64,000 nucleotides of DNA from Actinomadura macra NBRC 14102 (lineage in GTDB: Bacteria; Actinomycetota; Actinomycetes; Streptosporangiales; Streptosporangiaceae): positions 496,001 to 560,000 of the forward strand of contig NZ_BCQT01000009.1 of assembly GCF_001552215.1 (NCBI RefSeq), in the 5' to 3' direction. The first letter of the stretch is position 1, and every line of letters begins with the position of its first letter. Position numbers and translations under genes: made by a program. Below are positions 1-64,000 of the stretch, piece by piece. The notes beneath the pieces were generated by a model. It was not told the origin of the DNA, ran no database searches, and saw nothing but the letters and a program-made list of their open reading frames with translations.

Positions 1-1
1 C

Positions 2-148
2 AACCTGGAGGACCTCGACGACGAGGTCGACCTGGACATCGCCCGGGGCGAGCCGCGCAGGCTCAAGGACGGCCCCGCCGCGGCGCTCAACAACTCGTTC
101 GGCTTCGGCGGCCACAACGTGTCGGTCGCCTTCCAGCGAGCCGTCTGA
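2..148 (+). CDS. fabF: beta-ketoacyl-ACP synthase II, C-terminal fragment
   Basis: Only the last 48 residues are in the window; the gene continues off the left edge. The visible tail carries the NNSFGFGGHNVS motif typical of condensing enzymes of the FabF/KasA type, in which the Phe-Gly-rich loop and following strand close the active site that elongates acyl-ACP with malonyl-ACP in fatty acid synthesis. It reads in frame to a TGA. A DUF3145 gene lies immediately downstream on the opposite strand, a neighbour commonly seen beside fabF in actinobacteria. The family assignment is firm; whether it is FabF proper or a KasA/KasB-like paralogue cannot be decided from this fragment. Confidence 0.85.
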   Translation, partial: NLEDLDDEVDLDIARGEPRRLKDGPAAALNNSFGFGGHNVSVAFQRAV

Positions 149-455
149 GCTTCCTCGGATCGCGCCCCCTAGGGCGCTCCCGACGTGACCGTTCTCGGCG
201 GCCGGGGCCGGGTCCGGCACCCGCGCCGGTCAGGAGCCGTCACGCCATCGGCAGGCTGGCGGGCGCGCCGTAGGGGTGACCGCCACCCGCTGCGGCTTGG
301 CTGCCGCCATCCACACCGCATCCCTCTCTGGAGTCACAGAAGCGCACCCCGGGTCAGGCGAGCCCCACTGGGAAGATCGCGAAGCGATGACGCGGTCGCC
401 CAAGCACGGTCAAGGGGGCGAGCCGCCAGGCGAGCCCCCTTGGGCCGGGATTGCA
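149..455. other. intergenic stretch with a weak terminator-like hairpin
   Basis: This 307-base stretch lies between the convergent ketosynthase and DUF3145 genes. Shortly after the ketosynthase stop there is a short inverted repeat, GCGCCC at 162-167 and GGGCGC at 172-177 with a 4-base loop, which could act as a weak terminator. Long open frames cross the region on both strands, but their composition (runs of Arg, Gly and Pro) looks like shadow reading of GC-rich DNA. I see no gene here. Confidence 0.5.
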
Positions 456-950
456 TCAAACAGCAGCGTGGAGCCAGCGGACGGGGGCGCCGTCGCCGGC
501 CCTGCGGAAGGGCTCCAGTTCGTTGTCCCACGGGGTGCCGAGGAGCCGGTCGAGCTCGTGTTCCAGCGTCGTCTTGCCGACGGCGGCGTTCGCCATCACC
601 GCACGGAGCCGGTCTTCGGGGACCATGATGTCGCCGCTGGCCCCGATGACGCCCGTGAACACCCCGAGGGACGGGGTGAAGCTGTAGCGGACGCCGTCGC
701 AGCCCGGCGTGGGGTCCTCGGTGGCCTCGAAACGCAGCAGTTTCCAATTCCGCAGCGCGGACGTGATGCCCGCCGCGGTGCCCGGCTTGCCCTCCCAATG
801 AAGCTCGGCGCGCAGCGTTCCCGGGGCCGCCGCCTGATCGGCCCACTCAAGGGAAACGGGCACACCGAGAACACCTGCGGCGGCCCACTCGACATGCGGG
901 CTCAGCGCAGGTGGCGCGGAGTGGACGTAGAAAACGCCACGTGCGGTCAC
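456..950 (-). CDS. DUF3145 family protein
   Basis: A 164-residue protein starting MTARGVFYVHSAP and matching the actinobacterial DUF3145 family in length and in its opening and closing segments. The function of the family is unknown. It has no signal peptide or membrane segment and should be cytosolic. The GTG start at 950 is chosen because a perfect AGGAGG ribosome binding site lies at 955-960, four bases upstream. It faces the ketosynthase gene tail-to-tail, an arrangement recurrent in actinobacteria, which hints at a housekeeping role near fatty acid synthesis; that is inference. Confidence 0.85.
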   Translation of the reverse strand: MTARGVFYVHSAPPALSPHVEWAAAGVLGVPVSLEWADQAAAPGTLRAELHWEGKPGTAAGITSALRNWKLLRFEATEDPTPGCDGVRYSFTPSLGVFTGVIGASGDIMVPEDRLRAVMANAAVGKTTLEHELDRLLGTPWDNELEPFRRAGDGAPVRWLHAAV

Positions 951-1081
951 CGGACCTCCTGGATCTGTACCGAGGCTCGTCTTCCCCTACGGCCTCGTAC
1001 GTCCCAAGACGGCGTCCGCGTCCCTCATTGTGCATCATCGGCACCGGTCGCACCACCGTGAGTTGGCTGTTTGTCGAACGC

Positions 1082-1110
1082 TTGACCACGGGATGCACAC
1101 CGTTCATCGT
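1082..1110 (+). promoter_or_regulatory. candidate promoter for the S8 protease gene
   Basis: TTGACC at 1082-1087 is a good -35 hexamer; 17 bases further lies CATCGT at 1105-1110, a poor -10. It sits about 100 bases before the protease start on the right strand. Weak, pattern-based evidence only. Confidence 0.25.
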
Positions 1111-1208
1111 GCCCGGACGTCCAGAGTAGGCGTTTCGGGGTGCACGGTACAGCGGAAGGTGCACGATGGGCGCGGGAAGCGGTCGGCGCTGGTGAGAGGC
1201 GAGGACCG

Positions 1209-2345
1209 ATGATCGATCAGCAGGCACGGTTGGAGCGGCTGTTGGCGCGGCACCCCGACGCGGCGATGGTGGAGCCGGTACCGGGACGGCCCGCGCTGGT
1301 CCGCCGTGACCAGATTCTCGTCGCCGGGCACGACGCCGGCGCGGCCGAGGACGCGGTGCGCCACTGGTACGACTCGCGGCACGACGAGGAGGGGGTCACC
1401 CGGCTGCGGCTGCGGGCTCCGGCGAAGGTGGACGTGTGCGAGCTCGCCGTCCAACTGGCCGGAGACGGTCGGCACCGCAGGCTGGCCGTGTCGCCCAACC
1501 ATCTCGTCCTGGGGCAGCCAATGTGGTGGAGCGGGCCCGCGGGCCTGCCGCGCCCGTCCCGTCCTGTACCGGCCCCTGAGGGCGGGCGCGCGCGCAGGGA
1601 CGTGACGGTCGCGATCCTGGACACGGGTCTGTCGCCCCACCCGTGGTACGCGGACACGGACTGGTTCCGCGAGCAGCGCGACGAGGTGGCCGAGGACCTC
1701 GACGCGGACCTGGACTGCGAGCTGGACGCGCAGGCCGGGCACGGCACGTTCATCGCGGGCGTCGTGCTGCGGCACGCGCCGTCCGCACGGCTGCGGGCGG
1801 TGCGCGTCATCGGCGGGGACGGCGTCGGCGACGAGGCCGGGGTGATCCGCGCGCTGGCGGGACTTGCGGCCGGGGCCGGGGCGGACGTCGTCAACCTCTC
1901 GCTCGGATGCCATACGTTCGACGACCGTCCGTCCCCGGTGCTGGCGCGGACCGTCGCCGCGCTGGCCCGCCGGACGGTGGTGGTGGCGTGCGCGGGCAAC
2001 GCGGCGACCGACCGGCCGTTCTGGCCCGCCGCGCTCAAGCCGGTGATCGGCGTCGCGGCGCTGGACGGCGACGACCGCGCCGCGTTCTCCAACTACGGCT
2101 GGTGGGTGGACGCGTGCGCGCAGGGCGTGGACGTGGCCAGCAGCTACGTGACCTTCGACGGCCGGACGGACTTCGAGGGCTACGCGACATGGAGTGGCAC
2201 CTCCTTCGCGGCGCCGGCGGTCGCGGGACGGATCGCCGGGAAGGCGGCCGCGGAGGATCTCGACGCGGCGACGGCGGCGGACCAGGTCCTCGACCGGGCG
2301 GACGGCGCCGTCCTGCCCGACCTCGGTGTGCTCATCGATTCCTGA
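1209..2345 (+). CDS. S8 family subtilisin-like serine protease (cytoplasmic)
   Basis: A 378-residue serine protease of the subtilisin family. The catalytic triad is intact: Asp138 in ILDTG, His178 in GHGT and Ser332 in SGTSFAAP, with the oxyanion Asn264 in ACAGN. There is no signal peptide or membrane anchor, so unlike most subtilisins it should act inside the cell. Residues 1-130 form a non-catalytic N-terminal region that could be an inhibitory or sensing domain. The ATG at 1209 is preferred over upstream starts because GAGGCGAGGA lies just before it. It precedes a sigma factor, a small beta-rich protein and a CHAT protease gene on the same strand, and this context suggests a regulated proteolysis role in that module. 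Confidence 0.88.
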   Translation: MIDQQARLERLLARHPDAAMVEPVPGRPALVRRDQILVAGHDAGAAEDAVRHWYDSRHDEEGVTRLRLRAPAKVDVCELAVQLAGDGRHRRLAVSPNHLVLGQPMWWSGPAGLPRPSRPVPAPEGGRARRDVTVAILDTGLSPHPWYADTDWFREQRDEVAEDLDADLDCELDAQAGHGTFIAGVVLRHAPSARLRAVRVIGGDGVGDEAGVIRALAGLAAGAGADVVNLSLGCHTFDDRPSPVLARTVAALARRTVVVACAGNAATDRPFWPAALKPVIGVAALDGDDRAAFSNYGWWVDACAQGVDVASSYVTFDGRTDFEGYATWSGTSFAAPAVAGRIAGKAAAEDLDAATAADQVLDRADGAVLPDLGVLIDS

Positions 2346-2365
2346 GCACGGGATGGCGCCGATTC

Positions 2366-2390
2366 GGTAACTGAGCGTGCGCATACCGTC
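2366..2390 (+). promoter_or_regulatory. possible ECF-type promoter before the sigma factor gene
   Basis: GGTAAC at 2366-2371 and CGTC at 2387-2390 are spaced 15 bases apart, resembling the GGAAC/CGTC elements used by many ECF sigma factors. Its position in the 97-base gap upstream of the sigma gene would fit autoregulation. The spacing is slightly short and this is a pattern match by eye. Confidence 0.28.
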
Positions 2391-2442
2391 ACCATCGTTC
2401 TAGGGTGGAGTGCGCGGGGGGGCCGCGAAGGGAGTCTTTGGG

Positions 2443-2976
2443 GTGCCCCTGCACAACGATGGCACGGAATCGCTGGTGGTCCGGGCCCGCGACGGCGACG
2501 GCGCCGCGTGGGCCCGGCTGGTCGAGCGTTACAGCCCGATGCTGTGGACGATCGCGCGCGGGCACGGGCTGAACGACGCCGACTCGGGCGACGTGGTGCA
2601 GACCGCGTGGCTGCGGCTCGTGGAGCGGCTGGACGAGCTGCGTGATCCCCCCGCGGTCGGTGGCTGGCTCGCGACCACCGCCCGTCACGAGAGCGCACGC
2701 CTGGCGGCCCGGCGGGGCCGTGACCTCCCGTCGTCCGCCGCACCGGTCGTCGCTGCGCTCGACCGCGCTCCCGACCAGGTGGTGATGGCCCGCGAGCGCC
2801 TCGGTCAGGTCGCCGCCGCCCTCTCGGCGCTCCCTCGCCGCTGCCAGATGCTGCTGCGGCTGGTCGCGCAGGCCGCCTGTCAGGCCGAGTTGGCGGCGGC
2901 GCTGCGCATACCGGTCGGCAGCGTCGGCCCGACGCGCGCGCGGTGTCTCGCCACGCTGCGCAGGCTCGTCCGGTGA
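2443..2976 (+). CDS. ECF-like RNA polymerase sigma factor
   Basis: A 177-residue sigma-70 family protein. The first half holds a region 2-like segment (AWARLVERYSPMLWTIARGH through the DVVQTAWLRLVERLDEL helix). The second half (from about residue 115) holds a region 4 helix-turn-helix with LPRRCQMLLRL and a recognition helix around IPVGSVGPTRARCL. The length and two-domain layout match ECF-type factors in actinobacteria. The GTG start at 2443 follows AAGGGAG at 2428-2434. Its stop overlaps the next start by four bases (GTGA). No anti-sigma factor is recognisable, so the adjacent small protein or the proteases may control it; that is inference. Confidence 0.85.
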   Translation: MPLHNDGTESLVVRARDGDGAAWARLVERYSPMLWTIARGHGLNDADSGDVVQTAWLRLVERLDELRDPPAVGGWLATTARHESARLAARRGRDLPSSAAPVVAALDRAPDQVVMARERLGQVAAALSALPRRCQMLLRLVAQAACQAELAAALRIPVGSVGPTRARCLATLRRLVR

Positions 2977-3422
2977 ACGAGGACGACCTGCTGGCGCAGG
3001 TGCGGGCGGCGTTCGAGGCATTCGACCCGATTCCGGAGAGCGTCCTGTCCGCGGGACGCTCCGCGATCGGGTGGCGGGTGCCGTCCGCGGTGCTGGCCGG
3101 GCTCGCCGCCGACCGGACCGGGCCCGTGGAAGCGGGGGTCCGGGGCGGGACGTCCCGCGCGCTGACGTTCACCTGCCCCGGTCTGAGGCTGGAGGTCGAG
3201 GTGACCGGGGCGGGGCGGCACCGCGAGGTCACCGGACGGCTCGACCCGCCCGCTCCCGCGCTGGTCGAGGTCCGCCATCCGGACGTTACACCGGGAGGGC
3301 TGACGGCCCGCGCCGAGTCCGACGGGCTGTTCTGCCTCCCGCGCGTACCCGAGGGGCTGACCAGCCTCGTCCTGCGGTTCGCGGACGGGACGTCCATCGT
3401 CACGAGCTGGATCCACCTGTGA
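2973..3422 (+). CDS. small protein with beta-rich C-terminus, CHAT-module partner
   Basis: A 149-residue cytosolic protein beginning MNEDDLLAQVRAAFEAFDP, with a helical N-terminal half and a C-terminal half that reads like a carboxypeptidase-regulatory or Ig-like beta sandwich (LVEVRHPD, ARAESDGLFCLPRVPEG, ending SWIHL). I recall this as a recurrent actinobacterial family encoded next to sigma factors and TPR-CHAT proteins; no function is established that I know of. It starts on a GTG overlapping the sigma factor stop and its own TGA overlaps the CHAT start, so the three are translationally coupled. It could be the anti-sigma element, or a substrate or adaptor for the CHAT protease. Confidence 0.75.
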   Translation: MNEDDLLAQVRAAFEAFDPIPESVLSAGRSAIGWRVPSAVLAGLAADRTGPVEAGVRGGTSRALTFTCPGLRLEVEVTGAGRHREVTGRLDPPAPALVEVRHPDVTPGGLTARAESDGLFCLPRVPEGLTSLVLRFADGTSIVTSWIHL

Positions 3423-5968
3423 GCGCGCCCGGCGAACGCGCGCTGCTGCGTCTGGCGGCCATGGCCCCCACGACCGCGCGCACCCGCGCCTTGACCCTCC
3501 TCGAACGCGCGGTCACCGCGTCCGAGGAGATCCTCGCGCTGCGCGTGGCGGGCTTGGCCGCCAAGGAACTGGGCCATCTGGACGAGGGTCTGGGTCATCT
3601 CCGCCATGCCTTGGATCTCGCCGAAGGACGGCGGCCGCCGGGCGACCGCGACGCGTACGCGGCGGCGCAGGTGCGGATGAATCTGGTCGGGCTGCTCGCG
3701 GCGCGGGGCGAGTGCGAGGCGGCGCTCGCGCACGCGTCGGAGGCGGAGCCGGTCCTGAGCGGGCCGGACGCGGATCGGCTGGCCGCGAACAGGGCGTGCG
3801 TGCTCGCGCGTGCCGGGCGGGTCTCCGAGGCGCACGATCTCGCCGCGCGCGCTCTGCCTCGGCTGCGGCACGGGAACGACCCGGCGACGCTGAGTGGTCT
3901 GCTCACCAATCTGGGCCTTGCGCGAGCCTTGCGCGGGGACTTCGACGATGCGGAGCAGGCTCTAGCAGAGGCGGTCGCGGTGGGTGAGGCAGCGGGTTTG
4001 CGCCACCAAACGGCGATGGCCAAGGGCAACATGGCCTTCGTAGTGTCCCGACGTGGGGACGTACCGCGCGCGCTTCGGCTCTTCGCTGAGGCCGAGCCCC
4101 AACTGACTGGCGAACGCCTGGCGCAGTGCCGTTTCGACCAGGCGGAGACCCTCATCGTCGCGGGCCTGCCAGGCGAGGCCCGTCCGGTCCTTGAGGAGGC
4201 TCTGGCAGCGGCTACAGCGAACGGGTACCGGTGTGACGTCGCGGACGGCCTGCTTCTTCTCGCCCACGCCGAACTTGCCGATGGCCTGCCCGGACGGGCG
4301 GCGGGCACGGCCGAGCGGGCACGGGACAAGTTCGCCGGGCAGGAGCGCACCGGATGGATGCTGCTCGCCGAGCACGTGCTGCTCCGCGCGAGGTGGGTCT
4401 CCGGGGAGCGCTCGGAGGCCCTTCTCGACACGGCGGTGGCCACGGCGGAAGGGCTGGACGACTGCGGCTGGAGCGATGCGGCGGCGGACGCCCGTATCGT
4501 CGCAGCGCGCGTGGCGATCGCGCAGGGCAGGCCGGCGGGCGATCTGCTCAGGGTGGTCGGCCGGATGCGCGGACCCGCCGCTGCCAAGATCTCCGCCTGG
4601 CACGCCATCGCCCTCGAACGATCGGCCAAGGACGACCATAGAGGCGCCATCGAGGCGGTTCAGGCCGGTCTCCGGGTGACCGAGGAGCACGCCGAGGTGC
4701 TCGGTGCTCTGGACCTGCGGGCCCGGGCGGCCGGATTCGCGACCGAACTCGCGGAACTCGGCCTGAGCCTGGCCGGCTCCGCGCAAGAGCTGCTCGCTCT
4801 GGAGGAACGGCGCCGTGTACTCGCGCGTCCGGTGCGGGTCCGTCCGCCCAAGGAGCCCGGACGGGCCGCGGCACTGGCCGCACTGCGGGCGCTGAGCGTC
4901 GAGCACACGGCCGACACTGCGCGCGGCGGGGTTCCGTCGGTCCTGTCGGAGGACCTGGTCGCCCTGGAGGCCCAGGTGATGGCGCACACGCGCCGTCGGA
5001 CGCCCGACGGGCTGCCGAGCCACTGCCCCGACATCGGTGAGATCGCCGCCGCGCTGGACGGTCGCGCGCTCGTCGAACTGGTCGCGATCGGGCCCGAACT
5101 GCACGCCGTGACGGTCACCGACGGGCGCGTCCGCCGACGGCGCCTCGGGCCGTGGGACGCGGCCAGCCACGACATCGGCATGGCCCGCTTCGCGCTGCGC
5201 CGCCTGGCTGCGGATGAGGACGACCCGCAGGCCGTCGCGGCCTTGGTCCACTCCAGCACTCGTCTGGAACGTCTCCTGCTGGCCCCACTGCGCGCGGACC
5301 TCGGCGACCGTGAACTGGTCATCGCCCCGACCGGGCTGCTTCACGGTCTGCCTTGGGCGACGCTGCCGTTCCTGGCCGGACGTCCGTTCACGGTCGCCCC
5401 CTCCGCGGGCGCGTGGTTGCGTGCCTGTGCGGTCACTCGTCCGACCGGCCATGTCGTCCTCGCAAGTGGGCCCGACCTGATGCACACGGCGCGTGAACTC
5501 GACGCACTCCGGCGTGTCTACCCCCACGCTCTCGTCTTGGACGGTCCGGGGGCGCGCGCGGAACATGTCCGTGACGCCATGGACGGTGCCCTGCTCGCCC
5601 ACATCGCTGCCCACGGTGAGTTCCGGCCGGGCAACGCCCTGTTCTCGCTCCTGCGCCTCGCCGACGGCCCGCTGATGGTCCACGACCTGGACGGGCTGTC
5701 CGCGCCGCCGCACGTCATGGTGCTGTCCGCGTGCGACATCGGACGCGCGGACGAGGGCGACGCCGTCCTCGGCATGGCGGGCGTCCTGCTCGCCCTCGGG
5801 ACCGCGACGGTGATCGCCAGTGTCGCCCCCGTCCGGGACGAGGTGACGCCGGAGTTCATGTCCGCCTTCCATGCGGAGCTGGCCGGGGGACGGTCACCGG
5901 CGCGGGCCCTGGCGTCCGTCCGGCGTTCCCCCGGCGTGGCGGGCTTCCTGTGCCTGGGCGCCGGGTGA
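3419..5968 (+). CDS. TPR-CHAT caspase-like protease
   Basis: An 849-residue protein. Roughly residues 20-500 are alpha-helical repeats of TPR type (for example ALTLLERAVTASEEILALRV and repeated A-x-A-L-A blocks). Residues about 600-849 form a CHAT domain, a caspase-like cysteine protease fold. The expected catalytic dyad is present: His732 in HIAAHGEF and Cys772 in VLSACDIGR. CHAT proteases are known in bacterial conflict and signalling systems (for example Craspase), where TPRs gate the protease. Translation starts at GTG 3419, overlapping the previous stop. No signal peptide. The target is unknown; the coupled small protein, the sigma factor and the S8 protease are candidates. Confidence 0.88.
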   Translation: MSAPGERALLRLAAMAPTTARTRALTLLERAVTASEEILALRVAGLAAKELGHLDEGLGHLRHALDLAEGRRPPGDRDAYAAAQVRMNLVGLLAARGECEAALAHASEAEPVLSGPDADRLAANRACVLARAGRVSEAHDLAARALPRLRHGNDPATLSGLLTNLGLARALRGDFDDAEQALAEAVAVGEAAGLRHQTAMAKGNMAFVVSRRGDVPRALRLFAEAEPQLTGERLAQCRFDQAETLIVAGLPGEARPVLEEALAAATANGYRCDVADGLLLLAHAELADGLPGRAAGTAERARDKFAGQERTGWMLLAEHVLLRARWVSGERSEALLDTAVATAEGLDDCGWSDAAADARIVAARVAIAQGRPAGDLLRVVGRMRGPAAAKISAWHAIALERSAKDDHRGAIEAVQAGLRVTEEHAEVLGALDLRARAAGFATELAELGLSLAGSAQELLALEERRRVLARPVRVRPPKEPGRAAALAALRALSVEHTADTARGGVPSVLSEDLVALEAQVMAHTRRRTPDGLPSHCPDIGEIAAALDGRALVELVAIGPELHAVTVTDGRVRRRRLGPWDAASHDIGMARFALRRLAADEDDPQAVAALVHSSTRLERLLLAPLRADLGDRELVIAPTGLLHGLPWATLPFLAGRPFTVAPSAGAWLRACAVTRPTGHVVLASGPDLMHTARELDALRRVYPHALVLDGPGARAEHVRDAMDGALLAHIAAHGEFRPGNALFSLLRLADGPLMVHDLDGLSAPPHVMVLSACDIGRADEGDAVLGMAGVLLALGTATVIASVAPVRDEVTPEFMSAFHAELAGGRSPARALASVRRSPGVAGFLCLGAG

Positions 5969-5980
5969 CGCCGGACGCGG

Positions 5981-6868
5981 TCAGGAGTCGCCGGTGGCCA
6001 CCGGATGCGCGGAGTCGGCCACCCAGTTCGACCAGGAGCCGACATAGAGGGCGGCCGGGATGCCGGCGAGATTGAGCGCGAGGATCTCGTGCGCGGCCGT
6101 CACGCCGGAGCCGCAGTAGGCACCGACGTCCAGGGCGTCGGTCGCGCCGAGCTTGGCGAAGCGCTCGCGGAGCAGGCTCGGTGGCAGGAAGCGGCCGTCC
6201 ACGCCGACGTTGCCGGACGTGGGGGCGTTCCGCGCGCCCGGGATGTGCCCGGCGACGGGGTCGACGGGCTCCTGCTCGCCACGGAAGCGCTCGGCGGCGC
6301 GAGCGTCCAGCAGGACGCCCGCGCGGGCCAGCGCCGCGGCGCCCTCGGCGTCCAGGACCGGCAGCCGTCCGGGGTCGGCGATGAAGTCGCCCGGCTTGAC
6401 CTTCGGGTCGTCCGTGGTCACCGCGTGACCGGCCTCCGTCCATGCCCGGTACCCGCCGTCCAGGACGCGGACGCGGTCATGGCCGAAGTAGCGCAGCGAC
6501 CACCAGACCCGCGCGGCGGCGGTGGAGTCGGCGTCGTCATAGACCACGACCAGCCGGTCCGCCGAGACGCCGGCGCGGCGCATGGCGGCCTCGAAGTCCC
6601 CAGACGCGGGCAGCGGATGCCGGCCGCCCGCCCCGGGCGGCCCCGCCACGTCGCGGTCCAGGTCGACGAAGACCGCGCCGGGCAGGTGTCCCTTGCGGTA
6701 GGACTCGATTCCCGGCGGCCCCGCCAGGTGCCACCGTACGTCCAGCAGGACCACGGGTGTCTGTCGCCGGAGCAGCCGGTCCAGCGCAGGCACTTCGATG
6801 AGAGGATGCACCTCGCCAGTCTGACCGGGGTTGCCCCAATTCGGGAGGGGCGAATTCTGGTTCGTCAC
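5981..6868 (-). CDS. sseA: thiosulfate/3-mercaptopyruvate sulfurtransferase
   Basis: A 295-residue tandem rhodanese protein: an inactive N-terminal rhodanese fold with DVRWHL and an active C-terminal domain with the persulfide loop CGSGVTA. The CGSG(V/T)T loop is characteristic of mercaptopyruvate sulfurtransferases such as SseA; rhodaneses proper usually have CRKGVTA. It transfers sulfur from 3-mercaptopyruvate or thiosulfate to cyanide or thiol acceptors in the cytosol. The GTG at 6868 lacks a Shine-Dalgarno but has TAGGCT six bases upstream, suggesting a leaderless transcript; an internal GTG about 20 codons later is an alternative start. It converges on the CHAT gene with only 12 bases between. 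Confidence 0.88.
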   Translation of the reverse strand: MTNQNSPLPNWGNPGQTGEVHPLIEVPALDRLLRRQTPVVLLDVRWHLAGPPGIESYRKGHLPGAVFVDLDRDVAGPPGAGGRHPLPASGDFEAAMRRAGVSADRLVVVYDDADSTAAARVWWSLRYFGHDRVRVLDGGYRAWTEAGHAVTTDDPKVKPGDFIADPGRLPVLDAEGAAALARAGVLLDARAAERFRGEQEPVDPVAGHIPGARNAPTSGNVGVDGRFLPPSLLRERFAKLGATDALDVGAYCGSGVTAAHEILALNLAGIPAALYVGSWSNWVADSAHPVATGDS

Positions 6869-6874
6869 TCTCAG

Positions 6875-6880
6875 AGCCTA
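6875..6880 (-). promoter_or_regulatory. leaderless-type -10 element of the sulfurtransferase gene
   Basis: TAGGCT on the minus strand lies six bases before the GTG start, the spacing expected when transcription begins at the start codon. No convincing -35 is seen. Confidence 0.35.
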
Positions 6881-6929
6881 GGCATCCGGCATCGGCGGCG
6901 CCGTCACGACGCGACACGACACGACGGTG

Positions 6930-8051
6930 TCAGGGCCGGGACGTACTGAGAAGCGGGATCAGCAGCTCCGCCGGGACGAGTGAGCCGTGCATACCGACCA
7001 TCCGCTCCAGCCACGGTTCGCGCTCGGACGCCACGATCGCCAGGTCCGCACGCGGGACGGCGATCACGTCGCCGACGCGCTCCGCCATGCCGGGATCGAG
7101 CGGGCCGAACCAGCCGCCCTCGACGGCCTCGTCCCGCGACACGACCCAGGCGCGGTCGCCGAGCACATCCGCCCAGGCGGCGAGGACATCGGCCTGGGCG
7201 CCGGGTTCGGTGTAGACGTAGCGGGCGCGGGCGTCCCCGCCGAGCAGCGCGACGCCGTCCCGCAACCCGGGGACGGTGTCGGCGTCCACCCGCTCGGACG
7301 GATCGACCATGCCGTGGTCGGCGGTCACGTACAGCGCCGACCCGGCGGGCAGGACGGCGGCGATCTGCTGCGCGAGGACGTCCACGAACCGCAGGTGGTG
7401 GCGCCAGTCGGCGGACGCGACGCCGAACCGGTGGCCGGTCGAGTCCAGATCGGCGTGGTAGGCGGTCACGAACGACCGGGCGCCCCGGCGCAACGCCTCC
7501 TCCGCCCGCCCGACGAGCTGGCCGAGGCTCTCGGCGCCCAGATAGTCGGCACCGCGGGCGGTGGCGCGGCTCAGGCCCGTGCCCCGGTACTGGCCGAGCG
7601 CCACGTAGGCGACCTCGACCCCGTCCGCCGCGGCCCGCTCGTACACGGTCGGGGCGGGTTGGAACTCTCGCGGGTCGACCGAGTCGTCCCGCCACCGCAG
7701 GCAGTTGAGCAGCCGTCCGGTCCCCGGGACCGCCACCTGCACGCCGAGCAGCCCGTGCCCGCCCGGCGGCAGCCCGGTGGCCAGCGAGCCCAGGCTGGTG
7801 ACGGTCGTCGCCGGGAACCCGGCCGTGATCGGACGGCCGTCCATCGCGTTCAGGAAGGGCGCCTCGTCCGGGTGGGCGCGCAGTTGCTCCCAGCCGAGCC
7901 CGTCCACGAGCAGGACGCAGGCGCGCGGCAGTGCGGGCAGGCCGAGCACGTTCACCGCGTCCGGCACGCCCAGCGCGGCCAGGACCGACGGTGGAAGGTC
8001 GGCGAGCGCACCCGTCCCGTACCGGGGCGGGTCAGGTGGTGGAACGCTCAC
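6930..8051 (-). CDS. alkaline phosphatase superfamily phosphodiesterase/pyrophosphatase
   Basis: A 373-residue protein of the nucleotide pyrophosphatase/phosphodiesterase branch of the alkaline phosphatase superfamily. Visible features are LLVDGLGWEQL (first metal-binding Asp), the nucleophile region FPATTVTSLGSLATGL with a Thr, the YHADLDSTGHRFG metal ligands, and TADHGMVD. It has no signal peptide, so it is predicted cytosolic. Substrate unknown. The GTG start overlaps the DUF5998 stop by four bases, so the two genes are translationally coupled; this pair beside a sulfurtransferase is a familiar actinobacterial gene order. Confidence 0.85.
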   Translation of the reverse strand: MSVPPPDPPRYGTGALADLPPSVLAALGVPDAVNVLGLPALPRACVLLVDGLGWEQLRAHPDEAPFLNAMDGRPITAGFPATTVTSLGSLATGLPPGGHGLLGVQVAVPGTGRLLNCLRWRDDSVDPREFQPAPTVYERAAADGVEVAYVALGQYRGTGLSRATARGADYLGAESLGQLVGRAEEALRRGARSFVTAYHADLDSTGHRFGVASADWRHHLRFVDVLAQQIAAVLPAGSALYVTADHGMVDPSERVDADTVPGLRDGVALLGGDARARYVYTEPGAQADVLAAWADVLGDRAWVVSRDEAVEGGWFGPLDPGMAERVGDVIAVPRADLAIVASEREPWLERMVGMHGSLVPAELLIPLLSTSRP

Positions 8052-8629
8052 CGGGCGGTCGCGGCGGACAGTTCCTCGGCGAAGGCCAGGACCTGCCCGA
8101 CGGCCTCCGCACCGTCCGCGGCCTCGCTCACCCGCAGTGACAGGTCGTCGGCCGTGACGCTTCCGGTGTAGCCGTGGTCGGCCTCACAGTTCTCGTCACC
8201 GCAGGTCGCGGGCTCCAGGTCGATGTGGGCGATGGCGCCCCAGCCGATCGTCAGCACCACCTCCGTCGGCGGTACCCCCGGCACGTAGGACGCCGGATCC
8301 GGGACTACCCGGGTCACCGCGACCGACTGGACGCGGTTCAGCCTGACGGCCTCGGTGGTGGTGGACGCGTGCGGCTGGGCCATTCCCTCGCCGGGCGGAT
8401 GCTCGTCGGTGTGACACACCAGCAGCCGGCTCGCCGACAGCACCAGCACGGTCACATGCCGCCGCACCTCCATCGCGGGGTCGAAGGTCGCCTCGTGGTG
8501 GACCACGTAGGCGACGACTCGCTCGTCCCCAATGGCCGACTCGACCGCGTCCGCGACCAGAACCGGGTAGTAGCCGCTGCGCTCGATCGCCGTGCGCAAA
8601 CCGTGAGCGGTCGCTCGGGTTTCCCTCAT
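8048..8629 (-). CDS. DUF5998 family protein
   Basis: A 193-residue cytosolic protein starting MRETRATAHGLRTAIERSGY and ending with a helical tail (EAVGQVLAFAEELSAATAR), matching the conserved actinobacterial DUF5998 family. It contains a Cys-rich stretch ATCGDENCEADHGY, possibly metal-binding. Function unknown. The ATG at 8629 is favoured because reading further upstream only adds a Gly-rich segment that is the antisense of the proline-rich ORF; AGGATGGGGC lies just before the start. It is coupled to the downstream phosphodiesterase gene. Confidence 0.85.
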   Translation of the reverse strand: MRETRATAHGLRTAIERSGYYPVLVADAVESAIGDERVVAYVVHHEATFDPAMEVRRHVTVLVLSASRLLVCHTDEHPPGEGMAQPHASTTTEAVRLNRVQSVAVTRVVPDPASYVPGVPPTEVVLTIGWGAIAHIDLEPATCGDENCEADHGYTGSVTADDLSLRVSEAADGAEAVGQVLAFAEELSAATAR

Positions 8630-8717
8630 GGCCCCATCCTGCCCTGTCCGGGGGCGGACGCGCACATGGCGGCCCGGACGCGTGGTCATCGGCCGTCTCC
8701 CGGGGTACGGGGGAAGC

Positions 8718-8999
8718 ATGGACAGAGATCCGCTGCCATCACCGCCGCCGGTCCCGCCGCCCACCCCCGACCCGGCTCCCCAGCCGGAACCGCTGGTACC
8801 GCCCCCCGAGCCGCCGCCAGGCCCCGCACCGCAGCCTCCCGGGCCGGTGCCACCGGGCCCCGCGCCCGATCCCGTCCCGCCCGGACCGCCACCGGAGCCG
8901 ACACCACCCGGGCCGGCCCCCGACCCGACTCCGCCCGGACCGCCGCCCGACCCGATCCCGCCGACACCGCAGCCCAGCCCGCCACCGCCCCCCGGCTGA
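8718..8999 (+). CDS. small proline-rich hypothetical protein
   Basis: A 93-residue ORF, about half proline, built from degenerate P-P-G-P-x-P-x-P repeats after MDRDPLPSPPP and ending PPPPPG. It has a GGGGGAAG ribosome binding site just before the ATG and does not overlap a neighbouring gene. Composition predicts an extended, disordered chain with no signal peptide. I cannot assign a function. Because the reverse strand can be read as a Gly-rich extension of DUF5998, some caution is needed, but the start signal supports this strand. Confidence 0.5.
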   Translation: MDRDPLPSPPPVPPPTPDPAPQPEPLVPPPEPPPGPAPQPPGPVPPGPAPDPVPPGPPPEPTPPGPAPDPTPPGPPPDPIPPTPQPSPPPPPG

Positions 9000-9035
9000 C
9001 CGCACGACCGGACCCGCCCCACGTGTCACCGGGCG

Positions 9036-9070
9036 GGGCGGTCCGGGAAGACCGGGCGGTCAGGGAAGAC
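9036..9070. repeat. two 17-bp near-identical direct repeats
   Basis: GGGCGGTCCGGGAAGAC at 9036-9052 recurs at 9054-9070 with one mismatch, giving an 18-base period; a partial third copy (TCAGGGAAG) follows. It lies between the proline-rich ORF and the 3' end of the GNAT/acyl-CoA synthetase gene. Confidence 0.7.
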
Positions 9071-9076
9071 GCGCTC

Positions 9077-11518
9077 TCAGGGAAGGCGGCGCGGGCCCAG
9101 CTCGGGCCGGGGCCCCAGTGGGCGCTCCAGGCGCAGCGACACCTGGGTGACCGCGGCGCCGGACGCGTCCGCCATGACCGGGTTCAGTTCCAGGCGCGCC
9201 ACTTCAGGGAGGTCGTAGCCGAGGCGTGACACCCGGAGCAGCAGTTCTTCCAGGGCGGCGACGTTCACGGGCTCGGCGCCGCGGTGCCCGAGCAGGAGCG
9301 GGGCCGTCCGGATGGCGCGGACCAGCTCCGCGGCCTCCACGTCGGCCAGCGGTCCCAGCCGGTAGGCGCGATCGTCCAGGAGGGCGGCGGTCTCGTCGGC
9401 CAGGCCGAAGGAGACGACCGCTCCGAACGAGGGGTCCTCCATGGTGACGATGCGGGTCGGTACTCCCCCGCCGCCTTCCGCGAGTTCGATGCCGTAACAG
9501 GCGAGGAGCTCGGATGCCTGTTCCGGTGTCGCATGCACCGGAGCACCGGAATCAAGCCATCCCTCCACCAGCCCCCGCGCGCGCTGGCGGTCGGTGCCGG
9601 TGAGCTCCGGTCTGCGGCCGGGCGGGCGCTGCCGCCACTGTGCGTACCGGATGACGTATGCCAGCGCCCGGACGGCGTCCTCAGGCGCCGGGTAGGACGG
9701 GATGGACCCTTCGGCCGCGGTGCCGTCGGGCCCGGGGACGCGGAGGTCCGCGGGCATGCCCTTGAAGCCCAGGTACGTCGCGACGATCGGCTTGGAACTC
9801 CCCTCCGCCAGCCGCAGGATCTTCTCCGGAACGCGCAGGTCGTAGCCGCCGATCGTCGGGGGCGTGAACAGCGCCACCACCGCGTCGACCGTGTCGTCCT
9901 CCAGGGCCCCGGCGAGGGCGGCCTCGTACTCGTCGGCGCCCGCGCGGGGCCCGAGGTCGAGCCGCGGCCTGACCTCCAGGCCGAGCGCCGCCGCCGCGTC
10001 CTGCGCGAGGAGTCCGAGCGAGTTGGAGTTGTCGATGATCGCGATGCGGTCGCCGGCGGGCAGCGGTTGATAGGCCAGCAGCTGCGCCACGTCGAACAGC
10101 TCCGACAGGTCTTCGACCCGGATCACTCCGGCCTGCGCGAAAAGCGCGCTCACCGCGTGATCTGGCAGGGTCAGCGCGCGCGCCGCGTGCCCGATCGGAA
10201 CACCCTGCGTGCTGCGTCCGCTCTTGACCGCCACGATCGGCTTGCGCCGCCCGAGCCTGCGCGCGAGCCGCGCGAACTTGCGCGGGTTGCCGAGCGATTC
10301 CAGGTACAGCAGGACGGCCTTGGTCGCCGGATCCTCTTCCCAGTACTGCATCAGGTCGTTGCCGGACACGTCGGCGCGGTTCCCGGCAGAAACGAACGTG
10401 GACAGGCCGAGCCCTCGTTCTGCCGTCCGCTGGAGGATCGCAATGCCGAGCGCACCCGACTGGGAGAAGAAGCCCACCGGACCCCGTCCGGGCATGGTTG
10501 GAGCAAGGGTCGCGTTCAGGCGAATCTCTGCGTCGGTGTTGGCGATGCCCAGACAGTTGGGCCCGACGACCCGCATCCCGTAGGCGCGCGCAAGACGGAC
10601 CAGCTCCTCCTGGCGCGCCCGTCCTTCCGGGCCTGTCTCCCCGAATCCGGACGACACCACGATCAGACCGTGCACGCCCTTGCTCGCGCACTCCTCCACC
10701 ACGTCACGCACAGCGTCGGCGCGTACGGCGACGACCGCGAGGTCCACATCGTCCGGGATCTCCAGGACCGACGCGTAGGCACGCACGCCCGCGACGGCCA
10801 CGGCGGTCGGATGCACCGGGTACACGGGCCCGCTGAAGTCCCCGCCGAGCAGGTTGCGCAGGACGGTGTGCCCGACACTGTGCTCGGCCCTGCTCGCACC
10901 GATCACGGCCACCGAGCGGGGAAACAGCAGCCGCTGGATCGAGCGCGACTCGGCCCGGTGCTCGCGTGCCGTCATGACCTCCAGCGAGGTCTCCGTGGGC
11001 TCCAGTTCCAGGACGAGCTCGATGACGCCCTCCTCGAACCGCTGCCCGACCTGGTAGCCCGCCTCCCGGAACACCCGCGTCATCCGGCGGTTGTCCGGTA
11101 GCACGCTGGCCACGAACCGGCGCACGCCCCGCTCCCGTGCCGCCGCCGCGATGTGCTCCAGGAGCACCGCGCCGAGCCCACGCCCCTGATGCGCGTCCTC
11201 GACCAGGAAGGCGACCTCGGCCGTCTCCGGACGATCAGGAAAACTGTCGTAGCGGACGACCGCCACCATTTCCTCCCCGATCGTGGCGATCAGCGCGACA
11301 CGCCGATCGTGGTCCACGGACGTGAAGTGCTCGACCTCACGGTCGGTGAGGGTCGGTCGCGGCGAGAAGAACCGGTAGTAGATCGACTCCGGCGACAGCC
11401 GTGCGTAGAACACGCGCAGGATCTCGCTGTCGCCGGTCCGGATGGGGCGCAGATGGGCCGTCCCGCCGTCGCTGAGGACGACGTCGGCCTCCCACTGATC
11501 CGGGTAACGCTCGGTCAC
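9077..11518 (-). CDS. GNAT acetyltransferase fused to ADP-forming acyl-CoA synthetase, ATP-grasp truncated
   Basis: An 813-residue protein. Residues about 15-180 are a GNAT domain with the acetyl-CoA loop QGRGLG at 111-116. It is followed by a CoA-binding domain (FPRSVAVIGAS) and the succinyl-CoA-ligase-like flavodoxin folds of ADP-forming acyl-CoA synthetases, with a GHAARAL segment where the phospho-His loop lies. This is the architecture of actinobacterial Pat-type protein acetyltransferases. The C-terminal ATP-grasp part is unusual: after CYGIELAEGGGG (from about residue 674) the sequence jumps to EDPSFGAVVSFG, so about 100 residues that normally bind ATP are absent. The acetyltransferase is probably active and the ligase probably not. 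Start GTG 11518 has TACGCT seven bases upstream, suggesting a leaderless mRNA. Confidence 0.82.
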   Translation of the reverse strand: MTERYPDQWEADVVLSDGGTAHLRPIRTGDSEILRVFYARLSPESIYYRFFSPRPTLTDREVEHFTSVDHDRRVALIATIGEEMVAVVRYDSFPDRPETAEVAFLVEDAHQGRGLGAVLLEHIAAAARERGVRRFVASVLPDNRRMTRVFREAGYQVGQRFEEGVIELVLELEPTETSLEVMTAREHRAESRSIQRLLFPRSVAVIGASRAEHSVGHTVLRNLLGGDFSGPVYPVHPTAVAVAGVRAYASVLEIPDDVDLAVVAVRADAVRDVVEECASKGVHGLIVVSSGFGETGPEGRARQEELVRLARAYGMRVVGPNCLGIANTDAEIRLNATLAPTMPGRGPVGFFSQSGALGIAILQRTAERGLGLSTFVSAGNRADVSGNDLMQYWEEDPATKAVLLYLESLGNPRKFARLARRLGRRKPIVAVKSGRSTQGVPIGHAARALTLPDHAVSALFAQAGVIRVEDLSELFDVAQLLAYQPLPAGDRIAIIDNSNSLGLLAQDAAAALGLEVRPRLDLGPRAGADEYEAALAGALEDDTVDAVVALFTPPTIGGYDLRVPEKILRLAEGSSKPIVATYLGFKGMPADLRVPGPDGTAAEGSIPSYPAPEDAVRALAYVIRYAQWRQRPPGRRPELTGTDRQRARGLVEGWLDSGAPVHATPEQASELLACYGIELAEGGGGVPTRIVTMEDPSFGAVVSFGLADETAALLDDRAYRLGPLADVEAAELVRAIRTAPLLLGHRGAEPVNVAALEELLLRVSRLGYDLPEVARLELNPVMADASGAAVTQVSLRLERPLGPRPELGPRRLP

Positions 11519-11525
11519 GCATCCG

Positions 11526-11531
11526 AGCGTA
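11526..11531 (-). promoter_or_regulatory. leaderless-type -10 element of the GNAT/synthetase gene
   Basis: TACGCT on the minus strand lies seven bases before the GTG start and there is no Shine-Dalgarno, consistent with transcription beginning at the start codon. Confidence 0.33.
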
Positions 11532-11685
11532 AGGCACGCCGTCCCAGGTCGCCGCGCCGGGAAAATCGAGGCTTCCTTGGTTTCGCTGCGCGTTCGAGAC
11601 CTCTTCGGGGGGCAAGAGCTGTTACGGTCAAGCACACGCCCAGAATGCCGCTCGCGCGGGCCGTGTTGATCGAGGTGATGACTCC

Positions 11686-12612
11686 ATGACGCGCGTGGTC
11701 GTGGTCGGCGATCTTATGACAGATACCGTGGCGCGTGCCGCGTTCCCCCTGGCCAAGGGCAGTGACACGCCCGCCGCCGTGACGATCCACGGGGGAGGCT
11801 CGGGCGCCAACGTGGCCTCGTGGCTCGCCTTGGAGGGGATCGAGGTGGCCTTCGTCGGCCGCCGTGGCTCCGACATCGCGGGCCGGAACCGGGACATGGA
11901 ACTGATGGGGTACGGCGTCGACGCCCGCCTCGTCATGGACCAGGAACGTCCCACCGGTACCTGTGTGGTCATGGTCACCCACAAGGGCGACCGCACCATG
12001 CTCTCGGATCCGGGCGCCAACGCCGCCCTCCTCCCCGAGGACATCGAGCGCTGCAAGGACCTGTTCTCCCAGGGCACGCACCTGCACCTGTCCGGCTACT
12101 CGCTCATCAACGAGGGCTCCCGGAAGGCCGCCACCCACACCCTGGACCTCGCCCGCAAGGCGCAAATGTCCATCTCCGTGGACGGCGGCTCGTCCTCGCC
12201 CCTCAAGCGGATGGGCGCCGAGCCCTTCCTGGAGTGGACGCAGGGCGCCCGCCTGCTGGTCGTCAACGCCTCCGAGGCCGAGATCCTCACCGGCCGCGAC
12301 AACCCCGACCAGGCCGCCAAGGTGCTCACCGCCTGGTACCCGCAGGTCGTCGTCAAGGTCGGCGCCGACGGCGCGCTCTGGTACACCAACGGCCGCCCCG
12401 AGCCGGTCACCGTCGCCGCCGAACCCGTCGAGAAGATCATCGACGGCACCGGCGCGGGCGACGCCTTCATCGCCGGCTTCCTGCCGCCCTGGCTGGACGG
12501 CAAGCAGCCCGCCGACGCCCTCACCGCCGGATGCCGCCTCGCCGCCACGGCCATGCAGCACCTCGGTGCCCGTCCGTCCCTCGACGTGGTCGACAACCAG
12601 ATCAAGAACTGA
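11686..12612 (+). CDS. PfkB family carbohydrate kinase
   Basis: A 308-residue ribokinase/PfkB-fold kinase. The N-terminal GGG-x-G-x-N-V-A substrate motif (HGGGSGANVASWLA) and the C-terminal PfkB signature with the catalytic base, DGTGAGDAFIAGF, are both intact. It phosphorylates a sugar or nucleoside-like substrate with ATP in the cytosol; the exact substrate is not evident (ribokinase- and pseudouridine kinase-like enzymes share these motifs). Start ATG 11686 follows GAGGTG at 11672-11677. It converges on the LysR gene with 13 bases between the stops. Confidence 0.85.
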   Translation: MTRVVVVGDLMTDTVARAAFPLAKGSDTPAAVTIHGGGSGANVASWLALEGIEVAFVGRRGSDIAGRNRDMELMGYGVDARLVMDQERPTGTCVVMVTHKGDRTMLSDPGANAALLPEDIERCKDLFSQGTHLHLSGYSLINEGSRKAATHTLDLARKAQMSISVDGGSSSPLKRMGAEPFLEWTQGARLLVVNASEAEILTGRDNPDQAAKVLTAWYPQVVVKVGADGALWYTNGRPEPVTVAAEPVEKIIDGTGAGDAFIAGFLPPWLDGKQPADALTAGCRLAATAMQHLGARPSLDVVDNQIKN

Positions 12613-12625
12613 CCGGGTCGCGGGA

Positions 12626-13663
12626 TCAGGCCAGCGGTGTGTAGGTGCGCACGTCCTCGCGCACCGCGGCCCACAGACGGTTCAGCGGGTGGCCCGCGTC
12701 ATAGCGTTCCAGATCGTCGCGGCGGACGAACGCGCCCGTCATCAGCTCGGCCTTGGGCTCCAGGTCGTCGCGCAGCGTGATCGCGCGCAGCGGCACGCTG
12801 TCGGGATCGTCCCGCCCGGCCATGCCGCGGCCGATCGACCCCGTCACGATCATGCAGCCGTGGACGAAGCCCGATCTCAGCAGCGACAGCCCGTAGTGGA
12901 CGTCGTCGATGTCGGCGACCACGTTCAGCCGGTCCCGGAAGTTCGGCCCGTACCAGGTCGCGAGCAGATCGGCGACCAGTCCCGCGGGCGGCACCACCAG
13001 GGGGACGCCGCCGAGCCCACTCGTCTCCACCGGCGCGTCCGGCAGTTCTGACTCCGGCAGGTTCGTCAGCAGCAGCGCCCGACCCCGCGCGTACTCGACG
13101 ACCTCGTAGTCCTTGAGCCGCAGGTCGCCCTCCGGCGTGCTGACGATGCTGCCGCAGATCAGATCGACCTGCTTGGTCTCCAGCCGCGTCCACAGGTCCT
13201 TCGTGCGCACGTGCGCGACCTTGAACTCCACCTCGCGCTGCCGGAACTCCTCCGACACCCGGTCCCACGCCCGCGACACGATCGGCAGCGTGAACTCCGT
13301 CGTGCCGACCGTCAGCATCCGTCCGAGCCGCCGGCGGCTCCAGTGGATGGACTCCAGCCAGTTGGTGAACGTTCGGCGCGCCAGTTCCACCGAGGTCTCC
13401 CCGGTGGGGGTGAACAGGAAGTCCCTGCCCCGCCCCTGCCGCACGGTCAGCACCTCCCCGCACAGCGCCTGGCTGTTGCGGTTGAGGGTGTCCAACTGCT
13501 TCTGGACGCTGGACTGCTCGCGCCCGAGCACCCGGGCCGCCCGCAGCGCCGACCCCGTCTCGTGCACCACGAGCAGCGTCCGCAACTGATCGAACGTGGT
13601 GTCGAGCAGCGCGGACGGGCATGCCAGCAACTCGTCGAGAGAAGGGGACACGGGGAGGGACAT
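12626..13663 (-). CDS. LysR-type transcriptional regulator
   Basis: A 345-residue regulator. Residues about 15-80 form a winged helix-turn-helix (TFDQLRTLLVVHETGSALRA, then REQSSVQKQLDTL), followed by a linker and a periplasmic-binding-like effector domain (LTVGTTEFTLPIVSRAW onward). Divergent from classical LysR in its N-terminal lead and somewhat long. Start ATG 13663 is preceded by GGGAG. A perfect 10-base palindrome lies 38 bases upstream of the start, where an autoregulatory operator would be expected, and a small ORF is transcribed divergently. The regulated pathway is not identifiable from the neighbours. Confidence 0.82.
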   Translation of the reverse strand: MSLPVSPSLDELLACPSALLDTTFDQLRTLLVVHETGSALRAARVLGREQSSVQKQLDTLNRNSQALCGEVLTVRQGRGRDFLFTPTGETSVELARRTFTNWLESIHWSRRRLGRMLTVGTTEFTLPIVSRAWDRVSEEFRQREVEFKVAHVRTKDLWTRLETKQVDLICGSIVSTPEGDLRLKDYEVVEYARGRALLLTNLPESELPDAPVETSGLGGVPLVVPPAGLVADLLATWYGPNFRDRLNVVADIDDVHYGLSLLRSGFVHGCMIVTGSIGRGMAGRDDPDSVPLRAITLRDDLEPKAELMTGAFVRRDDLERYDAGHPLNRLWAAVREDVRTYTPLA

Positions 13664-13700
13664 TACTACCAGCTCCCGAAATGGCCGAGCGTTCACTGGG

Positions 13701-13724
13701 GCGGGAAATGATGACATTTCCCGC
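13701..13724. promoter_or_regulatory. perfect palindrome, probable LysR operator
   Basis: GCGGGAAATG at 13701-13710 and CATTTCCCGC at 13715-13724 are exact inverted repeats around ATGA. The dyad lies in the divergent region between the LysR gene and the 43-residue ORF, in a locally AT-richer stretch. A second weaker dyad, TTCTA and TAGAA at 13768-13782, lies nearer the small ORF. Confidence 0.6.
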
Positions 13725-13818
13725 TGAACTTATCTCAAGATGTTCTGTGAAACAACTGGACAGAGTTTTCTAACCTCTAGAACACTTTCATCCCGTCCCC
13801 GACCGAGGAAGTGCACCC

Positions 13819-13950
13819 GTGAGCCCGTTCGCCCCCGACCGCCCCGTCCCACCGCCGGACGCACCCGCGAAGATCGTCGCGTCCGTCCCCACCAAGGTCA
13901 GGGTCGAGCCCGCGGACAAGCTCGTGTACTCCGGAAAGGCCGCCCCCTGA
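13819..13950 (+). CDS. 43-residue hypothetical protein divergent from LysR
   Basis: A short ORF, starting MSPFAPDRPVPPPDAPAK and ending VEPADKLVYSGKAAP, with a GTG start well placed after GAGGAA. A Pro-rich first half is followed by a charged segment. It is transcribed away from the LysR gene across the palindrome and ends about 50 bases before a strong hairpin. Real start signals and flanking structure support expression, but I do not recognise the family; it could be the LysR target or a leader peptide. Confidence 0.5.
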   Translation: MSPFAPDRPVPPPDAPAKIVASVPTKVRVEPADKLVYSGKAAP

Positions 13951-14002
13951 GACTCCCGGTTCGCCGCGGTTCTTCTCCGCCGCGGCGCCCGGGCCGTTCG
14001 TC

Positions 14003-14032
14003 GACCCGTGCGCGGGGCCGCGCGCACGGGTC
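14003..14032 (+). terminator. strong hairpin terminator after the 43-residue ORF
   Basis: A perfect 12-base stem, GACCCGTGCGCG at 14003-14014 and CGCGCACGGGTC at 14021-14032, with a 6-base loop. No U-tract, as is common in actinobacteria. A second stem (CCGCCCGCGC at 14044-14053 with GCGCGGGCGG at 14064-14073) follows directly. Confidence 0.65.
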
Positions 14033-14139
14033 GGCCAGATCGTCCGCCCGCGCCGACAGGGGCGCGCGGGCGGGGCGGCTCCGGGCACCAGCCCAGACCC
14101 CACCTGGACTGGCGCCCAACGCCGACCATCCGACACACG

Positions 14140-16107
14140 CTAGACAGATTCCAGAAGGCTCTTGACCTCACGCGCCTGCCAGTCCAGCCGCTCGGCGGCG
14201 TACGAAGCGCGCAGGTCGTCGACGATCCGTTCGAGCAGGTCCCGGTCCCGCTCCGCGTCCAGGTTCGTCATCAACTCGCTCTCGTGCTCGTACGTCGCGC
14301 CGAAGTTCCCGAGCATGGCGAACACTTCGAGGACGTCGCGCCAGAACACGGCGGGATCGATGCCCGTGACACGCCAGTCGGTACGGCTGAAGCGCTGCAC
14401 CACCGCCAGGGTGTGCTCGCCGAGGTCACCGTAGGAATCGTTGCAGCGGTGCTGGGCCAGCGAACAGGCGGTGAGCCCGGCGCGCCGCACGGCCAGCAGA
14501 GTGGGCGGATCATCGGCGTGTTCCGCCTCCAGCTCCTCCAACTCCTCGAACAGGGGGTCGACGTTCTCGAAGGTCGGCAGGCCCCAGCCCGGCGCCTCCA
14601 GATCGAACGGGGTCGCTCCCGCCAATCGCTGGTAGAACGAACGCGGCGAGACCGGGTACAGGTCCCAGCTCCCGAAATGCGCGCGGACGGCATAGCGGCC
14701 GCTCGGAACGTCGCGCATCGCGGGTGAATAGTCCTTGTCTCGGACACCCGTCCGTTCCAGTACCTTCGACCGAGCCTTGGTGAGCGTCTTGCGGTGGCCG
14801 GCCAGATCACCGACAAGGTCCCCGCCCGTGATCCCGGCGGCGGTGAGACGGTCCCTGAGGTCGACCAGATGCGACCACATCCGCTCGTCGGACTCGCCAA
14901 GGTAGGACCGCGAGTTGACCTTCACGTCGAGGGCGTCCCAGTCGCCGCCGCAATCCACCACGCACACGACGCTGAACCACAGATCCCAGTACGACCACTC
15001 GACGCCGGCGACCGTGTCCCATTCCTCCGGCCCGTACACGGTCCACTCCGGGGTCGCCCGGTTGAGCTTCTTCGCCGGTCTGGACGCCTGGGCCTGAGCC
15101 GGATCTCTGCGTCGTACGGTTGTCTCTGGCGACGCCACCGGCCGGGGCACGGTGATCTCCCGCTCGGCCAGCGCGCGGAACTCGGCGCGGGCGGCGTCCG
15201 GGTCGGCGCCGGACAACAGCCGAGCCGCAAGGTCGGCGACGGGCCAGGTGACGAGGGTTCCGGAAACCGCCAGGTACACCCCGAGCTGGCGGATGCGATA
15301 GAGCTCATCGACATCGAGCCACGCATGCGCGACAAGATGCCTCAAGCGCCTGGCCACCTCGGCCCGGTCACCGAGGCTCACCGCGATCAGCGTGCCACCG
15401 ACCATCAGGTCGCCCTCTGCCCACCCACGCACGAAGACGGGTTCGGCGACGCCGGGCGGAATGCCCGCCCGCCCCGGTAGGGCACCGTGCAGCGTCTTGA
15501 CGAGGCCGACCAACTCGCGCACCTCGTCCTCAGGCACGCTCCGGTGGATCTGCTCGACGGTCACGCCCGGCTCCGGCAGCACACCCGCCTCGAACCGGGC
15601 CAGCATCAGGCAGATTCGAGCCAGCCCGGTCTCTGCATCACCGATCACGCCGGGGGTCGAGTGCGCGGTGAAATAGCGCCGGACACGGCCGAGCAGTCCG
15701 GACAGCACGCCCTCCCCCGGCCCGGACTCGTCGGCGTTCGAGACAGACAGACCCCCCGTGCCACGATCCGGGGCGATGTCGACCCAGCCATGAGCGGTGG
15801 GTCGCAGGTCGGCGGCCCTGTCCCGGAACGGGGGCACCAACGCCGCGTGCGACGGGTACCGCCGCGCCACGCCGTCCGCCCACCCATCCGGAGCCATCGT
15901 TTGGAGGGCCCGGAGCGCGCGATAAGGAGGCACCTGCTGCACAAGGGCACACATCCGCAGTGCGAGCGCCCGCTCGGTATGCATTCCGTGCACGCCGGTC
16001 GCGCTGAAAGGCAATCGTCCCGTCACCACCGGCGCCCCGGCGAAGGCACGCGCGCACCATTCACCGACGGCGCCGGAATCCAGTCCTCCGTCCGGCGAAC
16101 CCGTCAT
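14140..16107 (-). CDS. hypothetical protein, 655 residues, no recognised domain
   Basis: A long intact ORF with normal codon bias, starting MTGSPDGGLDSGAVGEWCAR. I recognise no catalytic motif, nucleotide-binding loop, signal peptide or membrane segment. The C-terminal half (from about residue 390, EEWDTVAGVEWSYWDLWFSV) is rich in Trp and acidic residues and reads like a compact alpha/beta region; the N-terminal half is largely helical. The ATG at 16107 follows AAGGGG at a good distance. It lies 3' of an HTH-TPR regulator transcribed the same way but 640 bases away. The function cannot be inferred. Its orphan look and regulator neighbour suggest accessory DNA. Confidence 0.72.
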   Translation of the reverse strand: MTGSPDGGLDSGAVGEWCARAFAGAPVVTGRLPFSATGVHGMHTERALALRMCALVQQVPPYRALRALQTMAPDGWADGVARRYPSHAALVPPFRDRAADLRPTAHGWVDIAPDRGTGGLSVSNADESGPGEGVLSGLLGRVRRYFTAHSTPGVIGDAETGLARICLMLARFEAGVLPEPGVTVEQIHRSVPEDEVRELVGLVKTLHGALPGRAGIPPGVAEPVFVRGWAEGDLMVGGTLIAVSLGDRAEVARRLRHLVAHAWLDVDELYRIRQLGVYLAVSGTLVTWPVADLAARLLSGADPDAARAEFRALAEREITVPRPVASPETTVRRRDPAQAQASRPAKKLNRATPEWTVYGPEEWDTVAGVEWSYWDLWFSVVCVVDCGGDWDALDVKVNSRSYLGESDERMWSHLVDLRDRLTAAGITGGDLVGDLAGHRKTLTKARSKVLERTGVRDKDYSPAMRDVPSGRYAVRAHFGSWDLYPVSPRSFYQRLAGATPFDLEAPGWGLPTFENVDPLFEELEELEAEHADDPPTLLAVRRAGLTACSLAQHRCNDSYGDLGEHTLAVVQRFSRTDWRVTGIDPAVFWRDVLEVFAMLGNFGATYEHESELMTNLDAERDRDLLERIVDDLRASYAAERLDWQAREVKSLLESV

Positions 16108-16751
16108 CACACCCCTTCCAGATACCGATCGGAAGCCTATCTTTTGCGGGCGAAACGTACGGTAAGACGGAGATTGATTCACCAGAGGAGGACAACAAAC
16201 CCGCTACGACCGTTCACACGCCTGACGCAAATGGCTTTTAGATGGTCAGCGGCATACTGAAAGGCCGCGCCCACGAGACAGTCCTTGCCGGCAAGTGCAG
16301 GCGCAACCCGCGTTGCGCGACCTACTCCAGCGTGCAGGGCTCAACGCCGCGTCTTGCCCGTCCTGCGCGGCCCGAATGCAGACTCCGACGATCGCCCCGT
16401 CCTCTGCGAAGTCGTTGCCCGGGTCGTGCTCACTCAGGAAGTCCGGCGCCTAACGCGCACATCCGTCCACGCTCCCAACGGATGACGAGACGGCTTGGGG
16501 CGCGGCCTACCGCAGCATCAGACTCGGCCGCGACGCTCTGGCCTGTTCGTGCCCGGGCTGGTCAGAGCGTCGAGCGATCTGTCTCCCGACGTACACGACA
16601 TCCGCCGCGATCCTGGCACCGCATCCGGCCCCGACGCGAGCACGCAGGTTCGGGAGCTGTCTCTTTGTCGACTCCCGATTCACTCACAACCCCTGGACGG
16701 GCGACGCCCCGCCGGTCGCGATGATCGGCGGGGCCTCTGTGTTGCCTGGGA
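16108..16751. other. intergenic stretch without a recognisable gene
   Basis: About 640 bases between the 655-residue protein and the HTH-TPR gene. Open frames of up to 160 codons cross it, but they start without ribosome binding sites and have Arg/Pro/Ser-rich shadow composition. The first part, around 16140-16250, is AT-richer and probably holds the promoter of the 655-residue gene. Decayed coding sequence is possible, but I could not match any reading to a family. Confidence 0.4.
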
Positions 16752-18065
16752 TCAGGTCGCTGTGGCCAACGCCCGCAGCTCTCGCGCGGCCGGAAGCGTC
16801 CGAGCCTGCTCGTCCGGCAGAGACCTGCACACAGCGCCAGCGAGAATCTTCACGGTGACCGTGCGGTGTTCTGGGGGAAGAACCGCCACAGCCTGAGCGG
16901 CATCGTTCGCCCCTTCGCTGACGCTGCCCGCGTTGATGCGCGCCCATGCGGTCTTGAGCTCGCCGAGCGCCTGCCCCCGTGCCCCGATCGCGCTCTTTGG
17001 CCTCTTCGGCAGCTCGTCGTACAGACTGGAGTCTCCGAGAAGCAGACGGGCGTTGGTGCGCTCACTGACGTAGCGTTGCCGGGGCCATCCCCAGACGGCG
17101 GCGTCGTCGCCGGTCACCTCCACCGGAAGCTGGGCGTAGAGATCATCGAGATCTCGAAGTGCCTGTTCGGCGCCAGAGCGGTCCCCCGTCCGGGCGAGGA
17201 TGACGGCGCGCGTCGCGTGCGCTTCGGCGAGTCCAGCGCTGGGGCGCTTCCCGGCAAGCTCGACCGCTTGATTGGCAAGCCGCAAGGCCCCGGGGCGGGT
17301 AGAGCTGACACGGGCTTGCCGACCGCGTGTGTAGACCTCAAGGTGCCGGTCTCCCGCGCTTGCGGCGGCGCTATGGGCGGTCCGCCACCAGCGGGAACCC
17401 AGAGGATCGCCGAGTTCCTCAAGGGCCATAGCCATCAGCGCGGCGAGCTGAGCGGACGTCCGTTGCATGCTCGTCCGGTCGAGGTCAGGCCGGCGGTCGA
17501 TCATATGGCGGAGGTCAGCGATGTCGGCCGATAACACTCCGACGAGGGCTGCCGGGGACATGACACGGATGGAGTAGGCGTGATCGGCTACGGCCTGTTC
17601 CCAATCCTCGCCCGTGACGTCGTCACGAAGGTTCAGAGCGCGATCCAAGCCCGACCGCAGTGTCTCCAAGTGCGCGGCGGAGACCGAGGCTCCGGAGCCC
17701 AGGACGGCGAGTAGTTGCAGCAGTGCCCGACGCTCCATGTCGTCCCAATCTTTGGGGGTGGTGACCGGCCTTTCCACCGTACTCTTGGGGACGGCGGCAG
17801 GCACCTGTGGAGGATCGGGGAACAGTTCCTCTTCGGGAATCTCCAGCGCAGCGGAGTACAGAAGCCGGTAACGCGGACCTGCCGCATGCTCGCCTGCCTC
17901 ATGACCCCGAATCAGCCGCTCGATGTTCCTGCGCGAGGGCAGCCCCGCGGCGACACGCTCAGGCGCGACCTCACGGAACAGTCGGGCAAGGTCAGCGACG
18001 ACCAGTCCACGCTTCTTACGCTCGGCACGCAACCGCGCGCCGCTACGGGCGCTTTCAGCGGACAT
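16752..18065 (-). CDS. HTH (XRE-type) regulator with TPR-like C-terminal domain
   Basis: A 437-residue cytosolic protein. Residues about 5-75 form an XRE-like helix-turn-helix (GARLRAERKKRGLVVADLAR, then LPSRRNIERLIRGHEAGEH). The rest is a helical repeat region of TPR type, as in the large group of actinomycete transcriptional regulators with C-terminal TPRs, for example NsdA-like proteins. Start ATG 18065 is nine bases after GAGGTG; an upstream GTG at 18077 lacks a ribosome binding site. A perfect palindrome 57 bases upstream (18121-18139) could be its own operator. The target genes are unknown; the 655-residue ORF is the nearest candidate. Confidence 0.75.
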   Translation of the reverse strand: MSAESARSGARLRAERKKRGLVVADLARLFREVAPERVAAGLPSRRNIERLIRGHEAGEHAAGPRYRLLYSAALEIPEEELFPDPPQVPAAVPKSTVERPVTTPKDWDDMERRALLQLLAVLGSGASVSAAHLETLRSGLDRALNLRDDVTGEDWEQAVADHAYSIRVMSPAALVGVLSADIADLRHMIDRRPDLDRTSMQRTSAQLAALMAMALEELGDPLGSRWWRTAHSAAASAGDRHLEVYTRGRQARVSSTRPGALRLANQAVELAGKRPSAGLAEAHATRAVILARTGDRSGAEQALRDLDDLYAQLPVEVTGDDAAVWGWPRQRYVSERTNARLLLGDSSLYDELPKRPKSAIGARGQALGELKTAWARINAGSVSEGANDAAQAVAVLPPEHRTVTVKILAGAVCRSLPDEQARTLPAARELRALATAT

Positions 18066-18120
18066 GTTGCGATACACCTCGGCCAGATGAGGGCAGAAGC
18101 AACGGGCTGCCCCTGCTTTC

Positions 18121-18139
18121 CAGCGCGATTATCGCGCTG
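18121..18139. promoter_or_regulatory. palindrome upstream of the HTH-TPR gene
   Basis: CAGCGCGAT at 18121-18129 and ATCGCGCTG at 18131-18139 are exact 9-base arms around a single T. The position, about 57 bases before the start of the regulator gene, suits an autoregulatory operator. Confidence 0.45.
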
Positions 18140-18540
18140 ACCTGGGACGCCCGTCCCGAATTCATTGTTACCGCCGGGCCACACACCAGCTACTCAAGTT
18201 CCCCGTGTGATCCGATGCACCATCACCGGCGTGCGGCTCCGCCTACGGTCTGGCACACGCTGACACCACTGGGCGAGATGACGCTGCCCTCCGTGAACGA
18301 TACGACCAGCCATGCCGCCTCGATGCTCGGGTGCTCACGCTCAATCAACTACCGCCCAACCGGCCGGACTCCACAAAGGGTCGGCTCGGAGGTTGAAAGA
18401 CCTGGCTAAGGCCGCGGTACGGAACTAAGGCAGTCTGAGGCCGTGGAGTAAGGCTTCGTCCCGATGTGGGGTGCGGGGCCTTAGAGCGAACCTTGTACTT
18501 GTCGGGCCGAGAAGGGCCTGGCAGGACCAAGGAGCAGAAC
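18140..18540. other. divergent intergenic region
   Basis: About 400 bases between the HTH-TPR regulator (transcribed left) and a 36-codon ORF (transcribed right). It is less GC-rich than its surroundings and probably carries promoters for both. No ORF here has both a ribosome binding site and plausible composition. Confidence 0.4.
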
Positions 18541-18651
18541 ATGATTCGTCCGGAGTTCTCCAGGGACCTCGTCAACGACCGCGTCGCCGCCCTCCGCGCC
18601 GAGGCGCGTCAGGCTCGGCGGGTCCGGCTCGCCAAGGCACTCAAGCGGTGA
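18541..18651 (+). CDS. 36-residue basic small protein
   Basis: A short ORF starting MIRPEFSRDLVNDRVAALRA and ending in a basic helix, RRVRLAKALKR. A canonical AAGGAG lies six bases before the ATG, and a textbook terminator starts 28 bases after the stop, so this is a well delimited monocistronic gene. The protein should be one amphipathic, strongly basic helix that could bind nucleic acid or membrane. I do not recognise a named family. Confidence 0.65.
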   Translation: MIRPEFSRDLVNDRVAALRAEARQARRVRLAKALKR

Positions 18652-18678
18652 CGCCGCCGAGCGGCACCGACCGGCACA

Positions 18679-18708
18679 CGCCCCCGCCGACAGGCGGGGG
18701 CGTTTCTC
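18679..18708 (+). terminator. intrinsic terminator after the 36-residue ORF
   Basis: Perfect 10-base stem CGCCCCCGCC (18679-18688) and GGCGGGGGCG (18693-18702) with loop GACA, followed by TTTCTC. One of few terminators in this window with a T-rich tail. Confidence 0.85.
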
Positions 18709-18738
18709 ATTGGGCTGGGGCCGCAGACGCCATCGGGG

Positions 18739-18780
18739 CCGGTGCGTTGTGACCGGTGCGTTGTGACCGGTGCGTTGTGA
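18739..18780. repeat. three tandem copies of a 14-bp repeat at the recQ 3' end
   Basis: CCGGTGCGTTGTGA occurs three times head to tail at 18739-18752, 18753-18766 and 18767-18780 without mismatch, directly abutting the recQ stop codon. Confidence 0.9.
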
Positions 18781-20874
18781 TCAGTTGGGGGTCGCCAGGG
18801 TCAGGGGCAGGACGGCGGGGGCACCGGATTCTCTGAGGAGACGGGTGGCCACGGTCATGGTCCAGCCGGTTTCCACGCGGTCGTCTACCAGGAGAACCGG
18901 GCCAGGGGTGTTGGCGAGCGCCGTGGCCAGGTCGGCGGGAACGGTCAGGGACTGCCAGACGGAACGGAGACGTTGGGCGCTGTTGTGGCGGCGAGCGATC
19001 GGCGCGCCCGTCGGGGTCAGTTCGCCGAGGTACGGGAGGCGGCCGATGTCGGCTATCCGGTGGCCGAGGCTCGTGACCAGGCGGGGACGGGAGTGAGAGC
19101 CGATCGTGACGACCCCGGTGGGGCGGGCGGGCCAGTCCCAAGCGGCCAGCACCTTGACGACGGCGTCGACCATGTCGGGAGGGACGTCGGTGTCGCCGGA
19201 GGCGAACAAATCGCGCAGGCGGTTGCCCCAGCCGATGTCGGTGAGGCGACCTAGGGCCCGGCCCGTCTCGGCCAGTTGGTCGGGCTTGATGCGGCCGGAG
19301 ACGCCCAGGTCGTCCTTGACGCCGGTGGGCCACATGCGGCGGGGGGCGAGGTCGACGCCGGGGCGGTGAAGACGGTCGCGCGCCCGGGTGGCGCCTTCTT
19401 GGGTGACGTCGGCGGGCCAGTGGTCTCCGGTGCAGTTGTCGCAGCGCCCGCAGGGCGCGGCGGACGGGTCGTCGAGCTGGTCGCGCAGGAACTTCTCCCG
19501 GCAGGTGGTCGCCGCGATGTAGTCGAGCATCGCCTGCTGCTCGCGGCGGCGTTCGGAGGTGACGCGTTCATAGCGTTCGCGGTCGTAGGTCCAGGGGCGG
19601 CCGGTGGCGGTCCAGCCGCCCTTGACGCGACGGGCGGCGCCGTCGACGTCGAGGACCTTGAGCATCATCTCCAGGCGCGCGCGGTTGAGGTCGACCTGCG
19701 GTTCCAGCGCGCTGGTGGACAGCGGACGGTCGGCGTACTCCAGGATGTCGAGCGTCGCGCGGACGATCGGTTCGGGCGGAAAGGCGAGGCTGGCGAAGTA
19801 GGCCCAGATGTCGCGATCCTCCGAGCCGGGCAGGAGGATGACCTCCGCGCGGTCGACGCCGCGGCCGGCACGCCCGATCTGCTGGTAGTAGGCGACCGGG
19901 GACTGCGGGGCGCCGACATGGACGATGAAGCCGAGGTCGGGCTTGTCGAAGCCCATGCCGAGGGCGCTGGTGGCGACCAGGGCCTTGAGCTTGTTGTCCT
20001 GGAGGTCCTGCTCGGCCTGGAGGCGCTCGGCCTGTTCGGTCTGGCCGGAGTAGGCGGTGACCTCGTGGCCGCGTTCGCGGAGATAACCGGCGATCTCGTG
20101 GGCGGCGGCGACGGTGAGGGTGTAGACGATGCCGGACCCCGGCAGCTTCTCCAGGTGCTCGCCGAGCCAGGCGATGCGCTGCTCGGCCGTGGGGACCTGC
20201 ACCACGGCGAGGCGCAGGGACTCGCGCTCGAGCGGGCCTCGCAGCACGAGGGCGTCGTCGCCGGCGAGCTGTTCGGCGACGTCCTGGGTGACACGGGCGT
20301 TGGCGGTGGCGGTGGTGGCGAGCACCGGGATGCCGGGCGGCAGGTCGGCGAGGAGGGTGCGCAGGCGGCGGTAGTCGGGACGGAAGTCGTGGCCCCAGTC
20401 GGAGATGCAGTGCGCCTCGTCGACGACGACCAGGCCCGCGCCGGCGGCGAGCTTGGGCAGGACGAGGTCGCGGAAGTCGGGATTGTTCAGGCGTTCGGGA
20501 CTGACCAGGAGGACGTCGACGCGTCCGGCCTCGACCTCGGTGAAGATCTGGTCCCAGTCGTCGGTGTTGGCGGAGTTGATGGTGCGGGCGTGGATGCCGG
20601 CCCGGTCGGCGGCGTCGATCTGGTTGCGCATGAGCGCCAGGAGCGGCGAGACGATCACGGTCGGGCCGGCGCCGCGCCCGCGCAGCAGCCGCGTCGCCAC
20701 GAAGTAGACGGCGGACTTGCCCCAGCCGGTGCGCTGGACGACCAGGGCGCGGCGGCGCTCGACGACGAGCGCGTGGATCGCGGTCCACTGGTCGTCGCGG
20801 AGGCGCGCCTGGTCGCCGGCGAGGGCGCGCAGGCACCGCTCGGCCTCGTCACGGAGTCCCTCGAAATCGCTCAT
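18781..20874 (-). CDS. recQ: RecQ-family DNA helicase with C-terminal phosphoribosyltransferase-like domain
   Basis: A 697-residue protein. Residues 1-350 are a superfamily 2 helicase core with a RecQ-type Walker A (RTGWGKS, Lys53), DEAH at 152-155 and motif VI QIGRAGRG. A RecQ-C-terminal zinc site follows (TTCREKFLRDQL, then CGRCDNC). The last 150 residues are not the usual HRDC domain: they end with VLLVDDRVETGWTMTVATRL, which matches the PRPP-loop signature of type I phosphoribosyltransferases. The helicase unwinds DNA 3' to 5' using ATP; the role of the PRTase-like part is unknown. Start ATG 20874. No partner gene is coupled to it. Confidence 0.86.
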   Translation of the reverse strand: MSDFEGLRDEAERCLRALAGDQARLRDDQWTAIHALVVERRRALVVQRTGWGKSAVYFVATRLLRGRGAGPTVIVSPLLALMRNQIDAADRAGIHARTINSANTDDWDQIFTEVEAGRVDVLLVSPERLNNPDFRDLVLPKLAAGAGLVVVDEAHCISDWGHDFRPDYRRLRTLLADLPPGIPVLATTATANARVTQDVAEQLAGDDALVLRGPLERESLRLAVVQVPTAEQRIAWLGEHLEKLPGSGIVYTLTVAAAHEIAGYLRERGHEVTAYSGQTEQAERLQAEQDLQDNKLKALVATSALGMGFDKPDLGFIVHVGAPQSPVAYYQQIGRAGRGVDRAEVILLPGSEDRDIWAYFASLAFPPEPIVRATLDILEYADRPLSTSALEPQVDLNRARLEMMLKVLDVDGAARRVKGGWTATGRPWTYDRERYERVTSERRREQQAMLDYIAATTCREKFLRDQLDDPSAAPCGRCDNCTGDHWPADVTQEGATRARDRLHRPGVDLAPRRMWPTGVKDDLGVSGRIKPDQLAETGRALGRLTDIGWGNRLRDLFASGDTDVPPDMVDAVVKVLAAWDWPARPTGVVTIGSHSRPRLVTSLGHRIADIGRLPYLGELTPTGAPIARRHNSAQRLRSVWQSLTVPADLATALANTPGPVLLVDDRVETGWTMTVATRLLRESGAPAVLPLTLATPN

Positions 20875-21015
20875 GCACCCTTGGTATCAGCGGGCGAGCG
20901 GTGGCCGCACCAGAATCGTGTTCTGTGGACAACCCCCGGGTGATGGTGGAGGTGCGCGCTCTGGGTAGCCTGCCCAGCAAGATCAGTTTCTTGGTGGAAG
21001 GGACCCGGGGGGCGG

Positions 21016-22386
21016 ATGGGCGCGGCGGAACGCTTGCGGCGGACTTGGCACGTCCTCATGGACGCGTCGCCGCCGGAGCACCCCGAGGACGAGCCTGGTG
21101 AGATCGTCGACCCGCGGGCGATCGACCTTGTGCTGCGTGTGGGCGAGCTGTTGCTGGCCAGTGGCGAGACCACCGAGCGTGTCAACGAGGCGATGCTCGG
21201 CCTCGCGGTGGCCTACGAGCTACCGCAGTGCGAGGTGCAGGTCACGCTGACGAGCCTCTTGGTCAGCGCCCACCCGGGCAAGGACGCGCAACCGGTGACG
21301 GGCTCGCGGTCCATTAGGCGCCGTACGCCCGCGTACTGGCGCCTCACCGCGCTGCACAATCTCGTCCAAGAGGCGTCTATCGGCATGCTGGATCTGGACG
21401 AAGCGCATCGGCAGCTTGCGGAGATGAAGAGGGGCCGTGCTCCGTATCCGCCGTGGCTGATCGTGGTCTCGCTCGCGCTGATCGCCGCGTCCGGCAGTGT
21501 GCTGGCGGGCGGCGGGCCGCTCGTGGCGGGGACGGCGTTCGTGGCCACACTGCTCGGCGACCGCACCGCCGCGGCCTTGGCGCGCCGTGGTGTGGCCGAG
21601 TTCTTCCAGCTGACGGTGGCCGCGGCGATAGGCGCGAGCGGTGCGGTGCTGGTGGTGGCCATGGGCAACCCCGCGCAGGGGTCCGCGATCGTCACGGGCG
21701 CGATCCTGGCGCTGCTGCCCGGGCGTCCGCTGGTGGCGAGCATCCAGGACGGCATCACCGGTGACCTGGTGAGCGCCGGGGCGCGGATGCTGGAGGTCTT
21801 CTTCATGATCGCGGCGATCGTCGCGGGGCTGGGGGCGATCGTCTACATCGCGGTCAAGCTGAACGTGTCGATCGACGTCAGTCACCTGCCGAGCGCGCCG
21901 GCGACGCTCAAGCCCGTCGCGGTGATCGCGGCGGCGGCCGTCTCGGTGACTTTCGCGGTGTCGCTGGCGGCACCGCGGGACGTCCTGCTCGCCTCGGCGC
22001 TGGGCGGCGGGCTGATCTGGGTGCTGTACGTCCTCCAGGTGGGTTGGGACGTACCACCAGTCCTGGCCTCGGCCGTGGCGGCGACCATCGTGGGCGTCAT
22101 GTCGAACTGGCTCGCCAGACGGCACCAGGCGCCGGTGATGCCCTTCCTGGTCCCGGCCATCGGCCCGCTCCTGCCGGGGACCGCGCTGTACCGGGGCATG
22201 GTCGAGCTGAACGCCGGCGCCCCGCAGTCAGGCGTGCTGAGCCTCATCGGGGCGCTTTCGGTGGCGTTGGCACTGGGCGCCGGAGTGAACCTCGGCGGGG
22301 AACTCGTCCGCGCGTTCCAGCACGTCGGCTTGAGCGCTTCCGGACGCTGGGCCCGTCCCGCCGCGCGACGGACGCGCGGCTTCTGA
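21016..22386 (+). CDS. thrE: ThrE-type threonine/serine exporter
   Basis: A 456-residue inner membrane protein. A cytosolic N-terminal domain (residues about 30-150, with LVLRVGELLLASGETTERV) is followed by about ten membrane helices starting at PPWLIVVSLALIAASGSV. This is the fused ThrE layout (ThrP plus ThrE2 domains) of the exporter first described in Corynebacterium glutamicum, which expels threonine and serine using the proton gradient. The GRPLVASIQDGITGDLVSAG segment is the conserved loop. It diverges from recQ. The ATG at 21016 is preceded by a G-rich ribosome binding site. Substrate is inferred from family. Confidence 0.85.
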   Translation: MGAAERLRRTWHVLMDASPPEHPEDEPGEIVDPRAIDLVLRVGELLLASGETTERVNEAMLGLAVAYELPQCEVQVTLTSLLVSAHPGKDAQPVTGSRSIRRRTPAYWRLTALHNLVQEASIGMLDLDEAHRQLAEMKRGRAPYPPWLIVVSLALIAASGSVLAGGGPLVAGTAFVATLLGDRTAAALARRGVAEFFQLTVAAAIGASGAVLVVAMGNPAQGSAIVTGAILALLPGRPLVASIQDGITGDLVSAGARMLEVFFMIAAIVAGLGAIVYIAVKLNVSIDVSHLPSAPATLKPVAVIAAAAVSVTFAVSLAAPRDVLLASALGGGLIWVLYVLQVGWDVPPVLASAVAATIVGVMSNWLARRHQAPVMPFLVPAIGPLLPGTALYRGMVELNAGAPQSGVLSLIGALSVALALGAGVNLGGELVRAFQHVGLSASGRWARPAARRTRGF

Positions 22387-22406
22387 GAACTGTCGGTGGC
22401 GGACGT

Positions 22407-22412
22407 TATGTT
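22407..22412 (+). promoter_or_regulatory. leaderless-type -10 element of the small conserved protein gene
   Basis: TATGTT lies six bases before the ATG at 22419, and there is no Shine-Dalgarno, consistent with a leaderless transcript. Confidence 0.38.
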
Positions 22413-22418
22413 CGCCGC

Positions 22419-22745
22419 ATGTACCGACAGGGAGACATCCTGATCATGCCAGTGCCGGAGGAGGCGATCCCGCAGTCCGTCCGGGAACTGCCGCCGGCCC
22501 CGCGCGACGGCCGCGGGCGCATGGTCCTGGCGCTCGGCGAGGCGACCGGGCACGCGCACGCGCTGACCGCGCCCGGATCGCTGCTGCGGGTGCCCGACCC
22601 GCTCGCGCCCGACCACCTGCACCTGCCGTCGGGCGGCCGGCTGATGCACGAGGAGCACGCGGCGATCACGCTGCCCAGGGGCTGGTACCGGGTGATCCGC
22701 CAGCGCGAGTACGTGCCCGGCACCGTCCGGGTCGTGGCGGACTGA
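22419..22745 (+). CDS. conserved small protein, DUF6745 partner
   Basis: A 108-residue protein starting MYRQGDILIMPVPEEAIP and ending YRVIRQREYVPGTVRVVAD. It contains GEATGHAHAL and HEEHAAITLPRGWYRVI. I recall this short beta-rich family beside DUF6745 genes in actinobacteria and some phages; its function is unknown. The His-rich GHAHAL segment could bind metal. TATGTT six bases before the start suggests leaderless transcription. The next gene starts nine bases after its stop. Confidence 0.72.
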   Translation: MYRQGDILIMPVPEEAIPQSVRELPPAPRDGRGRMVLALGEATGHAHALTAPGSLLRVPDPLAPDHLHLPSGGRLMHEEHAAITLPRGWYRVIRQREYVPGTVRVVAD

Positions 22746-22753
22746 GGCACGGC

Positions 22754-23908
22754 ATGGTCACCGGAACATCACTTACTGGTACCCCTCGCGCGGCGCACTT
22801 CGTGGTAAGCGACTGGCAGTCCGTCGCCTTCGGCACAGGGCCCGCCGACCGTCGGCGAGCCGAGGCCGGTGTAGCCGCCGCCTACACGTCCGCCGGTCTG
22901 GACGTCCCCACGCGGTATGTGTGGGTGCCCTCCCCCGCGCGTGGAGCCGTCGCGGCGGCCGTCTTGGCCGGGCAAGGCGACGACCTGCGCAAGGCCGGGT
23001 TGGGCGACCTGGTCGATCTCGCTCAGGGCGACCTCGGCGAGGAGCCCGCCGGGGCGAGCGTCCTGAATACGGTCAGGACGCGTCCATGGGAGGCGGAACG
23101 TACCGCGGCCTGCTCCGAACAGGGGCCGGAGCAGTGGCCACGGGTATGGGCCGAGACCGGCGGCCTCCTTTGGAACCAGGTGCAGTCGCTGGTCACGCGG
23201 GTGCGCGCAGCCATCGGCGCACTCGCCGACCAGGGCCCAGGCGGTGCCGACTCGCCGGCGCGGGACGCGGCGGAGGTCGTCCTGCGCGCCGCCACCCTCG
23301 ACGCGGTCCTGGGCCAGCACGACGCGCCATGGCTCGCGCTCTTCGAGTCGCTCGGGCGGCTCACCGGCCCGCTGGACGGGCTGGCGGAGGCCGCCCGGTC
23401 CGCGGGCTGGTGGTGGCCGTACGAGAACCTGGTGATCCTCTCCGAGCGTCCCTCGGACCTGTATCGCGACGAACCCGGCCGGCTGCATCGCGGCGACGGC
23501 CCGGCTCTGGGCTACCCGGACGGCTTCTCGTTGCACGCCTGGCGCGGCATGCCGATCCCGCCCGACTTCGTCGACTCGCTGACGGGGCTCACCCCCGGCC
23601 GGATCTCCGCCGAGCAGAACGCCGAGCTACGCCGGGTGATGCTGGAGATCTTCGGTTACGACCGGTACCTGGCCGAGACGGGTGCCCGCCCGCTGCACCG
23701 CGACGAGACGGGGGTGCTGTGGTCCATCGATCTGCCCGGTGACGAGCCCGTCGTCATGGTGGAGGTGGTCAACTCCACGCCCGAACCCGACGGCACGCGC
23801 CGCACCTACTATCTGCGGGTCCCGCCCAGCACACGCACGGCGCGCGCGGGCGTCGCCTGGACTTTCGGTGTGGACGAGGCGGACTACCACCCGGAGAAGC
23901 AGACCTGA
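22754..23908 (+). CDS. DUF6745 family protein
   Basis: A 384-residue cytosolic protein matching DUF6745 in its recognisable landmarks: AARSAGWWWPYENLVILSER, the HRGDGPALGYPDGF segment, and the C-terminal AGVAWTFGVDEADY. No catalytic motif is apparent. The family is uncharacterised; it commonly occurs next to the small protein encoded just upstream. The ATG at 22754 follows GAGGCACGG. The pair is closed by a large hairpin at 23938-23988. Confidence 0.75.
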   Translation: MVTGTSLTGTPRAAHFVVSDWQSVAFGTGPADRRRAEAGVAAAYTSAGLDVPTRYVWVPSPARGAVAAAVLAGQGDDLRKAGLGDLVDLAQGDLGEEPAGASVLNTVRTRPWEAERTAACSEQGPEQWPRVWAETGGLLWNQVQSLVTRVRAAIGALADQGPGGADSPARDAAEVVLRAATLDAVLGQHDAPWLALFESLGRLTGPLDGLAEAARSAGWWWPYENLVILSERPSDLYRDEPGRLHRGDGPALGYPDGFSLHAWRGMPIPPDFVDSLTGLTPGRISAEQNAELRRVMLEIFGYDRYLAETGARPLHRDETGVLWSIDLPGDEPVVMVEVVNSTPEPDGTRRTYYLRVPPSTRTARAGVAWTFGVDEADYHPEKQT

Positions 23909-23937
23909 GCCTCGGACGGCCGGTACGACGCCGGTCA

Positions 23938-23988
23938 CGGCGGGTGTCCCTTGGTAGCACTTCCCCTGTCCCCAAGGGACACCCGCCG
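23938..23988. terminator. large bidirectional terminator
   Basis: A perfect 17-base inverted repeat: the left arm at 23938-23954 (starting CGGCGGGTG) pairs with 23972-23988 across a 17-base loop. It lies between the convergent DUF6745 and STM4011-like genes and can serve both. Confidence 0.8.
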
Positions 23989-24012
23989 CGCTCCCGTGCG
24001 TGACGGGAGCGC
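23988..24012. terminator. second hairpin between convergent genes
   Basis: GCGCTCCCGT at 23988-23997 pairs exactly with ACGGGAGCGC at 24003-24012 around a 5-base loop. It abuts the preceding 17-base hairpin, making a tandem terminator, and ends 12 bases before the STM4011-like stop. Confidence 0.7.
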
Positions 24013-24024
24013 GAAGCGGGACGG

Positions 24025-24879
24025 CTACGTTCGGCCGAGCAACGCGGGGATGCGTTCGAGGACGCCTCCCGCGAAGGTGTCGTAGAGGCCGAGCGGTTCC
24101 AGATGCACGTAGCCGATATGGCAGTCGCAGGTGTCCAGCGGGCAGGGACGCGGCGCGAGGGCGCCGAGATACGAGCCGTCGTACAGGTTGCCCAAGACGG
24201 TCGGGACGAAGTGGCAGCGGCGCACCGTCCCGTCACCGTCCACCGAGACGACGCTCTCGCCGGTGCGGCAGGCAAGGCCACGGCTCGGGTGGGGATGGCG
24301 GCTGACGGGGAACAGCGGGTCGATCTCGGTCCAGGCGTCGGCCTCGGCGTCGCCGTAGCGGCGCCCCTCGGCCGCGTTGACCCACAGGTACGTCGCGGCG
24401 GGCAGGTCGGCGCGGAGCCGGCGGGCGGCGTCGAGATGTTCGGGCTGCCCGACGATCCCGACGCTGTACCGGATCCCGCGCCGCGTCAGGTCGCGGCATT
24501 TGCCAAGGAAGCGTTCGTACGGCACCTGGCCGGGATGGTAGGTGGCCCACAGCGCCAGCTTGGACGGATCCGCCTCCGACGTCCACGACGTCCGGTGGCT
24601 CAGGTTCGTCTGGATGGCCACGCGTTCGACGTGCGGAAGACGGCTGAGGTCCACCAGGGCACGCCGGTACCACGACCGCACGAGCCCTTCACCCCACGGC
24701 GTGAACAAGACCGAGACGCGATGGTCGCGGCCGGCGACCCAGCCCGTGAAGCGTTCGAGCGCCGCACGGTCGGCACGAAGCTGCTCCGGCGTATCGCGGC
24801 GCTTGGCGAACGGACAGTAGGGGCAGTCGTAGTCGCAACTGGCGAGCGGGCCCCGGTAGAGGATCGTGAGGTCTTCCAT
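24025..24879 (-). CDS. STM4011-like radical SAM protein
   Basis: A 284-residue radical SAM enzyme. The 4Fe-4S motif CDYDCPYC (Cys15, Cys19, Cys22) is at the N-terminus, and extra cysteines (ACRTG, RRCHF, CPLDTCDCHIGY) near the C-terminus suggest an auxiliary cluster. It matches the STM4011 family named from Salmonella, whose reaction is unknown. It is the last gene of a six-gene operon: its ATG overlaps the stop of the STM4012-like gene (ATGA). With an ATP-grasp protein, a second radical SAM protein and LRR-like proteins in the same operon, it may modify a peptide or protein; that is inference. Confidence 0.85.
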   Translation of the reverse strand: MEDLTILYRGPLASCDYDCPYCPFAKRRDTPEQLRADRAALERFTGWVAGRDHRVSVLFTPWGEGLVRSWYRRALVDLSRLPHVERVAIQTNLSHRTSWTSEADPSKLALWATYHPGQVPYERFLGKCRDLTRRGIRYSVGIVGQPEHLDAARRLRADLPAATYLWVNAAEGRRYGDAEADAWTEIDPLFPVSRHPHPSRGLACRTGESVVSVDGDGTVRRCHFVPTVLGNLYDGSYLGALAPRPCPLDTCDCHIGYVHLEPLGLYDTFAGGVLERIPALLGRT

Positions 24880-26183
24880 CAGCGCGTCTCGTAGGCGGCC
24901 ATCCGTTCCCGCACGTGCGGCGAGAACAGAGCTGGACCGATGGCGTCCGAGTGCGCGAGCCCGTCGGAGGTCAGGGAGATGGAGGCGGGCGCAGTCTCAA
25001 GCCATCCTCGCTTGTCGAAGGATGCCAGATCGGTGGCGAAGTCGTCGGAAGGGTCTGTGCCAAACCGCGCACGATAGGCGCTCCGGTCCAGACCGGTAGT
25101 TTGCAGAAGAGACTGGACGAGGTGACGACGCCGGCGTTCGTCCTCGTCCAGGACGAAGCCCACGCGGGCGGTGCTGAAGTCGTCCTCGCGAACGTAGTCG
25201 TCGATGATGGCGCGAACGTGCCTTGCCTCGACCGCGTACTCGAACGAGTAGTGCAGGCCCGTCGTGTAGGAGCGGGCTCCGCATCCCAACCCGACCATGC
25301 CGTCCGTCTGGCAGCAGTACTCGGTGCCGCCCGCGTTCTCGACCGGCAGTCGGAACATCCGCATCGACACTTGCTCGTACCCTTCGGCCAGAAGGTGGTC
25401 ACGGCCGATCCGGTAGAGCGCGAGGCGCAGGTCGTCCCATTCCCTGCGGGACTCCTTGTCGAGCCGATGGAGGCCCGTCCCCGGCCGGACGTACAGCGGG
25501 TAGAGGTAGATCTCTTCAGGACGCCACGCCAGGGCGGCGTTCAGGGAGTGCAGCCATGTCGTCGGTGTCTGACCGTCGATTCCGTAGATCAGGTCGATGT
25601 TGAGGGTCGGGAACCCCACGGCACGGATGCGGTCGAGCGCGGCCTCCACCTCGGCACGTTTCTGCGGCCGGACGGCAGCGCGCGCCTCCTCGTCGATAAA
25701 GCTCTGCACGCCGATGGAGACGCGCGTGGTACCGCGCTCGGCGAGGACGGTGAGCCGGTCGGTGGTGGCGGTCGCCGGGGACGTCTCCACGCCCAGCGGA
25801 GCCGATCCGAATCCGGAGAATCGTCCGGCGATATCGCAGAGGCGTTCCAGTTCGGGCGCGGTCAGGTAGGTCGGGGTGCCGCCGCCGAACGCCGCCGTGG
25901 CGAACGAACCGGCCCCTTCCAGGGCATCCAGGACGGCGGTGGCCTGCCGGTCGAGCGCGTCGAGGTAGGCACCGGTCAGCTCTTCGGGCGCGCCCGTCCG
26001 AGTGAAGAGGTTGCAGAAGCCGCAGCGCATCTCGCAGAAGGGGATGTGCAGGTAGAGGAACAGCGCGTCAAGGGCCTCCCCGGCCCACACCTCCCTCAGC
26101 GCGGGCGGCGGCTCGAACGGACGGTAGGCGGTCTTGTGCGGGTACGCGTAGACGTAGTGCTGGTACCGGTCTGTTGAAGTCAC
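24879..26183 (-). CDS. STM4012-like HemN-type radical SAM protein
   Basis: A 434-residue radical SAM protein with the HemN-type motif CEMRCGFC (Cys50, Cys54, Cys57) after YLHIPF, a GGGTPTYL loop and a HemN-like C-terminal domain ending with FDKRGWLE. It is not a coproporphyrinogen oxidase by context; it matches the STM4012 family. The GTG at 26183 overlaps the upstream gene's stop (GTGA), and its own stop overlaps STM4011. Two different radical SAM enzymes in one operon imply two radical steps or a radical methyl- or alkyltransferase chemistry, since HemN-type proteins bind a second SAM. Confidence 0.85.
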   Translation of the reverse strand: MTSTDRYQHYVYAYPHKTAYRPFEPPPALREVWAGEALDALFLYLHIPFCEMRCGFCNLFTRTGAPEELTGAYLDALDRQATAVLDALEGAGSFATAAFGGGTPTYLTAPELERLCDIAGRFSGFGSAPLGVETSPATATTDRLTVLAERGTTRVSIGVQSFIDEEARAAVRPQKRAEVEAALDRIRAVGFPTLNIDLIYGIDGQTPTTWLHSLNAALAWRPEEIYLYPLYVRPGTGLHRLDKESRREWDDLRLALYRIGRDHLLAEGYEQVSMRMFRLPVENAGGTEYCCQTDGMVGLGCGARSYTTGLHYSFEYAVEARHVRAIIDDYVREDDFSTARVGFVLDEDERRRRHLVQSLLQTTGLDRSAYRARFGTDPSDDFATDLASFDKRGWLETAPASISLTSDGLAHSDAIGPALFSPHVRERMAAYETR

Positions 26184-26971
26184 GGCAGAACGAACTCCCC
26201 GTACGGAACGGTCCACACGACCTCGTGGCCGATGCGGTGCCCGGTGTGCCCGTCCTCCCCGTACGCCGTCCCATGGTCGGAGCAGACGATCACGAAGCAG
26301 GGACGGCGCATCAGGGCGAAAAGCCGGCCCAGATGGGCGTCGACATGCCGCAGGGCGGCGGCGTGGCTCGCACGCGTGTCGCCGTGCGAGCGGGTCCCCC
26401 CATCCAGGTAGAACCAGTTGGGCTGGTGCAGTGACGCCACGTTCAGCAGGAGGAACAGCCGCCGCCGGGCGGGCAGCCGGGCCGTCACCTCGGCGACGCG
26501 GTCGATCTGGTGCGGCAGCGACGCCGGGTCGGTGACGCCGAATCCCGGTTCCCAGTGGCTCTCGGCGAACAGCGACGGCAGGGCGGACCCGAGCGGCGTG
26601 AGCTTGTTGAAGAAGCCCACGCCGCCCACGCAGACGGTGTGGTAGCCGGCCGCGGCAAGGCCGGACGGCAGGTCCGCGGCGTCGAACGTCCAGGTGGCGG
26701 GGGTGGTCGTCTCGCTGCCGGGGAAAGCCCCGGCGAACAGCCGCGGGTGCGGGCCGGGAGACGCTGGGGTGGGCAGGAACCCGGCCAGCATCGCGGCGTG
26801 CGCCGCATAGGTGAAGCTGCCGGGCGTGTGGCGGCGCTCCCAGCGGCCATTGGGGAGAAGCCCCGTGAGCGTGGGCGTCGCCCCGGACGCCGCCAGTTCG
26901 GCGGCCACGTCATAGCGCAGCGTGTCGAGGGTCACCAGCAGCACATCGTGGCTGCCGATGACCTCGTTCAT
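26180..26971 (-). CDS. STM4013-like hydrolase, alkaline phosphatase superfamily
   Basis: A 263-residue member of the alkaline phosphatase/sulfatase superfamily, matching the STM4013/SEN3800 family. The metal-binding LDTLRYDV (Asp16, Asp21), the nucleophile region GSFTYAAHAAMLAG and the C-terminal SDHGTAYGEDGHTGHR metal ligands are present. It has no signal peptide. The start at 26971 overlaps the ATP-grasp gene stop as ATGA; an ATG three codons earlier is also possible. It probably hydrolyses a phosphate or sulfate ester of the product or substrate made by its operon partners; the substrate is unknown. Confidence 0.85.
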   Translation of the reverse strand: MNEVIGSHDVLLVTLDTLRYDVAAELAASGATPTLTGLLPNGRWERRHTPGSFTYAAHAAMLAGFLPTPASPGPHPRLFAGAFPGSETTTPATWTFDAADLPSGLAAAGYHTVCVGGVGFFNKLTPLGSALPSLFAESHWEPGFGVTDPASLPHQIDRVAEVTARLPARRRLFLLLNVASLHQPNWFYLDGGTRSHGDTRASHAAALRHVDAHLGRLFALMRRPCFVIVCSDHGTAYGEDGHTGHRIGHEVVWTVPYGEFVLP

Positions 26972-28053
26972 GTCGTACATGCGGGGGCGGACTCCGGCAG
27001 AGTGGCTCTGACCTGGGCAGTGTAGGTGTCGAGCCCGTCCGCTGAGGTGCCGGGGAGGCCGAGCAAGCCCGGGAGCAGATCCCCGAACGCGTTGACCTCG
27101 CACACCGCGAACCGCTTCAACCCCATGAGGACGAGCAGATCGACGCCGACCATCGGGCTGCCGGGGAAGCAGGCGGCGGCGCGCGCACACACGTCGAGCG
27201 CTCGGCGCCAACCGTTCTCGCCGAGCGCGCGCTGCACCGCCCCGAGGTCTCCTCTGGCACCGCCGAGATGCAGGTTGGTCATCGGGCTGCGGCTCGTCCG
27301 GACGACCGCGTGGGTGGGTTCGCCACCGATGACGACCACCCGCAGGTCGAACACGCGCCCGTCGACCGTGGCCTTCGGCAGCCATCGCTCCACATGCAGA
27401 CCGTCCGGTGCCAGAGCGTCGATCAGCGCGGCCACGTCCCGCTCGCTCTCGTACGTCTGGAGACGCAGCGAGTTGAACAGACCGGACGGTGTCGTGGCCG
27501 CGGACGTGACGGCTCTGACTCGTCCACCGGGCGCCGTCCGCAGCGCCACCACCCCCGACGCGGACGATCCGTGCGCCGGCTTGGCGAACACCCTCCGCTC
27601 GCCAGCCCCGTCCATCAGCGAGCGTAGTTCCGCGTAGTTGCGGGCCGGTGGGAGCGCGGCGGGGACCGGGACCCCGGCGGCCAGCAGCCGGGCGTGCGAT
27701 CGTCGCTTGTCGAACATCACCGCGATGTCCTCGACGTCCCCCAACAGCCGCGCGCCCGCGCGCGCCGCCGACGCGTCGATCCTGGCGAGCGCGGCGGTAA
27801 ACGTCCAGTACCAGACGGCGCCGCCGCCCACACGCGCCGGGTGGCCGGGGCCACGCAGGAGCGCGTCGGCCGCCGGGTCCTCCCCCGGCGAGTCGATGCG
27901 GAGCAGGTCGCCCGGGTCGAGGACGAGCGGGGAACCGCGCAGCACGTCCGTCCAGGGGACGAGCCGGGGCTCGGGCAGCCCGGACGAACGGCACGCGGCG
28001 GCGAACAGAACGGAACGCCGGTCGCCGGGCGTGCCGATGACGACGGTGGTCAT
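26968..28053 (-). CDS. STM4014-like ATP-grasp protein
   Basis: A 361-residue protein that matches the STM4014 family and shows the layout of ATP-grasp ligases: MFDKRRSHARLLAAGVPVP, a glycine-rich loop FAKPAHGSSASGV, the Mg-binding FDLRVVVIGGEPTHAVVR and CEVNAFGD near the C-terminus. ATP-grasp enzymes join a carboxylate to an amine or thiol through an acyl phosphate. The ATG at 28053 overlaps the stop of the LRR-like gene (ATGA). In the operon it could ligate an amino acid or peptide; this is inference from fold. Confidence 0.83.
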   Translation of the reverse strand: MTTVVIGTPGDRRSVLFAAACRSSGLPEPRLVPWTDVLRGSPLVLDPGDLLRIDSPGEDPAADALLRGPGHPARVGGGAVWYWTFTAALARIDASAARAGARLLGDVEDIAVMFDKRRSHARLLAAGVPVPAALPPARNYAELRSLMDGAGERRVFAKPAHGSSASGVVALRTAPGGRVRAVTSAATTPSGLFNSLRLQTYESERDVAALIDALAPDGLHVERWLPKATVDGRVFDLRVVVIGGEPTHAVVRTSRSPMTNLHLGGARGDLGAVQRALGENGWRRALDVCARAAACFPGSPMVGVDLLVLMGLKRFAVCEVNAFGDLLPGLLGLPGTSADGLDTYTAQVRATLPESAPACTT

Positions 28054-29000
28054 TCCGACACCGCGATGTAGAGCGCGCTGGAAGGCGACTGGTCGTTCAC
28101 CCACTCCGGCTCTGCGACCGATCCGTCGAGATCAACCTCGACACCGGGCAGAGCAGCGCGGAGTCGGTTCGCCATTGCCTCGGACAGGAAGGCATGGTGC
28201 AGGTCGAGCCTGCGCAGGTGCGTGAGAGGCTGCCCGCCCAGCAGCGCCTCCACACCCCGGTCGGTCAGCATCCCCATGGCCAGGCTCAATGACTCCAGCC
28301 GCGCCGCGATGGGGGCGGTCGCGATGGCCTGCGCCAGCTCGTCCTGAAAGGCACCGTTCTCCAGGCCGAGATGCTTCAGGGCCGGCAGCCGCTCCCCGGT
28401 CATGAGGGGCGCGAAGTCCTCAAGCGCGGACGTCCCGTCGTACCACTCGGACCCGATCCACAGGTCGAGGTGCTCCAGCGCGGGCAGGTCGGCGGCCGCC
28501 ACCGCACGCGTCACCTCGGCGGGCAGCCCGCCGGACTCGATCCTCAGCACCCTCAGCCGTTCGCTGCGCGGCGGCTCGAAACGCAGGTCCGACGCGCCAC
28601 GGATCTCGAAGTGCTCCAGCCCCGGATAGGCCGCGAGCAACGGCGTGATGTCGCCGTACTTGATCCAGGAGATGTGCTGCTCCCAGTCGAGGACGTCGCC
28701 CAGGAACAGGGCGCGCAGGCGCGGGAACCGGCCGGCCACCCCGACGAGCAGGTCCCGCACGTCGAAGTCGAAGTCCCACCAGCCGACGACCAGGTGGGTG
28801 ACCTGCGCGGTGTCGACGTTCTCCAGGAACCAGTCGAAGCTGTCGGAGAAGCTCGCGACCCACCGTCCGTCACGCTCACGGTGACGGACGGCCCAGGCCA
28901 CGTCCCCGGCCGCCGGCAGCGGATCACCGTCCGGCTCCGGTTCGCCGTCCACGGTGACCACCGGCAGGCCGGCGAATGAGGAAAGGTGTTCCTCGATCAT
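28050..29000 (-). CDS. STM4015-like LRR-type protein, first copy
   Basis: A 316-residue cytosolic protein with degenerate leucine-rich repeats of about 25 residues (FPRLRALFLGD, LPALEHLDLWIG, LPALKHLGLENG, LTHLRRLDLHH). It matches the STM4015 family, thought only to be a scaffold or binding protein. It ends with YIAVSE and is closely similar to the gene upstream. The ATG at 29000 is preferred; a GTG at 29006 is in frame too. Its start region is overlapped by a 17-base repeat that also forms the 3' end of the neighbouring copy. Confidence 0.8.
   Translation of the reverse strand: MIEEHLSSFAGLPVVTVDGEPEPDGDPLPAAGDVAWAVRHRERDGRWVASFSDSFDWFLENVDTAQVTHLVVGWWDFDFDVRDLLVGVAGRFPRLRALFLGDVLDWEQHISWIKYGDITPLLAAYPGLEHFEIRGASDLRFEPPRSERLRVLRIESGGLPAEVTRAVAAADLPALEHLDLWIGSEWYDGTSALEDFAPLMTGERLPALKHLGLENGAFQDELAQAIATAPIAARLESLSLAMGMLTDRGVEALLGGQPLTHLRRLDLHHAFLSEAMANRLRAALPGVEVDLDGSVAEPEWVNDQSPSSALYIAVSE
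28051..28067 (-). repeat. 17-bp repeat at the end of STM4015 copy 1
   Basis: CATTCCGACACCGCGAT (plus strand) encodes the ending IAVSE-stop and overlapping ATGA start. It is identical to the repeat at 29015-29031 and one mismatch from 28998-29014. Confidence 0.85.
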
Positions 29001-29031
29001 TCCCACACCGCGATCATTCCGACACCGCGAT
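28998..29031 (-). repeat. two tandem 17-bp repeats at the STM4015 gene junction
   Basis: CATTCCCACACCGCGAT at 28998-29014 is followed directly by CATTCCGACACCGCGAT at 29015-29031, one mismatch apart. The second is the 3' end of copy 2; the first is its remnant immediately before copy 1. This is the scar expected from duplication of the whole gene together with its ATGA junction. Confidence 0.85.
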
Positions 29032-29961
29032 GAAGCGCCAGTCGTCGTCCGGCTTCTCCTGCTCGCTCAGATCGACCTCGACGCCGGGCAGCGCGGCCCG
29101 GACCCGCTCGATCATGGTGTCGGACAGGAAATGGTGGTGCAGGTCGAGCCTGCGCAGGTGGGTGAGCGGCTGGCCGGACAGCAGCACCTCGGCGCCCTGG
29201 TCGGTCAGGACGCCCATCGCCAGGCTCAGCGACTCCAGCCGCGCCACGATCGGCGCTCCGGCGACGGCGGCGGCCACCTCGTCCTGGATCTCGCTGTCCT
29301 CCAGGCCGAGGTGGCGCAGCGCGGGCAGCCGTTCACCACCGAGGAGCGGCGCGAGGTCGGCGACGGTCGCGTCGCCACCGTAGTTGTCCTCGCCGAGCCA
29401 CAGGTCGAGGTGCTCCAGGTTCGGCAGCTCGCTCGCGCCCACGGCCTGGACGATCCGCGCGGGCAGCCCGCCCGACTCGAACCGCAGCACCTTCAGCGTC
29501 GTGCTCTTGATCGGGGCGAGGGTGAGGTTCTCGGCTCCGCGGATGTCGAACCGCTCCAGCGCCGGGAACGCCGTGAACAGCGGCGAGATGTCGGAGTGCT
29601 CGATCCAGGAGATCTCCGACTCCTCGCCGACGATGTCGCCGAGAAACAGCGACGTCAGTTTGGGGAAGGACGAGGCGGCCCCGGTGAGCAGGCTGACAGG
29701 GTCGGAGACGTTCTCGTCGTAGGACGCGCCCCAGTAGCCGATGACAAGAGCCGTGATCTGGGTGGTGTCGACCGCTTCCAGGAAGCGCGCGAAGGTCTCG
29801 TTGAACGGCTCCGACTCGAACATCGTCCCGACGTACCACGCCGCTTCCGCCGGAGGCGGGTATCCCTTGCCGTCGGGGCCGGCCTCCGCGCCCGACTCCT
29901 TTCCGAAGAACCTGCACACCGGCAGCCCGGCGTACTCCTCCAGATGCTGATAAACGCCCAT
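29014..29961 (-). CDS. STM4015-like LRR-type protein, second copy
   Basis: A 315-residue paralogue of the next gene downstream, with the same degenerate leucine-rich repeats (FPKLTSLFLGD, LPNLEHLDLWLG, LPALRHLGLED, LTHLRRLDLHHHFLSD) and the same ending, FIAVSE. The two copies differ mainly in the N-terminal third, so they may bind different partners. The ATG at 29961 follows AAGGGG. It is the first gene of the overlapped operon. Two copies imply gene duplication, with possible specialisation of a recognition or scaffold protein. Confidence 0.8.
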   Translation of the reverse strand: MGVYQHLEEYAGLPVCRFFGKESGAEAGPDGKGYPPPAEAAWYVGTMFESEPFNETFARFLEAVDTTQITALVIGYWGASYDENVSDPVSLLTGAASSFPKLTSLFLGDIVGEESEISWIEHSDISPLFTAFPALERFDIRGAENLTLAPIKSTTLKVLRFESGGLPARIVQAVGASELPNLEHLDLWLGEDNYGGDATVADLAPLLGGERLPALRHLGLEDSEIQDEVAAAVAGAPIVARLESLSLAMGVLTDQGAEVLLSGQPLTHLRRLDLHHHFLSDTMIERVRAALPGVEVDLSEQEKPDDDWRFIAVSE

Positions 29962-30025
29962 GGGTCCCCTTCACGAGTTCGTCGGGTCCATGTCCTATCA
30001 GCACGGGCGGACAAACCGGGGCGCT

Positions 30026-31510
30026 TCAATCGTCCTCGTTCTCAAATCCCTCGAATCCGGGCTCTGCGTCCTCACCAGTCCCTGAACCGGTTTCCGGGGC
30101 GGCGCCGAGCAGGCCGCGGGTGAGCGACTGGGCCGGGTCGAACATCTCCGCCAGCGCGGCGCCGAAATGGGCGCCGGTCAGAGCGTCCGGTTCCCCGCCC
30201 TCACGGAGTGCGACCAGCACGGCGCGGCGGACGAGCTCCTTGATGAACGACGCGGTCACGCCCTCGGTGCGGGCGGCGATCTCCTCCAGGTCCGCGGCGA
30301 GGCGCAGCTCGCGCCCGTACAACCGCAGCAGTGCCACCCGCCCCTGGAGGTCGGGACGGGGTATCTCGACGGCCAGGTCGACCCGTCCGGGGCGTTCGGC
30401 CAGGGCGCTCTCCAGGGAGCCGACCCGGTTGGTGGTGAGGACGAAGACGACATCGGCGTCGCCCGCGACCCCGTCCATCGCGTCCAGCAGGGAGAACAGC
30501 AGGGGGCTGGAGCCACCCTCGACGAGGTCGCGGTCCTCGGCGACGAGGTCCACGTCCTCCACGATGACGATGGAGGGCTGGAGACTGCGCGCCAGCGCCA
30601 CGGCATCGTCCAGGAACCGCATGGCGGGGCCGGTGAGCTGGACGACCGTGTAGTCCAGAAGCCGCCCCATCAGGTAGCGGACCGTGTGGGTCTTGCCCGT
30701 GCCAGGCGGGCCGTGCAGCAGCAGCCCGCGTTTGAGGTGCTGCCCGGCGGCGAGGAGTTGCTCGGCGTGCTCGGCGATCCCGACCACGTGCGCCTCGATC
30801 GCCTCCAGCCGGCCGTCCGGCAGGACGACGTCGGACGCGGCGAGGTGCGGCCGGGGCAAGAAGGTGACCAGCGCGTTGTCGCGGTGCTCGCTGGCGTTGA
30901 AGCCGAGCACCTGGCCGCGCATCACATCGTGCTCGCGGCGGAGCCGGTCCAGTTCGTCGCGGACGGCGGCCGCGGTCGCCCGGTCCCGCGCGAAGACGGT
31001 GAGGACGCACAGCGCCTCGTATGACTCGCGGGTGACGACGCCGACGACGACCGGCGACCCGTCGGGGGCCACCGTCGGCACCAGGCCCAGCTCGACGACC
31101 TCCATCGACTCGGCGGGGCCGACGGCGGCGGTGCCGTAGTCGGGGCGGCCCAGCAGGTACGTCCCCATCGTGATCGCCGCGTTGATCATGGAGCTGATGT
31201 TGTCGAAGTGCCGCTCGGCGCCGGCGATGCCGAACCACTCGGCGCCGGGCGAGCGGTCCGCCAGGTAGGCGTCGATCCCGCGCTGCAGGCCGGCGTGCTC
31301 CCAGCTCTTGAAGTCGTGGCCGACCGTCACCAGGTCATGGAACGCGATCCCGATGTGATCGCTGATCCGTGCCACGAGCGGCGACGCCGCGTTGTCCTCG
31401 GTGAGCCGCTCACCCGCGGTGCGCAGAAGGCGCTGGAGCCCGCTGGCCAGGGTACGTGCGGTGTCCAGGTCGAGTTCCCCGTCTCCCTGGCCCCTCACGG
31501 CATCGGTCAC
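30026..31510 (-). CDS. AAA+ ATPase, CDC48/spastin-like core
   Basis: A 494-residue cytosolic AAA protein. The N-terminal 250 residues are a family-specific domain. The AAA core has Walker A GPPGTGKTHT (around residues 266-275), Walker B VIVEDVD, sensor 1 VLTTN and an arginine-finger region (ERPGRVDLAVEIPRPD). The C-terminal lid helices end in a short acidic tail, EGFENEDD. It probably remodels or unfolds protein with ATP. It lies 64 bases upstream of the STM4015-STM4011 operon on the same strand and may be its first gene, though the gap is large enough for a separate promoter. Start GTG or ATG near 31510 is unconfirmed. Confidence 0.8.
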   Translation of the reverse strand: MTDAVRGQGDGELDLDTARTLASGLQRLLRTAGERLTEDNAASPLVARISDHIGIAFHDLVTVGHDFKSWEHAGLQRGIDAYLADRSPGAEWFGIAGAERHFDNISSMINAAITMGTYLLGRPDYGTAAVGPAESMEVVELGLVPTVAPDGSPVVVGVVTRESYEALCVLTVFARDRATAAAVRDELDRLRREHDVMRGQVLGFNASEHRDNALVTFLPRPHLAASDVVLPDGRLEAIEAHVVGIAEHAEQLLAAGQHLKRGLLLHGPPGTGKTHTVRYLMGRLLDYTVVQLTGPAMRFLDDAVALARSLQPSIVIVEDVDLVAEDRDLVEGGSSPLLFSLLDAMDGVAGDADVVFVLTTNRVGSLESALAERPGRVDLAVEIPRPDLQGRVALLRLYGRELRLAADLEEIAARTEGVTASFIKELVRRAVLVALREGGEPDALTGAHFGAALAEMFDPAQSLTRGLLGAAPETGSGTGEDAEPGFEGFENEDD

Positions 31511-31595
31511 AGGTTTCCCCCGTTCGTCCGGCCGCCCACGGGCCAGCTTAGGCAGCGCCCGCGCGCGGTCGCGACCGGTTTAGACAACGTGCGAA

Positions 31596-31632
31596 AGCCC
31601 CGGGCGGAGGGTGCAACCGTCCGTCCGGGGCT
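31596..31632 (-). terminator. terminator after metQ
   Basis: A 13-base stem with one G-U pair, 31596-31608 (AGCCCCGGGCGGA) with 31620-31632, and an 11-base loop, 35 bases past the metQ stop. On the minus strand it is followed by TTTCG. It separates metNIQ from the AAA gene. Confidence 0.7.
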
Positions 31633-31667
31633 CTGCGCAGGGTTCGTCCTGGACGCAGGACGCAGCA

Positions 31668-32483
31668 TCACGAGGAAATGAGCACGGAACCCTTGTACTT
31701 GTCCTCGACGAACCTCTTCACCTCGGGGCCGCGGAGCAGGTCCACCAGCTTCTTCACACGCGGGTCGTCCTTGTTCTCCGGCAGGGTGGCGACGCCGTTG
31801 GCGTACGGGTTTCCCTCGGCCTTCTCAGCGACGAGCGCGTCCTTGTTCGGCGCCAGATTCGCCTCGATGGCGTAGTTGCCGTTGATGACCGACAGGTCCA
31901 CGTCGTCCAGCGAGCGGGGCAACTGCGCGGCCTTCAGGGGCTTGAACTTCAGACCCTTGGGGTTGCTCGCGATGTCGCGCTCCGTGGCGCTGGTGGGTGC
32001 GCCCGGCTTGAGGGTGAGCAGGCCGTTGTCGGCGAGCAGCTTCAGCGAGCGGCCTTCGTTCGCCGGGTCGTTCGGCACCGCGACGGTCGCGCCCTGCGGG
32101 ACGGCCTGCAGGCTCTTGACCTTCTTGGAGTAGACGCCGAGCGGCTCCAGGTGGACGGGGGCGACGAACGCCAGCTTGGTGCCGGACTTCTTCTCGAATT
32201 CCTGCATGAACGGCACGTGCTGGAAGTAGTTGGCCGTGACCTGCTTCTCCTTGAGCACGGTGTTGGGCTGCTGGTAGTCGTCGAAGGTGACGATGTCGAG
32301 TTTGAGGCCGGCCTTGGACGCCAGGTTGTCCTTGACGTACTTCAGGATGTCCCCGTGCGGGACGGGGTTGACCGCGACCTTCAGCGGGGCGTCCGCGTCG
32401 TTGGACGCCTCGGACGACCCGCAGGCGGTCAGTCCGGCGAGAAGGCTCACCGAGGCCAGCGCGATGGTGATCTTGCGGAGCAC
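31668..32483 (-). CDS. metQ: methionine ABC transporter substrate-binding lipoprotein
   Basis: A 271-residue NlpA/MetQ-type binding protein. It begins with a lipoprotein signal peptide and lipobox LTAC (Cys21), and has the diagnostic MetQ segment PHGDILKYVKDNLASKAG and FDDYQQPNTVLKEKQVTANY. The lipid-anchored protein captures methionine outside the membrane and delivers it to MetNI. GTG 32483 follows AAAGGGA. It is the last gene of the metNIQ operon, 20 bases after metI, and is closed by the hairpin at 31596-31632. Confidence 0.93.
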   Translation of the reverse strand: MLRKITIALASVSLLAGLTACGSSEASNDADAPLKVAVNPVPHGDILKYVKDNLASKAGLKLDIVTFDDYQQPNTVLKEKQVTANYFQHVPFMQEFEKKSGTKLAFVAPVHLEPLGVYSKKVKSLQAVPQGATVAVPNDPANEGRSLKLLADNGLLTLKPGAPTSATERDIASNPKGLKFKPLKAAQLPRSLDDVDLSVINGNYAIEANLAPNKDALVAEKAEGNPYANGVATLPENKDDPRVKKLVDLLRGPEVKRFVEDKYKGSVLISS

Positions 32484-32503
32484 GAGAGGTCCCTTTCTGT
32501 GCG

Positions 32504-33160
32504 TTACTTGTGCGTCAGGCGGCGGGCGACGAGGTCCCCCACGGCCTGGATGATCAGGACGAGCACGATGAGCAGCAGCACGGTGGCGACCATGACCTTG
32601 GTCTCGAAGCGCTCGTAGCCGTAGGTGATGGCGAGGTTGCCGAGGCCTCCGCCACCGACCGTCCCGGCCATGGCGGTGTAGCCGATCAGCGCGATGACGG
32701 TGACGGTCAGGCCGGACACCAGACCCGGTCGCGCCTCGCGCAGCAGGACCTTCCCGACGATCTCCCGGCGGTTCGCGCCCATCGCCTGCGCTGCGGCGAT
32801 CACGCCGGGGTCGACCTCGCGGAGCGCGATCTCCACGAGCCGCGCGTAGAACGGGATCGCGCCGACCGTCAGCGGGACGATCGCCGCCGCGTTGCCGATG
32901 CTGGTGCCGACCACGACCCGGGTGAAGGGGATGATCGCCACCATCAGGATCAGGAACGGCAGTGAGCGCCCGATGTTCACCACGACGCCCAGCACCCGGT
33001 TGGCCGGCGGCGCCGGCAGCAGCCCGCGCCGCTCGGTGATCACCAGCAGCACACCGAGCAGCAGCCCGAGCACGGCGGTGAAGACCGTCGAGACAGCGGT
33101 CATGTACAGGGTCTCGCGCGTGGCGGGCCACAGCAGCGGAGTGACCTCGTCCCAGGTCAT
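32504..33160 (-). CDS. metI: methionine ABC transporter permease
   Basis: A 218-residue membrane permease with five or six helices and the binding-protein-dependent transport EAA loop (AAQAMGANRREIVGKVLLRE). It forms the transmembrane channel of the MetNIQ importer. Its ATG overlaps the metN stop by four bases (ATGA), coupling translation of the two subunits. Confidence 0.92.
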   Translation of the reverse strand: MTWDEVTPLLWPATRETLYMTAVSTVFTAVLGLLLGVLLVITERRGLLPAPPANRVLGVVVNIGRSLPFLILMVAIIPFTRVVVGTSIGNAAAIVPLTVGAIPFYARLVEIALREVDPGVIAAAQAMGANRREIVGKVLLREARPGLVSGLTVTVIALIGYTAMAGTVGGGGLGNLAITYGYERFETKVMVATVLLLIVLVLIIQAVGDLVARRLTHK

Positions 33161-34176
33161 CGCCGGTCCTCCTCACCGGTCGGGGCCCCGCCGGAGGTCT
33201 TGACCTCCACGGCCAGGCCGGAGTCGCGCAGGAAGGCCAGCTGCGCCGCGTTGACGGACGGCTCGCCGGGCAGCTCCAGCTGGAGCCGCCCGACCCGCTC
33301 GCCGCCGACGGTCTCGACGGCACCGCCGAGGATGTTGACGTCCAGCGAGAACTTGCGGGCCAGCGCCGACACGAACGGCTGGTCGGCGGTGCCGCCCACG
33401 AAGGTCACCTCGACGACCGTCGTGCCGTCGCGGGGCACGGCGGGCGGGAGCGGGAACAGCCCCCGCGCCAGCTCCGATCCCGGGCGGGCGAGCAGCTCGG
33501 TCACCGGCCCCGACTCGGTGAACCGGCCGTCGTGCATCACCGCGGCCGAGTCGCAGATCCGCTTGACCACCTCCATCTCGTGGGTGATCAGCAGGACGGT
33601 CAGGCCGAGCCGCCGGTTCAGGTCGCGCAGCAGCTCCAGGATCGAGGCGGTGGTCTCGGGGTCGAGCGCGGAGGTCGCCTCGTCCGACAGCAGCACCTTC
33701 GGGCGCCCGGCGAGCGCGCGGGCGATGCCGACGCGCTGCTTCTGCCCGCCGGAGATCCGCGCGGGATGGGCGCGCGCGTGCTCGGCGAGCCCGACCAGCT
33801 CCAGCAGCTCGGCGACGCGAGCCGCGCGCTCGGCCCGCGGCACGCCCATGACCTCCAGCGGGAACGCGACGTTGCCGGCGACGGTGCGGCTGCCGAGCAG
33901 GCCGAAGTGCTGGTGGATCATGCCGATGCCCTGGCGGGCGCGGCGCAGGTCGGCGCCCCGCAGCGCGAGCAGGTCGCGACCGTCGATGCGGACGCGGCCG
34001 GCGTCGGGCCGTTCGAGCAGGTTGACGCAGCGCAGCAGGGTGCTCTTTCCGGCGCCGCTGCGTCCGAGCACGCCGAAGATCTCGCCTTCGGCGACGGTCA
34101 GGTCGACACCGTCGACGGCGGTCACCTCACGCCCGCGGGCGCGATAGACCTTTCGAAGTTTTTCGATCTGAATCAC
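33157..34176 (-). CDS. metN: methionine ABC transporter ATP-binding protein
   Basis: A 339-residue ABC ATPase. Walker A GRSGAGKST (residues 39-47), the signature ISGGQKQRVGIARAL and Walker B VLLSDEATSALDP are intact, and the C-terminal NIL regulatory domain (about residues 260-330) that senses cytoplasmic methionine is present. It energises methionine import. The GTG at 34176 has no clear Shine-Dalgarno, and the 420 bases upstream contain a short Cys-rich ORF, repeats and a hairpin, suggesting leader-mediated control. Confidence 0.93.
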   Translation of the reverse strand: MIQIEKLRKVYRARGREVTAVDGVDLTVAEGEIFGVLGRSGAGKSTLLRCVNLLERPDAGRVRIDGRDLLALRGADLRRARQGIGMIHQHFGLLGSRTVAGNVAFPLEVMGVPRAERAARVAELLELVGLAEHARAHPARISGGQKQRVGIARALAGRPKVLLSDEATSALDPETTASILELLRDLNRRLGLTVLLITHEMEVVKRICDSAAVMHDGRFTESGPVTELLARPGSELARGLFPLPPAVPRDGTTVVEVTFVGGTADQPFVSALARKFSLDVNILGGAVETVGGERVGRLQLELPGEPSVNAAQLAFLRDSGLAVEVKTSGGAPTGEEDRR

Positions 34177-34240
34177 AGGGAATCATCCGTGCGTGCGGGC
34201 GCCGCCGGGAACTAGCGGCGGTGCGTCGGATCAGGACGGG

Positions 34241-34296
34241 GGTGCCGACCGGCTTTCGCGGTGCCGACCGGCTTTCGCGGTGCCGACCGGCTTCGC
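34241..34296. repeat. three tandem 19-bp repeats in the metN leader
   Basis: GGTGCCGACCGGCTTTCGC occurs at 34241-34259 and 34260-34278 and, lacking one T, at 34279-34296. They lie between the short ORF and the metN start. Confidence 0.9.
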
Positions 34297-34433
34297 GGTG
34301 GCCGAAGGCCCGCGGCGGCCTAGGACAGGCCGGGCGGGTACGGGGTGTGGCTCAGCAGGTGGCGTTGGAGGTTCATGCGCGACTCGGGTCTCGGAACGGC
34401 TCGCTTCGGGGCGCGAGGCTCAGGCGGGGGCCC

Positions 34434-34463
34434 TCAGCGGTCACACATTCGACGGCAGCACAT
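34434..34463 (-). CDS. 9-codon Cys-rich leader ORF upstream of metN
   Basis: The minus strand reads ATG TGC TGC CGT CGA ATG TGT GAC CGC TGA, encoding MCCRRMCDR: three of nine residues are cysteine. Short Cys-rich ORFs are known in mycobacteria as cysteine-responsive attenuators of sulfur genes. The ORF lies in the 5' leader of a sulfur amino acid importer and about 60 bases after a possible promoter, which fits such a role. No ribosome binding site is obvious, and chance occurrence is possible. Confidence 0.4.
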   Translation of the reverse strand: MCCRRMCDR

Positions 34464-34526
34464 ACCGCCCACCCGCCGGGTCAGCGGGCTGCGCGCGGGG
34501 CACGGGCGTACGGCGGTCATGTCATC

Positions 34527-34555
34527 AGTTAACCGGGTCGTGACAAATGACGCAA
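34527..34555 (-). promoter_or_regulatory. candidate metNIQ promoter
   Basis: On the minus strand TTGCGT (34550-34555) and TTAACT (34527-34532) are separated by 17 bases in a locally AT-rich patch. This would give a leader of about 340 bases before metN. Confidence 0.35.
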
Positions 34556-34595
34556 CTCGCGCCCGGAGTGCGCGCGGCCCGCGGCCCGCCCGCCG

Positions 34596-35423
34596 TCAGC
34601 CGTCCCTGTAATCCACATAGGTGGCGCCCTCGCGGCTGTGAGCGACGATCAGGTTGGCCGACCGGTCGTCCACCAGCGCGGGGTTGAGGTGGGACGAACC
34701 CGCGCCGCTCCAGCCGGGCACGCGGTAGTGGGAGCCAGGCGGGACGATGAGCTTCACCGTCCCGCCACCGGCGGTCGCCTCCACGTAGGCCGGCGGCTCG
34801 GCGTAGCGCAGGTCCAGTTCGCCGGAGTCCACGCGGGCCAGGGTCTTGGGCGCCGCGAGCCCCGACCCTTTGAGCGTCCCGGACCCGGCTTGGAGCCGCA
34901 GCCGGCCACGGGTGTCGGCGACGGTGATCTCACCCGTTCCCGTCCGCAGGTCCAGGTCGCCGGTCAGCCCCCGAACGCTGATCTCCCCCGAGCCCGAGAC
35001 GGCCGAGACGCGCGCTCCCGGGGGCACCTGGACGTCGATGTCCCCGCCGCATTCCAGACCCGTGTAGAGAGACGGTGAGTCGTCGCACCGGAAGGTGACG
35101 TAGAGCACGTCGTCGACCAGCGACTCGCTCACGGTGGGCTTGTGCAACGCCCACTTCAGATCCTTGAAGACCCGGGCCTCGCCCTCGGGGCCGGGCCCGA
35201 CCGAGACCTGCGCGTCGCCCATGTCGAGCCGGACGTCCTTGATCGCGTACCGGTACGGAGTCACGGACGTGGAGGTCTGCCGGATGGCGCGTCCCAGCAC
35301 CCACAGGCCGGCCGGCGCGACCGCGACGAACGCCGTAGCGATGGCCAGGAAGACCCACACACCACGTCGCCGGGGCCGCCCCCGGACGCCCTCGGGGTCG
35401 ACCCCGGACGGTTCGGAGGTCAT
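34596..35423 (-). CDS. DUF4097-like membrane-anchored beta-helix protein
   Basis: A 275-residue protein with one N-terminal membrane helix (residues about 22-45) and an extracytoplasmic part made of short beta repeats typical of DUF4097/putative adhesin proteins (RLDMGDAQVSVGPG, ISVRGLTGDLDLRTGTGEI, ITVADTRGRLRLQAGSG). Its ATG overlaps the response regulator stop by four bases, so it is the third gene of the two-component operon. It may be the output or an accessory sensor; inference. Confidence 0.75.
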   Translation of the reverse strand: MTSEPSGVDPEGVRGRPRRRGVWVFLAIATAFVAVAPAGLWVLGRAIRQTSTSVTPYRYAIKDVRLDMGDAQVSVGPGPEGEARVFKDLKWALHKPTVSESLVDDVLYVTFRCDDSPSLYTGLECGGDIDVQVPPGARVSAVSGSGEISVRGLTGDLDLRTGTGEITVADTRGRLRLQAGSGTLKGSGLAAPKTLARVDSGELDLRYAEPPAYVEATAGGGTVKLIVPPGSHYRVPGWSGAGSSHLNPALVDDRSANLIVAHSREGATYVDYRDG

Positions 35424-36067
35424 GTGTCGCCCTGCAGGAAGCGGAGGACGGCCAGGACACGGCGGTGGTCGCCCTCGGCGTGCGGGAGGTCGAGCTTGGC
35501 GAAGATGCTGTTGATGTGCTTGGCGACGGCGCTCTCGCTCACCACCATCGCCGCGGCGATGCCCGCGTTGGAGCGGCCCTCCGCCATCAGCGACAGGACC
35601 TCCTTCTCACGCGGCGTGAGCCGGTCGAGGGGGTCGCGGTGCCGGCGCAGCAGCAACTGGGCGACGACCTCGGGGTCCAGGGCGGTGCCGCCGGCGGCGA
35701 CCCGGCGCAGCGCGTCCAGGAACACCGAGACGTCCGCGACGCGGTCCTTGAGCAGGTAGCCGATGCCGCTGGTGCTGGAGGACAGCAGGTCGGCGGCGTA
35801 CCGCTCCTCGACGTACTGCGACAGCAGCAGCACCGCGACCTCCGGTGCCTCCCGCCGCATCACCAGCGCGGCCCGGACCCCCTCGTCGGTGAAGCCCGGC
35901 GGCATCCGCACGTCCACGATCGCCGCGTCCGGGCGGTGCCGGCGGACGGCCGCCAGCAGCCCCTCGGCCTCCCCGACCGCCGCCGCCACCTCGAACCCGG
36001 AGGTCTCCAGCAGCTTGATCAGCCCGGCCCGCAGCAGGACCGAGTCCTCGGCGATCACAATGCGCAC
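35420..36067 (-). CDS. LuxR/NarL-family response regulator
   Basis: A 215-residue response regulator: receiver domain starting MRIVIAEDSVLLRAGLI with the phosphoacceptor Asp52 in AIVDVRMPP, and a C-terminal LuxR helix-turn-helix (LTPREKEVLSLMAEG, then SNAGIAAAMVVSESAVAKHI). GTG 36067 overlaps the kinase stop. It should bind DNA after phosphorylation by the adjacent kinase. Confidence 0.9.
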   Translation of the reverse strand: MRIVIAEDSVLLRAGLIKLLETSGFEVAAAVGEAEGLLAAVRRHRPDAAIVDVRMPPGFTDEGVRAALVMRREAPEVAVLLLSQYVEERYAADLLSSSTSGIGYLLKDRVADVSVFLDALRRVAAGGTALDPEVVAQLLLRRHRDPLDRLTPREKEVLSLMAEGRSNAGIAAAMVVSESAVAKHINSIFAKLDLPHAEGDHRRVLAVLRFLQGDT

Positions 36068-37305
36068 GGCAACTCCACGGTGACGGTCGTCGGTCCCCCG
36101 GCGGGGCTGATGATCCGGAACGTACCGTCCACGGACCGGACGCGGCGGGCGAGCCCCGTCAGCCCCGTCCCGCGGGACGGGTCGGCGCCGCCCACGCCGT
36201 CGTCGGCCACGGACACGCGCAGCACCTCGCCCCGGCGCAGCGCCACGATCTCCACCGATGACGCGCGGGCGTGCCTGACCACGTTGGTGAGCGCCTCGGA
36301 GACGACAAAGTAGGCCACGGCCTCGACGGTGGACGACGCGCGCGGCTCCACCTCGACCCGCAGCCGGACGGGCAGCGGCACCCGCGCGGCGACACCGGAC
36401 AGCGCGGCATCCAGCCCGCGGTCCTCCAGGACGGCCGGGTGCAGCCCGCGGACCAGGTCGCGGAGCTCGGCCAGGGCCTCCTTGGCCTCCTCGTGCGCCT
36501 CCACGATCACCTGCATGGCCTCCTGCGGGACGCCGGTGAGGGTCTCGCGGGCCAGCCCGAGATTGAGGGCGAGCGAGACGAGCCGCTGCTGCGCGCCGTC
36601 GTGCAGGTCGCGCTCGATGCGGCGGCGCTCGATGTCGGCGGCGTCGACGACGCTGGCGCGCTGCTCCGCCAGGTCTTCGACGCGGCGTTCCAGCTCGCGC
36701 GCCCGGTCCGGGCCGAGCAGCGCCGCGGCGGCGCGGGCATCCGCGCGGCGGACGGCCACCGCCATCCAGGGTGCCACCGCGAGCAGCAGGACGCCGGCCA
36801 GCCCCAGCACTCCGGTGGGGCGGGGCGGTGAGCCGAGCGGGCTGGACGCCCACGCGAACGCGTCGTAGACGGCGAAGGACAGCCCCGCCGCCCACGCCGC
36901 GATGACGGTGAGCGCACCGATGGCCAGCAGCGGACCCACCACCAGGTGGTACTGCACGACCCGCCACAGCTCGGGCGAGCGGAGGTCGCGCAGCGCGTCC
37001 CACGGTCGGCCGTCGTCGAAGTCGGGCATGCGCGGGATGTCCAGGCCGAGCATCGCCCAGCAGCGCTCCCGCTGCCAGGCCGTCAGCCAGCGCAGCGCCA
37101 GCAGGACCAGGACGAGCGACACGCATATGAGGAGCAGGATGAACGTGATGTTGGACGGCGTCCAGATCATCCAGAACACGCCCAGAATTGCCCAACCTGC
37201 GAACTGGAGGGGCACCCCCGAGGCAGTGAACGCGGTGTCGCGCCAGGCCGCCCGCGACCACGGAGCGTGCGCGAGGGCACGCCGGGCCGGAGAGACGGAT
37301 GCCAT
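36055..37305 (-). CDS. sensor histidine kinase, HisKA_3 type
   Basis: A 416-residue membrane kinase. About four helices occupy the N-terminal 200 residues, followed by the HisKA_3 dimerisation motif with phospho-His (RDLHDGAQQRLVSLALNL) and a GHKL ATPase domain (EALTNVVRHARA, DDGVGGADPSRGTGLTGLA). It phosphorylates the downstream response regulator. The ATG at 37305 has no Shine-Dalgarno but TACGGT six bases upstream, suggesting a leaderless mRNA; longer starts upstream are less likely. Stimulus unknown. Confidence 0.88.
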   Translation of the reverse strand: MASVSPARRALAHAPWSRAAWRDTAFTASGVPLQFAGWAILGVFWMIWTPSNITFILLLICVSLVLVLLALRWLTAWQRERCWAMLGLDIPRMPDFDDGRPWDALRDLRSPELWRVVQYHLVVGPLLAIGALTVIAAWAAGLSFAVYDAFAWASSPLGSPPRPTGVLGLAGVLLLAVAPWMAVAVRRADARAAAALLGPDRARELERRVEDLAEQRASVVDAADIERRRIERDLHDGAQQRLVSLALNLGLARETLTGVPQEAMQVIVEAHEEAKEALAELRDLVRGLHPAVLEDRGLDAALSGVAARVPLPVRLRVEVEPRASSTVEAVAYFVVSEALTNVVRHARASSVEIVALRRGEVLRVSVADDGVGGADPSRGTGLTGLARRVRSVDGTFRIISPAGGPTTVTVELPCAL

Positions 37306-37311
37306 GAAGCA

Positions 37312-37317
37312 ACCGTA
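37312..37317 (-). promoter_or_regulatory. leaderless-type -10 element of the kinase gene
   Basis: TACGGT on the minus strand, six bases before the ATG, with no Shine-Dalgarno between. Confidence 0.38.
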
Positions 37318-37485
37318 TTGGCCCCACTGAGGCACCACCATGACGTGCACTTCCGCTTGGAGGGTGTACCTGGTACCACCTCGAATCGGATATCGGTGCT
37401 ACTGAAACTGGGCCGTGGAGCGGCGAGGCTGGAGACAGCACCCGATGGAACGGGCGCCGCGTCCGCCAGCACAGGAGCTCACCCC

Positions 37486-38079
37486 ATGGTCGCCAGCACG
37501 ACACCCTTCAGTCCCAGTCCCGTCCGCAGGCGCGGCGTCCGCTCACGCCACACGCCGGACACTCGATCGCAACCCGTTCCTCCGTCTGGCCGGTCAAGGC
37601 CAACCTCACCGTCAGCCCCGCCGCCGCGGGTGCCGCTGCGAGCGCGGGCCGTCCACGAACGGTGGCTCGGATGGGGACTGATCGGGGGCGGAGTCGCGAT
37701 GGTGCCGTGGATGTGGGCGCTCGCCACCCGGCTTCCGTCCACCGCGCAGGTGTCGAACTGGTCGGCGGCGTGGGTCGGTCTCGACTTCATGGTGGCCACC
37801 GGGATGCTCGGCACCGGCGCGCTGTTCACCAGGCGGGACGCGCGGTACGGGCCGGTGGCCGCGGCCACCGGCGCCCTGCTGCTGGCGGACGCGTGGTTCG
37901 ACGTGATGACCGCCGCGGCCGGCGCCGACCGAAGGGCGGCGCTGATCCTGGCCGCCGGGGCCGAAGTGCCCGCCGCCGTCCTCTGCGGCATCCTCGCCGC
38001 GCGGGCCGTCAGATCCGTGAACGCGGCCGCGGCGGCGCCGCGCCCGCACCGGGCGCAGGACAGTGGACGGCACGCCTGA
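37486..38079 (+). CDS. hypothetical four-helix membrane protein
   Basis: A 197-residue protein with a disordered Pro/Ser/Arg-rich N-terminus (residues 1-55) and about four membrane helices from LGWGLIGGGVAMVPWMWAL to VLCGILAARAV. The ATG at 37486 is preferred because AGGAG lies eight bases upstream. No recognisable transport or catalytic motif. It diverges from the kinase operon. Function unknown. Confidence 0.6.
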   Translation: MVASTTPFSPSPVRRRGVRSRHTPDTRSQPVPPSGRSRPTSPSAPPPRVPLRARAVHERWLGWGLIGGGVAMVPWMWALATRLPSTAQVSNWSAAWVGLDFMVATGMLGTGALFTRRDARYGPVAAATGALLLADAWFDVMTAAAGADRRAALILAAGAEVPAAVLCGILAARAVRSVNAAAAAPRPHRAQDSGRHA

Positions 38080-38185
38080 ACTGACCGTCGACGCCCAGGT
38101 GAAGCACGGATGGCAAAGCATCGACGGGAGTACGCCAGACGGGTGAAACCAGACGAGCCGGACCTCTAGAGTTGAGTCCCACGAC

Positions 38186-38209
38186 GGGGCCCTCTTCCGG
38201 GAGGGCCCC
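38186..38209 (+). terminator. terminator before the 191-residue ORF
   Basis: GGGGCCCTC (38186-38194) pairs with GAGGGCCCC (38201-38209) across a 6-base loop, 107 bases after the membrane protein stop and 33 before the next start. It could terminate the former or attenuate the latter. Confidence 0.65.
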
Positions 38210-38242
38210 TTGCCCTGCCTGCACGATCAGAGGTCCCCGAAC

Positions 38243-38818
38243 ATGAACGACCACGAGGTGTACGAGGAGTGTCTGCGACTCCTGCGGGACGGCCTGCCGG
38301 CCCCCGCGCCCGACGCCCTCGGCGCGGCACGGGAGTTCCTTCCACTCTGTATTGACAAGGATGGAGACGTCGCGGTTGTCACGTTCCTGCGGCAGTGGGA
38401 CGGGGCGTCCGGGGCGGCACCGTTCATCGAGGGCTGGACGTTCCATCGCCGCGACGGTGAGTGGATGGAGCTCGGCGGCGCGGGCGGAGCGGCCCCCGAG
38501 GAGCCGCTGACGCGCCGCTCGTCCGGCGAGATGGGGCGCTACCTCCAGAAATACGGGTCAGGACGGACGGTCCGCAACGCCAACCGGCTGCTGCCGTGGG
38601 GCGCGAAATGGGTGAACGAGGCGCGGCTGCGCGTCTCGGCGGAGGTCGCCCGGCTGCGGGTGGGCAAGCGACTGCTGGAGGTCCCCGTCCACGGCCACGT
38701 CGTGGTGGTGTGGTCGGCGCGCCGAGCCCCGGTCGTGGAGGCCCTCGCCTCGGACGGGGCGATACTGGACGCGCTCGACCTCGACCGTCCGCCGGTCGCG
38801 GCCCGACCACAGGGCTGA
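38243..38818 (+). CDS. hypothetical protein, 191 residues
   Basis: A cytosolic protein starting MNDHEVYEECLRLLRDGLPA, with a Trp- and acid-rich central region (WTFHRRDGEWMELGG) and a beta-rich C-terminal half. No signal peptide or membrane segment and no family I recognise. The ATG follows GAGGT by nine bases. Confidence 0.6.
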   Translation: MNDHEVYEECLRLLRDGLPAPAPDALGAAREFLPLCIDKDGDVAVVTFLRQWDGASGAAPFIEGWTFHRRDGEWMELGGAGGAAPEEPLTRRSSGEMGRYLQKYGSGRTVRNANRLLPWGAKWVNEARLRVSAEVARLRVGKRLLEVPVHGHVVVVWSARRAPVVEALASDGAILDALDLDRPPVAARPQG

Positions 38819-38912
38819 TCCGCAGGGCACGCTCGCCCTTTCGCTGGACCGTTCTAAGCCATTCGCGCCATGTCGCACGGCACGCCGCCGCTTTCGGCCG
38901 CGGCTCGTCGGG

Positions 38913-38918
38913 CAGACT
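38913..38918 (+). promoter_or_regulatory. possible leaderless-type -10 element of the methyltransferase gene
   Basis: CAGACT lies six bases before the ATG at 38925. It departs from TANNNT at the first base. Confidence 0.25.
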
Positions 38919-38924
38919 CCCCCC

Positions 38925-39614
38925 ATGGCCGTTACGCGCGACTACGACGCCGATCCCGAGCGCTTCCGACTCGCGACGCGGGTGACACGGAAATACCTGA
39001 TCGGGGCACGGTGTCTGCACGGCCACATCGCCTCGAAACTTCTGCACGCCGGGCTCTCGCACGTCCTGGACATCGGCTGCGGCGAAGGCGCCCTCAACGA
39101 GGCACTCCCCGGCAATCCCCCGTTCCGCCTGGCCGGAGTGGACGCGTCCGCGACCATGCTCCGCGCACATCCGGGCCCCCGGGTCCTGGCCGACGCCGCG
39201 CGGCTGCCCTTCCGGGACGAGGCGTTCGACGCCGCCGTCGCGGTGAACATGCTCTGGCACCTGGAGGAACCGCGGCTCGCCCTCCGCGAGGCGCGACGGG
39301 TGCTCGTCCCGGGCGGGCTGCTGATCGTCACGGCGATCTGCCGGACCGACAGCCCCGAACTGGCCCCGGTGTGGCACCCCGAACCGACGTCGTTCGACGC
39401 CGAGGACGCGCCCGCGCAGGTGTGCGAGGTGTTCGGCGACGTCGAGGTGGAACGCTGGGATGCGCCGCTGATGACCCTCCCCGACCGCACGGCCGTCCGG
39501 GACTACCTCATCGCCCGCCAGGTGCCCCGGGCGGAGGCCGCCGAGGCGGCGGGGCGGCTGCGCACCCCGCTGCCGGTCACCAAGCGGGGCGCCCTCATCC
39601 TGGCACGCCGCTGA
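38925..39614 (+). CDS. class I SAM-dependent methyltransferase
   Basis: A 229-residue methyltransferase with motif I LDIGCGEGALNEAL, the acidic motif II region GVDASATML, and post-motif segments LPFRDEAFDAAVAVNMLWHL and LVPGGLLIVTAI, as in Methyltransf_11 proteins. It transfers a methyl group from SAM to a small molecule, unidentified. No coupled partner gene. Confidence 0.82.
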   Translation: MAVTRDYDADPERFRLATRVTRKYLIGARCLHGHIASKLLHAGLSHVLDIGCGEGALNEALPGNPPFRLAGVDASATMLRAHPGPRVLADAARLPFRDEAFDAAVAVNMLWHLEEPRLALREARRVLVPGGLLIVTAICRTDSPELAPVWHPEPTSFDAEDAPAQVCEVFGDVEVERWDAPLMTLPDRTAVRDYLIARQVPRAEAAEAAGRLRTPLPVTKRGALILARR

Positions 39615-39659
39615 CCGACCGGTACGCCGCTGCCCGGCCGCCGGCGTCGTTCCCCGGCG

Positions 39660-40838
39660 CTACCTCGCCATCGGCGCGCAGGACAGGATCTCCGGGGAGA
39701 GCTTTCCCGGACGGGTGAGCCCGGCCAGTGCCAGGGTCAGCTCCAGCTCGGCCTGAAGACAGCGCAGGACGTGCTGGACGCCCGCCTGACCGCCCAACGC
39801 CAGCCCGTAGGTGTACGGGCGCCCGACCAGGACCGCCTCGGCGCCGAGCGCGAGCGCCTTGGCGACGTCCGCGCCGGTCCGGATACCGCTGTCGAAAAGG
39901 ACGGTCACCTGGTCGCCGACCGCCTTCACCACCCCCGGCAGCGCGTCCAGGGACGCGACGGCGCCGTCCACCTGCCGCCCGCCGTGGTTGGACACGATGA
40001 CGCCGTCCATTCCCGCGTCGGCCGCCTGCCGGGCGTCGTCGGGATGCTGGATGCCCTTGAGGGCGATCGGCCCCTCCCAGTGATCCCGCAGGAATATCAG
40101 GTCGTCCCAGGTGAGGCTCGGGTCGCCGAAGTTGGCGGCCCAGTGCAGCAGCGCGGCGCCGCGGTTGGCGTCGGTGACCGGCCCGCCCACCGCCTTCTGG
40201 AAGACCGGGTCGCTGAAGTAGTTCGCGACACCGACGCCGCGCAGGAACGGCAGGTAGCCGCGGTCGAGGTCGCGTGGACGCCAGGCCAGCGTGAACGTGT
40301 CGAGGGTGACGACGAGGGCGGTGTAGCCCGCGCCCTTCGCACGCTCCAGGAAGCTGACCGCGAGGTCGCGGTCCTTCGGCCAGTACAGCTGGTACCAGCG
40401 GGGCGCACCGTCACCGCCGGCCTCCGCGACCTCCTCGATCGAGTGGGACGCCGCCGTGCTCAGCACCATCGTCAGCCCCTCGGCCGCGGCCGCCCGCGCG
40501 ACCGCCCGTTCCCCCTCCGGATGAAAGATCGACTGGACGCCGATCGGCGCGAGCACGACCGGCGCGGGCATCGCCGTGCCCAGCACCTCCACCGACAGGT
40601 CCCGCTCGGCGACGTCGCGCAGCATGCGCGGGACGATCCGCCACCGGTCGAACGCGGCGCGGTTGGCGCGGGCCGTCGCCTCGCTGCCCGCCGCCCCGGC
40701 CACGTAGCCGAACGCCTGCTGCGACAGGACGCCCTCGGCGAGCCCCTCCAGCTTCGTCAGATCCGTGGGCAGCGCCGGGAGTACGTCCCCGAGCCCTTGC
40801 AGGTAGATGGAGTTCTGGAAGTCGGCGAGCGCGCTCAT
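39660..40838 (-). CDS. lactate 2-monooxygenase-like FMN-dependent alpha-hydroxyacid oxidase
   Basis: A 392-residue FMN enzyme of the alpha-hydroxyacid oxidase family. Key segments match the mycobacterial lactate 2-monooxygenase closely: RMLRDVAERDLSVEVLG, the YQLYWPKDRDL loop, LKGIQHPDDA and the catalytic SNHGGRQ, and FDSGIRTGADV. The enzyme converts L-lactate and oxygen to acetate, CO2 and water. The ATG at 40838 follows GGAGGT by eight bases. A related 2-hydroxyacid could be the real substrate. Confidence 0.85.
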   Translation of the reverse strand: MSALADFQNSIYLQGLGDVLPALPTDLTKLEGLAEGVLSQQAFGYVAGAAGSEATARANRAAFDRWRIVPRMLRDVAERDLSVEVLGTAMPAPVVLAPIGVQSIFHPEGERAVARAAAAEGLTMVLSTAASHSIEEVAEAGGDGAPRWYQLYWPKDRDLAVSFLERAKGAGYTALVVTLDTFTLAWRPRDLDRGYLPFLRGVGVANYFSDPVFQKAVGGPVTDANRGAALLHWAANFGDPSLTWDDLIFLRDHWEGPIALKGIQHPDDARQAADAGMDGVIVSNHGGRQVDGAVASLDALPGVVKAVGDQVTVLFDSGIRTGADVAKALALGAEAVLVGRPYTYGLALGGQAGVQHVLRCLQAELELTLALAGLTRPGKLSPEILSCAPMAR

Positions 40839-40996
40839 GCGGGTACCTCCGGCGGGGGACGCGACCCCGCGGGGCCGCCGTGACGTTGTGTCCGGCATCA
40901 ATCTGCCAGGTCCGCGGCAGGTGACGGAACGGCACCAATCCGGTCGATCAAGCGGCGCGCCCGGTGGGGCGGGCGAAAGATGTCCCCGGGACCGGC

Positions 40997-41002
40997 CACA
41001 AT
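40997..41002 (+). promoter_or_regulatory. possible leaderless-type -10 element of parC
   Basis: CACAAT lies seven bases before the ATG at 41010, with no Shine-Dalgarno between. The first base departs from TANNNT. Confidence 0.25.
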
Positions 41003-41009
41003 GTCAGGC

Positions 41010-43499
41010 ATGGCACGACGCGGATCCCAAGCCCCTCCCCCGCCGCCGGACTTCGAAGAGAACATCGTCGACGTCGATGTCTCCGAGGAGATGCGCGGCA
41101 GTTACCTCGAGTACGCCTACTCAGTGATCTACCAGCGCGCGCTTCCCGACGCGCGCGACGGGCTGAAGCCCGTCCAACGCCGGATCCTGTACTCGATGAA
41201 CGAGATGGGCCTGCGCCCCGACCGGGGGCACGTCAAGTGCGCCCGCGTCGTCGGCGAGGTCATGGGCAAGCTGCATCCGCACGGCGACAGCGCGATCTAC
41301 GACGCGATGGTGCGGATGGCGCAGCCCTGGGCGATGCGGATGCCGCTGGTCGACGGGCACGGCAACTTCGGCTCGCTCGGCGGCGACGACCTGCCCGCCG
41401 CCATGCGCTACACCGAGGCGCGGATGTCGCGCGAGGCGATGCTCATGGTCGCCTCCATCGACGAGGACACCGTCGACTTCCGGCCCAACTACGACGGTCA
41501 GGAGACCGAACCCGAGGTCCTGCCCGCGGGGTTCCCGAACCTGCTGGTGAACGGCGCGTCCGGCATCGCGGTCGGCATGGCCACCAACATGGCGCCGCAC
41601 AACCTCGGCGAGGTGATCGCCGCCGCACGGCACCTGATCGACCACCCCGACGCGTCGCTGGACGACCTGATGCGCCACGTCCCCGGGCCCGACCTGCCCA
41701 CCGGTGGCAAGATCGTCGGGCTGGACGGCGTCCGCGACGCCTACGAGCGCGGCCGGGGGACGTTCCGCACCCGGGCCACCACGTCCATCGAGAACGTCAC
41801 GCCCCGCCGCAAGGGCATCGTCGTCAGCGAGCTGCCGTACGCGGTCGGCCCGGAGCGCGTCAAGGCCAAGATCAAGGAACTGGTCAACGCCAAGAAGATC
41901 CAGGGCATCGCCGACCTGAAGGACCTCACCGACCGCAACGTCGGCCTGCGGCTCGTCATCGAGATCAAGAACGGCTTCAATCCCGAGGCCGTGCTGAACG
42001 ACCTCTACCGGCTCACGCCGATGGAGGAGACGTTCGGCATCAACAACGTCGCGCTCGTCGACGGCCAGCCCCGCACCCTCGGGCTGCGCGACATGCTCCA
42101 GGTGTACGTCGACCACCGCATCGAGGTCGTACGGCGTCGCTCGCTGCACCGCCGCAAGAAGCGCGAAGACCGCCTGCACCTCGTCGACGGACTGCTGGTC
42201 GCGCTGCTCAACATCGACGAGGTCATCCAGGTCATCCGGCAGAGCGATGACGCCGCGCAGGCCAAGCAGCGGCTCATGCAGATCTTCGAGCTGTCGGAGA
42301 TCCAGGCCCAGTACATCCTCGACACGCCGCTGCGCCGGCTCACCCGCTACGACCGGCTGGAGCTGGAGAAGGAGAAGGAGCAGCTCGCCAAGGAGATCGC
42401 CAAGCTGACCGCGATCCTGGAGTCGGAGCGCAAGCTGCGCGGGCTGGTGTCCAAGGAGCTCGGCGAGGTCGCGGCCGAGTTCGCCACGCCGCGCCGCACC
42501 ATCCTGCTGGAGTCGTCCGGCCACACCGCGGCGACCGCGGTGCCGCTGGAGGTCGCGGACGACCCCTGTACCGTCCTGCTGTCGGCCACCGGGCTGATGG
42601 CGCGCACGCACGGCTCCGGGCCGCTGCCCGACAGCGGCCCCCGCGCCCCGCACGACGTGCTGGTCTCGGTGGTGCCGGCGACGGCGCGGGCGCAGGTGGG
42701 CGCCGTCACCTCCCAGGGACGGATGATCCGCGTGGACGTCCTCGACCTGCCGACGCTGCCGGCGTCCGCGACCCCGCCGTCCCTGGCGGGCGGAGCGCCG
42801 GTCACCGAGTACGTCGACCTGGAACCGGACGAGACGGTCGTCGGCATCGCCTCGCTGGACGACACCGGCGGCGGCCTCGCGCTCGGCACCGAGCAGGGTG
42901 TGGTCAAGCGGGTCGTGCCCGACTTCCCCGCGAACCGCGACGAGTTCGAGGTGATCGGGCTCAAGGAGGGCGACCGCGTCGTCGGTGCCGTGCAACTCCT
43001 CGACGAAGACCAGCACGTCGTGTTCATCACGACCGACGCCCAGCTCCTGCACTTCGCCGCCGCCAACGTCCGGCCGCAGGGTCGCGCCGCGGGCGGGATG
43101 GCGGGCATCAAGCTGGGCGCCGGTGCCAGGGTGCTGTGGTTCGGGGCGCTCGACCCCACGCGCGAGGCGCGGGTCATCACGATCTCCGGATCGTCCTCGG
43201 CGCTGCCCGGCACCCAGAACGGCGCGATCAAGCTGGCCGACTTCGCCGACTTCCCGGCCAAGGGCCGCGCGACCGGCGGGGTCCGCTCGCACCGCTTCCT
43301 CAAGGGCGAGGACGTCCTGCTCCAGGCGTGGGCGGCGGCCACCCCGCTGCGCGCGTCGGGGGCGAACGGCAGGCCGGTCACCCTGAACGCCGCCCTCGGC
43401 CGCCGCGACGGGTCGGGCGAGAGCCTCGACAAGCCCATCGCCTCGATCGGCGGTCCGATCGGGCCGGCCCCCGAGGACGACCCACCGGAACTGGACTGA
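41010..43499 (+). CDS. parC: DNA topoisomerase IV/gyrase-like subunit A
   Basis: An 829-residue type IIA topoisomerase A subunit. The active-site Tyr134 lies in [10 protein letters not shown], with the winged helix ([15 protein letters not shown]), [12 protein letters not shown] region and the GyrA-box-like beta-pinwheel C-terminus. Its composition and a ParE gene 3.8 kb downstream identify it as the second topoisomerase pair of actinomycetes (ParC/ParE), which decatenates chromosomes. Whether it also supercoils DNA depends on a GyrA box, and I see no clear QRRGGKG. Start ATG 41010; upstream ATG 41001 is possible. Confidence 0.85.
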
Positions 43500-43505
43500 G
43501 ACGCC

Positions 43506-43547
43506 GGTGTCCCGGGCCGGTCGCGCTCGGCAAGGGCCCGGGGCACC
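43506..43547. terminator. terminator between parC and the DUF1801 gene
   Basis: A 13-base stem with one G-U pair (43506-43518 with 43535-43547) and a 16-base loop, between convergent genes whose stops are 56 bases apart. Confidence 0.7.
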
Positions 43548-43555
43548 GCCTCCGG

Positions 43556-43906
43556 TCAGCCCTTGTCGAGCGCGACGGCCTGCTCGATGTAGTCGCGCAG
43601 GGCGACCTCGTCGATGTCGTCGATGCTCTTGATCTTGACGTGCCGGGTGTTCTTGCCGACCCCCTCAAGGAGCCCGTGCGCGTCCTGGAACGCCGCACCG
43701 CGCTCGAAGGCGAAGGTGAGGTGGGTCTTGCTCTGGCTGATCACGGCGAGGAGCTTCGCGCCACGCCACGCCGGCGAGCCGTAGGTGAGGCACTCCTCGG
43801 CACCGGGCGCATGCGCGACCATCAGCGTGCGCAGGACGTCGACGATCCCGGCGTACCTGGGGTCGAGCTTGTCGGCGATGTAGGCGTCGATCTCGTTGCC
43901 GGGCAT
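43556..43906 (-). CDS. DUF1801 domain protein
   Basis: A 116-residue protein with the DUF1801 landmarks: an N-terminal helix (EIDAYIADKLDPRYAGIVDV), a YGSPAW motif, a central strand pair (THLTFAFERGAAFQD) and a helical end. Function unknown; the fold resembles a small binding domain. ATG 43906 follows AGGGGAACC. Confidence 0.8.
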   Translation of the reverse strand: MPGNEIDAYIADKLDPRYAGIVDVLRTLMVAHAPGAEECLTYGSPAWRGAKLLAVISQSKTHLTFAFERGAAFQDAHGLLEGVGKNTRHVKIKSIDDIDEVALRDYIEQAVALDKG

Positions 43907-44047
43907 GACGCGGTTCCCCTTCGTTCACGTGCGGCGTGGTCACCGGGCTGCGGAGTGGCCCCTGGTATCCGAAGGTAGGACCGGGGATGGCTCCGCGTCA
44001 GGGCCCTAGGGCCCTGACGCCGGCGCCGCGGGCCCTATCGCCCGGGT

Positions 44048-44053
44048 GACAAT
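44048..44053 (+). promoter_or_regulatory. leaderless-type -10 element of the thioredoxin-like gene
   Basis: GACAAT lies six bases before the ATG at 44060, without a Shine-Dalgarno. The first base departs from TANNNT. Confidence 0.28.
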
Positions 44054-44059
44054 GGGCGC

Positions 44060-44626
44060 ATGGCGATCGCATCGTTCATGGTTCCGCTCGGCTCCTCGAT
44101 CCCCGCGTTCCGTCTCCCGTCCGTGGCGGGCGGTACCGTCTCGGACGAGGACTTTCGCGAGGCCCCGGCCCTGCTGGTGGCCTTCCTGTCCAATCACTGC
44201 CCGTACGTGCGCCGCATCGAGGCGGGCATCGGCGCGGTCACCGCCGAGTACGCCGCCAAGGGGGTGGTCACCGTCGCGATCGGCAGCAACGACACCGTGC
44301 GTTACCCCGACGACGACGCCGACCACCTGCGCGAGCAGGCCGCCCGTGCCGGATTCACCTTCCCCTACCTCCTTGACGAGACGCAGGAGACCGCGCACGC
44401 CTACCGGGCGGCGTGCACCCCCGACTTCTTCCTGTACGGCGGCGACCGGAGGCTGGCCTACCGCGGGCAGTTCGACGGCTCCCGCCCGAAGAACGACGTC
44501 CCCGTGGACGGCTCCTCCCTCCGCGCCGCCCTGGACCTGGTACTCGCGGGCGAACCCGTCCCCGAACCCCACACGCCCAGCCTCGGCTGCGGCATCAAGT
44601 GGAAGCCGGGAAACGACCCGGTGTGA
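44060..44626 (+). CDS. thioredoxin-fold/AhpC-TSA-like protein
   Basis: A 188-residue thioredoxin-fold protein. The peroxiredoxin-like N-terminus contains SNHCPYVRRIEAGIG with a single Cys where peroxiredoxins have the peroxidatic Cys, and a C-terminal SLGCGIKWK adds a possible resolving Cys. It could reduce a peroxide or a disulfide; it lacks a signal peptide. The neighbour on the opposite strand is unrelated. Confidence 0.75.
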   Translation: MAIASFMVPLGSSIPAFRLPSVAGGTVSDEDFREAPALLVAFLSNHCPYVRRIEAGIGAVTAEYAAKGVVTVAIGSNDTVRYPDDDADHLREQAARAGFTFPYLLDETQETAHAYRAACTPDFFLYGGDRRLAYRGQFDGSRPKNDVPVDGSSLRAALDLVLAGEPVPEPHTPSLGCGIKWKPGNDPV

Positions 44627-44992
44627 TCACGCGGAGGCGGCCTCGCCCTCCCTCGCCCGGGGGAGGGCCGGGGCGCACCGCCCGCGTTCGGCGGACGCGG
44701 CGAGGGCCTCGAACAGTTCGGCCGGGCCGCCTTCCGCCCGGTCGTAGTGCCAGTGGCGGACGAGGGTCTCGCCTTCGGCACCCGGGTCGAAGTGCCCCAG
44801 CGTGAAGCAGCCGGCGACGGCCATCCGGGCGATCACTCGATCGTCGTCGTCCAGTTGCGTCACATAGACCGCCGCGTCGATGAGGCCGATCGCGGCGCGG
44901 GCGTTGCGGCCGTCGTCGCGCTCGTCGGCCCGGTTGATCCGCCATTGCGCGTAGGGCCGCAGGTATTCCGCGATCATCCACGTCTTGAGCAC
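44627..44992 (-). CDS. hypothetical protein, 121 residues
   Basis: A small cytosolic protein, starting MLKTWMIAEYLRPYAQWRIN, with a YVTQLDDDDRVIARMAVAG central region and an Ala/Glu-rich tail. The GTG at 44992 is placed after AGAGGA; a longer N-terminus would lack a ribosome binding site. I do not recognise a family. The stop abuts the thioredoxin-like gene's stop on the other strand. Confidence 0.55.
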   Translation of the reverse strand: MLKTWMIAEYLRPYAQWRINRADERDDGRNARAAIGLIDAAVYVTQLDDDDRVIARMAVAGCFTLGHFDPGAEGETLVRHWHYDRAEGGPAELFEALAASAERGRCAPALPRAREGEAASA

Positions 44993-45105
44993 GCCGCAGT
45001 CCTCTCGGGGTCGCCTCCCCCCATAGTGGAAACGTCGCGGCACGTCGGCCCCCGCTTTGACCGAGCTCTTGCCCCCGGCTACCGCATGTTGACCACAGAC
45101 CGCGG

Positions 45106-45768
45106 TCAGGAAGTGAGGCCGTGGTTGAAGGCGTAGGTGACGGCCTGGGCCCGGTCGCGCAGGTTCGCCTTGGCGAACAGGTTGTTGATGTGCGTCTTGA
45201 CCGTCGCCTCGCTGATGAACAGGTCACCGGCGATCTCGGCGTTGGAACGGCCCTGGGCGATCAGCGCCAGCACCTCGGCCTCGCGGCGGGTCAGCCCGTC
45301 GGGCAGTTCCCCGCCGTCCCGGCGGCGGGCGGGCCGCTCACCGGCCGCCACCGCCTCGACCAGGCGGCGCTGGACGGCGGGGTCGAGCTGCGCCGCTCCC
45401 CCGCGGACCGCCGCGACGGCGCGTGCGATCTCCTCCGCGCCGGCGTCCTTGGTCAGGTAGCCGCGCGCCCCCGCCCGCAGTGCGGCGAAGATCGACTCAT
45501 CGTCGGCGTAGGTGGTGAGCACGACGACCTCGACGCCCGGATGCTCCTGCTTGATCCGCCGGGTCGCCTCCACCCCGTCCACCCTCGGCATCCGCAGATC
45601 CATCAGGACGACGTCGGGCCGCACCTCGTTCACCAGGGCGAGGGCCTGCTCGCCGTCTCCCGCCGACCCGGCCACCTCGATGCCGGGCAGCAGTTCCAGC
45701 AGGAGGACCAGGCCCTCGCGCACCACCGTCTGGTCGTCGACGACCAGGATCCTCGTCTTGTCGCTCAC
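45106..45768 (-). CDS. LuxR/NarL-family response regulator, second system
   Basis: A 220-residue regulator: receiver with phosphoacceptor Asp57 in VVLMDLRMP and conserved KD (LTKDAGAEE), then a LuxR helix-turn-helix (LTRREAEVLALIAQGRSNAE, ISEATVKTHINNLFAK). GTG 45768 follows AGGAC. It works with the kinase gene upstream. The 94-base spacer between them holds a 15-base repeat. Confidence 0.9.
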   Translation of the reverse strand: MSDKTRILVVDDQTVVREGLVLLLELLPGIEVAGSAGDGEQALALVNEVRPDVVLMDLRMPRVDGVEATRRIKQEHPGVEVVVLTTYADDESIFAALRAGARGYLTKDAGAEEIARAVAAVRGGAAQLDPAVQRRLVEAVAAGERPARRRDGGELPDGLTRREAEVLALIAQGRSNAEIAGDLFISEATVKTHINNLFAKANLRDRAQAVTYAFNHGLTS

Positions 45769-45795
45769 AGCGTCCTGTCTCCTGCTGTCCTGTCT

Positions 45796-45840
45796 CCCGG
45801 CGCCCCGTCTCTCGGTGCCCCGACTCCTGGTGCCCCGTCT
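45796..45840. repeat. three 15-bp repeats between kinase and regulator genes
   Basis: CCCGGCGCCCCGTCT (45796-45810), CTCGGTGCCCCGACT (45811-45825) and CCTGGTGCCCCGTCT (45826-45840) are diverged tandem copies in the 94-base spacer. Confidence 0.75.
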
Positions 45841-45862
45841 CGAACGTCCGGGCCGACGCTGG

Positions 45863-47017
45863 TCAGGCCGGCACTTGGAGCGACACGCGGAAGCCCTTTC
45901 CATCCGGCCCGGTCTCCAGGGTCCCATCGATCAATTCGGCGCGCTCACGCATGCCCACCAGGCCGTACCCGCCGCCGCCCAGCTCCAGCGTCGGCTCGGT
46001 CCCGCCGGTGTCGGTCACTTCGAGTTCCACCGTGCCGGCCAGATAGCGCAACGCGACGTATGCGCGCGCGCCGGGCGCGTGCTTGCGGATGTTGGTGAGC
46101 GCCTCCTGCGCGGTACGTACCACCGCGAGCCCTGCCTGCGGGGAAAGCTCCCGGGGCGTACCCGCCACCTGCACGTCACAGGGGCGGCCGGTACTGGCGT
46201 GGAACTCCTCGGCGAGCTCGGCGATGACCTCTTTCGGCTCCGGGATCTCACCGCGCAGCGTGGCGAGGGACCGCCGCGTCTCCTCCAGGCCGGATTTGGC
46301 CAGATCCCTGGCCCGCTCCACCCGGTCCAGGGCTTGAACCCGGTCGCCGTCCCGGGACAGGAGCAACCGCGCGCCCTCCAGATGGACGATCTGCGCCGAC
46401 AGCGAGTGCGCCAGAATGTCGTGGATCTCCCGTGCGATGTGGGACCGCTCGGCCAGCACGGCGTTCGCGGCCTCCGCCCTCCGCGCGGCCTCCTGCGCGG
46501 CCACGGCCTGCCGGCTCGCGAGGGCACCGAGGGAGAGTCCGCCGAACGCGGCCATCAGTCCGAGATCGGCGCCGCCCGCCCGGAACAGCTCGCCCAGCAC
46601 ACCCACGGCACCGATGATGAGCAGGCTCGTGCCGATGGCCCAGGGCAGGGGCAGGCGCACCATGAGCGCCCAGAGCGGGACCATGGCGAAGAACACCCCG
46701 GAATGAGGCGCGACCGCGTACAGCGCGAGTGACATCGCCACCCCTGCCAGCAGCAGGGCGATCCCCTGACTGCGCCAGGGTGAGTCCTTCTTGCGCCCCA
46801 CCCACAGTCCGCTTCCGACCAGGGCGAACATGCTCACCGTGAGGAGGACGACGGCCAGCCCCGCCCCGTGCAGGGCCGGGGCGGGCGTGTCCTGGAACAG
46901 GCTGCGCACGTAGGCGCTCAAACCCCAGAGGGGCAGCGCGCCGAAGACAAGGATCTTGGTGATCCACTCCCCGATGAGCCCCCTGCGGGTGGTCACGGCC
47001 CGCTTGCACGGATTCAC
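45863..47017 (-). CDS. sensor histidine kinase, HisKA_3 (DesK-like) type
   Basis: A 384-residue membrane kinase with about five helices (for example ILVFGALPLWGLSAYVRS and FALVGSGLWVG), a HisKA_3 phosphoacceptor motif REIHDILAHSLSAQIVHLEG and a GHKL domain ending GGGGYGLVGMRERAELI. It phosphorylates the coupled response regulator. The GTG start at 47017 has no strong ribosome binding site; GTG 46996 is also possible. Confidence 0.85.
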   Translation of the reverse strand: MNPCKRAVTTRRGLIGEWITKILVFGALPLWGLSAYVRSLFQDTPAPALHGAGLAVVLLTVSMFALVGSGLWVGRKKDSPWRSQGIALLLAGVAMSLALYAVAPHSGVFFAMVPLWALMVRLPLPWAIGTSLLIIGAVGVLGELFRAGGADLGLMAAFGGLSLGALASRQAVAAQEAARRAEAANAVLAERSHIAREIHDILAHSLSAQIVHLEGARLLLSRDGDRVQALDRVERARDLAKSGLEETRRSLATLRGEIPEPKEVIAELAEEFHASTGRPCDVQVAGTPRELSPQAGLAVVRTAQEALTNIRKHAPGARAYVALRYLAGTVELEVTDTGGTEPTLELGGGGYGLVGMRERAELIDGTLETGPDGKGFRVSLQVPA

Positions 47018-47233
47018 GGCACGAGACCGGACTGTCCGGTACCGGCGGAGGCCCCCGGTGTCCGCCGTCCGGGGCCGGTGACCTGGTCCAGGCGCAGGTC
47101 GTCGAGCATGGTCATGCCGTCGACGCTACGGGACATCCCGGGCACCCGGTATCGGAGCAGGGCTGGAATCGACGTCTCCACCGTCGGGTGGAGCTCTCCT
47201 ACCCATGGGCGCCTCTCGCCCGAGGAAGCCGGA

Positions 47234-47260
47234 GGGAGGCCCCGCGAACGGGGCCCTCCC
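47234..47260 (-). terminator. parE terminator with a UUCG loop
   Basis: The stem 47234-47244 with 47249-47260 (one bulged base) is closed on the minus strand by the tetraloop TTCG, six bases past the parE stop. A C(UUCG)G hairpin is unusually stable. Confidence 0.75.
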
Positions 47261-47265
47261 TCACC

Positions 47266-49356
47266 TCACACGTCGATGCGCTCGGCGTCCAGTTCGGAGG
47301 CGCCCGCGGTGATGAACTCGCGGCGGGGGGCCACCTCGCTGCCCATGAGCAGCTCGAAGATCTTGGCTGCGTCCTCGGCGTCCTCGATGCGGATACGCCG
47401 CAGGATGCGGTGGCGCGGGTCCATGGTGGTCTCGGCCAGCTGGTCGGCGTCCATCTCACCGAGGCCCTTGTAACGCTGGACGGGCTCCTTCCAGCGCTGG
47501 CCCTTGCGTTCGAACTCCACCAGCTTGCGGGTCAGCTCGCCGTCGCTGTAGCAGTAGACGTACTTGTCGAGCCCCTTCTTCGGCTTGATCAGTTCGATCC
47601 GGTGCAGCGGCGGGACGGCCGTGAAGACCCGGCCCGCCTCCAGCATCGGGCGCATGTAGCGGTAGAGCAGCGTGAGCAGCAGGCAGCGGATGTGCGAGCC
47701 GTCGACGTCGGCGTCCGCCATCAGGATGAGCCGGCCGTAACGGGCGGAGTCGAGGTCGAACGTGCGGCCCGACCCGGCCCCGAGCACCTGGATGATCGCG
47801 GCGCACTCGGTGTTCTTGAGCATGTCGGCGACGGACGCCTTCTGCACGTTGAGGATCTTGCCGCGGATCGGCAGCAGTGCCTGGAACTCGGAGTTGCGGG
47901 CGAGCTTGGCCGTGCCGAGCGCGGAGTCGCCCTCGACGATGAACAGCTCGCTGCGGTCGTCGGCGGTGCGGCAGTCGACGAGCTTGGCCGGCAGCGCCGA
48001 ATTCTCCAGTGCGTTCTTACGGCGCTGGTTGTCGCGCTGGGTGCGGGCGGCGATGCGGGTCCTGGCCGCGCCCACCACCTTCTCCAGGACGGCGCGCAGC
48101 GGCTGCTTCTGACCGCGCGGCGGGTTCTCGAACACGGCTCGCAGCTCGCGCATCACGACCTGGGAGACGATCCGGGTGGCCGCGGACGTGCCGAGGACCT
48201 CCTTGGTCTGCCCCTCGAACTGCGGCTCGGGCAGCCGGACCGTCACCACGCTGGTGAGGCCTTCCAGGACGTCTTCCTTGAGGACGTCCTCGTCGCCGTT
48301 CTTCAGCAGCTTCACCGCCCGCAGCTGCTCGTTGAGGACCTTGAGCACGGCGCGGTCGAAGCCCCGCACGTGGGTGCCGCCCTTCGGGGTGGCGATCACG
48401 TTCACGAACGACTTGGTGATCGTGTCGTATCCGGTGCCCCAGCGCAGCGCGATGTCGACCTCGAGGTCGCGTTCCACGTCGGTGGGCGTGAGATGGCCCT
48501 GGTCGTCCAGCACGGGGACGGTCTCGGTGAAGTGGCCGCGCCCCTGTAGCCGCAGCACGTCGACGATCGGGGCGTCCTTGGCGAGGTAGGTGCAGAACTC
48601 GCCGATACCGCCGTCGAAGCGGAACGTCGCCTCGACGGCCTCCTCGCCGCGCTCGTCACGGACGTCGATCGTGAGGCCCGGGATCAGGAACGCGGTCTGG
48701 CGCATGCGGTCCATGACGAGGGCCTGCTCGACCGTGGCGTCCTTGATGAAGATCTGCATATCCGGCCAGAAGCGGACGCGGGTGCCGGTGACCTTCCTGG
48801 CGACCTTGCGGATCTGCCGGAGGCCGGACCTCTTCTTGAACCGGGCGTTCGGGCGGCCCTCGTCGGCGAACTCGCCGGGCAGGCCGCGCCGGAAGCTGAT
48901 GGCGTGGGTGTGGCCTTCGCGGTCGACCTCGACGTCCAGCCGGGCGGACAGGGCGTTGACCACGGACGCGCCGACGCCGTGCAGGCCGCCGGACGCCGTG
49001 TAGGACACGCCGCCGAACTTGCCGCCCGCGTGCAGCCGGGTCATGACCAGCTCCACGCCGGGCAGGCCCGTCTTGGGCTCCAGGTCGACCGGGATGCCGC
49101 GACCGTTGTCGCCCACCTCGAACGACCCGTCGGCGTGCATCGTCACGCTGATATGGGTGCAGTAGCCGGCGAGGGCCTCGTCGACGCAGTTGTCAACGAT
49201 CTCCCACAGGCAGTGTGCGAGGCCCCGGCTGTCGGTCGACCCGATGTACATGCCGGGTCGCTTCCGGACGGCCTCCAGCCCTTCCAGCACCGATAGGTGC
49301 CGGGCGGAGTAGCCGTGCGGGTCGTCGGTGGTCGCTTCGGCGGTCGCGGCGGTCAA
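47266..49356 (-). CDS. parE: DNA topoisomerase IV/gyrase-like subunit B
   Basis: A 696-residue type IIA topoisomerase B subunit. The GHKL ATPase domain has VLEGLEAVRKRPGMYIGST, IVDNCVDEA, the Walker-like GDNGRGIPV, and GLHGVGASVVNALS; the TOPRIM domain has VEGDSALG and DADVDGSHI. It partners with ParC. The start is a TTG at 49356 (MTAATAEATTDDPHGYSARH), preferred because AGGAG lies nine bases upstream and because in-frame reading further upstream looks non-coding. Confidence 0.88.
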   Translation of the reverse strand: MTAATAEATTDDPHGYSARHLSVLEGLEAVRKRPGMYIGSTDSRGLAHCLWEIVDNCVDEALAGYCTHISVTMHADGSFEVGDNGRGIPVDLEPKTGLPGVELVMTRLHAGGKFGGVSYTASGGLHGVGASVVNALSARLDVEVDREGHTHAISFRRGLPGEFADEGRPNARFKKRSGLRQIRKVARKVTGTRVRFWPDMQIFIKDATVEQALVMDRMRQTAFLIPGLTIDVRDERGEEAVEATFRFDGGIGEFCTYLAKDAPIVDVLRLQGRGHFTETVPVLDDQGHLTPTDVERDLEVDIALRWGTGYDTITKSFVNVIATPKGGTHVRGFDRAVLKVLNEQLRAVKLLKNGDEDVLKEDVLEGLTSVVTVRLPEPQFEGQTKEVLGTSAATRIVSQVVMRELRAVFENPPRGQKQPLRAVLEKVVGAARTRIAARTQRDNQRRKNALENSALPAKLVDCRTADDRSELFIVEGDSALGTAKLARNSEFQALLPIRGKILNVQKASVADMLKNTECAAIIQVLGAGSGRTFDLDSARYGRLILMADADVDGSHIRCLLLTLLYRYMRPMLEAGRVFTAVPPLHRIELIKPKKGLDKYVYCYSDGELTRKLVEFERKGQRWKEPVQRYKGLGEMDADQLAETTMDPRHRILRRIRIEDAEDAAKIFELLMGSEVAPRREFITAGASELDAERIDV

Positions 49357-49512
49357 CTGCTTGTGCTCCTCGGGGGTAGGACATTCGCCAGCAGGGTACC
49401 CCCGGCCGCCGACAAACCACCGGCAGGCTCGCCGCCAGGGCCCTCCCGGGGCCTGCGGGTGGAGTCCCGAACGTCCACCTCCGGGTGGGTGCCGGGCGGT
49501 TCGTTCGTTCCC

Positions 49513-49518
49513 TAACCT
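49513..49518 (+). promoter_or_regulatory. leaderless-type -10 element of the ABC transporter operon
   Basis: TAACCT lies seven bases before the ATG at 49526 with no Shine-Dalgarno between, consistent with a leaderless transcript. Confidence 0.38.
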
Positions 49519-49525
49519 CCTCCGC

Positions 49526-50428
49526 ATGGCACAAACGATCGAGGTCGGCGAACTGCGCAAGCGATACGGGGACGTCCGGGCGGTGGACGGGGTGACCTTC
49601 GGGGTCGACGAGGGCGAGTTCTTCGGGATCCTCGGGCCCAACGGTGCCGGCAAGACCACGACACTGGAGATCATCGAGGGGCTCCGGGAGGCCGACGGCG
49701 GGGAGGTCTCGGTGCTCGGGATGCGGCCGTGGCCGCGCAATCCGAAGCTGCTGCCCCGGATCGGCGTCCAGTTGCAGGCGTCGTCGTTCTTCGAGCGGCT
49801 GACCGCGCGGGAGCAGTTGCGGACCTTCGGGTCGCTCTACGGTGTCCCCGCCAGGCGGGCCGACACGATGCTGGAGACGGTCGGGCTGACCGACAAGGCC
49901 GACGTCCGGGTCGAGCAGCTGTCGGGCGGGCAGGCGCAGCGGCTGTCGATCGCGTGCGCGCTCGTCCACGATCCGGAGCTCGTGTTCCTGGACGAGCCGA
50001 CCGCCGCCCTGGACCCGCAGGCCCGCCGCAACCTGTGGGACGTCCTCAAGAAGATCAACACCGAGGGCCGCACGATCGTGCTCACCACGCACTACATGGA
50101 CGAGGCGGAGATCCTCTGTGACCGTGTCGCGATCATGGACGCGGGACGGGTGCTGCGGCTCGGTCCCCCGGCGACGCTGGTACGCGGCCTGGACGCGCCG
50201 TCCCGGATCAGCGTGGCCAGCGGCGTCCTCGCGCTGGATGCGGCGCGAGCGCTGCCCGGCGCCGACGAGGCGGCCGACGACGGCGTGTCGCTGACGATCT
50301 CCACCCGCGACCCGTCGGCCGTGGTCGCGGCGATGGCCGCCGAGGACGCCCTGGACGGCGTCCAGATCCGCGGCGCGACCCTGGAGGACGTCTTCCTCGA
50401 CCTGACCGGACGGGAGTACCGGGCATGA
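49526..50428 (+). CDS. ABC transporter ATP-binding protein (DRR/NatA-like)
   Basis: A 300-residue ABC-2-type ATPase: Walker A GPNGAGKT (37-44), signature LSGGQAQRLSIA, Walker B LVFLDEPTAALDP and the H-loop TTHYMDEAE. Its stop overlaps the start of the permease gene. It should power export; substrate unknown. Confidence 0.88.
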   Translation: MAQTIEVGELRKRYGDVRAVDGVTFGVDEGEFFGILGPNGAGKTTTLEIIEGLREADGGEVSVLGMRPWPRNPKLLPRIGVQLQASSFFERLTAREQLRTFGSLYGVPARRADTMLETVGLTDKADVRVEQLSGGQAQRLSIACALVHDPELVFLDEPTAALDPQARRNLWDVLKKINTEGRTIVLTTHYMDEAEILCDRVAIMDAGRVLRLGPPATLVRGLDAPSRISVASGVLALDAARALPGADEAADDGVSLTISTRDPSAVVAAMAAEDALDGVQIRGATLEDVFLDLTGREYRA

Positions 50429-51498
50429 GCACCTTCGAGAGCTTCAAGAGCCTGTCGCGGGCCATGTTCCTCGGGTTCCGCCGTGATCGCGGTGCACTGT
50501 TCTTCACGATCCTGTTCCCGCTGATGTTCCTCGTGATCTTCGGTGGGGTGTTCGGGCACCAGACGACGCCCAAGGTGAAGGTGCTGGAGATCGGCCCGGT
50601 GGCCGTCCTGGACCAGGCCGTGGCGCACGACTCCGCCTCGCTGGGCAAGATCATGAAGGTCACCAGGTCGTCCGACCGGGCCGCGGCGCTGCGCAAGGTG
50701 GAGAAGGGCGACGCGGACGCGGCCGTGGAGCAGCGGGGCGGCGAGTTGGTCGTTCACTACTCAGCGGCCGACCAGGTCAAGTCGGGGACGGTGCGGGGCC
50801 TGATGGACTCGATGGTCCAGTCGGCGAACCTCGCCGCGTCCGGGAAGCCCCCGGCGTACAAGATGAGCTCGCAGCAGGTGGAGGACGACTCCCTCAACGC
50901 GATCCAGTTCTTCACTCCGAGCCTGCTCGGCTGGGCGCTGGCGTCCGCGGGCGTGTTCGGCGCCTCGCAGACGCTCGTCACGTGGCGGACCAAGGGCATC
51001 CTGCGGCGCCTCCAGCTCTCCCCTGCGCCGATCCCCACCGTGTTCGGTGCTCGCGTGGCCGTCAGCCTGGCCGTCGCGCTCATCCAGTTCGCCTTGTTCG
51101 TCACGGTCGCTCAGCTTCCGGTGTTCGGGCTGAAGCTCGGGCACGCGTGGTGGATGGCCATCCCGATGGTGATGGCGGGATGCCTTGCGTTCCTGTCGAT
51201 CGGGATGCTGATCGGCGCGTGGGCGAAGACGCAGGAGACCGCCCAGGCGGTGACGCAGCTCGTGGTCCTGCCGATGGCGTTCCTGGGCGGCTCGTTCTTC
51301 CCTCTCGACGCCGCGCCCACGTGGCTCAAGGCCCTGTCGTACATCTTCCCTCTGCGCTACCTGAACGAGGGGATGCTGAACGTGATGGGACGCGGTCTCG
51401 GTCCCACATCGGCGTTGCCGCAGATCGGCGTCCTGCTCGGTGTTGCGGTCGTCGGCGCGCTGATCGCCACGCGTCTGTTCCGGTGGGACACCACCTGA
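50425..51498 (+). CDS. ABC-2 type transporter permease
   Basis: A 357-residue membrane permease with a first helix at FTILFPLMFLVIFGGVFG, an extracytoplasmic loop of about 150 residues and five further helices in the C-terminal half, ending GVAVVGALIATRLFRWDTT. Topology fits ABC2_membrane permeases. ATGA overlap couples it to the ATPase gene. Likely exports a lipid, drug or peptide; not determined. Confidence 0.86.
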   Translation: MSTFESFKSLSRAMFLGFRRDRGALFFTILFPLMFLVIFGGVFGHQTTPKVKVLEIGPVAVLDQAVAHDSASLGKIMKVTRSSDRAAALRKVEKGDADAAVEQRGGELVVHYSAADQVKSGTVRGLMDSMVQSANLAASGKPPAYKMSSQQVEDDSLNAIQFFTPSLLGWALASAGVFGASQTLVTWRTKGILRRLQLSPAPIPTVFGARVAVSLAVALIQFALFVTVAQLPVFGLKLGHAWWMAIPMVMAGCLAFLSIGMLIGAWAKTQETAQAVTQLVVLPMAFLGGSFFPLDAAPTWLKALSYIFPLRYLNEGMLNVMGRGLGPTSALPQIGVLLGVAVVGALIATRLFRWDTT

Positions 51499-51617
51499 TG
51501 TGACCTCGGTCACTAATTGGACCATTCTGCTGTGGGCGTACGAAGAAACAGGTTGGGAACGTCCACGTCGGGTTAGATGTTCTCCTAAGTACCGACCCCG
51601 AGCATGAGGAAGGTGCC

Positions 51618-51848
51618 GTGACTGGAGCCCTTGCCCCAACCAAGCCGTTGACCGTCGCCGACCGTTGCGACCGCTGCGGCGCCCAGGCCTACGTCCGTGC
51701 AGTCCTTGTAGGCGGCGGCGACCTTCTGTTCTGCGCCCACCACGGACGCAGGTACGCAGAGGCCCTGCGCGCCAACGGGGCCGACATTCAGGACGAGACC
51801 GACAGGCTCACCGAAACCCCGGCAACCGCTTCGAGCGACGAGCGGTAG
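51618..51848 (+). CDS. DUF7455 zinc-ribbon protein
   Basis: A 76-residue protein with the ribbon-type cysteines RCDRCG and LLFCAHH, likely binding one zinc, and a hydrophilic C-terminus. It matches DUF7455 of actinobacteria, of unknown function, found close to the principal sigma factor gene. GTG 51618 follows AGGAAGG by four bases. Confidence 0.82.
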   Translation: MTGALAPTKPLTVADRCDRCGAQAYVRAVLVGGGDLLFCAHHGRRYAEALRANGADIQDETDRLTETPATASSDER

Positions 51849-51872
51849 GCGTCGAAATAGAAGCACCCCCGC

Positions 51873-51902
51873 ACGGCGGTCACCGACCAAGGTGACCGCC
51901 GT
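51873..51902 (+). terminator. terminator after the DUF7455 gene
   Basis: A perfect 12-base stem, ACGGCGGTCACC at 51873-51884 and GGTGACCGCCGT at 51891-51902, with a 6-base loop. Confidence 0.8.
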
Positions 51903-52091
51903 TCGCATTCCGCCCGTTCCGCCCTCTCGGGAAGCCAAAATGGATACGACTACACACCGTAATGAATTGATCACATAATGTAGCGGAAATGGCCGCCACC
52001 GTGACCCGGATCACGAGACTCCCGACGTGCCGGCGACAAGGTGACGGTCTTCACCTGCTGCTCACCGACCTGTTCCGCCTTTGGGGGGATA

Positions 52092-52832
52092 GTGCACATC
52101 CTGCTTCCACCGTCGGAGAAGAAGGCCGCCACCGGAGACGGGCCTCCCCTCGACCTGGCCTCGCTGAGCTTCCCCGAGCTCAATCCCATCCGGGAACGCG
52201 TCCTGGCGGCTCTGGGCGAGGCGTGCACGCGCGGAGACGCGCCAGAGGTGCTCGGGTTCCCCGCCGGTCAAGCGGACGAGGCTCTGACCCGTAACAGGGC
52301 CCTGTACACGGCGCCGACCCTGCCCGTTGCCCGGCTGTACACAGGCGTGCTGTACGACAATCTGGACCTGCCGAATCTGGACCCGCGGGCCGCCGCCCAG
52401 CAGATCATCGTCTTCTCGGGCCTGTGGGGGGCGCTGAGGCTCACCGACCGCATCCCGCCCTATCGGCTCGCCATGGCGGTGTCCCTCCCGCCTGAGGGAC
52501 GCCTGAGCGCTCTCTGGCGCCCGGCGATGCGGGACGCCTTGCGATTGGACGGCCTGGTCGTCGACATGCGCTCAGGGCCGTACGCGTCCGCCTGGAGGGC
52601 TTCGGAGCCCGCCGTGGCGGTGCGGGTGTTCCGGGAGCGGATCCTCGGCGGGGTGGCCAAACGGACGGTGGTCAGCCACATGGCCAAGGCGACGCGCGGG
52701 CAGATCGCGCACGACCTGCTCAAGGCAGGCGTCAACCCCCGCACCCCTGACCAGCTGCTCAAGGCCGTCGCCAATCTCGGCCACACGGTCGAGCTGAACG
52801 GCCCGAACCTGGACGTCATCCTCAACACCTGA
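52092..52832 (+). CDS. yaaA: YaaA family peroxide stress protein
   Basis: A 246-residue protein with the DUF328/YaaA landmarks: the start MHILLPPSEKKA (GTG at 52092), LYTGVLYDNLDL, VFSGLWGALRLTDRIPPYRL and the C-terminal RTVVSHMAKATRGQIA segment. In E. coli YaaA limits intracellular free iron during peroxide stress; the enzyme chemistry is not settled. The GTG is preceded by GGGGGG. An upstream ATG at 52041 is less likely. Confidence 0.85.
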   Translation: MHILLPPSEKKAATGDGPPLDLASLSFPELNPIRERVLAALGEACTRGDAPEVLGFPAGQADEALTRNRALYTAPTLPVARLYTGVLYDNLDLPNLDPRAAAQQIIVFSGLWGALRLTDRIPPYRLAMAVSLPPEGRLSALWRPAMRDALRLDGLVVDMRSGPYASAWRASEPAVAVRVFRERILGGVAKRTVVSHMAKATRGQIAHDLLKAGVNPRTPDQLLKAVANLGHTVELNGPNLDVILNT

Positions 52833-52857
52833 GGGCTCGCGTTCAGCGCGAACGAAC

Positions 52858-52891
52858 CAGGGCCCTCGTCCTAGACCGGACGAGGGCCCTG
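52858..52891. terminator. bidirectional terminator between yaaA and hrdB
   Basis: A perfect 14-base stem, CAGGGCCCTCGTCC at 52858-52871 and GGACGAGGGCCCTG at 52878-52891, with a 6-base loop, between converging genes. Confidence 0.85.
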
Positions 52892-52917
52892 ACCACAGCT
52901 ACCAGTCGGGCGGTGGC

Positions 52918-54591
<1,674 letters not shown>

Positions 54592-54651
54592 AAATACCTC
54601 TCGAACGAACGTGTGGCTGGGTTGACCCAAGTGCCCTGACGGGCCCGGCCT

Positions 54652-54685
54652 CACACTGGGTGGGACCACACACTGGGCGGGACCT
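54652..54685 (-). repeat. tandem 17-bp repeat upstream of hrdB
   Basis: CACACTGGGTGGGACCA (54652-54668) is followed by CACACTGGGCGGGACCT (54669-54685), two mismatches apart, about 60 bases before the hrdB start, probably in the 5' leader. Confidence 0.75.
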
Positions 54686-54846
54686 CCCCGTGCGGGACCG
54701 CAGCGTACCCGCTCTTACTAGGGTCAAGCATTCTGGCACTGCTGCGCATTCCGCTCTGAAGTCCTGCCCGGTAACTCTCCACCTTAGAGGGCGCGAGACG
54801 GTCCTTCGTACGTACTAGACCTTCTTCGCGCCGACTTCGGCGGGCA

Positions 54847-56986
54847 TCACGCGGGCTTGGGCGGGACGTGCAGGGCAAGCACGGTCACATCGTCTACCTG
54901 CTCATACCCCGCAAGCATCCGATCGACCAGGAAGTCGACGAGTCTTTCTGGATCTCCTACCACCTCAGGCGGGGCGTCCGCCGCCACGGCGACGAGCTCC
55001 TCCAGCCCGGCGTCCACCCCGCGTCTACGGTTCTCCACAAGTCCATCGGAATAGAACACCACAGTGTTGCCGGTCTCGATGGAAAAACTTGTCTGCTGTC
55101 TCTGGCTGGGCCAGCCGAGGGGGGTCCCCGGCTCCCGCGTGCTGACGCGCGCGGGGGTGTCGGGAGAGATCAGGAGGGGTGGCGGGTGGCCGGCGTTGCT
55201 GAAGGCCCCGTGGCCGGTCTCAGGGTCGATGACCGCGTACGCGACCGTGGTGAACTGCTCCTCGTCCTCGGTCGCGCTGAACAGGCGGTCGAGCCCGGCC
55301 AGGACCGCGGCGGGTCGCGGATCATTCAGCGCGAGGGCCCGCAGGGCGTTGCGGACGCGTCCCATTCCGGCCGCGGCGAGAACGCCCTTGCCCATGACGG
55401 TCACCGACCGCTACGGCGAGCCGATCGTCCGGAAGGCGGAACACGTCGTACCAGTCGCCGCCGACCTGGACGTGGCGGGTCGCCGGGTTGTACCGGGCGG
55501 CCAGCACCATGCCGGGCAGCTGCGGAAGATCGCTGGGCAGCAGGCTGCGCTGGAGTTCCTCGGCGGTCTTGTGCTCGCGCTCGAACAGCAGGGCCCGCTC
55601 CACGGCCAGCGCGCACTGCCCGGCCAGGGCCTCCAGGAAGACCCGCTCCTCCTCGGTGATCTCCCGGGGACGGGTGAAGGAGAATCGCAGCGCACCGATC
55701 GGCGCACCGGCAGCCAGTAGCGGCAACCCCACCCAGGCGCGTTCCTCGGTGTGCTGAACGAACAAACCCTTCTCGTCCCGACCGAGTTGCAGGCGCAGGC
55801 TGGCGGGATGCTCGGCCAGGAACGGCCGGCTCTCGCGCACCGCCACCGACATCACGGTCTGGTCACTGACCTTGATCGCGTCCGGGGAGATCGGCCGGAC
55901 CTCGCCCTCGGCACCCGGCTGGGACGGCGCCACGATGCTGAGCCGCAGCTTGTCATCGTCCAACAGCGCCACCGCGGAGTAGTCGGCGCCGATCGCCGAC
56001 CGCCCCACCTCTGTGATCACCTGGACGACCTGGGAGACGGTCAGGGCCTCGGCCAGCATCGACGTGGCCTGCTGGAGCCGAGCCGTGCGCAGCGCCGCCG
56101 CCGACAACTGCTCGGTCAGCCGACCGCGCATCTCCTCGGCCTCGCGCTGCCCGGTGACATCGGTGTTGGCGCCGACCCACTCGATGACCGCGCCGCCCTG
56201 CCAGATAGGAACGGCCCGTACGTCGAAGTGCCGGTAGGTACCGCTCTTGGTGCGCACCCGGTAGTTGGTCTCGAAGACCCGGTTCTCCTCCACGCACTCG
56301 CGCCAGGTGGCCTCGATGCGGGGGCGGTCCTCCGGGTGCACGACCGAGAGCCACCCGCCGACCGCGTAGTCGTCGGGTGTCTGACCGGTGATCGCGCGCC
56401 ATTCGGGCGCGTCGTCGATCACACCGCCGCCTGGCGCCGCGACCCACACCACCTGGGCGCTGGCCTCGACGAGCGAACGGTAGCGCTGCTCCTTGCGGCG
56501 GATGACCTCTTCTGCACGGCGCCGTTCGGTCACGTCCAGGGCGGTCAGGACGACTCCCAGGGCCTCTCCCTCGGCACCCCTGGCCGGCAGCCAGGTGCAG
56601 GCCAGGATCCGCTCGTCGACCGCGGTGGCGATCGAGGCGGCGTCGTCCGGCGGACCGGGCGGCTCAACGGCCGGGATGACGAGATCCAGATCGCTGAGAG
56701 ACCGGTCCTCGTCGAGGACCTTGCGGAGCGCGGTCTCGAACGCCGTCGCCACGTCACCGGGCAGGACCTCGGCGGGACGGCGCTGCTGTAGATCGCGAAC
56801 GGGGACGCGCAGCAATGCCGCCAGCGCGTCGTTGGCCCTGCGGCAGCGGAGCTCACCGTCGAAGAAGGCGAGCCCGCCGGGGGCCTCCCTGAGCAGGGTC
56901 GCGTACAGCGCGGCGTCGGACGCATCCATGGGCTGGCCCTCCACCCCTGAGACGCGGGGATGCGGAACGGACGTCTCGGTGCTCAT
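54847..56986 (-). pseudogene. PAS-PAS-GAF-PP2C (SpoIIE-type) phosphatase, frameshifted
   Basis: Two adjacent frames make up one gene of about 713 codons. From ATG 56986 (GGAGG upstream) come two PAS domains (about residues 30-145 and 155-280), a GAF domain (about 315-460) and the start of a PP2C/SpoIIE phosphatase (HVQVGGDWYDVFRLPDD). At 55399-55400 an extra base switches frame in the metal-binding GDVMGKG motif, where the sequence reads GAC-CGT-CATG. The rest of the phosphatase continues in the other frame (GKGVLAAAGMGRVRNALRAL to 54847). Such proteins respond to signals and control anti-sigma factor antagonists. The frameshift is either a real mutation or a sequencing error. Confidence 0.8.
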
Positions 56987-57444
56987 GGACAACACCTCCG
57001 CCCCAGAAGGTCCCGTACCGCGCGGCAATTTTTCATCACTATGAGTGAATGGGAGCAGGCTAGCGCTCCCGCCTCCATCACAACACCGGTCGGAGTCAGG
57101 TTTTCATCATCCCGATGGTTCGCCCCCTACGGAACCCCTGATGGACAACCTTGTCCATGCGGCCCCCTGCGACGACCTCGGATTCGGACGCCGTCCCCGC
57201 GGGACGCCAGCGGCGGCTCGATCGGACGGCGAGTAGGAGATGTTACGGCGCCGGAGAGCCACGGGCAGTGAACTCGGCCCCTTCGGCGAGTTCCGGCCAC
57301 GGACGAAACGCCTCGTCCCGTGCCCGCTTCATCCGGCAAAAAGATGGCAAAGCTCGCCTTGCCGGAATGCGAGATCGAGAGCGGCTCACGTCCGTCGTCG
57401 CCCGTCGCCGTCCCCTGCCGCCCCCTCCCGTTCGTGCGGCAAGG
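56987..57444. other. intergenic stretch, probable promoter region
   Basis: About 460 bases between the phosphatase start and the end of the HhH-GPD gene, both on the minus strand. The part at 57020-57060 is AT-rich (TTTTTCATCACTATGAG on the plus strand) and probably holds the phosphatase promoter. A loose inverted repeat, TCCGGCAA at 57332-57339 and TTGCCGGA at 57359-57366, lies downstream of the HhH-GPD gene. A 76-codon plus-strand frame from 57041 lacks a ribosome binding site and typical codon use. I see no convincing gene. Confidence 0.45.
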
Positions 57445-58026
57445 TCACTTTGCGGCCTTGGCCGCCGCCTTCATCTCCGCCTTGAACGCCCGAACCTTCG
57501 CGAGCGACTCCGGACCGGTGATGTCGGCGACGGACCGGTGCGAGCCCTCTTCGCCGTACGCGCCCGCCGCCTCACGCCAGCCTTCGGGGCGCACGCCGTA
57601 CTGCTTGCCGAGAAGCGCGAGGAAGATCTGCGCCTTCTGCTTGCCGAACCCGGGCAGGCCGTTCAGACGCTTGAACAACTCCTTGCCGCTGTCGACGCCC
57701 ATCCACACTCTCTGGGCGTCACCCTCATAGTTCTCCACGAGGTACTGGCACAGCTGCTGCACCCGCTTTGCCATCGACCCGGGATAGCGATGCACGGCCG
57801 GCTTCTCCGATAGGACCGCCGCGAACCGTTCAGGGTCGAACGCCGCGATCTCGTGGGCGTCCAGGTCGTCCGTCCCGAGCCTCTGGGTGATGGTGTAGGG
57901 GCCGGAGAACGCCCACTCCATCGACACCTGCTGGTCGAGGAGCATCCCCACCAGTGCGGCGAGCGGGCTGCGCCCGAGCAGTTCGTCGGCCTCCGGCCGC
58001 TGCGCTAGTTGAACCTTCGTGGCCAT
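57445..58026 (-). CDS. HhH-GPD-type base excision repair protein
   Basis: A 193-residue protein with an HhH-GPD fold: ALVGMLLDQQVSMEWAFSGP, the helix-hairpin-helix LPGFGKQKAQIFLALLG, and a basic C-terminus AEMKAAAKAAK. It matches the uncharacterised actinobacterial HhH-GPD family (TIGR03252-like). It probably excises damaged bases; the lack of an obvious Fe-S cluster motif separates it from EndoIII/MutY. Start ATG 58026. Confidence 0.82.
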   Translation of the reverse strand: MATKVQLAQRPEADELLGRSPLAALVGMLLDQQVSMEWAFSGPYTITQRLGTDDLDAHEIAAFDPERFAAVLSEKPAVHRYPGSMAKRVQQLCQYLVENYEGDAQRVWMGVDSGKELFKRLNGLPGFGKQKAQIFLALLGKQYGVRPEGWREAAGAYGEEGSHRSVADITGPESLAKVRAFKAEMKAAAKAAK

Positions 58027-58136
58027 GCGCCCAGCTTAGAACCGCCGGAATCGGTGGCCGGGCCGAGATCTGTCGGAAGTCTTACGGGTCTGTCCAGAAC
58101 GTGGCGGCACGGGTGCCGCGGTGGTCGAATGGAACG

Positions 58137-58841
58137 GTGAACGAGGAGGAACGGGCGGAGGGCAGTCCCGTCGGCCGACGGGTGGTGCTCGGGATGCTCG
58201 GCCTCGGCGTGGCGGGGGTCGCCGTGGGAGCGTCCGTGCAGCAGAAGGTGAGCCGCGCCTTGGCGCCGGTAGGACCCATCGGGGACGTCCTACCGGCGGC
58301 AGGGGGGTTTCGCTACTACACGGTGACCGGCAGCGTGAGAAAGTACACCCCGGCCACCTGGCGCATGGACGTGAACGGGCTGGTGAACGCCCCACGTGCG
58401 TTCACGATGGCGGACCTGGCACGGTTGCCGCAGACAGTGCTCGACAAGGACTTCCAGTGCGTGACGGGCTGGCGCGTGCCAGACGTGCGCTGGGTGGGGG
58501 TGGCGCTGCCCGACCTACTCCAGGCGGTTGGCGTCGCGCCTGGGGCCAAGGCCGTGCGATTCACGTCCTTCGACGGCACCTACACCGAATCACTCACGCT
58601 GGATCAGGCGCAACGCAGGGACGTCCTGGTCGCAACACAGATGGAGGGCGGGCCGGTCACCCACGATCACGGAGGGCCGGTACGGCTGTACGTGGCGCCC
58701 ATGTACGGCTACAAGTCCCTCAAGTGGCTTGGAGGCATCGAGCTGACCGACAAGGTCCGGCCCGGCTACTGGGAACACCGCGGATACGACGTGGACGCCT
58801 GGGTCGGACGGTCGAACGGGCGTGACGATGCCCCCACATGA
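58137..58841 (+). CDS. molybdopterin-dependent oxidoreductase (sulfite oxidase fold)
   Basis: A 234-residue molybdoenzyme. An N-terminal RR-containing hydrophobic segment (GRRVVLGMLGLGVAGVAVGA) suggests Tat export or a signal anchor. The Moco-binding core has the Mo-ligand Cys in KDFQCVTGWRVPDVRWVGV and the GGPVRLYVAPMYGYKSLKWL domain. It resembles the YedY/MsrP catalytic subunit. It is followed, with overlap, by a cytochrome b gene. The probable function is extracytoplasmic reduction (such as methionine sulfoxide) or oxidation of sulfite with electron exchange through that cytochrome. GTG start 58137. Confidence 0.8.
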   Translation: MNEEERAEGSPVGRRVVLGMLGLGVAGVAVGASVQQKVSRALAPVGPIGDVLPAAGGFRYYTVTGSVRKYTPATWRMDVNGLVNAPRAFTMADLARLPQTVLDKDFQCVTGWRVPDVRWVGVALPDLLQAVGVAPGAKAVRFTSFDGTYTESLTLDQAQRRDVLVATQMEGGPVTHDHGGPVRLYVAPMYGYKSLKWLGGIELTDKVRPGYWEHRGYDVDAWVGRSNGRDDAPT

Positions 58842-59577
58842 TTCGCCCGTTGAGGAGGCGCGCACGCCGCTCTGGCTGGTGCGGTTCACCCGGGCCGAAA
58901 GGTCTATCCACCATGTGACCGCCCTGCTGATGCTGGTATGTCTTGTGACGGCGGCGTTCCTGTACTTCCCTGCCTTGTCCACGGTGGTGGGGCGCCGTGA
59001 ACTGCTCAAGACGGTGCACGTGTGGTGCGGGTTCGCCTTGCCCGTGCCGATCGTCCTCGGCCTTGTGTCGCGGGCCTTCAGGACCGACCTTCGCCGGCTG
59101 AACAGGTTCGCGCCACACGACTGGGAGTGGCTCAGGCGCAGCGATCGCAGGGCCGTGCGAGGCGGCCGCGGAGTGTTGCCGGTAGGCAAGTTCAACGCCG
59201 GGCAGAAGCTGAATGCGGCGTTTACCGCCGGAGCCATCCTCCTGATGCTCGGGACGGGCGAGGTGCTCACCTTTCCCGGCCCCTGGCCAGACCGGTGGCG
59301 GACGGGCGCCACGTTCGTCCACGACTGGCTCTTCCTGCTGATCCTGGTGGTGACAGCCGGGCACCTGTGGGAGGCGTTGCGGGATCGCGGCGCGCTCACC
59401 GGCATGCTCACCGGACGCGTTGACAGGGAGTGGGCGCAGCGGCATCACGCGGGTTGGGTCGACATCGCACCGGAGGCGCGAGCCAAGACGCAGGTCAGCG
59501 CACCGGAGGCGGAATCGGACGGGTCGTCCGGCGAGGACGGAGCAGAATTTGCGAAACGTCGCCCCGGTATGTCTTGA
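58822..59577 (+). CDS. cytochrome b-type membrane subunit, partner of the molybdoenzyme
   Basis: A 251-residue membrane protein with about four helices and paired His ligands (SIHHVTAL, TVHVWCGF, FVHDWLFL, AGHLWEAL), typical of FdnI/cytochrome b561-like haem subunits. It overlaps the molybdoenzyme gene by 20 bases. It should pass electrons between quinone and the oxidoreductase. Start is GTG 58822 or ATG 58828. The hydrophilic C-terminal tail after LTGMLTGRVDREW is long and disordered. Confidence 0.78.
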   Translation: MTMPPHDSPVEEARTPLWLVRFTRAERSIHHVTALLMLVCLVTAAFLYFPALSTVVGRRELLKTVHVWCGFALPVPIVLGLVSRAFRTDLRRLNRFAPHDWEWLRRSDRRAVRGGRGVLPVGKFNAGQKLNAAFTAGAILLMLGTGEVLTFPGPWPDRWRTGATFVHDWLFLLILVVTAGHLWEALRDRGALTGMLTGRVDREWAQRHHAGWVDIAPEARAKTQVSAPEAESDGSSGEDGAEFAKRRPGMS

Positions 59578-59721
59578 CTCTCCCCGCAAAAGCGCTGGAA
59601 TGAGACATCGAGGCGGGGTTTGGGCGGAAGCTCCCAGCCAGGGTCGGTTCGCGCGTGCTCTGTCTCGACCCGACGGTTCGGCCCCCGTCCGCCGGTACCC
59701 CGTGCGCGGAGGTGTGCGCAG

Positions 59722-59988
59722 ATGCCTGCACAGACGCCTACACTCACCGATCATCGAAGCCAGACCCGCGACGCGCTCACGCGCCGCCTCATCGACGAGT
59801 TCGACACCTTCTCCGCAGACGCGGTGTATCGCTGCGTCAGCGACGTCCACGCGCGCATAACGCATCTTGGGCTCGACGCCACACCGGACAGCGTCGAGCG
59901 AATGGCGCGCGAGCATCTCCTGGGAATGCTCAAATCGGAGCCGCCCTCCGGGCGGGCGAACGGCTCCGGCGGCGATGGGGACGGCTGA
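59722..59988 (+). CDS. small helical protein, probable three-helix-bundle dimerisation family
   Basis: An 88-residue protein starting MPAQTPTLTDHRSQTRDAL. Its core (TRRLIDEFDTFSADAVYRCV, then DSVERMAREHLLGML) reads as a three-helix bundle like actinobacterial dimerisation-domain proteins. The ATG is well placed after GGAGGTG. Function unknown. Confidence 0.6.
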   Translation: MPAQTPTLTDHRSQTRDALTRRLIDEFDTFSADAVYRCVSDVHARITHLGLDATPDSVERMAREHLLGMLKSEPPSGRANGSGGDGDG

Positions 59989-60075
59989 GCGGCGCGCCCT
60001 CCTCGGGCGCGTCCCATTGCGGCCTTCGCCGGTGTCGCGGGCAACGCCCCGCATAGGATCTGAGAAACTGGAGGA

Positions 60076-61704
60076 GTGAGTCCCCGTAGCCGCCACCGCT
60101 CCTCCGGGGATCCGGCAGGTGACGGCCCACCTCCCCCGGACGAAGTCTCCGCGATATTCGACGGAATGCTGCAGCACGCCCGCGAACTGCTGGCCGTGCG
60201 CAGCCCGCTGGACGCCGAGCTCATCGTCAGCGAGATCCTCGGGTCCTGGTGGGGGCACCATGTGCCGGGCGGCGACGTGGAGCAGGTCATCGGCGAGGCC
60301 CTGGTCGGCTACGCCGGACGGGCCGGAACGCCCGCCGCGCTCGCGCTGCTCACCGGTATGGCCTATCTGGGCACCTCTCGGCAGGCCGCCAAGGCGGAAC
60401 GCGCCGCGCTGCAGCTCATGGAGCACGGCGTTGCCAGGCCGGGATGGGCCGATCGCGTCGGGATGGTCGCGCCCGAGGAGTGCTTCGTCTCCAGGGACGT
60501 CTACGGCGACCAGGACTCCATCGTCTGTACCTACACCTACGGCGGTGCAGAAAGGCACGCCCTCGTCGTCCTGGTCGACCGCAACCGGGCCGGGGCCGTC
60601 CAGCAGGCCGGCGTCCCGTTCGTGCCGGCCGCGCGTAGCGGCCGGCCACCGACGAGCGGGATGGTCCGCGACGCGTGGGTCTCGTCCCAGGTCGGCAAGC
60701 TCCTCGACCACTGCCGCCGGGAGGGGCGTGACAACCCGCTGATGCGGTTCGAGCAGCTCGACCCGCGCGACACCAAGGCGCTCCTGCAAAGCGCCTTGGG
60801 CCTCACCGACGACACCGACGACCCGCCGGTGAACGAGAACTTCGGCTCTTACCACGCCTTTGTCCGGGCGCGCGTGAGCATCCTTCCGCCAGGTGGGCGC
60901 CTTCCCCAGCCGCCGGTGTACGGGCGTGACCGGCGGGCCACGATCGCGGCCCGCTTCCTGGCCTCGGACGAGGCGGAGGACCTGTCCGACCGGTCGGCCG
61001 CGAGCCGCTGCGTCGACCGCATCATCGACTACGGCTGCACCCACGACTTCGGGCGTCCGCTCCGGGTCAGCCCGATCAAGTGTGAGATGTTCCTGCTCGA
61101 CTGGCTGCCCCGCAAGGTGCTGCTCTCCCCCACCGAACAGGAGGCCGTACCCCACGTGCTGGCCTCCTGGGTGCGCTGGGCAGGCAAGCGCATTGGGCTG
61201 CCCGAGGAGGGCATCAGGGCGACACTGGACGCCGTGTGGGACGCCACCGCGAAGTTCGCCGAGGCCTACCGCGACCCGTCCGCCTTCGGCCTCGATCGTG
61301 ACCTCGTCGACCGGCTCCTGCCCGACGGCGAACTCGACGCGCTGCCCCGCCGGGCCTTCGCGCTTCCGTTCCTGTCCGGCACCCACCGCCAGACCGGACG
61401 GCATGGTGCCATCGACCTGTCCACCCTCGATCCCGCCGATCCCGACGACCGCCGCATCATCCTGGAGTTCGAGCACCCTGGCGCGGACGCGAAGCACCTG
61501 GACGCTCACGAACGCCTCGCAGAAAGGTTGTGGAACGGAGATCCGCCCCAACTGTGGGAGACCGCCCAGGCGCTGCTGGACGTGGGCTACGAACGCCACG
61601 AGATCCTGCACCGTCTCATCGACGTCCTCGACCGCCATCACGCCGACCCGGAGGCACTCCGGGAGGCCCTGCGTGTGCTGCGTCACGAACCCCCGCCCGA
61701 GTGA
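60076..61704 (+). CDS. DUF1841 family protein
   Basis: A 542-residue cytosolic protein. The C-terminal 80 residues (HERLAERLWNGDPPQLW, then LLDVGYERHEILHRLI) match DUF1841. The rest is helical with no identified motif, and the first 20 residues are disordered. Function unknown. The GTG at 60076 overlaps a GGAGGA that is too close to serve it, so a later start is possible. Confidence 0.68.
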   Translation: MSPRSRHRSSGDPAGDGPPPPDEVSAIFDGMLQHARELLAVRSPLDAELIVSEILGSWWGHHVPGGDVEQVIGEALVGYAGRAGTPAALALLTGMAYLGTSRQAAKAERAALQLMEHGVARPGWADRVGMVAPEECFVSRDVYGDQDSIVCTYTYGGAERHALVVLVDRNRAGAVQQAGVPFVPAARSGRPPTSGMVRDAWVSSQVGKLLDHCRREGRDNPLMRFEQLDPRDTKALLQSALGLTDDTDDPPVNENFGSYHAFVRARVSILPPGGRLPQPPVYGRDRRATIAARFLASDEAEDLSDRSAASRCVDRIIDYGCTHDFGRPLRVSPIKCEMFLLDWLPRKVLLSPTEQEAVPHVLASWVRWAGKRIGLPEEGIRATLDAVWDATAKFAEAYRDPSAFGLDRDLVDRLLPDGELDALPRRAFALPFLSGTHRQTGRHGAIDLSTLDPADPDDRRIILEFEHPGADAKHLDAHERLAERLWNGDPPQLWETAQALLDVGYERHEILHRLIDVLDRHHADPEALREALRVLRHEPPPE

Positions 61705-61804
61705 ACTCCCGGTTTGCGCGCGGCGTCCGCGGCGACAATCATCGGGTGCCGGGCAGATCTCGCGGGGGCCCGGGGGCGGCCCCCGGTCGTAGGGAGTGAT
61801 CTTG

Positions 61805-63487
61805 TTGGAGTGGTCCGAGTTCGCCCGGCGGCTGGGTCGCGAGCTGGCGGGTCTCGAACGGGACACCATCCTCATCGTTCGTGAACGCGAGGAGAGCCGC
61901 CACTACGTCCAGGCCATGCGCGAGCCCGACCGGCTCTATGCGGAGGCAGTGAGCAACAACTTCCTCGACGGGCCGCTGTTGCTCACCCTGGCCGACGAGG
62001 AGGTCATGAGCGACGCGGGCTGGCGCCCGCCCGCCGAACCCTCTCCCCGCAACTGGTGGACCGAACTGCCGGAGTCCGGATCGGCGGGCGGGCTGCCGAC
62101 GGTCGCCACCGGCGCCTACTTCCGGCTGGCCGACGTCATGGTCACCGCGCTCCGCGACGTCCAAGGCGTCCGGCGCCCCTCCGATCTCGTGTACGAGTCG
62201 TTCCACCGGCACGGCACGGGGCTGATCGAGCTGCTCGACTTCGGCATCGACACCGCCGACCCGTCCCGCGTCGCCAGGAGCCGATCGTCCGCCGAGGCTC
62301 TCGGCACCGGTCCGCTCCCCGCGGGGACGCCGCCCGCCGGCACGCCCATGCCGCTGCCGCCGGAGGGCATGCCCGCCACAGAGGCCGACCTGCTCGAACC
62401 CCGCCTCGCTGAAGCGAAGCAGCACGGCGACCACACCACCTACTTCGACCTCTTGGCGAGTGCCGACCTCGTCCTGCCGGCGACCGGCCCGGCCGTGGAG
62501 GACCCTGACCACGCCGAACTGCCGACCATCACCCTCGGGTCCGTCACGTATGTGGCCGTGTTCACCTCAGCCGGTGCGCTGGCACGCACCGCGAATGCCG
62601 GGCTTTACCGACGCACCACGTTCGCCATGCTCGCCGCCGGATGGCCCGACCCCTCCTGGCAGCTTGCAGTGAACCCCGGGTTGCCGAGTGAGGTCCTCTT
62701 GGACACCTCGACGCTCATCCGTCTGAGCAACACTCCGCGTACCAAGGCGGACGTCTCCAACCCGTACGGCAGCGTCGACCCTCACGCAATGTCAGGTCCG
62801 AACCCGGTTGTAGGCGGGCCGATCCCCGTCTCGAACGGGTCCGTCCCCGCTACCAACGGGGCGCCGTACACCGATGACCACACGGCGGTGGACTCCTACA
62901 CGCTGGCCGAACTGAAGGCTGTGATCGAATCCGGCGGCGTCCAGAAAACGCCGAACGCGGAGAGCAGTCCAGCCGACAGGGCCGGTGCGGAGAGCGCGGA
63001 CGTCGAAGGCGACCGCCCATCGGACGAACCGCCCGCGCTGGAGCCACGGGCCGTCCAGCCACAGGCGATGGACCAGCAGGCCACCGAGCCGGAGACGACC
63101 GGATCGCTGACTGAGCCGCAGCCAACAGGGCCACAGAAAACTGGGTCGCAGCCATCCGGGGCGCAGCAGACTGGGCCGCAGCCGATCGGTCCGCAGCCGC
63201 TAGAGGCGCGAACGCTGGAGACCCGGGCGGTAGAGACTCAGACGGTAGAGCCGCGGATGGTGGAGCCAGAACCCGAACCGCTGGTCGTCGCACCCCTCAG
63301 CGCCCCGACGGAGGATGGACCCGCTCGGGAACGGCCTTCCGGCATCCCCCTCCGCCCACCGCACGGCGCCCGCCTCTGGGAGTCAGGTGGCGAAGAGGAC
63401 CAGATTCCCCTTGCGGTCTACGACGCCATCGGCGGAGCCTGGACGCCGGTACGGACCGACCCCGTCCCCGCTCCCCACGCCGAGTGA
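61805..63487 (+). CDS. TY-Chap/SseB-type protein with disordered tail
   Basis: About 560 residues. The N-terminus (MEWSEFARRLGRELAGLERD, then YVQAMREPDRLYAEAVSNNF) matches the TY-Chap N-terminal domain named for similarity to type III secretion chaperones. A central segment resembles SseB (TYVAVFTSAGALARTANAGL). Residues from about 380 form a low-complexity tail with repeats rich in Pro, Gln, Thr and Glu. A TTG at 61805 is proposed because the next gene starts with the equivalent sequence; GTG 61796 is an alternative. Function unknown. Confidence 0.65.
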   Translation: MEWSEFARRLGRELAGLERDTILIVREREESRHYVQAMREPDRLYAEAVSNNFLDGPLLLTLADEEVMSDAGWRPPAEPSPRNWWTELPESGSAGGLPTVATGAYFRLADVMVTALRDVQGVRRPSDLVYESFHRHGTGLIELLDFGIDTADPSRVARSRSSAEALGTGPLPAGTPPAGTPMPLPPEGMPATEADLLEPRLAEAKQHGDHTTYFDLLASADLVLPATGPAVEDPDHAELPTITLGSVTYVAVFTSAGALARTANAGLYRRTTFAMLAAGWPDPSWQLAVNPGLPSEVLLDTSTLIRLSNTPRTKADVSNPYGSVDPHAMSGPNPVVGGPIPVSNGSVPATNGAPYTDDHTAVDSYTLAELKAVIESGGVQKTPNAESSPADRAGAESADVEGDRPSDEPPALEPRAVQPQAMDQQATEPETTGSLTEPQPTGPQKTGSQPSGAQQTGPQPIGPQPLEARTLETRAVETQTVEPRMVEPEPEPLVVAPLSAPTEDGPARERPSGIPLRPPHGARLWESGGEEDQIPLAVYDAIGGAWTPVRTDPVPAPHAE

Positions 63488-63554
63488 CACGACGTTCGAC
63501 TACCGTCGAGCACGGCTAGCTGTACTGCACCACGCACGCGAGAGTGGATCCCGA

Positions 63555-64000
63555 GTGGACTGGAACGATTTCGCCCAACGGCTGACGCTCGAACTCTCGC
63601 GGCTGCCCGTCAAGTCGTTTCTCATCGTCCAGCGGCCCAGCGGGCTGCCCTACGTTCAGGCGATGCGTTCCGAGAACGCCCTGGATGCGGAGGCCGTCGG
63701 AAGCGCCTTCCTGCCCCGTCCTCTGGCACCGCACCAGGAACGCCGCCTGAAGGCTCTGGGCTGGGAAGAGCCCGACGAGGATCAGCGGTGGAACTGGTGG
63801 CAGCACTTCGCCCTCCGCGGCCGCGGAGCCCAGGCCCCGGCCGAGCACCTGGAGGCATGCGCCCTTCTCGCCGGTCTGATGGTCGGGGCGTGCCGCGACG
63901 TCTACGAGGTCGTTTCACCGATAGAGATGGTCTATGAGGCCAGCCGGTCCGGCCCCCGTGGCGGCCCTCTCGCGTTGCCCGGTCTGGGCATCGCCTTGGC
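63555..64000 (+). CDS. TY-Chap-type protein, N-terminal part (runs off the window)
   Basis: A GTG at 63555 opens MDWNDFAQRLTLELSRLPVK, followed by LIVQRPSGLPYVQAMRSENA and EPDEDQRWNWWQHFALRG. It is a paralogue of the gene just upstream and continues past the right edge; about 148 codons are visible. Two neighbouring TY-Chap genes suggest a small gene cluster of unknown role. Confidence 0.7.
   Translation, partial: MDWNDFAQRLTLELSRLPVKSFLIVQRPSGLPYVQAMRSENALDAEAVGSAFLPRPLAPHQERRLKALGWEEPDEDQRWNWWQHFALRGRGAQAPAEHLEACALLAGLMVGACRDVYEVVSPIEMVYEASRSGPRGGPLALPGLGIAL

Follow-up and report, generated by a model that had tools for sequence, protein, structure and literature searches.

Here we show that LRR proteins of the STM4015 family end in a near-invariant Glu and that the ATP-grasp protein encoded beside them, STM4014, is kin to LysX, ArgX and RimK, which are ligases that join amines to the C-terminal Glu of a protein. 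These two observations are what is new here, and they turn an uncharacterised operon into one with a testable hypothesis. Because a Glu-ending LRR protein is paired with a relative of terminal-Glu ligases, the operon probably builds something on the STM4015 tail. The reading that we favor, with rather better than even confidence, is that the STM4015 LRR proteins are substrates, that STM4014 is their dedicated C-terminal ligase and that the other enzymes elaborate the attached group.

The operon lies on the minus strand at positions 24025-29961 of the window, by which we mean the whole 64,000-nucleotide stretch of DNA that was analyzed, and runs from two STM4015 genes through STM4014, STM4013 and STM4012 to STM4011. 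Its features and those of the pair convergent with it are as follows:

29014..29961, minus strand: STM4015a, distal LRR paralogue, 315 aa (NF038076, 378.4 bits, cut-off 275)
29017..29040, minus strand: STM4015a tail WRFIAVSE, terminal Glu codon GAA followed by TGA
28050..29006, minus strand: STM4015b, proximal LRR paralogue, 318 aa, GTG start (NF038076, 327.6 bits, cut-off 275)
28053..28076, minus strand: STM4015b tail ALYIAVSE, terminal Glu codon GAA followed by TGA
26968..28053, minus strand: STM4014, ATP-grasp ligase related to LysX/ArgX/RimK (NF038074, 422.6 bits, cut-off 175)
26180..26971, minus strand: STM4013, alkaline-phosphatase-superfamily hydrolase, alternative ATG start at 26980 (NF038075, 401.6 bits, cut-off 250)
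24879..26183, minus strand: STM4012, HemN-like radical SAM enzyme, GTG start (NF006067, 626.7 bits, cut-off 380)
24025..24879, minus strand: STM4011, radical SAM enzyme with a cysteine-rich auxiliary part (NF038073, 405.6 bits, cut-off 200)
22754..23908, plus strand: DUF6745 protein, convergent with STM4011 (PF20530, 356 bits)
22419..22745, plus strand: small protein that forms a pair with DUF6745 (DUF7092 match weak and under the cut-off)

Family membership was defined by a score above the curated NCBIfam cut-off together with the neighboring genes. All six proteins score above their cut-offs and their genes are adjacent, so that the five families named in the earlier note (two radical SAM proteins, one of them HemN-type, an AP-superfamily hydrolase, an ATP-grasp protein and LRR proteins) are confirmed. 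The same genes recur across many phyla, indicating that the set is not a product of chance and is as widespread as had been said; the five families occur jointly in Salmonella, Deinococcus, cyanobacteria and actinomycetes alike. The description of the set as uncharacterised also holds, as searches of the accessible literature and of family records turned up no function, and the database records examined assign none to these families or to the related crystal structure 2RA8. An earlier mention in an amidoligase survey is possible. A term search of the accessible portions of related ATP-grasp literature returned neither LRR nor STM terms, and the accessible portion of a Bacteroidetes iron study (PMC10434189) contains no link to the families.

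The genes are tightly packed. STM4015b and STM4014 overlap by ATGA, as do STM4014 and STM4013 provided that STM4013 starts at 26971; STM4013 and STM4012 overlap by GTGA, STM4012 and STM4011 share a single base, and STM4015a is separated from STM4015b by a 7-base gap with no overlap. Since ATGA or GTGA is found at three of the five junctions, the statement that nearly all are of this type was slightly overstated. The description as a six-gene version is not supported either, as the conserved neighborhood here has eight genes once the DUF6745 pair is added. This pair, absent from the first reading, lies beside most such operons of the order: the high-scoring DUF6745 class is present in 62 genomes of the order and lies no more than 12 kb from STM4014 in 60 of these, and the small protein occurs in the same loci. 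Five residues of the small protein (H45, H47, H77, E79 and H80, in GHxH and HxEH motifs) are invariant among 16 sequences and could form a metal site. A search for structural relatives of DUF6745 found nothing in the PDB up to E 1, and a search of the accessible literature found no paper on it. An AAA ATPase upstream (30026-31510) was rejected as an operon member, having no match in 40 stretches of the order. The wider neighbor screen was swamped by antisense frames; the one lead kept from it, which was retested, is a HAD hydrolase that joins the operon in some lineages.

We examined the STM4015 C terminus across the family. STM4015 was the best family for 209 frames, of which 193 were retained (190 distinct); one frame running off a contig end and 15 covering less than 60% of the model were dropped. 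Eight of these 15 short frames end in Glu, and the seven that do not are six fragments (L048, L050, L051) and one weak 33-bit match (L123). Glu is the last residue in 188 of the 190 distinct sequences, which span about 11 phyla, giving a terminal information content of 4.23 bits (n=190). The two exceptions are L124, which seems to be frameshifted, and, out of the four copies in L097, the one ending in AIAVSEYLQD. The corresponding values are 0.8-1.2 bits for STM4011, STM4013 and STM4014 and 2.5 bits for STM4012. Against our reading, STM4015 is not alone in ending on a constant residue: all 33 DUF6745 sequences have T at this position and all 48 sequences of the small protein have D. Beyond the aligned profile lie 13-33 residues in 188 of 190 sequences and 98 and 148 in two outliers (L124, L135). 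The last 20 residues have a mean net charge of -4.9, and 180 of the 188 Glu-ending sequences fit the pattern [YF]-x4-E-stop. The terminal Glu is not forced by gene overlap, because the gene ends in GAATGA in only 45 of the 188 and because all 12 copies found where STM4014 is absent (six stretches) end in Glu; an origin as a by-product of ATGA overlaps was thus ruled out.

STM4014 and STM4015 both score above cut-off in 94 of 160 genomes (a co-occurrence of 94/94), and neither is found alone in any. STM4015 directly precedes STM4014 in 101 of 104 loci by count and, on recheck, also in L062; the remaining two loci are at contig ends. Even where STM4011 is on the opposite strand (11 of the 104 loci), the STM4015-STM4014 pair stays together. 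A sequence search of the PDB with STM4014 returned LysX first (3.9e-7) and RimK next (1.2e-5). The Foldseek search was led by ArgX:LysW, LysX/ArgX with LysW-gamma-AAA, LysX and RimK, closely followed by DcsG, the graspetide ligase PsnB and PPIP5K2. In a fold comparison (VIA), the top nine rows were LysX, ArgX or RimK (Z 24.0-22.0, with ArgX-LysW at 24.0), a modest preference given glutathione synthetase at 21.9 and DcsG at 21.3. STM4014 is a relative of LysX/ArgX and not a member, scoring 18.2 bits against the NCBIfam LysX_arch cut-off of 275.6 and 29.5 bits against the RimK (TIGR00768) cut-off of 143.4. Invariant among 62 STM4014 sequences are K116, K158, D236, R238, R252, T259, N260, D305, E319 and N321. 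Alignment A2 comprised 61 of 62 locus sequences plus that of the window, A3 51 of 76 sequences plus two, and A4, A5 and A6 24 of 35, 18 of 37 and 15 of 22 listed sequences plus window and plasmid sequences, the source lists of A4 and A5 (35 and 37) having already been thinned.

By analogy with LysX/ArgX acting on LysW and RimK acting on S6, STM4014 would use ATP to activate the carboxylate of the STM4015 terminal Glu and couple to it an amine, perhaps an amino acid or an amino-phosphate. STM4011, STM4012 and STM4013, joined by the HAD hydrolase in some lineages, would then transform the attached group or adjacent aromatic residues, and the product would be either released, making the LRR protein an amino-group carrier, or kept as a built-in C-terminal group. 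What the data show are the gene set, its co-occurrence, the STM4015 tail, the kinship of the ligase and the conserved residues; the ligation itself, the order of the steps, the amine and the fate of the product are what we infer. The suggestion that this is a peptide- or protein-modifying pathway with the LRR proteins as substrate thus gains the near-invariant Glu, the co-occurring LysX/RimK-type ligase and an SkfB-like domain in STM4011, which support it short of proof.

The LRR nature of STM4015 is shown by Pfam and solved-structure matches. STM4015a, whose AlphaFold model has a pLDDT of 95.1, is homologous to 2RA8, a structural genomics crystal structure of Bacteroides fragilis Q64V53. Mean pLDDT over the last 15 residues is 93-94, so the tail does not look floppy, and the model-to-2RA8 alignment runs through the last residue of the model, the match in 2RA8 ending in ITE with eight more residues beyond. 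The tail appears to dock onto a conserved LRR cradle. Since it looks ordered and is aligned to its end, it could be a structural latch that caps the LRR horseshoe, with STM4015 serving as a recognition or assembly scaffold while the enzymes produce a small molecule in free form and leave the tail untouched. The near-invariance of several non-leucine LRR residues (E116, S118, W119, R141, G142, W188, Y194 and D254) would fit such a role. We consider it unlikely, because a latch explains neither why Glu is the last residue in 188 of 190 sequences despite variable tail length nor why STM4015 and this LysX/RimK-like ligase occur in exactly the same genomes.

The remaining enzymes bear on a second alternative. 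STM4011 has an invariant C-x3-C-x2-C motif and five more invariant cysteines (7 sequences); its only match to a solved structure up to E 0.05 is SkfB, the sporulation killing factor maturase (1.6e-4, over the auxiliary part), while Pfam SPASM scores below cut-off (15.2 against 21.5 bits). STM4012 matches Pfam Radical_SAM and HemN_C above cut-off, with Y44, H46, C50, C54 and C57 invariant among 20 sequences. STM4013 matches Pfam Sulfatase and Phosphodiest above cut-off and has invariant D19, T57, H185, D235 and H236 (28 sequences, P0003 numbering); its best solved-structure matches are sulfatases, which counts against the favored reading. The SkfB match, the PsnB match of STM4014 and an aromatic residue at -6 to -8 in 188 of 190 STM4015 sequences speak for a RiPP-like tail modification, in which the radical SAM enzymes methylate or cross-link the tail aromatics, the ATP-grasp enzyme makes an internal amide or ester or adds residues, and a modified short peptide is cut off. 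This is distinctly unlikely, given that STM4015 is a folded 300-residue LRR protein and not a short leader-bearing precursor, that the noisy neighbor screen recognised no protease as a conserved partner, that a ThrE-type exporter is limited to some loci of the same genus, and that the terminal Glu, not the aromatics, is the most invariant tail position.

RimK is among the best matches of STM4014, which could then add Glu to the LRR proteins as a regulatory tag while the radical SAM enzymes act elsewhere; we hold such polyglutamylation to be very improbable, since it leaves the pair of radical SAM enzymes and the one or two hydrolases unexplained and since the LysX/ArgX scores equal or exceed those of RimK, whose cut-off is missed. 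A conflict or immunity system whose duplicated LRR copies have diversified towards different targets would fit the observed arrays of up to seven counted copies per locus and their lineage-specific duplications. It is scarcely credible, as many LRR residues are conserved between copies, a single copy is the rule in the named set (54 of 69 loci), and of eight proteins searched against the PADLOC defence models only one matched, weakly (P0002, a radical SAM protein, 25.3 bits), which is no real support.

Duplication of the LRR gene, which the earlier note had called unusual, is common: within the order, at least two matches are present in 73 of the 94 genomes that carry STM4015, with a range of 1-12. 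The two window copies share 55% identity across 302 alignment columns. Several LRR copies often share one enzyme set, some of them located elsewhere in the genome, which we count in favor of the substrate-and-ligase reading. A protein of about 75 residues adjoins three (L052, L054, L059) of the six orphan stretches (also L057, L058 and L067), and no gene common to all six was seen by eye. Carriers would not need many diverging LRR copies, which speaks against a carrier role. Under the substrate-and-ligase reading, we tentatively suggest, at rather less than even confidence, a new biosynthetic logic in which LRR proteins are amino-group carriers or recipients of a built-in C-terminal cofactor. 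A single maturation set of LysX-like ligase, two radical SAM enzymes and phosphatase-like hydrolases would load a group onto the last Glu of one or many LRR proteins, distant copies included, and rebuild it there, and the group would act in the conserved LRR cradle. If true, this would be a second carrier architecture for amine-tethered biosynthesis or a new radical-SAM-made protein-derived group, and a simple C-terminal motif would predict substrates genome-wide.

Among known systems, the closest likeness is to that of LysW, a small carrier protein: STM4015 has a globular domain, an acidic extension and a near-invariant terminal Glu, and is encoded beside a LysX/ArgX-related ATP-grasp protein. 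In contrast to LysW, the carrier here would be a 300-residue LRR protein, often in several copies per genome, and tailoring would be by radical SAM and phosphatase-like enzymes. The operon's five families include no LysW-pathway kinase, reductase or aminotransferase and no release peptidase, LysK-type or other, and the lack of the peptidase among them counts against the favored reading. With an LRR carrier and other enzymes, the operon may work like the LysW system without being a member of it. RimK is an ATP-grasp ligase that works at the C-terminal Glu of ribosomal protein S6, and STM4014 is proposed to act at the same kind of site, whereas its substrate would be an LRR protein, further enzyme families are present in the operon and it scores below the RimK cut-off. 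As in radical SAM RiPPs (SkfB, graspetides, pearlins), an encoded tail is accompanied by radical SAM and ATP-grasp partners, but the putative substrate, a folded LRR protein (315-318 aa), has no recognised leader, and the core families include no peptide-aminoacyl-tRNA ligase. The accessible portion of one paper describes carrier proteins that use C-terminal Glu activation and acidic residues, in line with the favored reading, and pearlins that are built on the C-terminus of a carrier (PMC9303977). Relative to the STM4011-STM4015 set of NCBIfam, the window has the same five families, with two LRR copies and the DUF6745 pair.

The earlier note's operon of two LRR proteins, an ATP-grasp protein, an AP-superfamily hydrolase and two radical SAM proteins is present in the window as six minus-strand genes arranged head to tail (24025-29961). 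Their products, STM4011, STM4012, STM4013, STM4014 and two STM4015, each exceed the NCBIfam curated cut-off. The description of nearly all junctions as ATGA or GTGA holds for three of them (ATGA, ATGA and GTGA); the others are a 1-base overlap and a 7-base gap. The two LRR paralogues are 55% identical, and a genome search with the proximal copy as query found two STM4015 copies in the source genome, both in this operon. The individual genes discussed here are as follows.

21016-22386, ThrE-type gene for a threonine/serine exporter, on the upstream side of the small protein gene
22419-22745, convergent with and downstream of the operon, small protein gene that pairs with DUF6745
22754-23908, convergent with and downstream of the operon, DUF6745 gene (356 bits)
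28050-29006, minus strand, proximal LRR paralogue (318 aa)
29014-29961, minus strand, distal LRR paralogue (315 aa)
30026-31510, minus strand as the operon, AAA ATPase gene, on the upstream side of the operon at a distance of 64 bases

The AAA ATPase had no match in the 40 other stretches searched from the order (Streptosporangiales), and the ThrE-type exporter was matched in 7 of 40 fetched stretches of the order, all from the same genus.

STM4014 and STM4015 exceed their cut-offs in an identical 94 of 160 genomes from the order. All five families occur together in 100 of 104 STM4014-bearing loci, and STM4015 lies immediately upstream of STM4014 on the same strand in 101 of the 104 by count and also in stretch L062; L159 and L166, which had no STM4015 directly upstream in that count, both start at a contig end. 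STM4011 is on the strand opposite STM4014 in 11 of the 104 loci (six of them Myxococcota, going by record title), and the STM4015-STM4014 pair is unbroken there. Nine genomes whose STM4011 locus is without STM4015 were searched for it elsewhere, and all nine gave STM4015-like matches: eight at E < 1e-50, of which one consists of two pieces with a stop, and the ninth, a planctomycete bin, at 4e-11 only. The cut-off was exceeded in one of the nine. A Salmonella plasmid record (L083, 6207-16310) holds a single-LRR operon between ompL and typA-glnA, then a Cof-type HAD gene. In a Bacteroides plasmid operon (L090, 4876-8893), STM4015 carries an N-terminal WGR domain, the STM4013 match is only short, STM4011 has, by eye, a HAD-like C-terminal part, and STM4012 was not found.

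Duplication of the LRR gene, which had been thought to make an unusual six-gene version, proved ordinary: 73 of the 94 above-cut-off genomes of the order have at least two STM4015 matches. Including the source genome, 98 of the 160 genomes are matched at E 1e-3 and 94 above the cut-off, with 1 to 12 matches per genome (median 2.5), counts that may include fragments. A phylum-wide search matched 6 of 296 genomes, the source included, and a single copy is found in 54 of the 69 named-set loci (L083-L170) that carry STM4014. The phylogeny of 56 copies, whose bootstrap is not fully settled, contains many lineage-specific duplications; in it the second Actinomadura sp. NBRC 104412 copy clusters with the window's proximal one (support 99/93), and a copy from the same genus with the distal one (98/83).

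STM4015 consists of an LRR domain followed by a C-terminal tail. We compared 190 distinct STM4015 proteins from the order's loci, plasmid records, named loci and the window, covering 11 or 12 phyla as judged from record titles, and observed Glu as the last residue in 188. Apart from two outliers, 13-33 residues extend beyond the aligned profile, and the pattern [YF]-x4-E-stop matches 180 of the 188 Glu-ending proteins, with ends such as YMNAMYTE (Salmonella), WRYPSLTE (Paenibacillus), WRFVALGE (Deinococcus) and WYYPMITE (Bacteroides). The last 20 residues have a mean net charge of -4.9, compared with -1.5 per 20 in the rest of the protein. As a control, the last residue carries 4.2 bits of information in STM4015, 2.5 in STM4012 and 0.8-1.2 in STM4011, STM4013 and STM4014. 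A fixed end alone is no proof, since all 33 DUF6745 proteins end in T and all 48 small proteins in D; STM4015 is set apart from both by the varying length before its fixed end. The idea that gene overlap dictates the terminal Glu was rejected, because 45 of the 188 genes end in GAATGA and because Glu is kept by all 12 copies from six STM4014-free stretches, whose genomes each have the operon elsewhere. Herpetosiphon has four LRR copies, one of which (L097, 2728-3711) extends four residues past the usual IAVSE end and is possibly a decaying copy. In three of the six STM4014-free stretches, the orphan STM4015 copies adjoin a shared small protein, some 75 residues long when counted from the probable start, which was absent from every other stretch searched.

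L052 11338-11715, L054 7124-7474 and L059 13975-14277, protein of about 75 residues beside orphan STM4015

The Bacteroides fragilis structure 2RA8 is a solved STM4015 homologue (4.7e-80, and 2.1e-176 against STM4015 from a Bacteroides); a literature search that had most subscription papers outside its reach found no paper on it. The AlphaFold model of a window STM4015 aligns with 2RA8 at Z 31.3 and rmsd 3.7 over 286 residues, a span known from its first and last aligned residues only. Because the model is confident through its last residue and the alignment ends at residue 315, the tail is probably docked against the LRR body. Among 191 STM4015 rows, many LRR residues other than leucine are near-invariant, such as S118 (189), W119 (188), G142 (190) and G190 (191), as is the terminal Glu (190). 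Such docking is compatible with a structural latch and also with a cradle that houses a working C-terminal group.

A profile of 62 STM4014 sequences matched, among solved structures, LysX of Thermus first (3.9e-7) and RimK next (1.2e-5), with the DLR and TN motifs aligned. The best fold matches of the STM4014 AlphaFold model (pLDDT 95.4) are the ArgX:LysW complex, LysX/ArgX with LysW-gamma-AAA, LysX and RimK. In VIA, the model aligns with ArgX:LysW at Z 24.0 and rmsd 2.7 over 269 residues, and the top nine rows are all LysX, ArgX or RimK (Z 24.0-22.0), followed by glutathione synthetase (21.9); rows within 1 are tied, and VIA re-aligns Foldseek's own list. The margin is modest, yet LysX/ArgX and RimK lead each comparison. 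STM4014 is a relative of LysX and RimK and not a member, because its NCBIfam scores for both are far under those families' cut-offs. Its invariant residues include K116, K158, D305, E319 and N321, as expected for an active ATP-grasp enzyme.

STM4011 has the radical SAM motif C-x3-C-x2-C and five more invariant cysteines, and the only solved match of its 7-sequence profile up to E 0.05 is SkfB (1.6e-4), over the auxiliary part of STM4011. HemN-like STM4012 exceeds the HemN_C cut-off, with Y44, H46, C50, C54 and C57 invariant. STM4013, with D19, T57, H185, D235 and H236 invariant, matches solved sulfatases first and nucleotide pyrophosphatases after; Thr at the presumed nucleophile position would, we assume, favour phosphate over sulfate chemistry. 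Divergent STM4013-like hydrolases occur without the other operon families on Streptomyces and Kitasatospora plasmids, adjoining a NUDIX gene and a lasso B2-annotated gene in L087 (8986-9780), and a radical SAM gene and, by eye, a kinase-like frame in L088 (8980-9792).

Comparative genomics including nearby ORFs, as the earlier note had proposed, revealed HAD neighbours and a conserved pair of operon partners absent from that note, the small protein and DUF6745. Both occur at 23 of the order's 34 STM4014 loci (DUF6745 at 27) and at 23 of 69 named loci, in Deinococcota, Chloroflexota, Planctomycetota, Alphaproteobacteria and Actinomycetota. High-scoring DUF6745 (E below 1e-50, our own division of the match table) occurs in 62 genomes of the order, every one STM4014-positive, at most 12 kb from STM4014 in 60 and on another contig in two. 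A distinct, weaker class is sited elsewhere in the order's genomes, including operon-free ones. Invariant GHxH and HxEH motifs in the small protein suggest a metal site. Outside the order, a frame for a HAD hydrolase is separated by 0-13 bases from that of STM4013 or STM4014 in 15 loci of Myxococcota, Bacteroidota, Planctomycetota, Verrucomicrobiota and kin (L104, L106, L112, L113, L114, L117, L120, L129, L136, L143, L145, L147, L148, L150 and L154; Pfam HAD families confirmed for three), and in Salmonella a Cof-type HAD gene overlaps STM4011. The recurrence of such phosphatase-type genes hints at a pathway intermediate that carries phosphate.

With most subscription papers outside its reach, the literature search yielded no functional study, in agreement with the description of these families as uncharacterised. 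In two papers individual genes appear in tables, with a sigma-54 site given at STM4013 in one and STM4015 named in a selection table in the other. Amino-group carriers are described as working through activation of a C-terminal Glu and as being recognised via a globular domain, a C-terminal extension and acidic residues (PMC9303977).

The proposal of a protein-modifying pathway with the LRR protein as substrate is sustained in part: the terminal Glu and the LysX/RimK-like STM4014 make it the likeliest reading, and a latch role for the LRR tail would suit its docking as well. For the ligation step we favour, with moderate confidence, ligation of an amine by STM4014 to the LRR protein's terminal Glu. 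Radical SAM and hydrolase chemistry would then follow, and a carrier with release and a permanent built-in group seem about equally likely. Two defining features of the LysW system differ, since the LRR protein is not a small LysW carrier and the LysW pathway enzymes are absent from the operon; the proposed logic of STM4014 and its LRR partner would nevertheless work alike.
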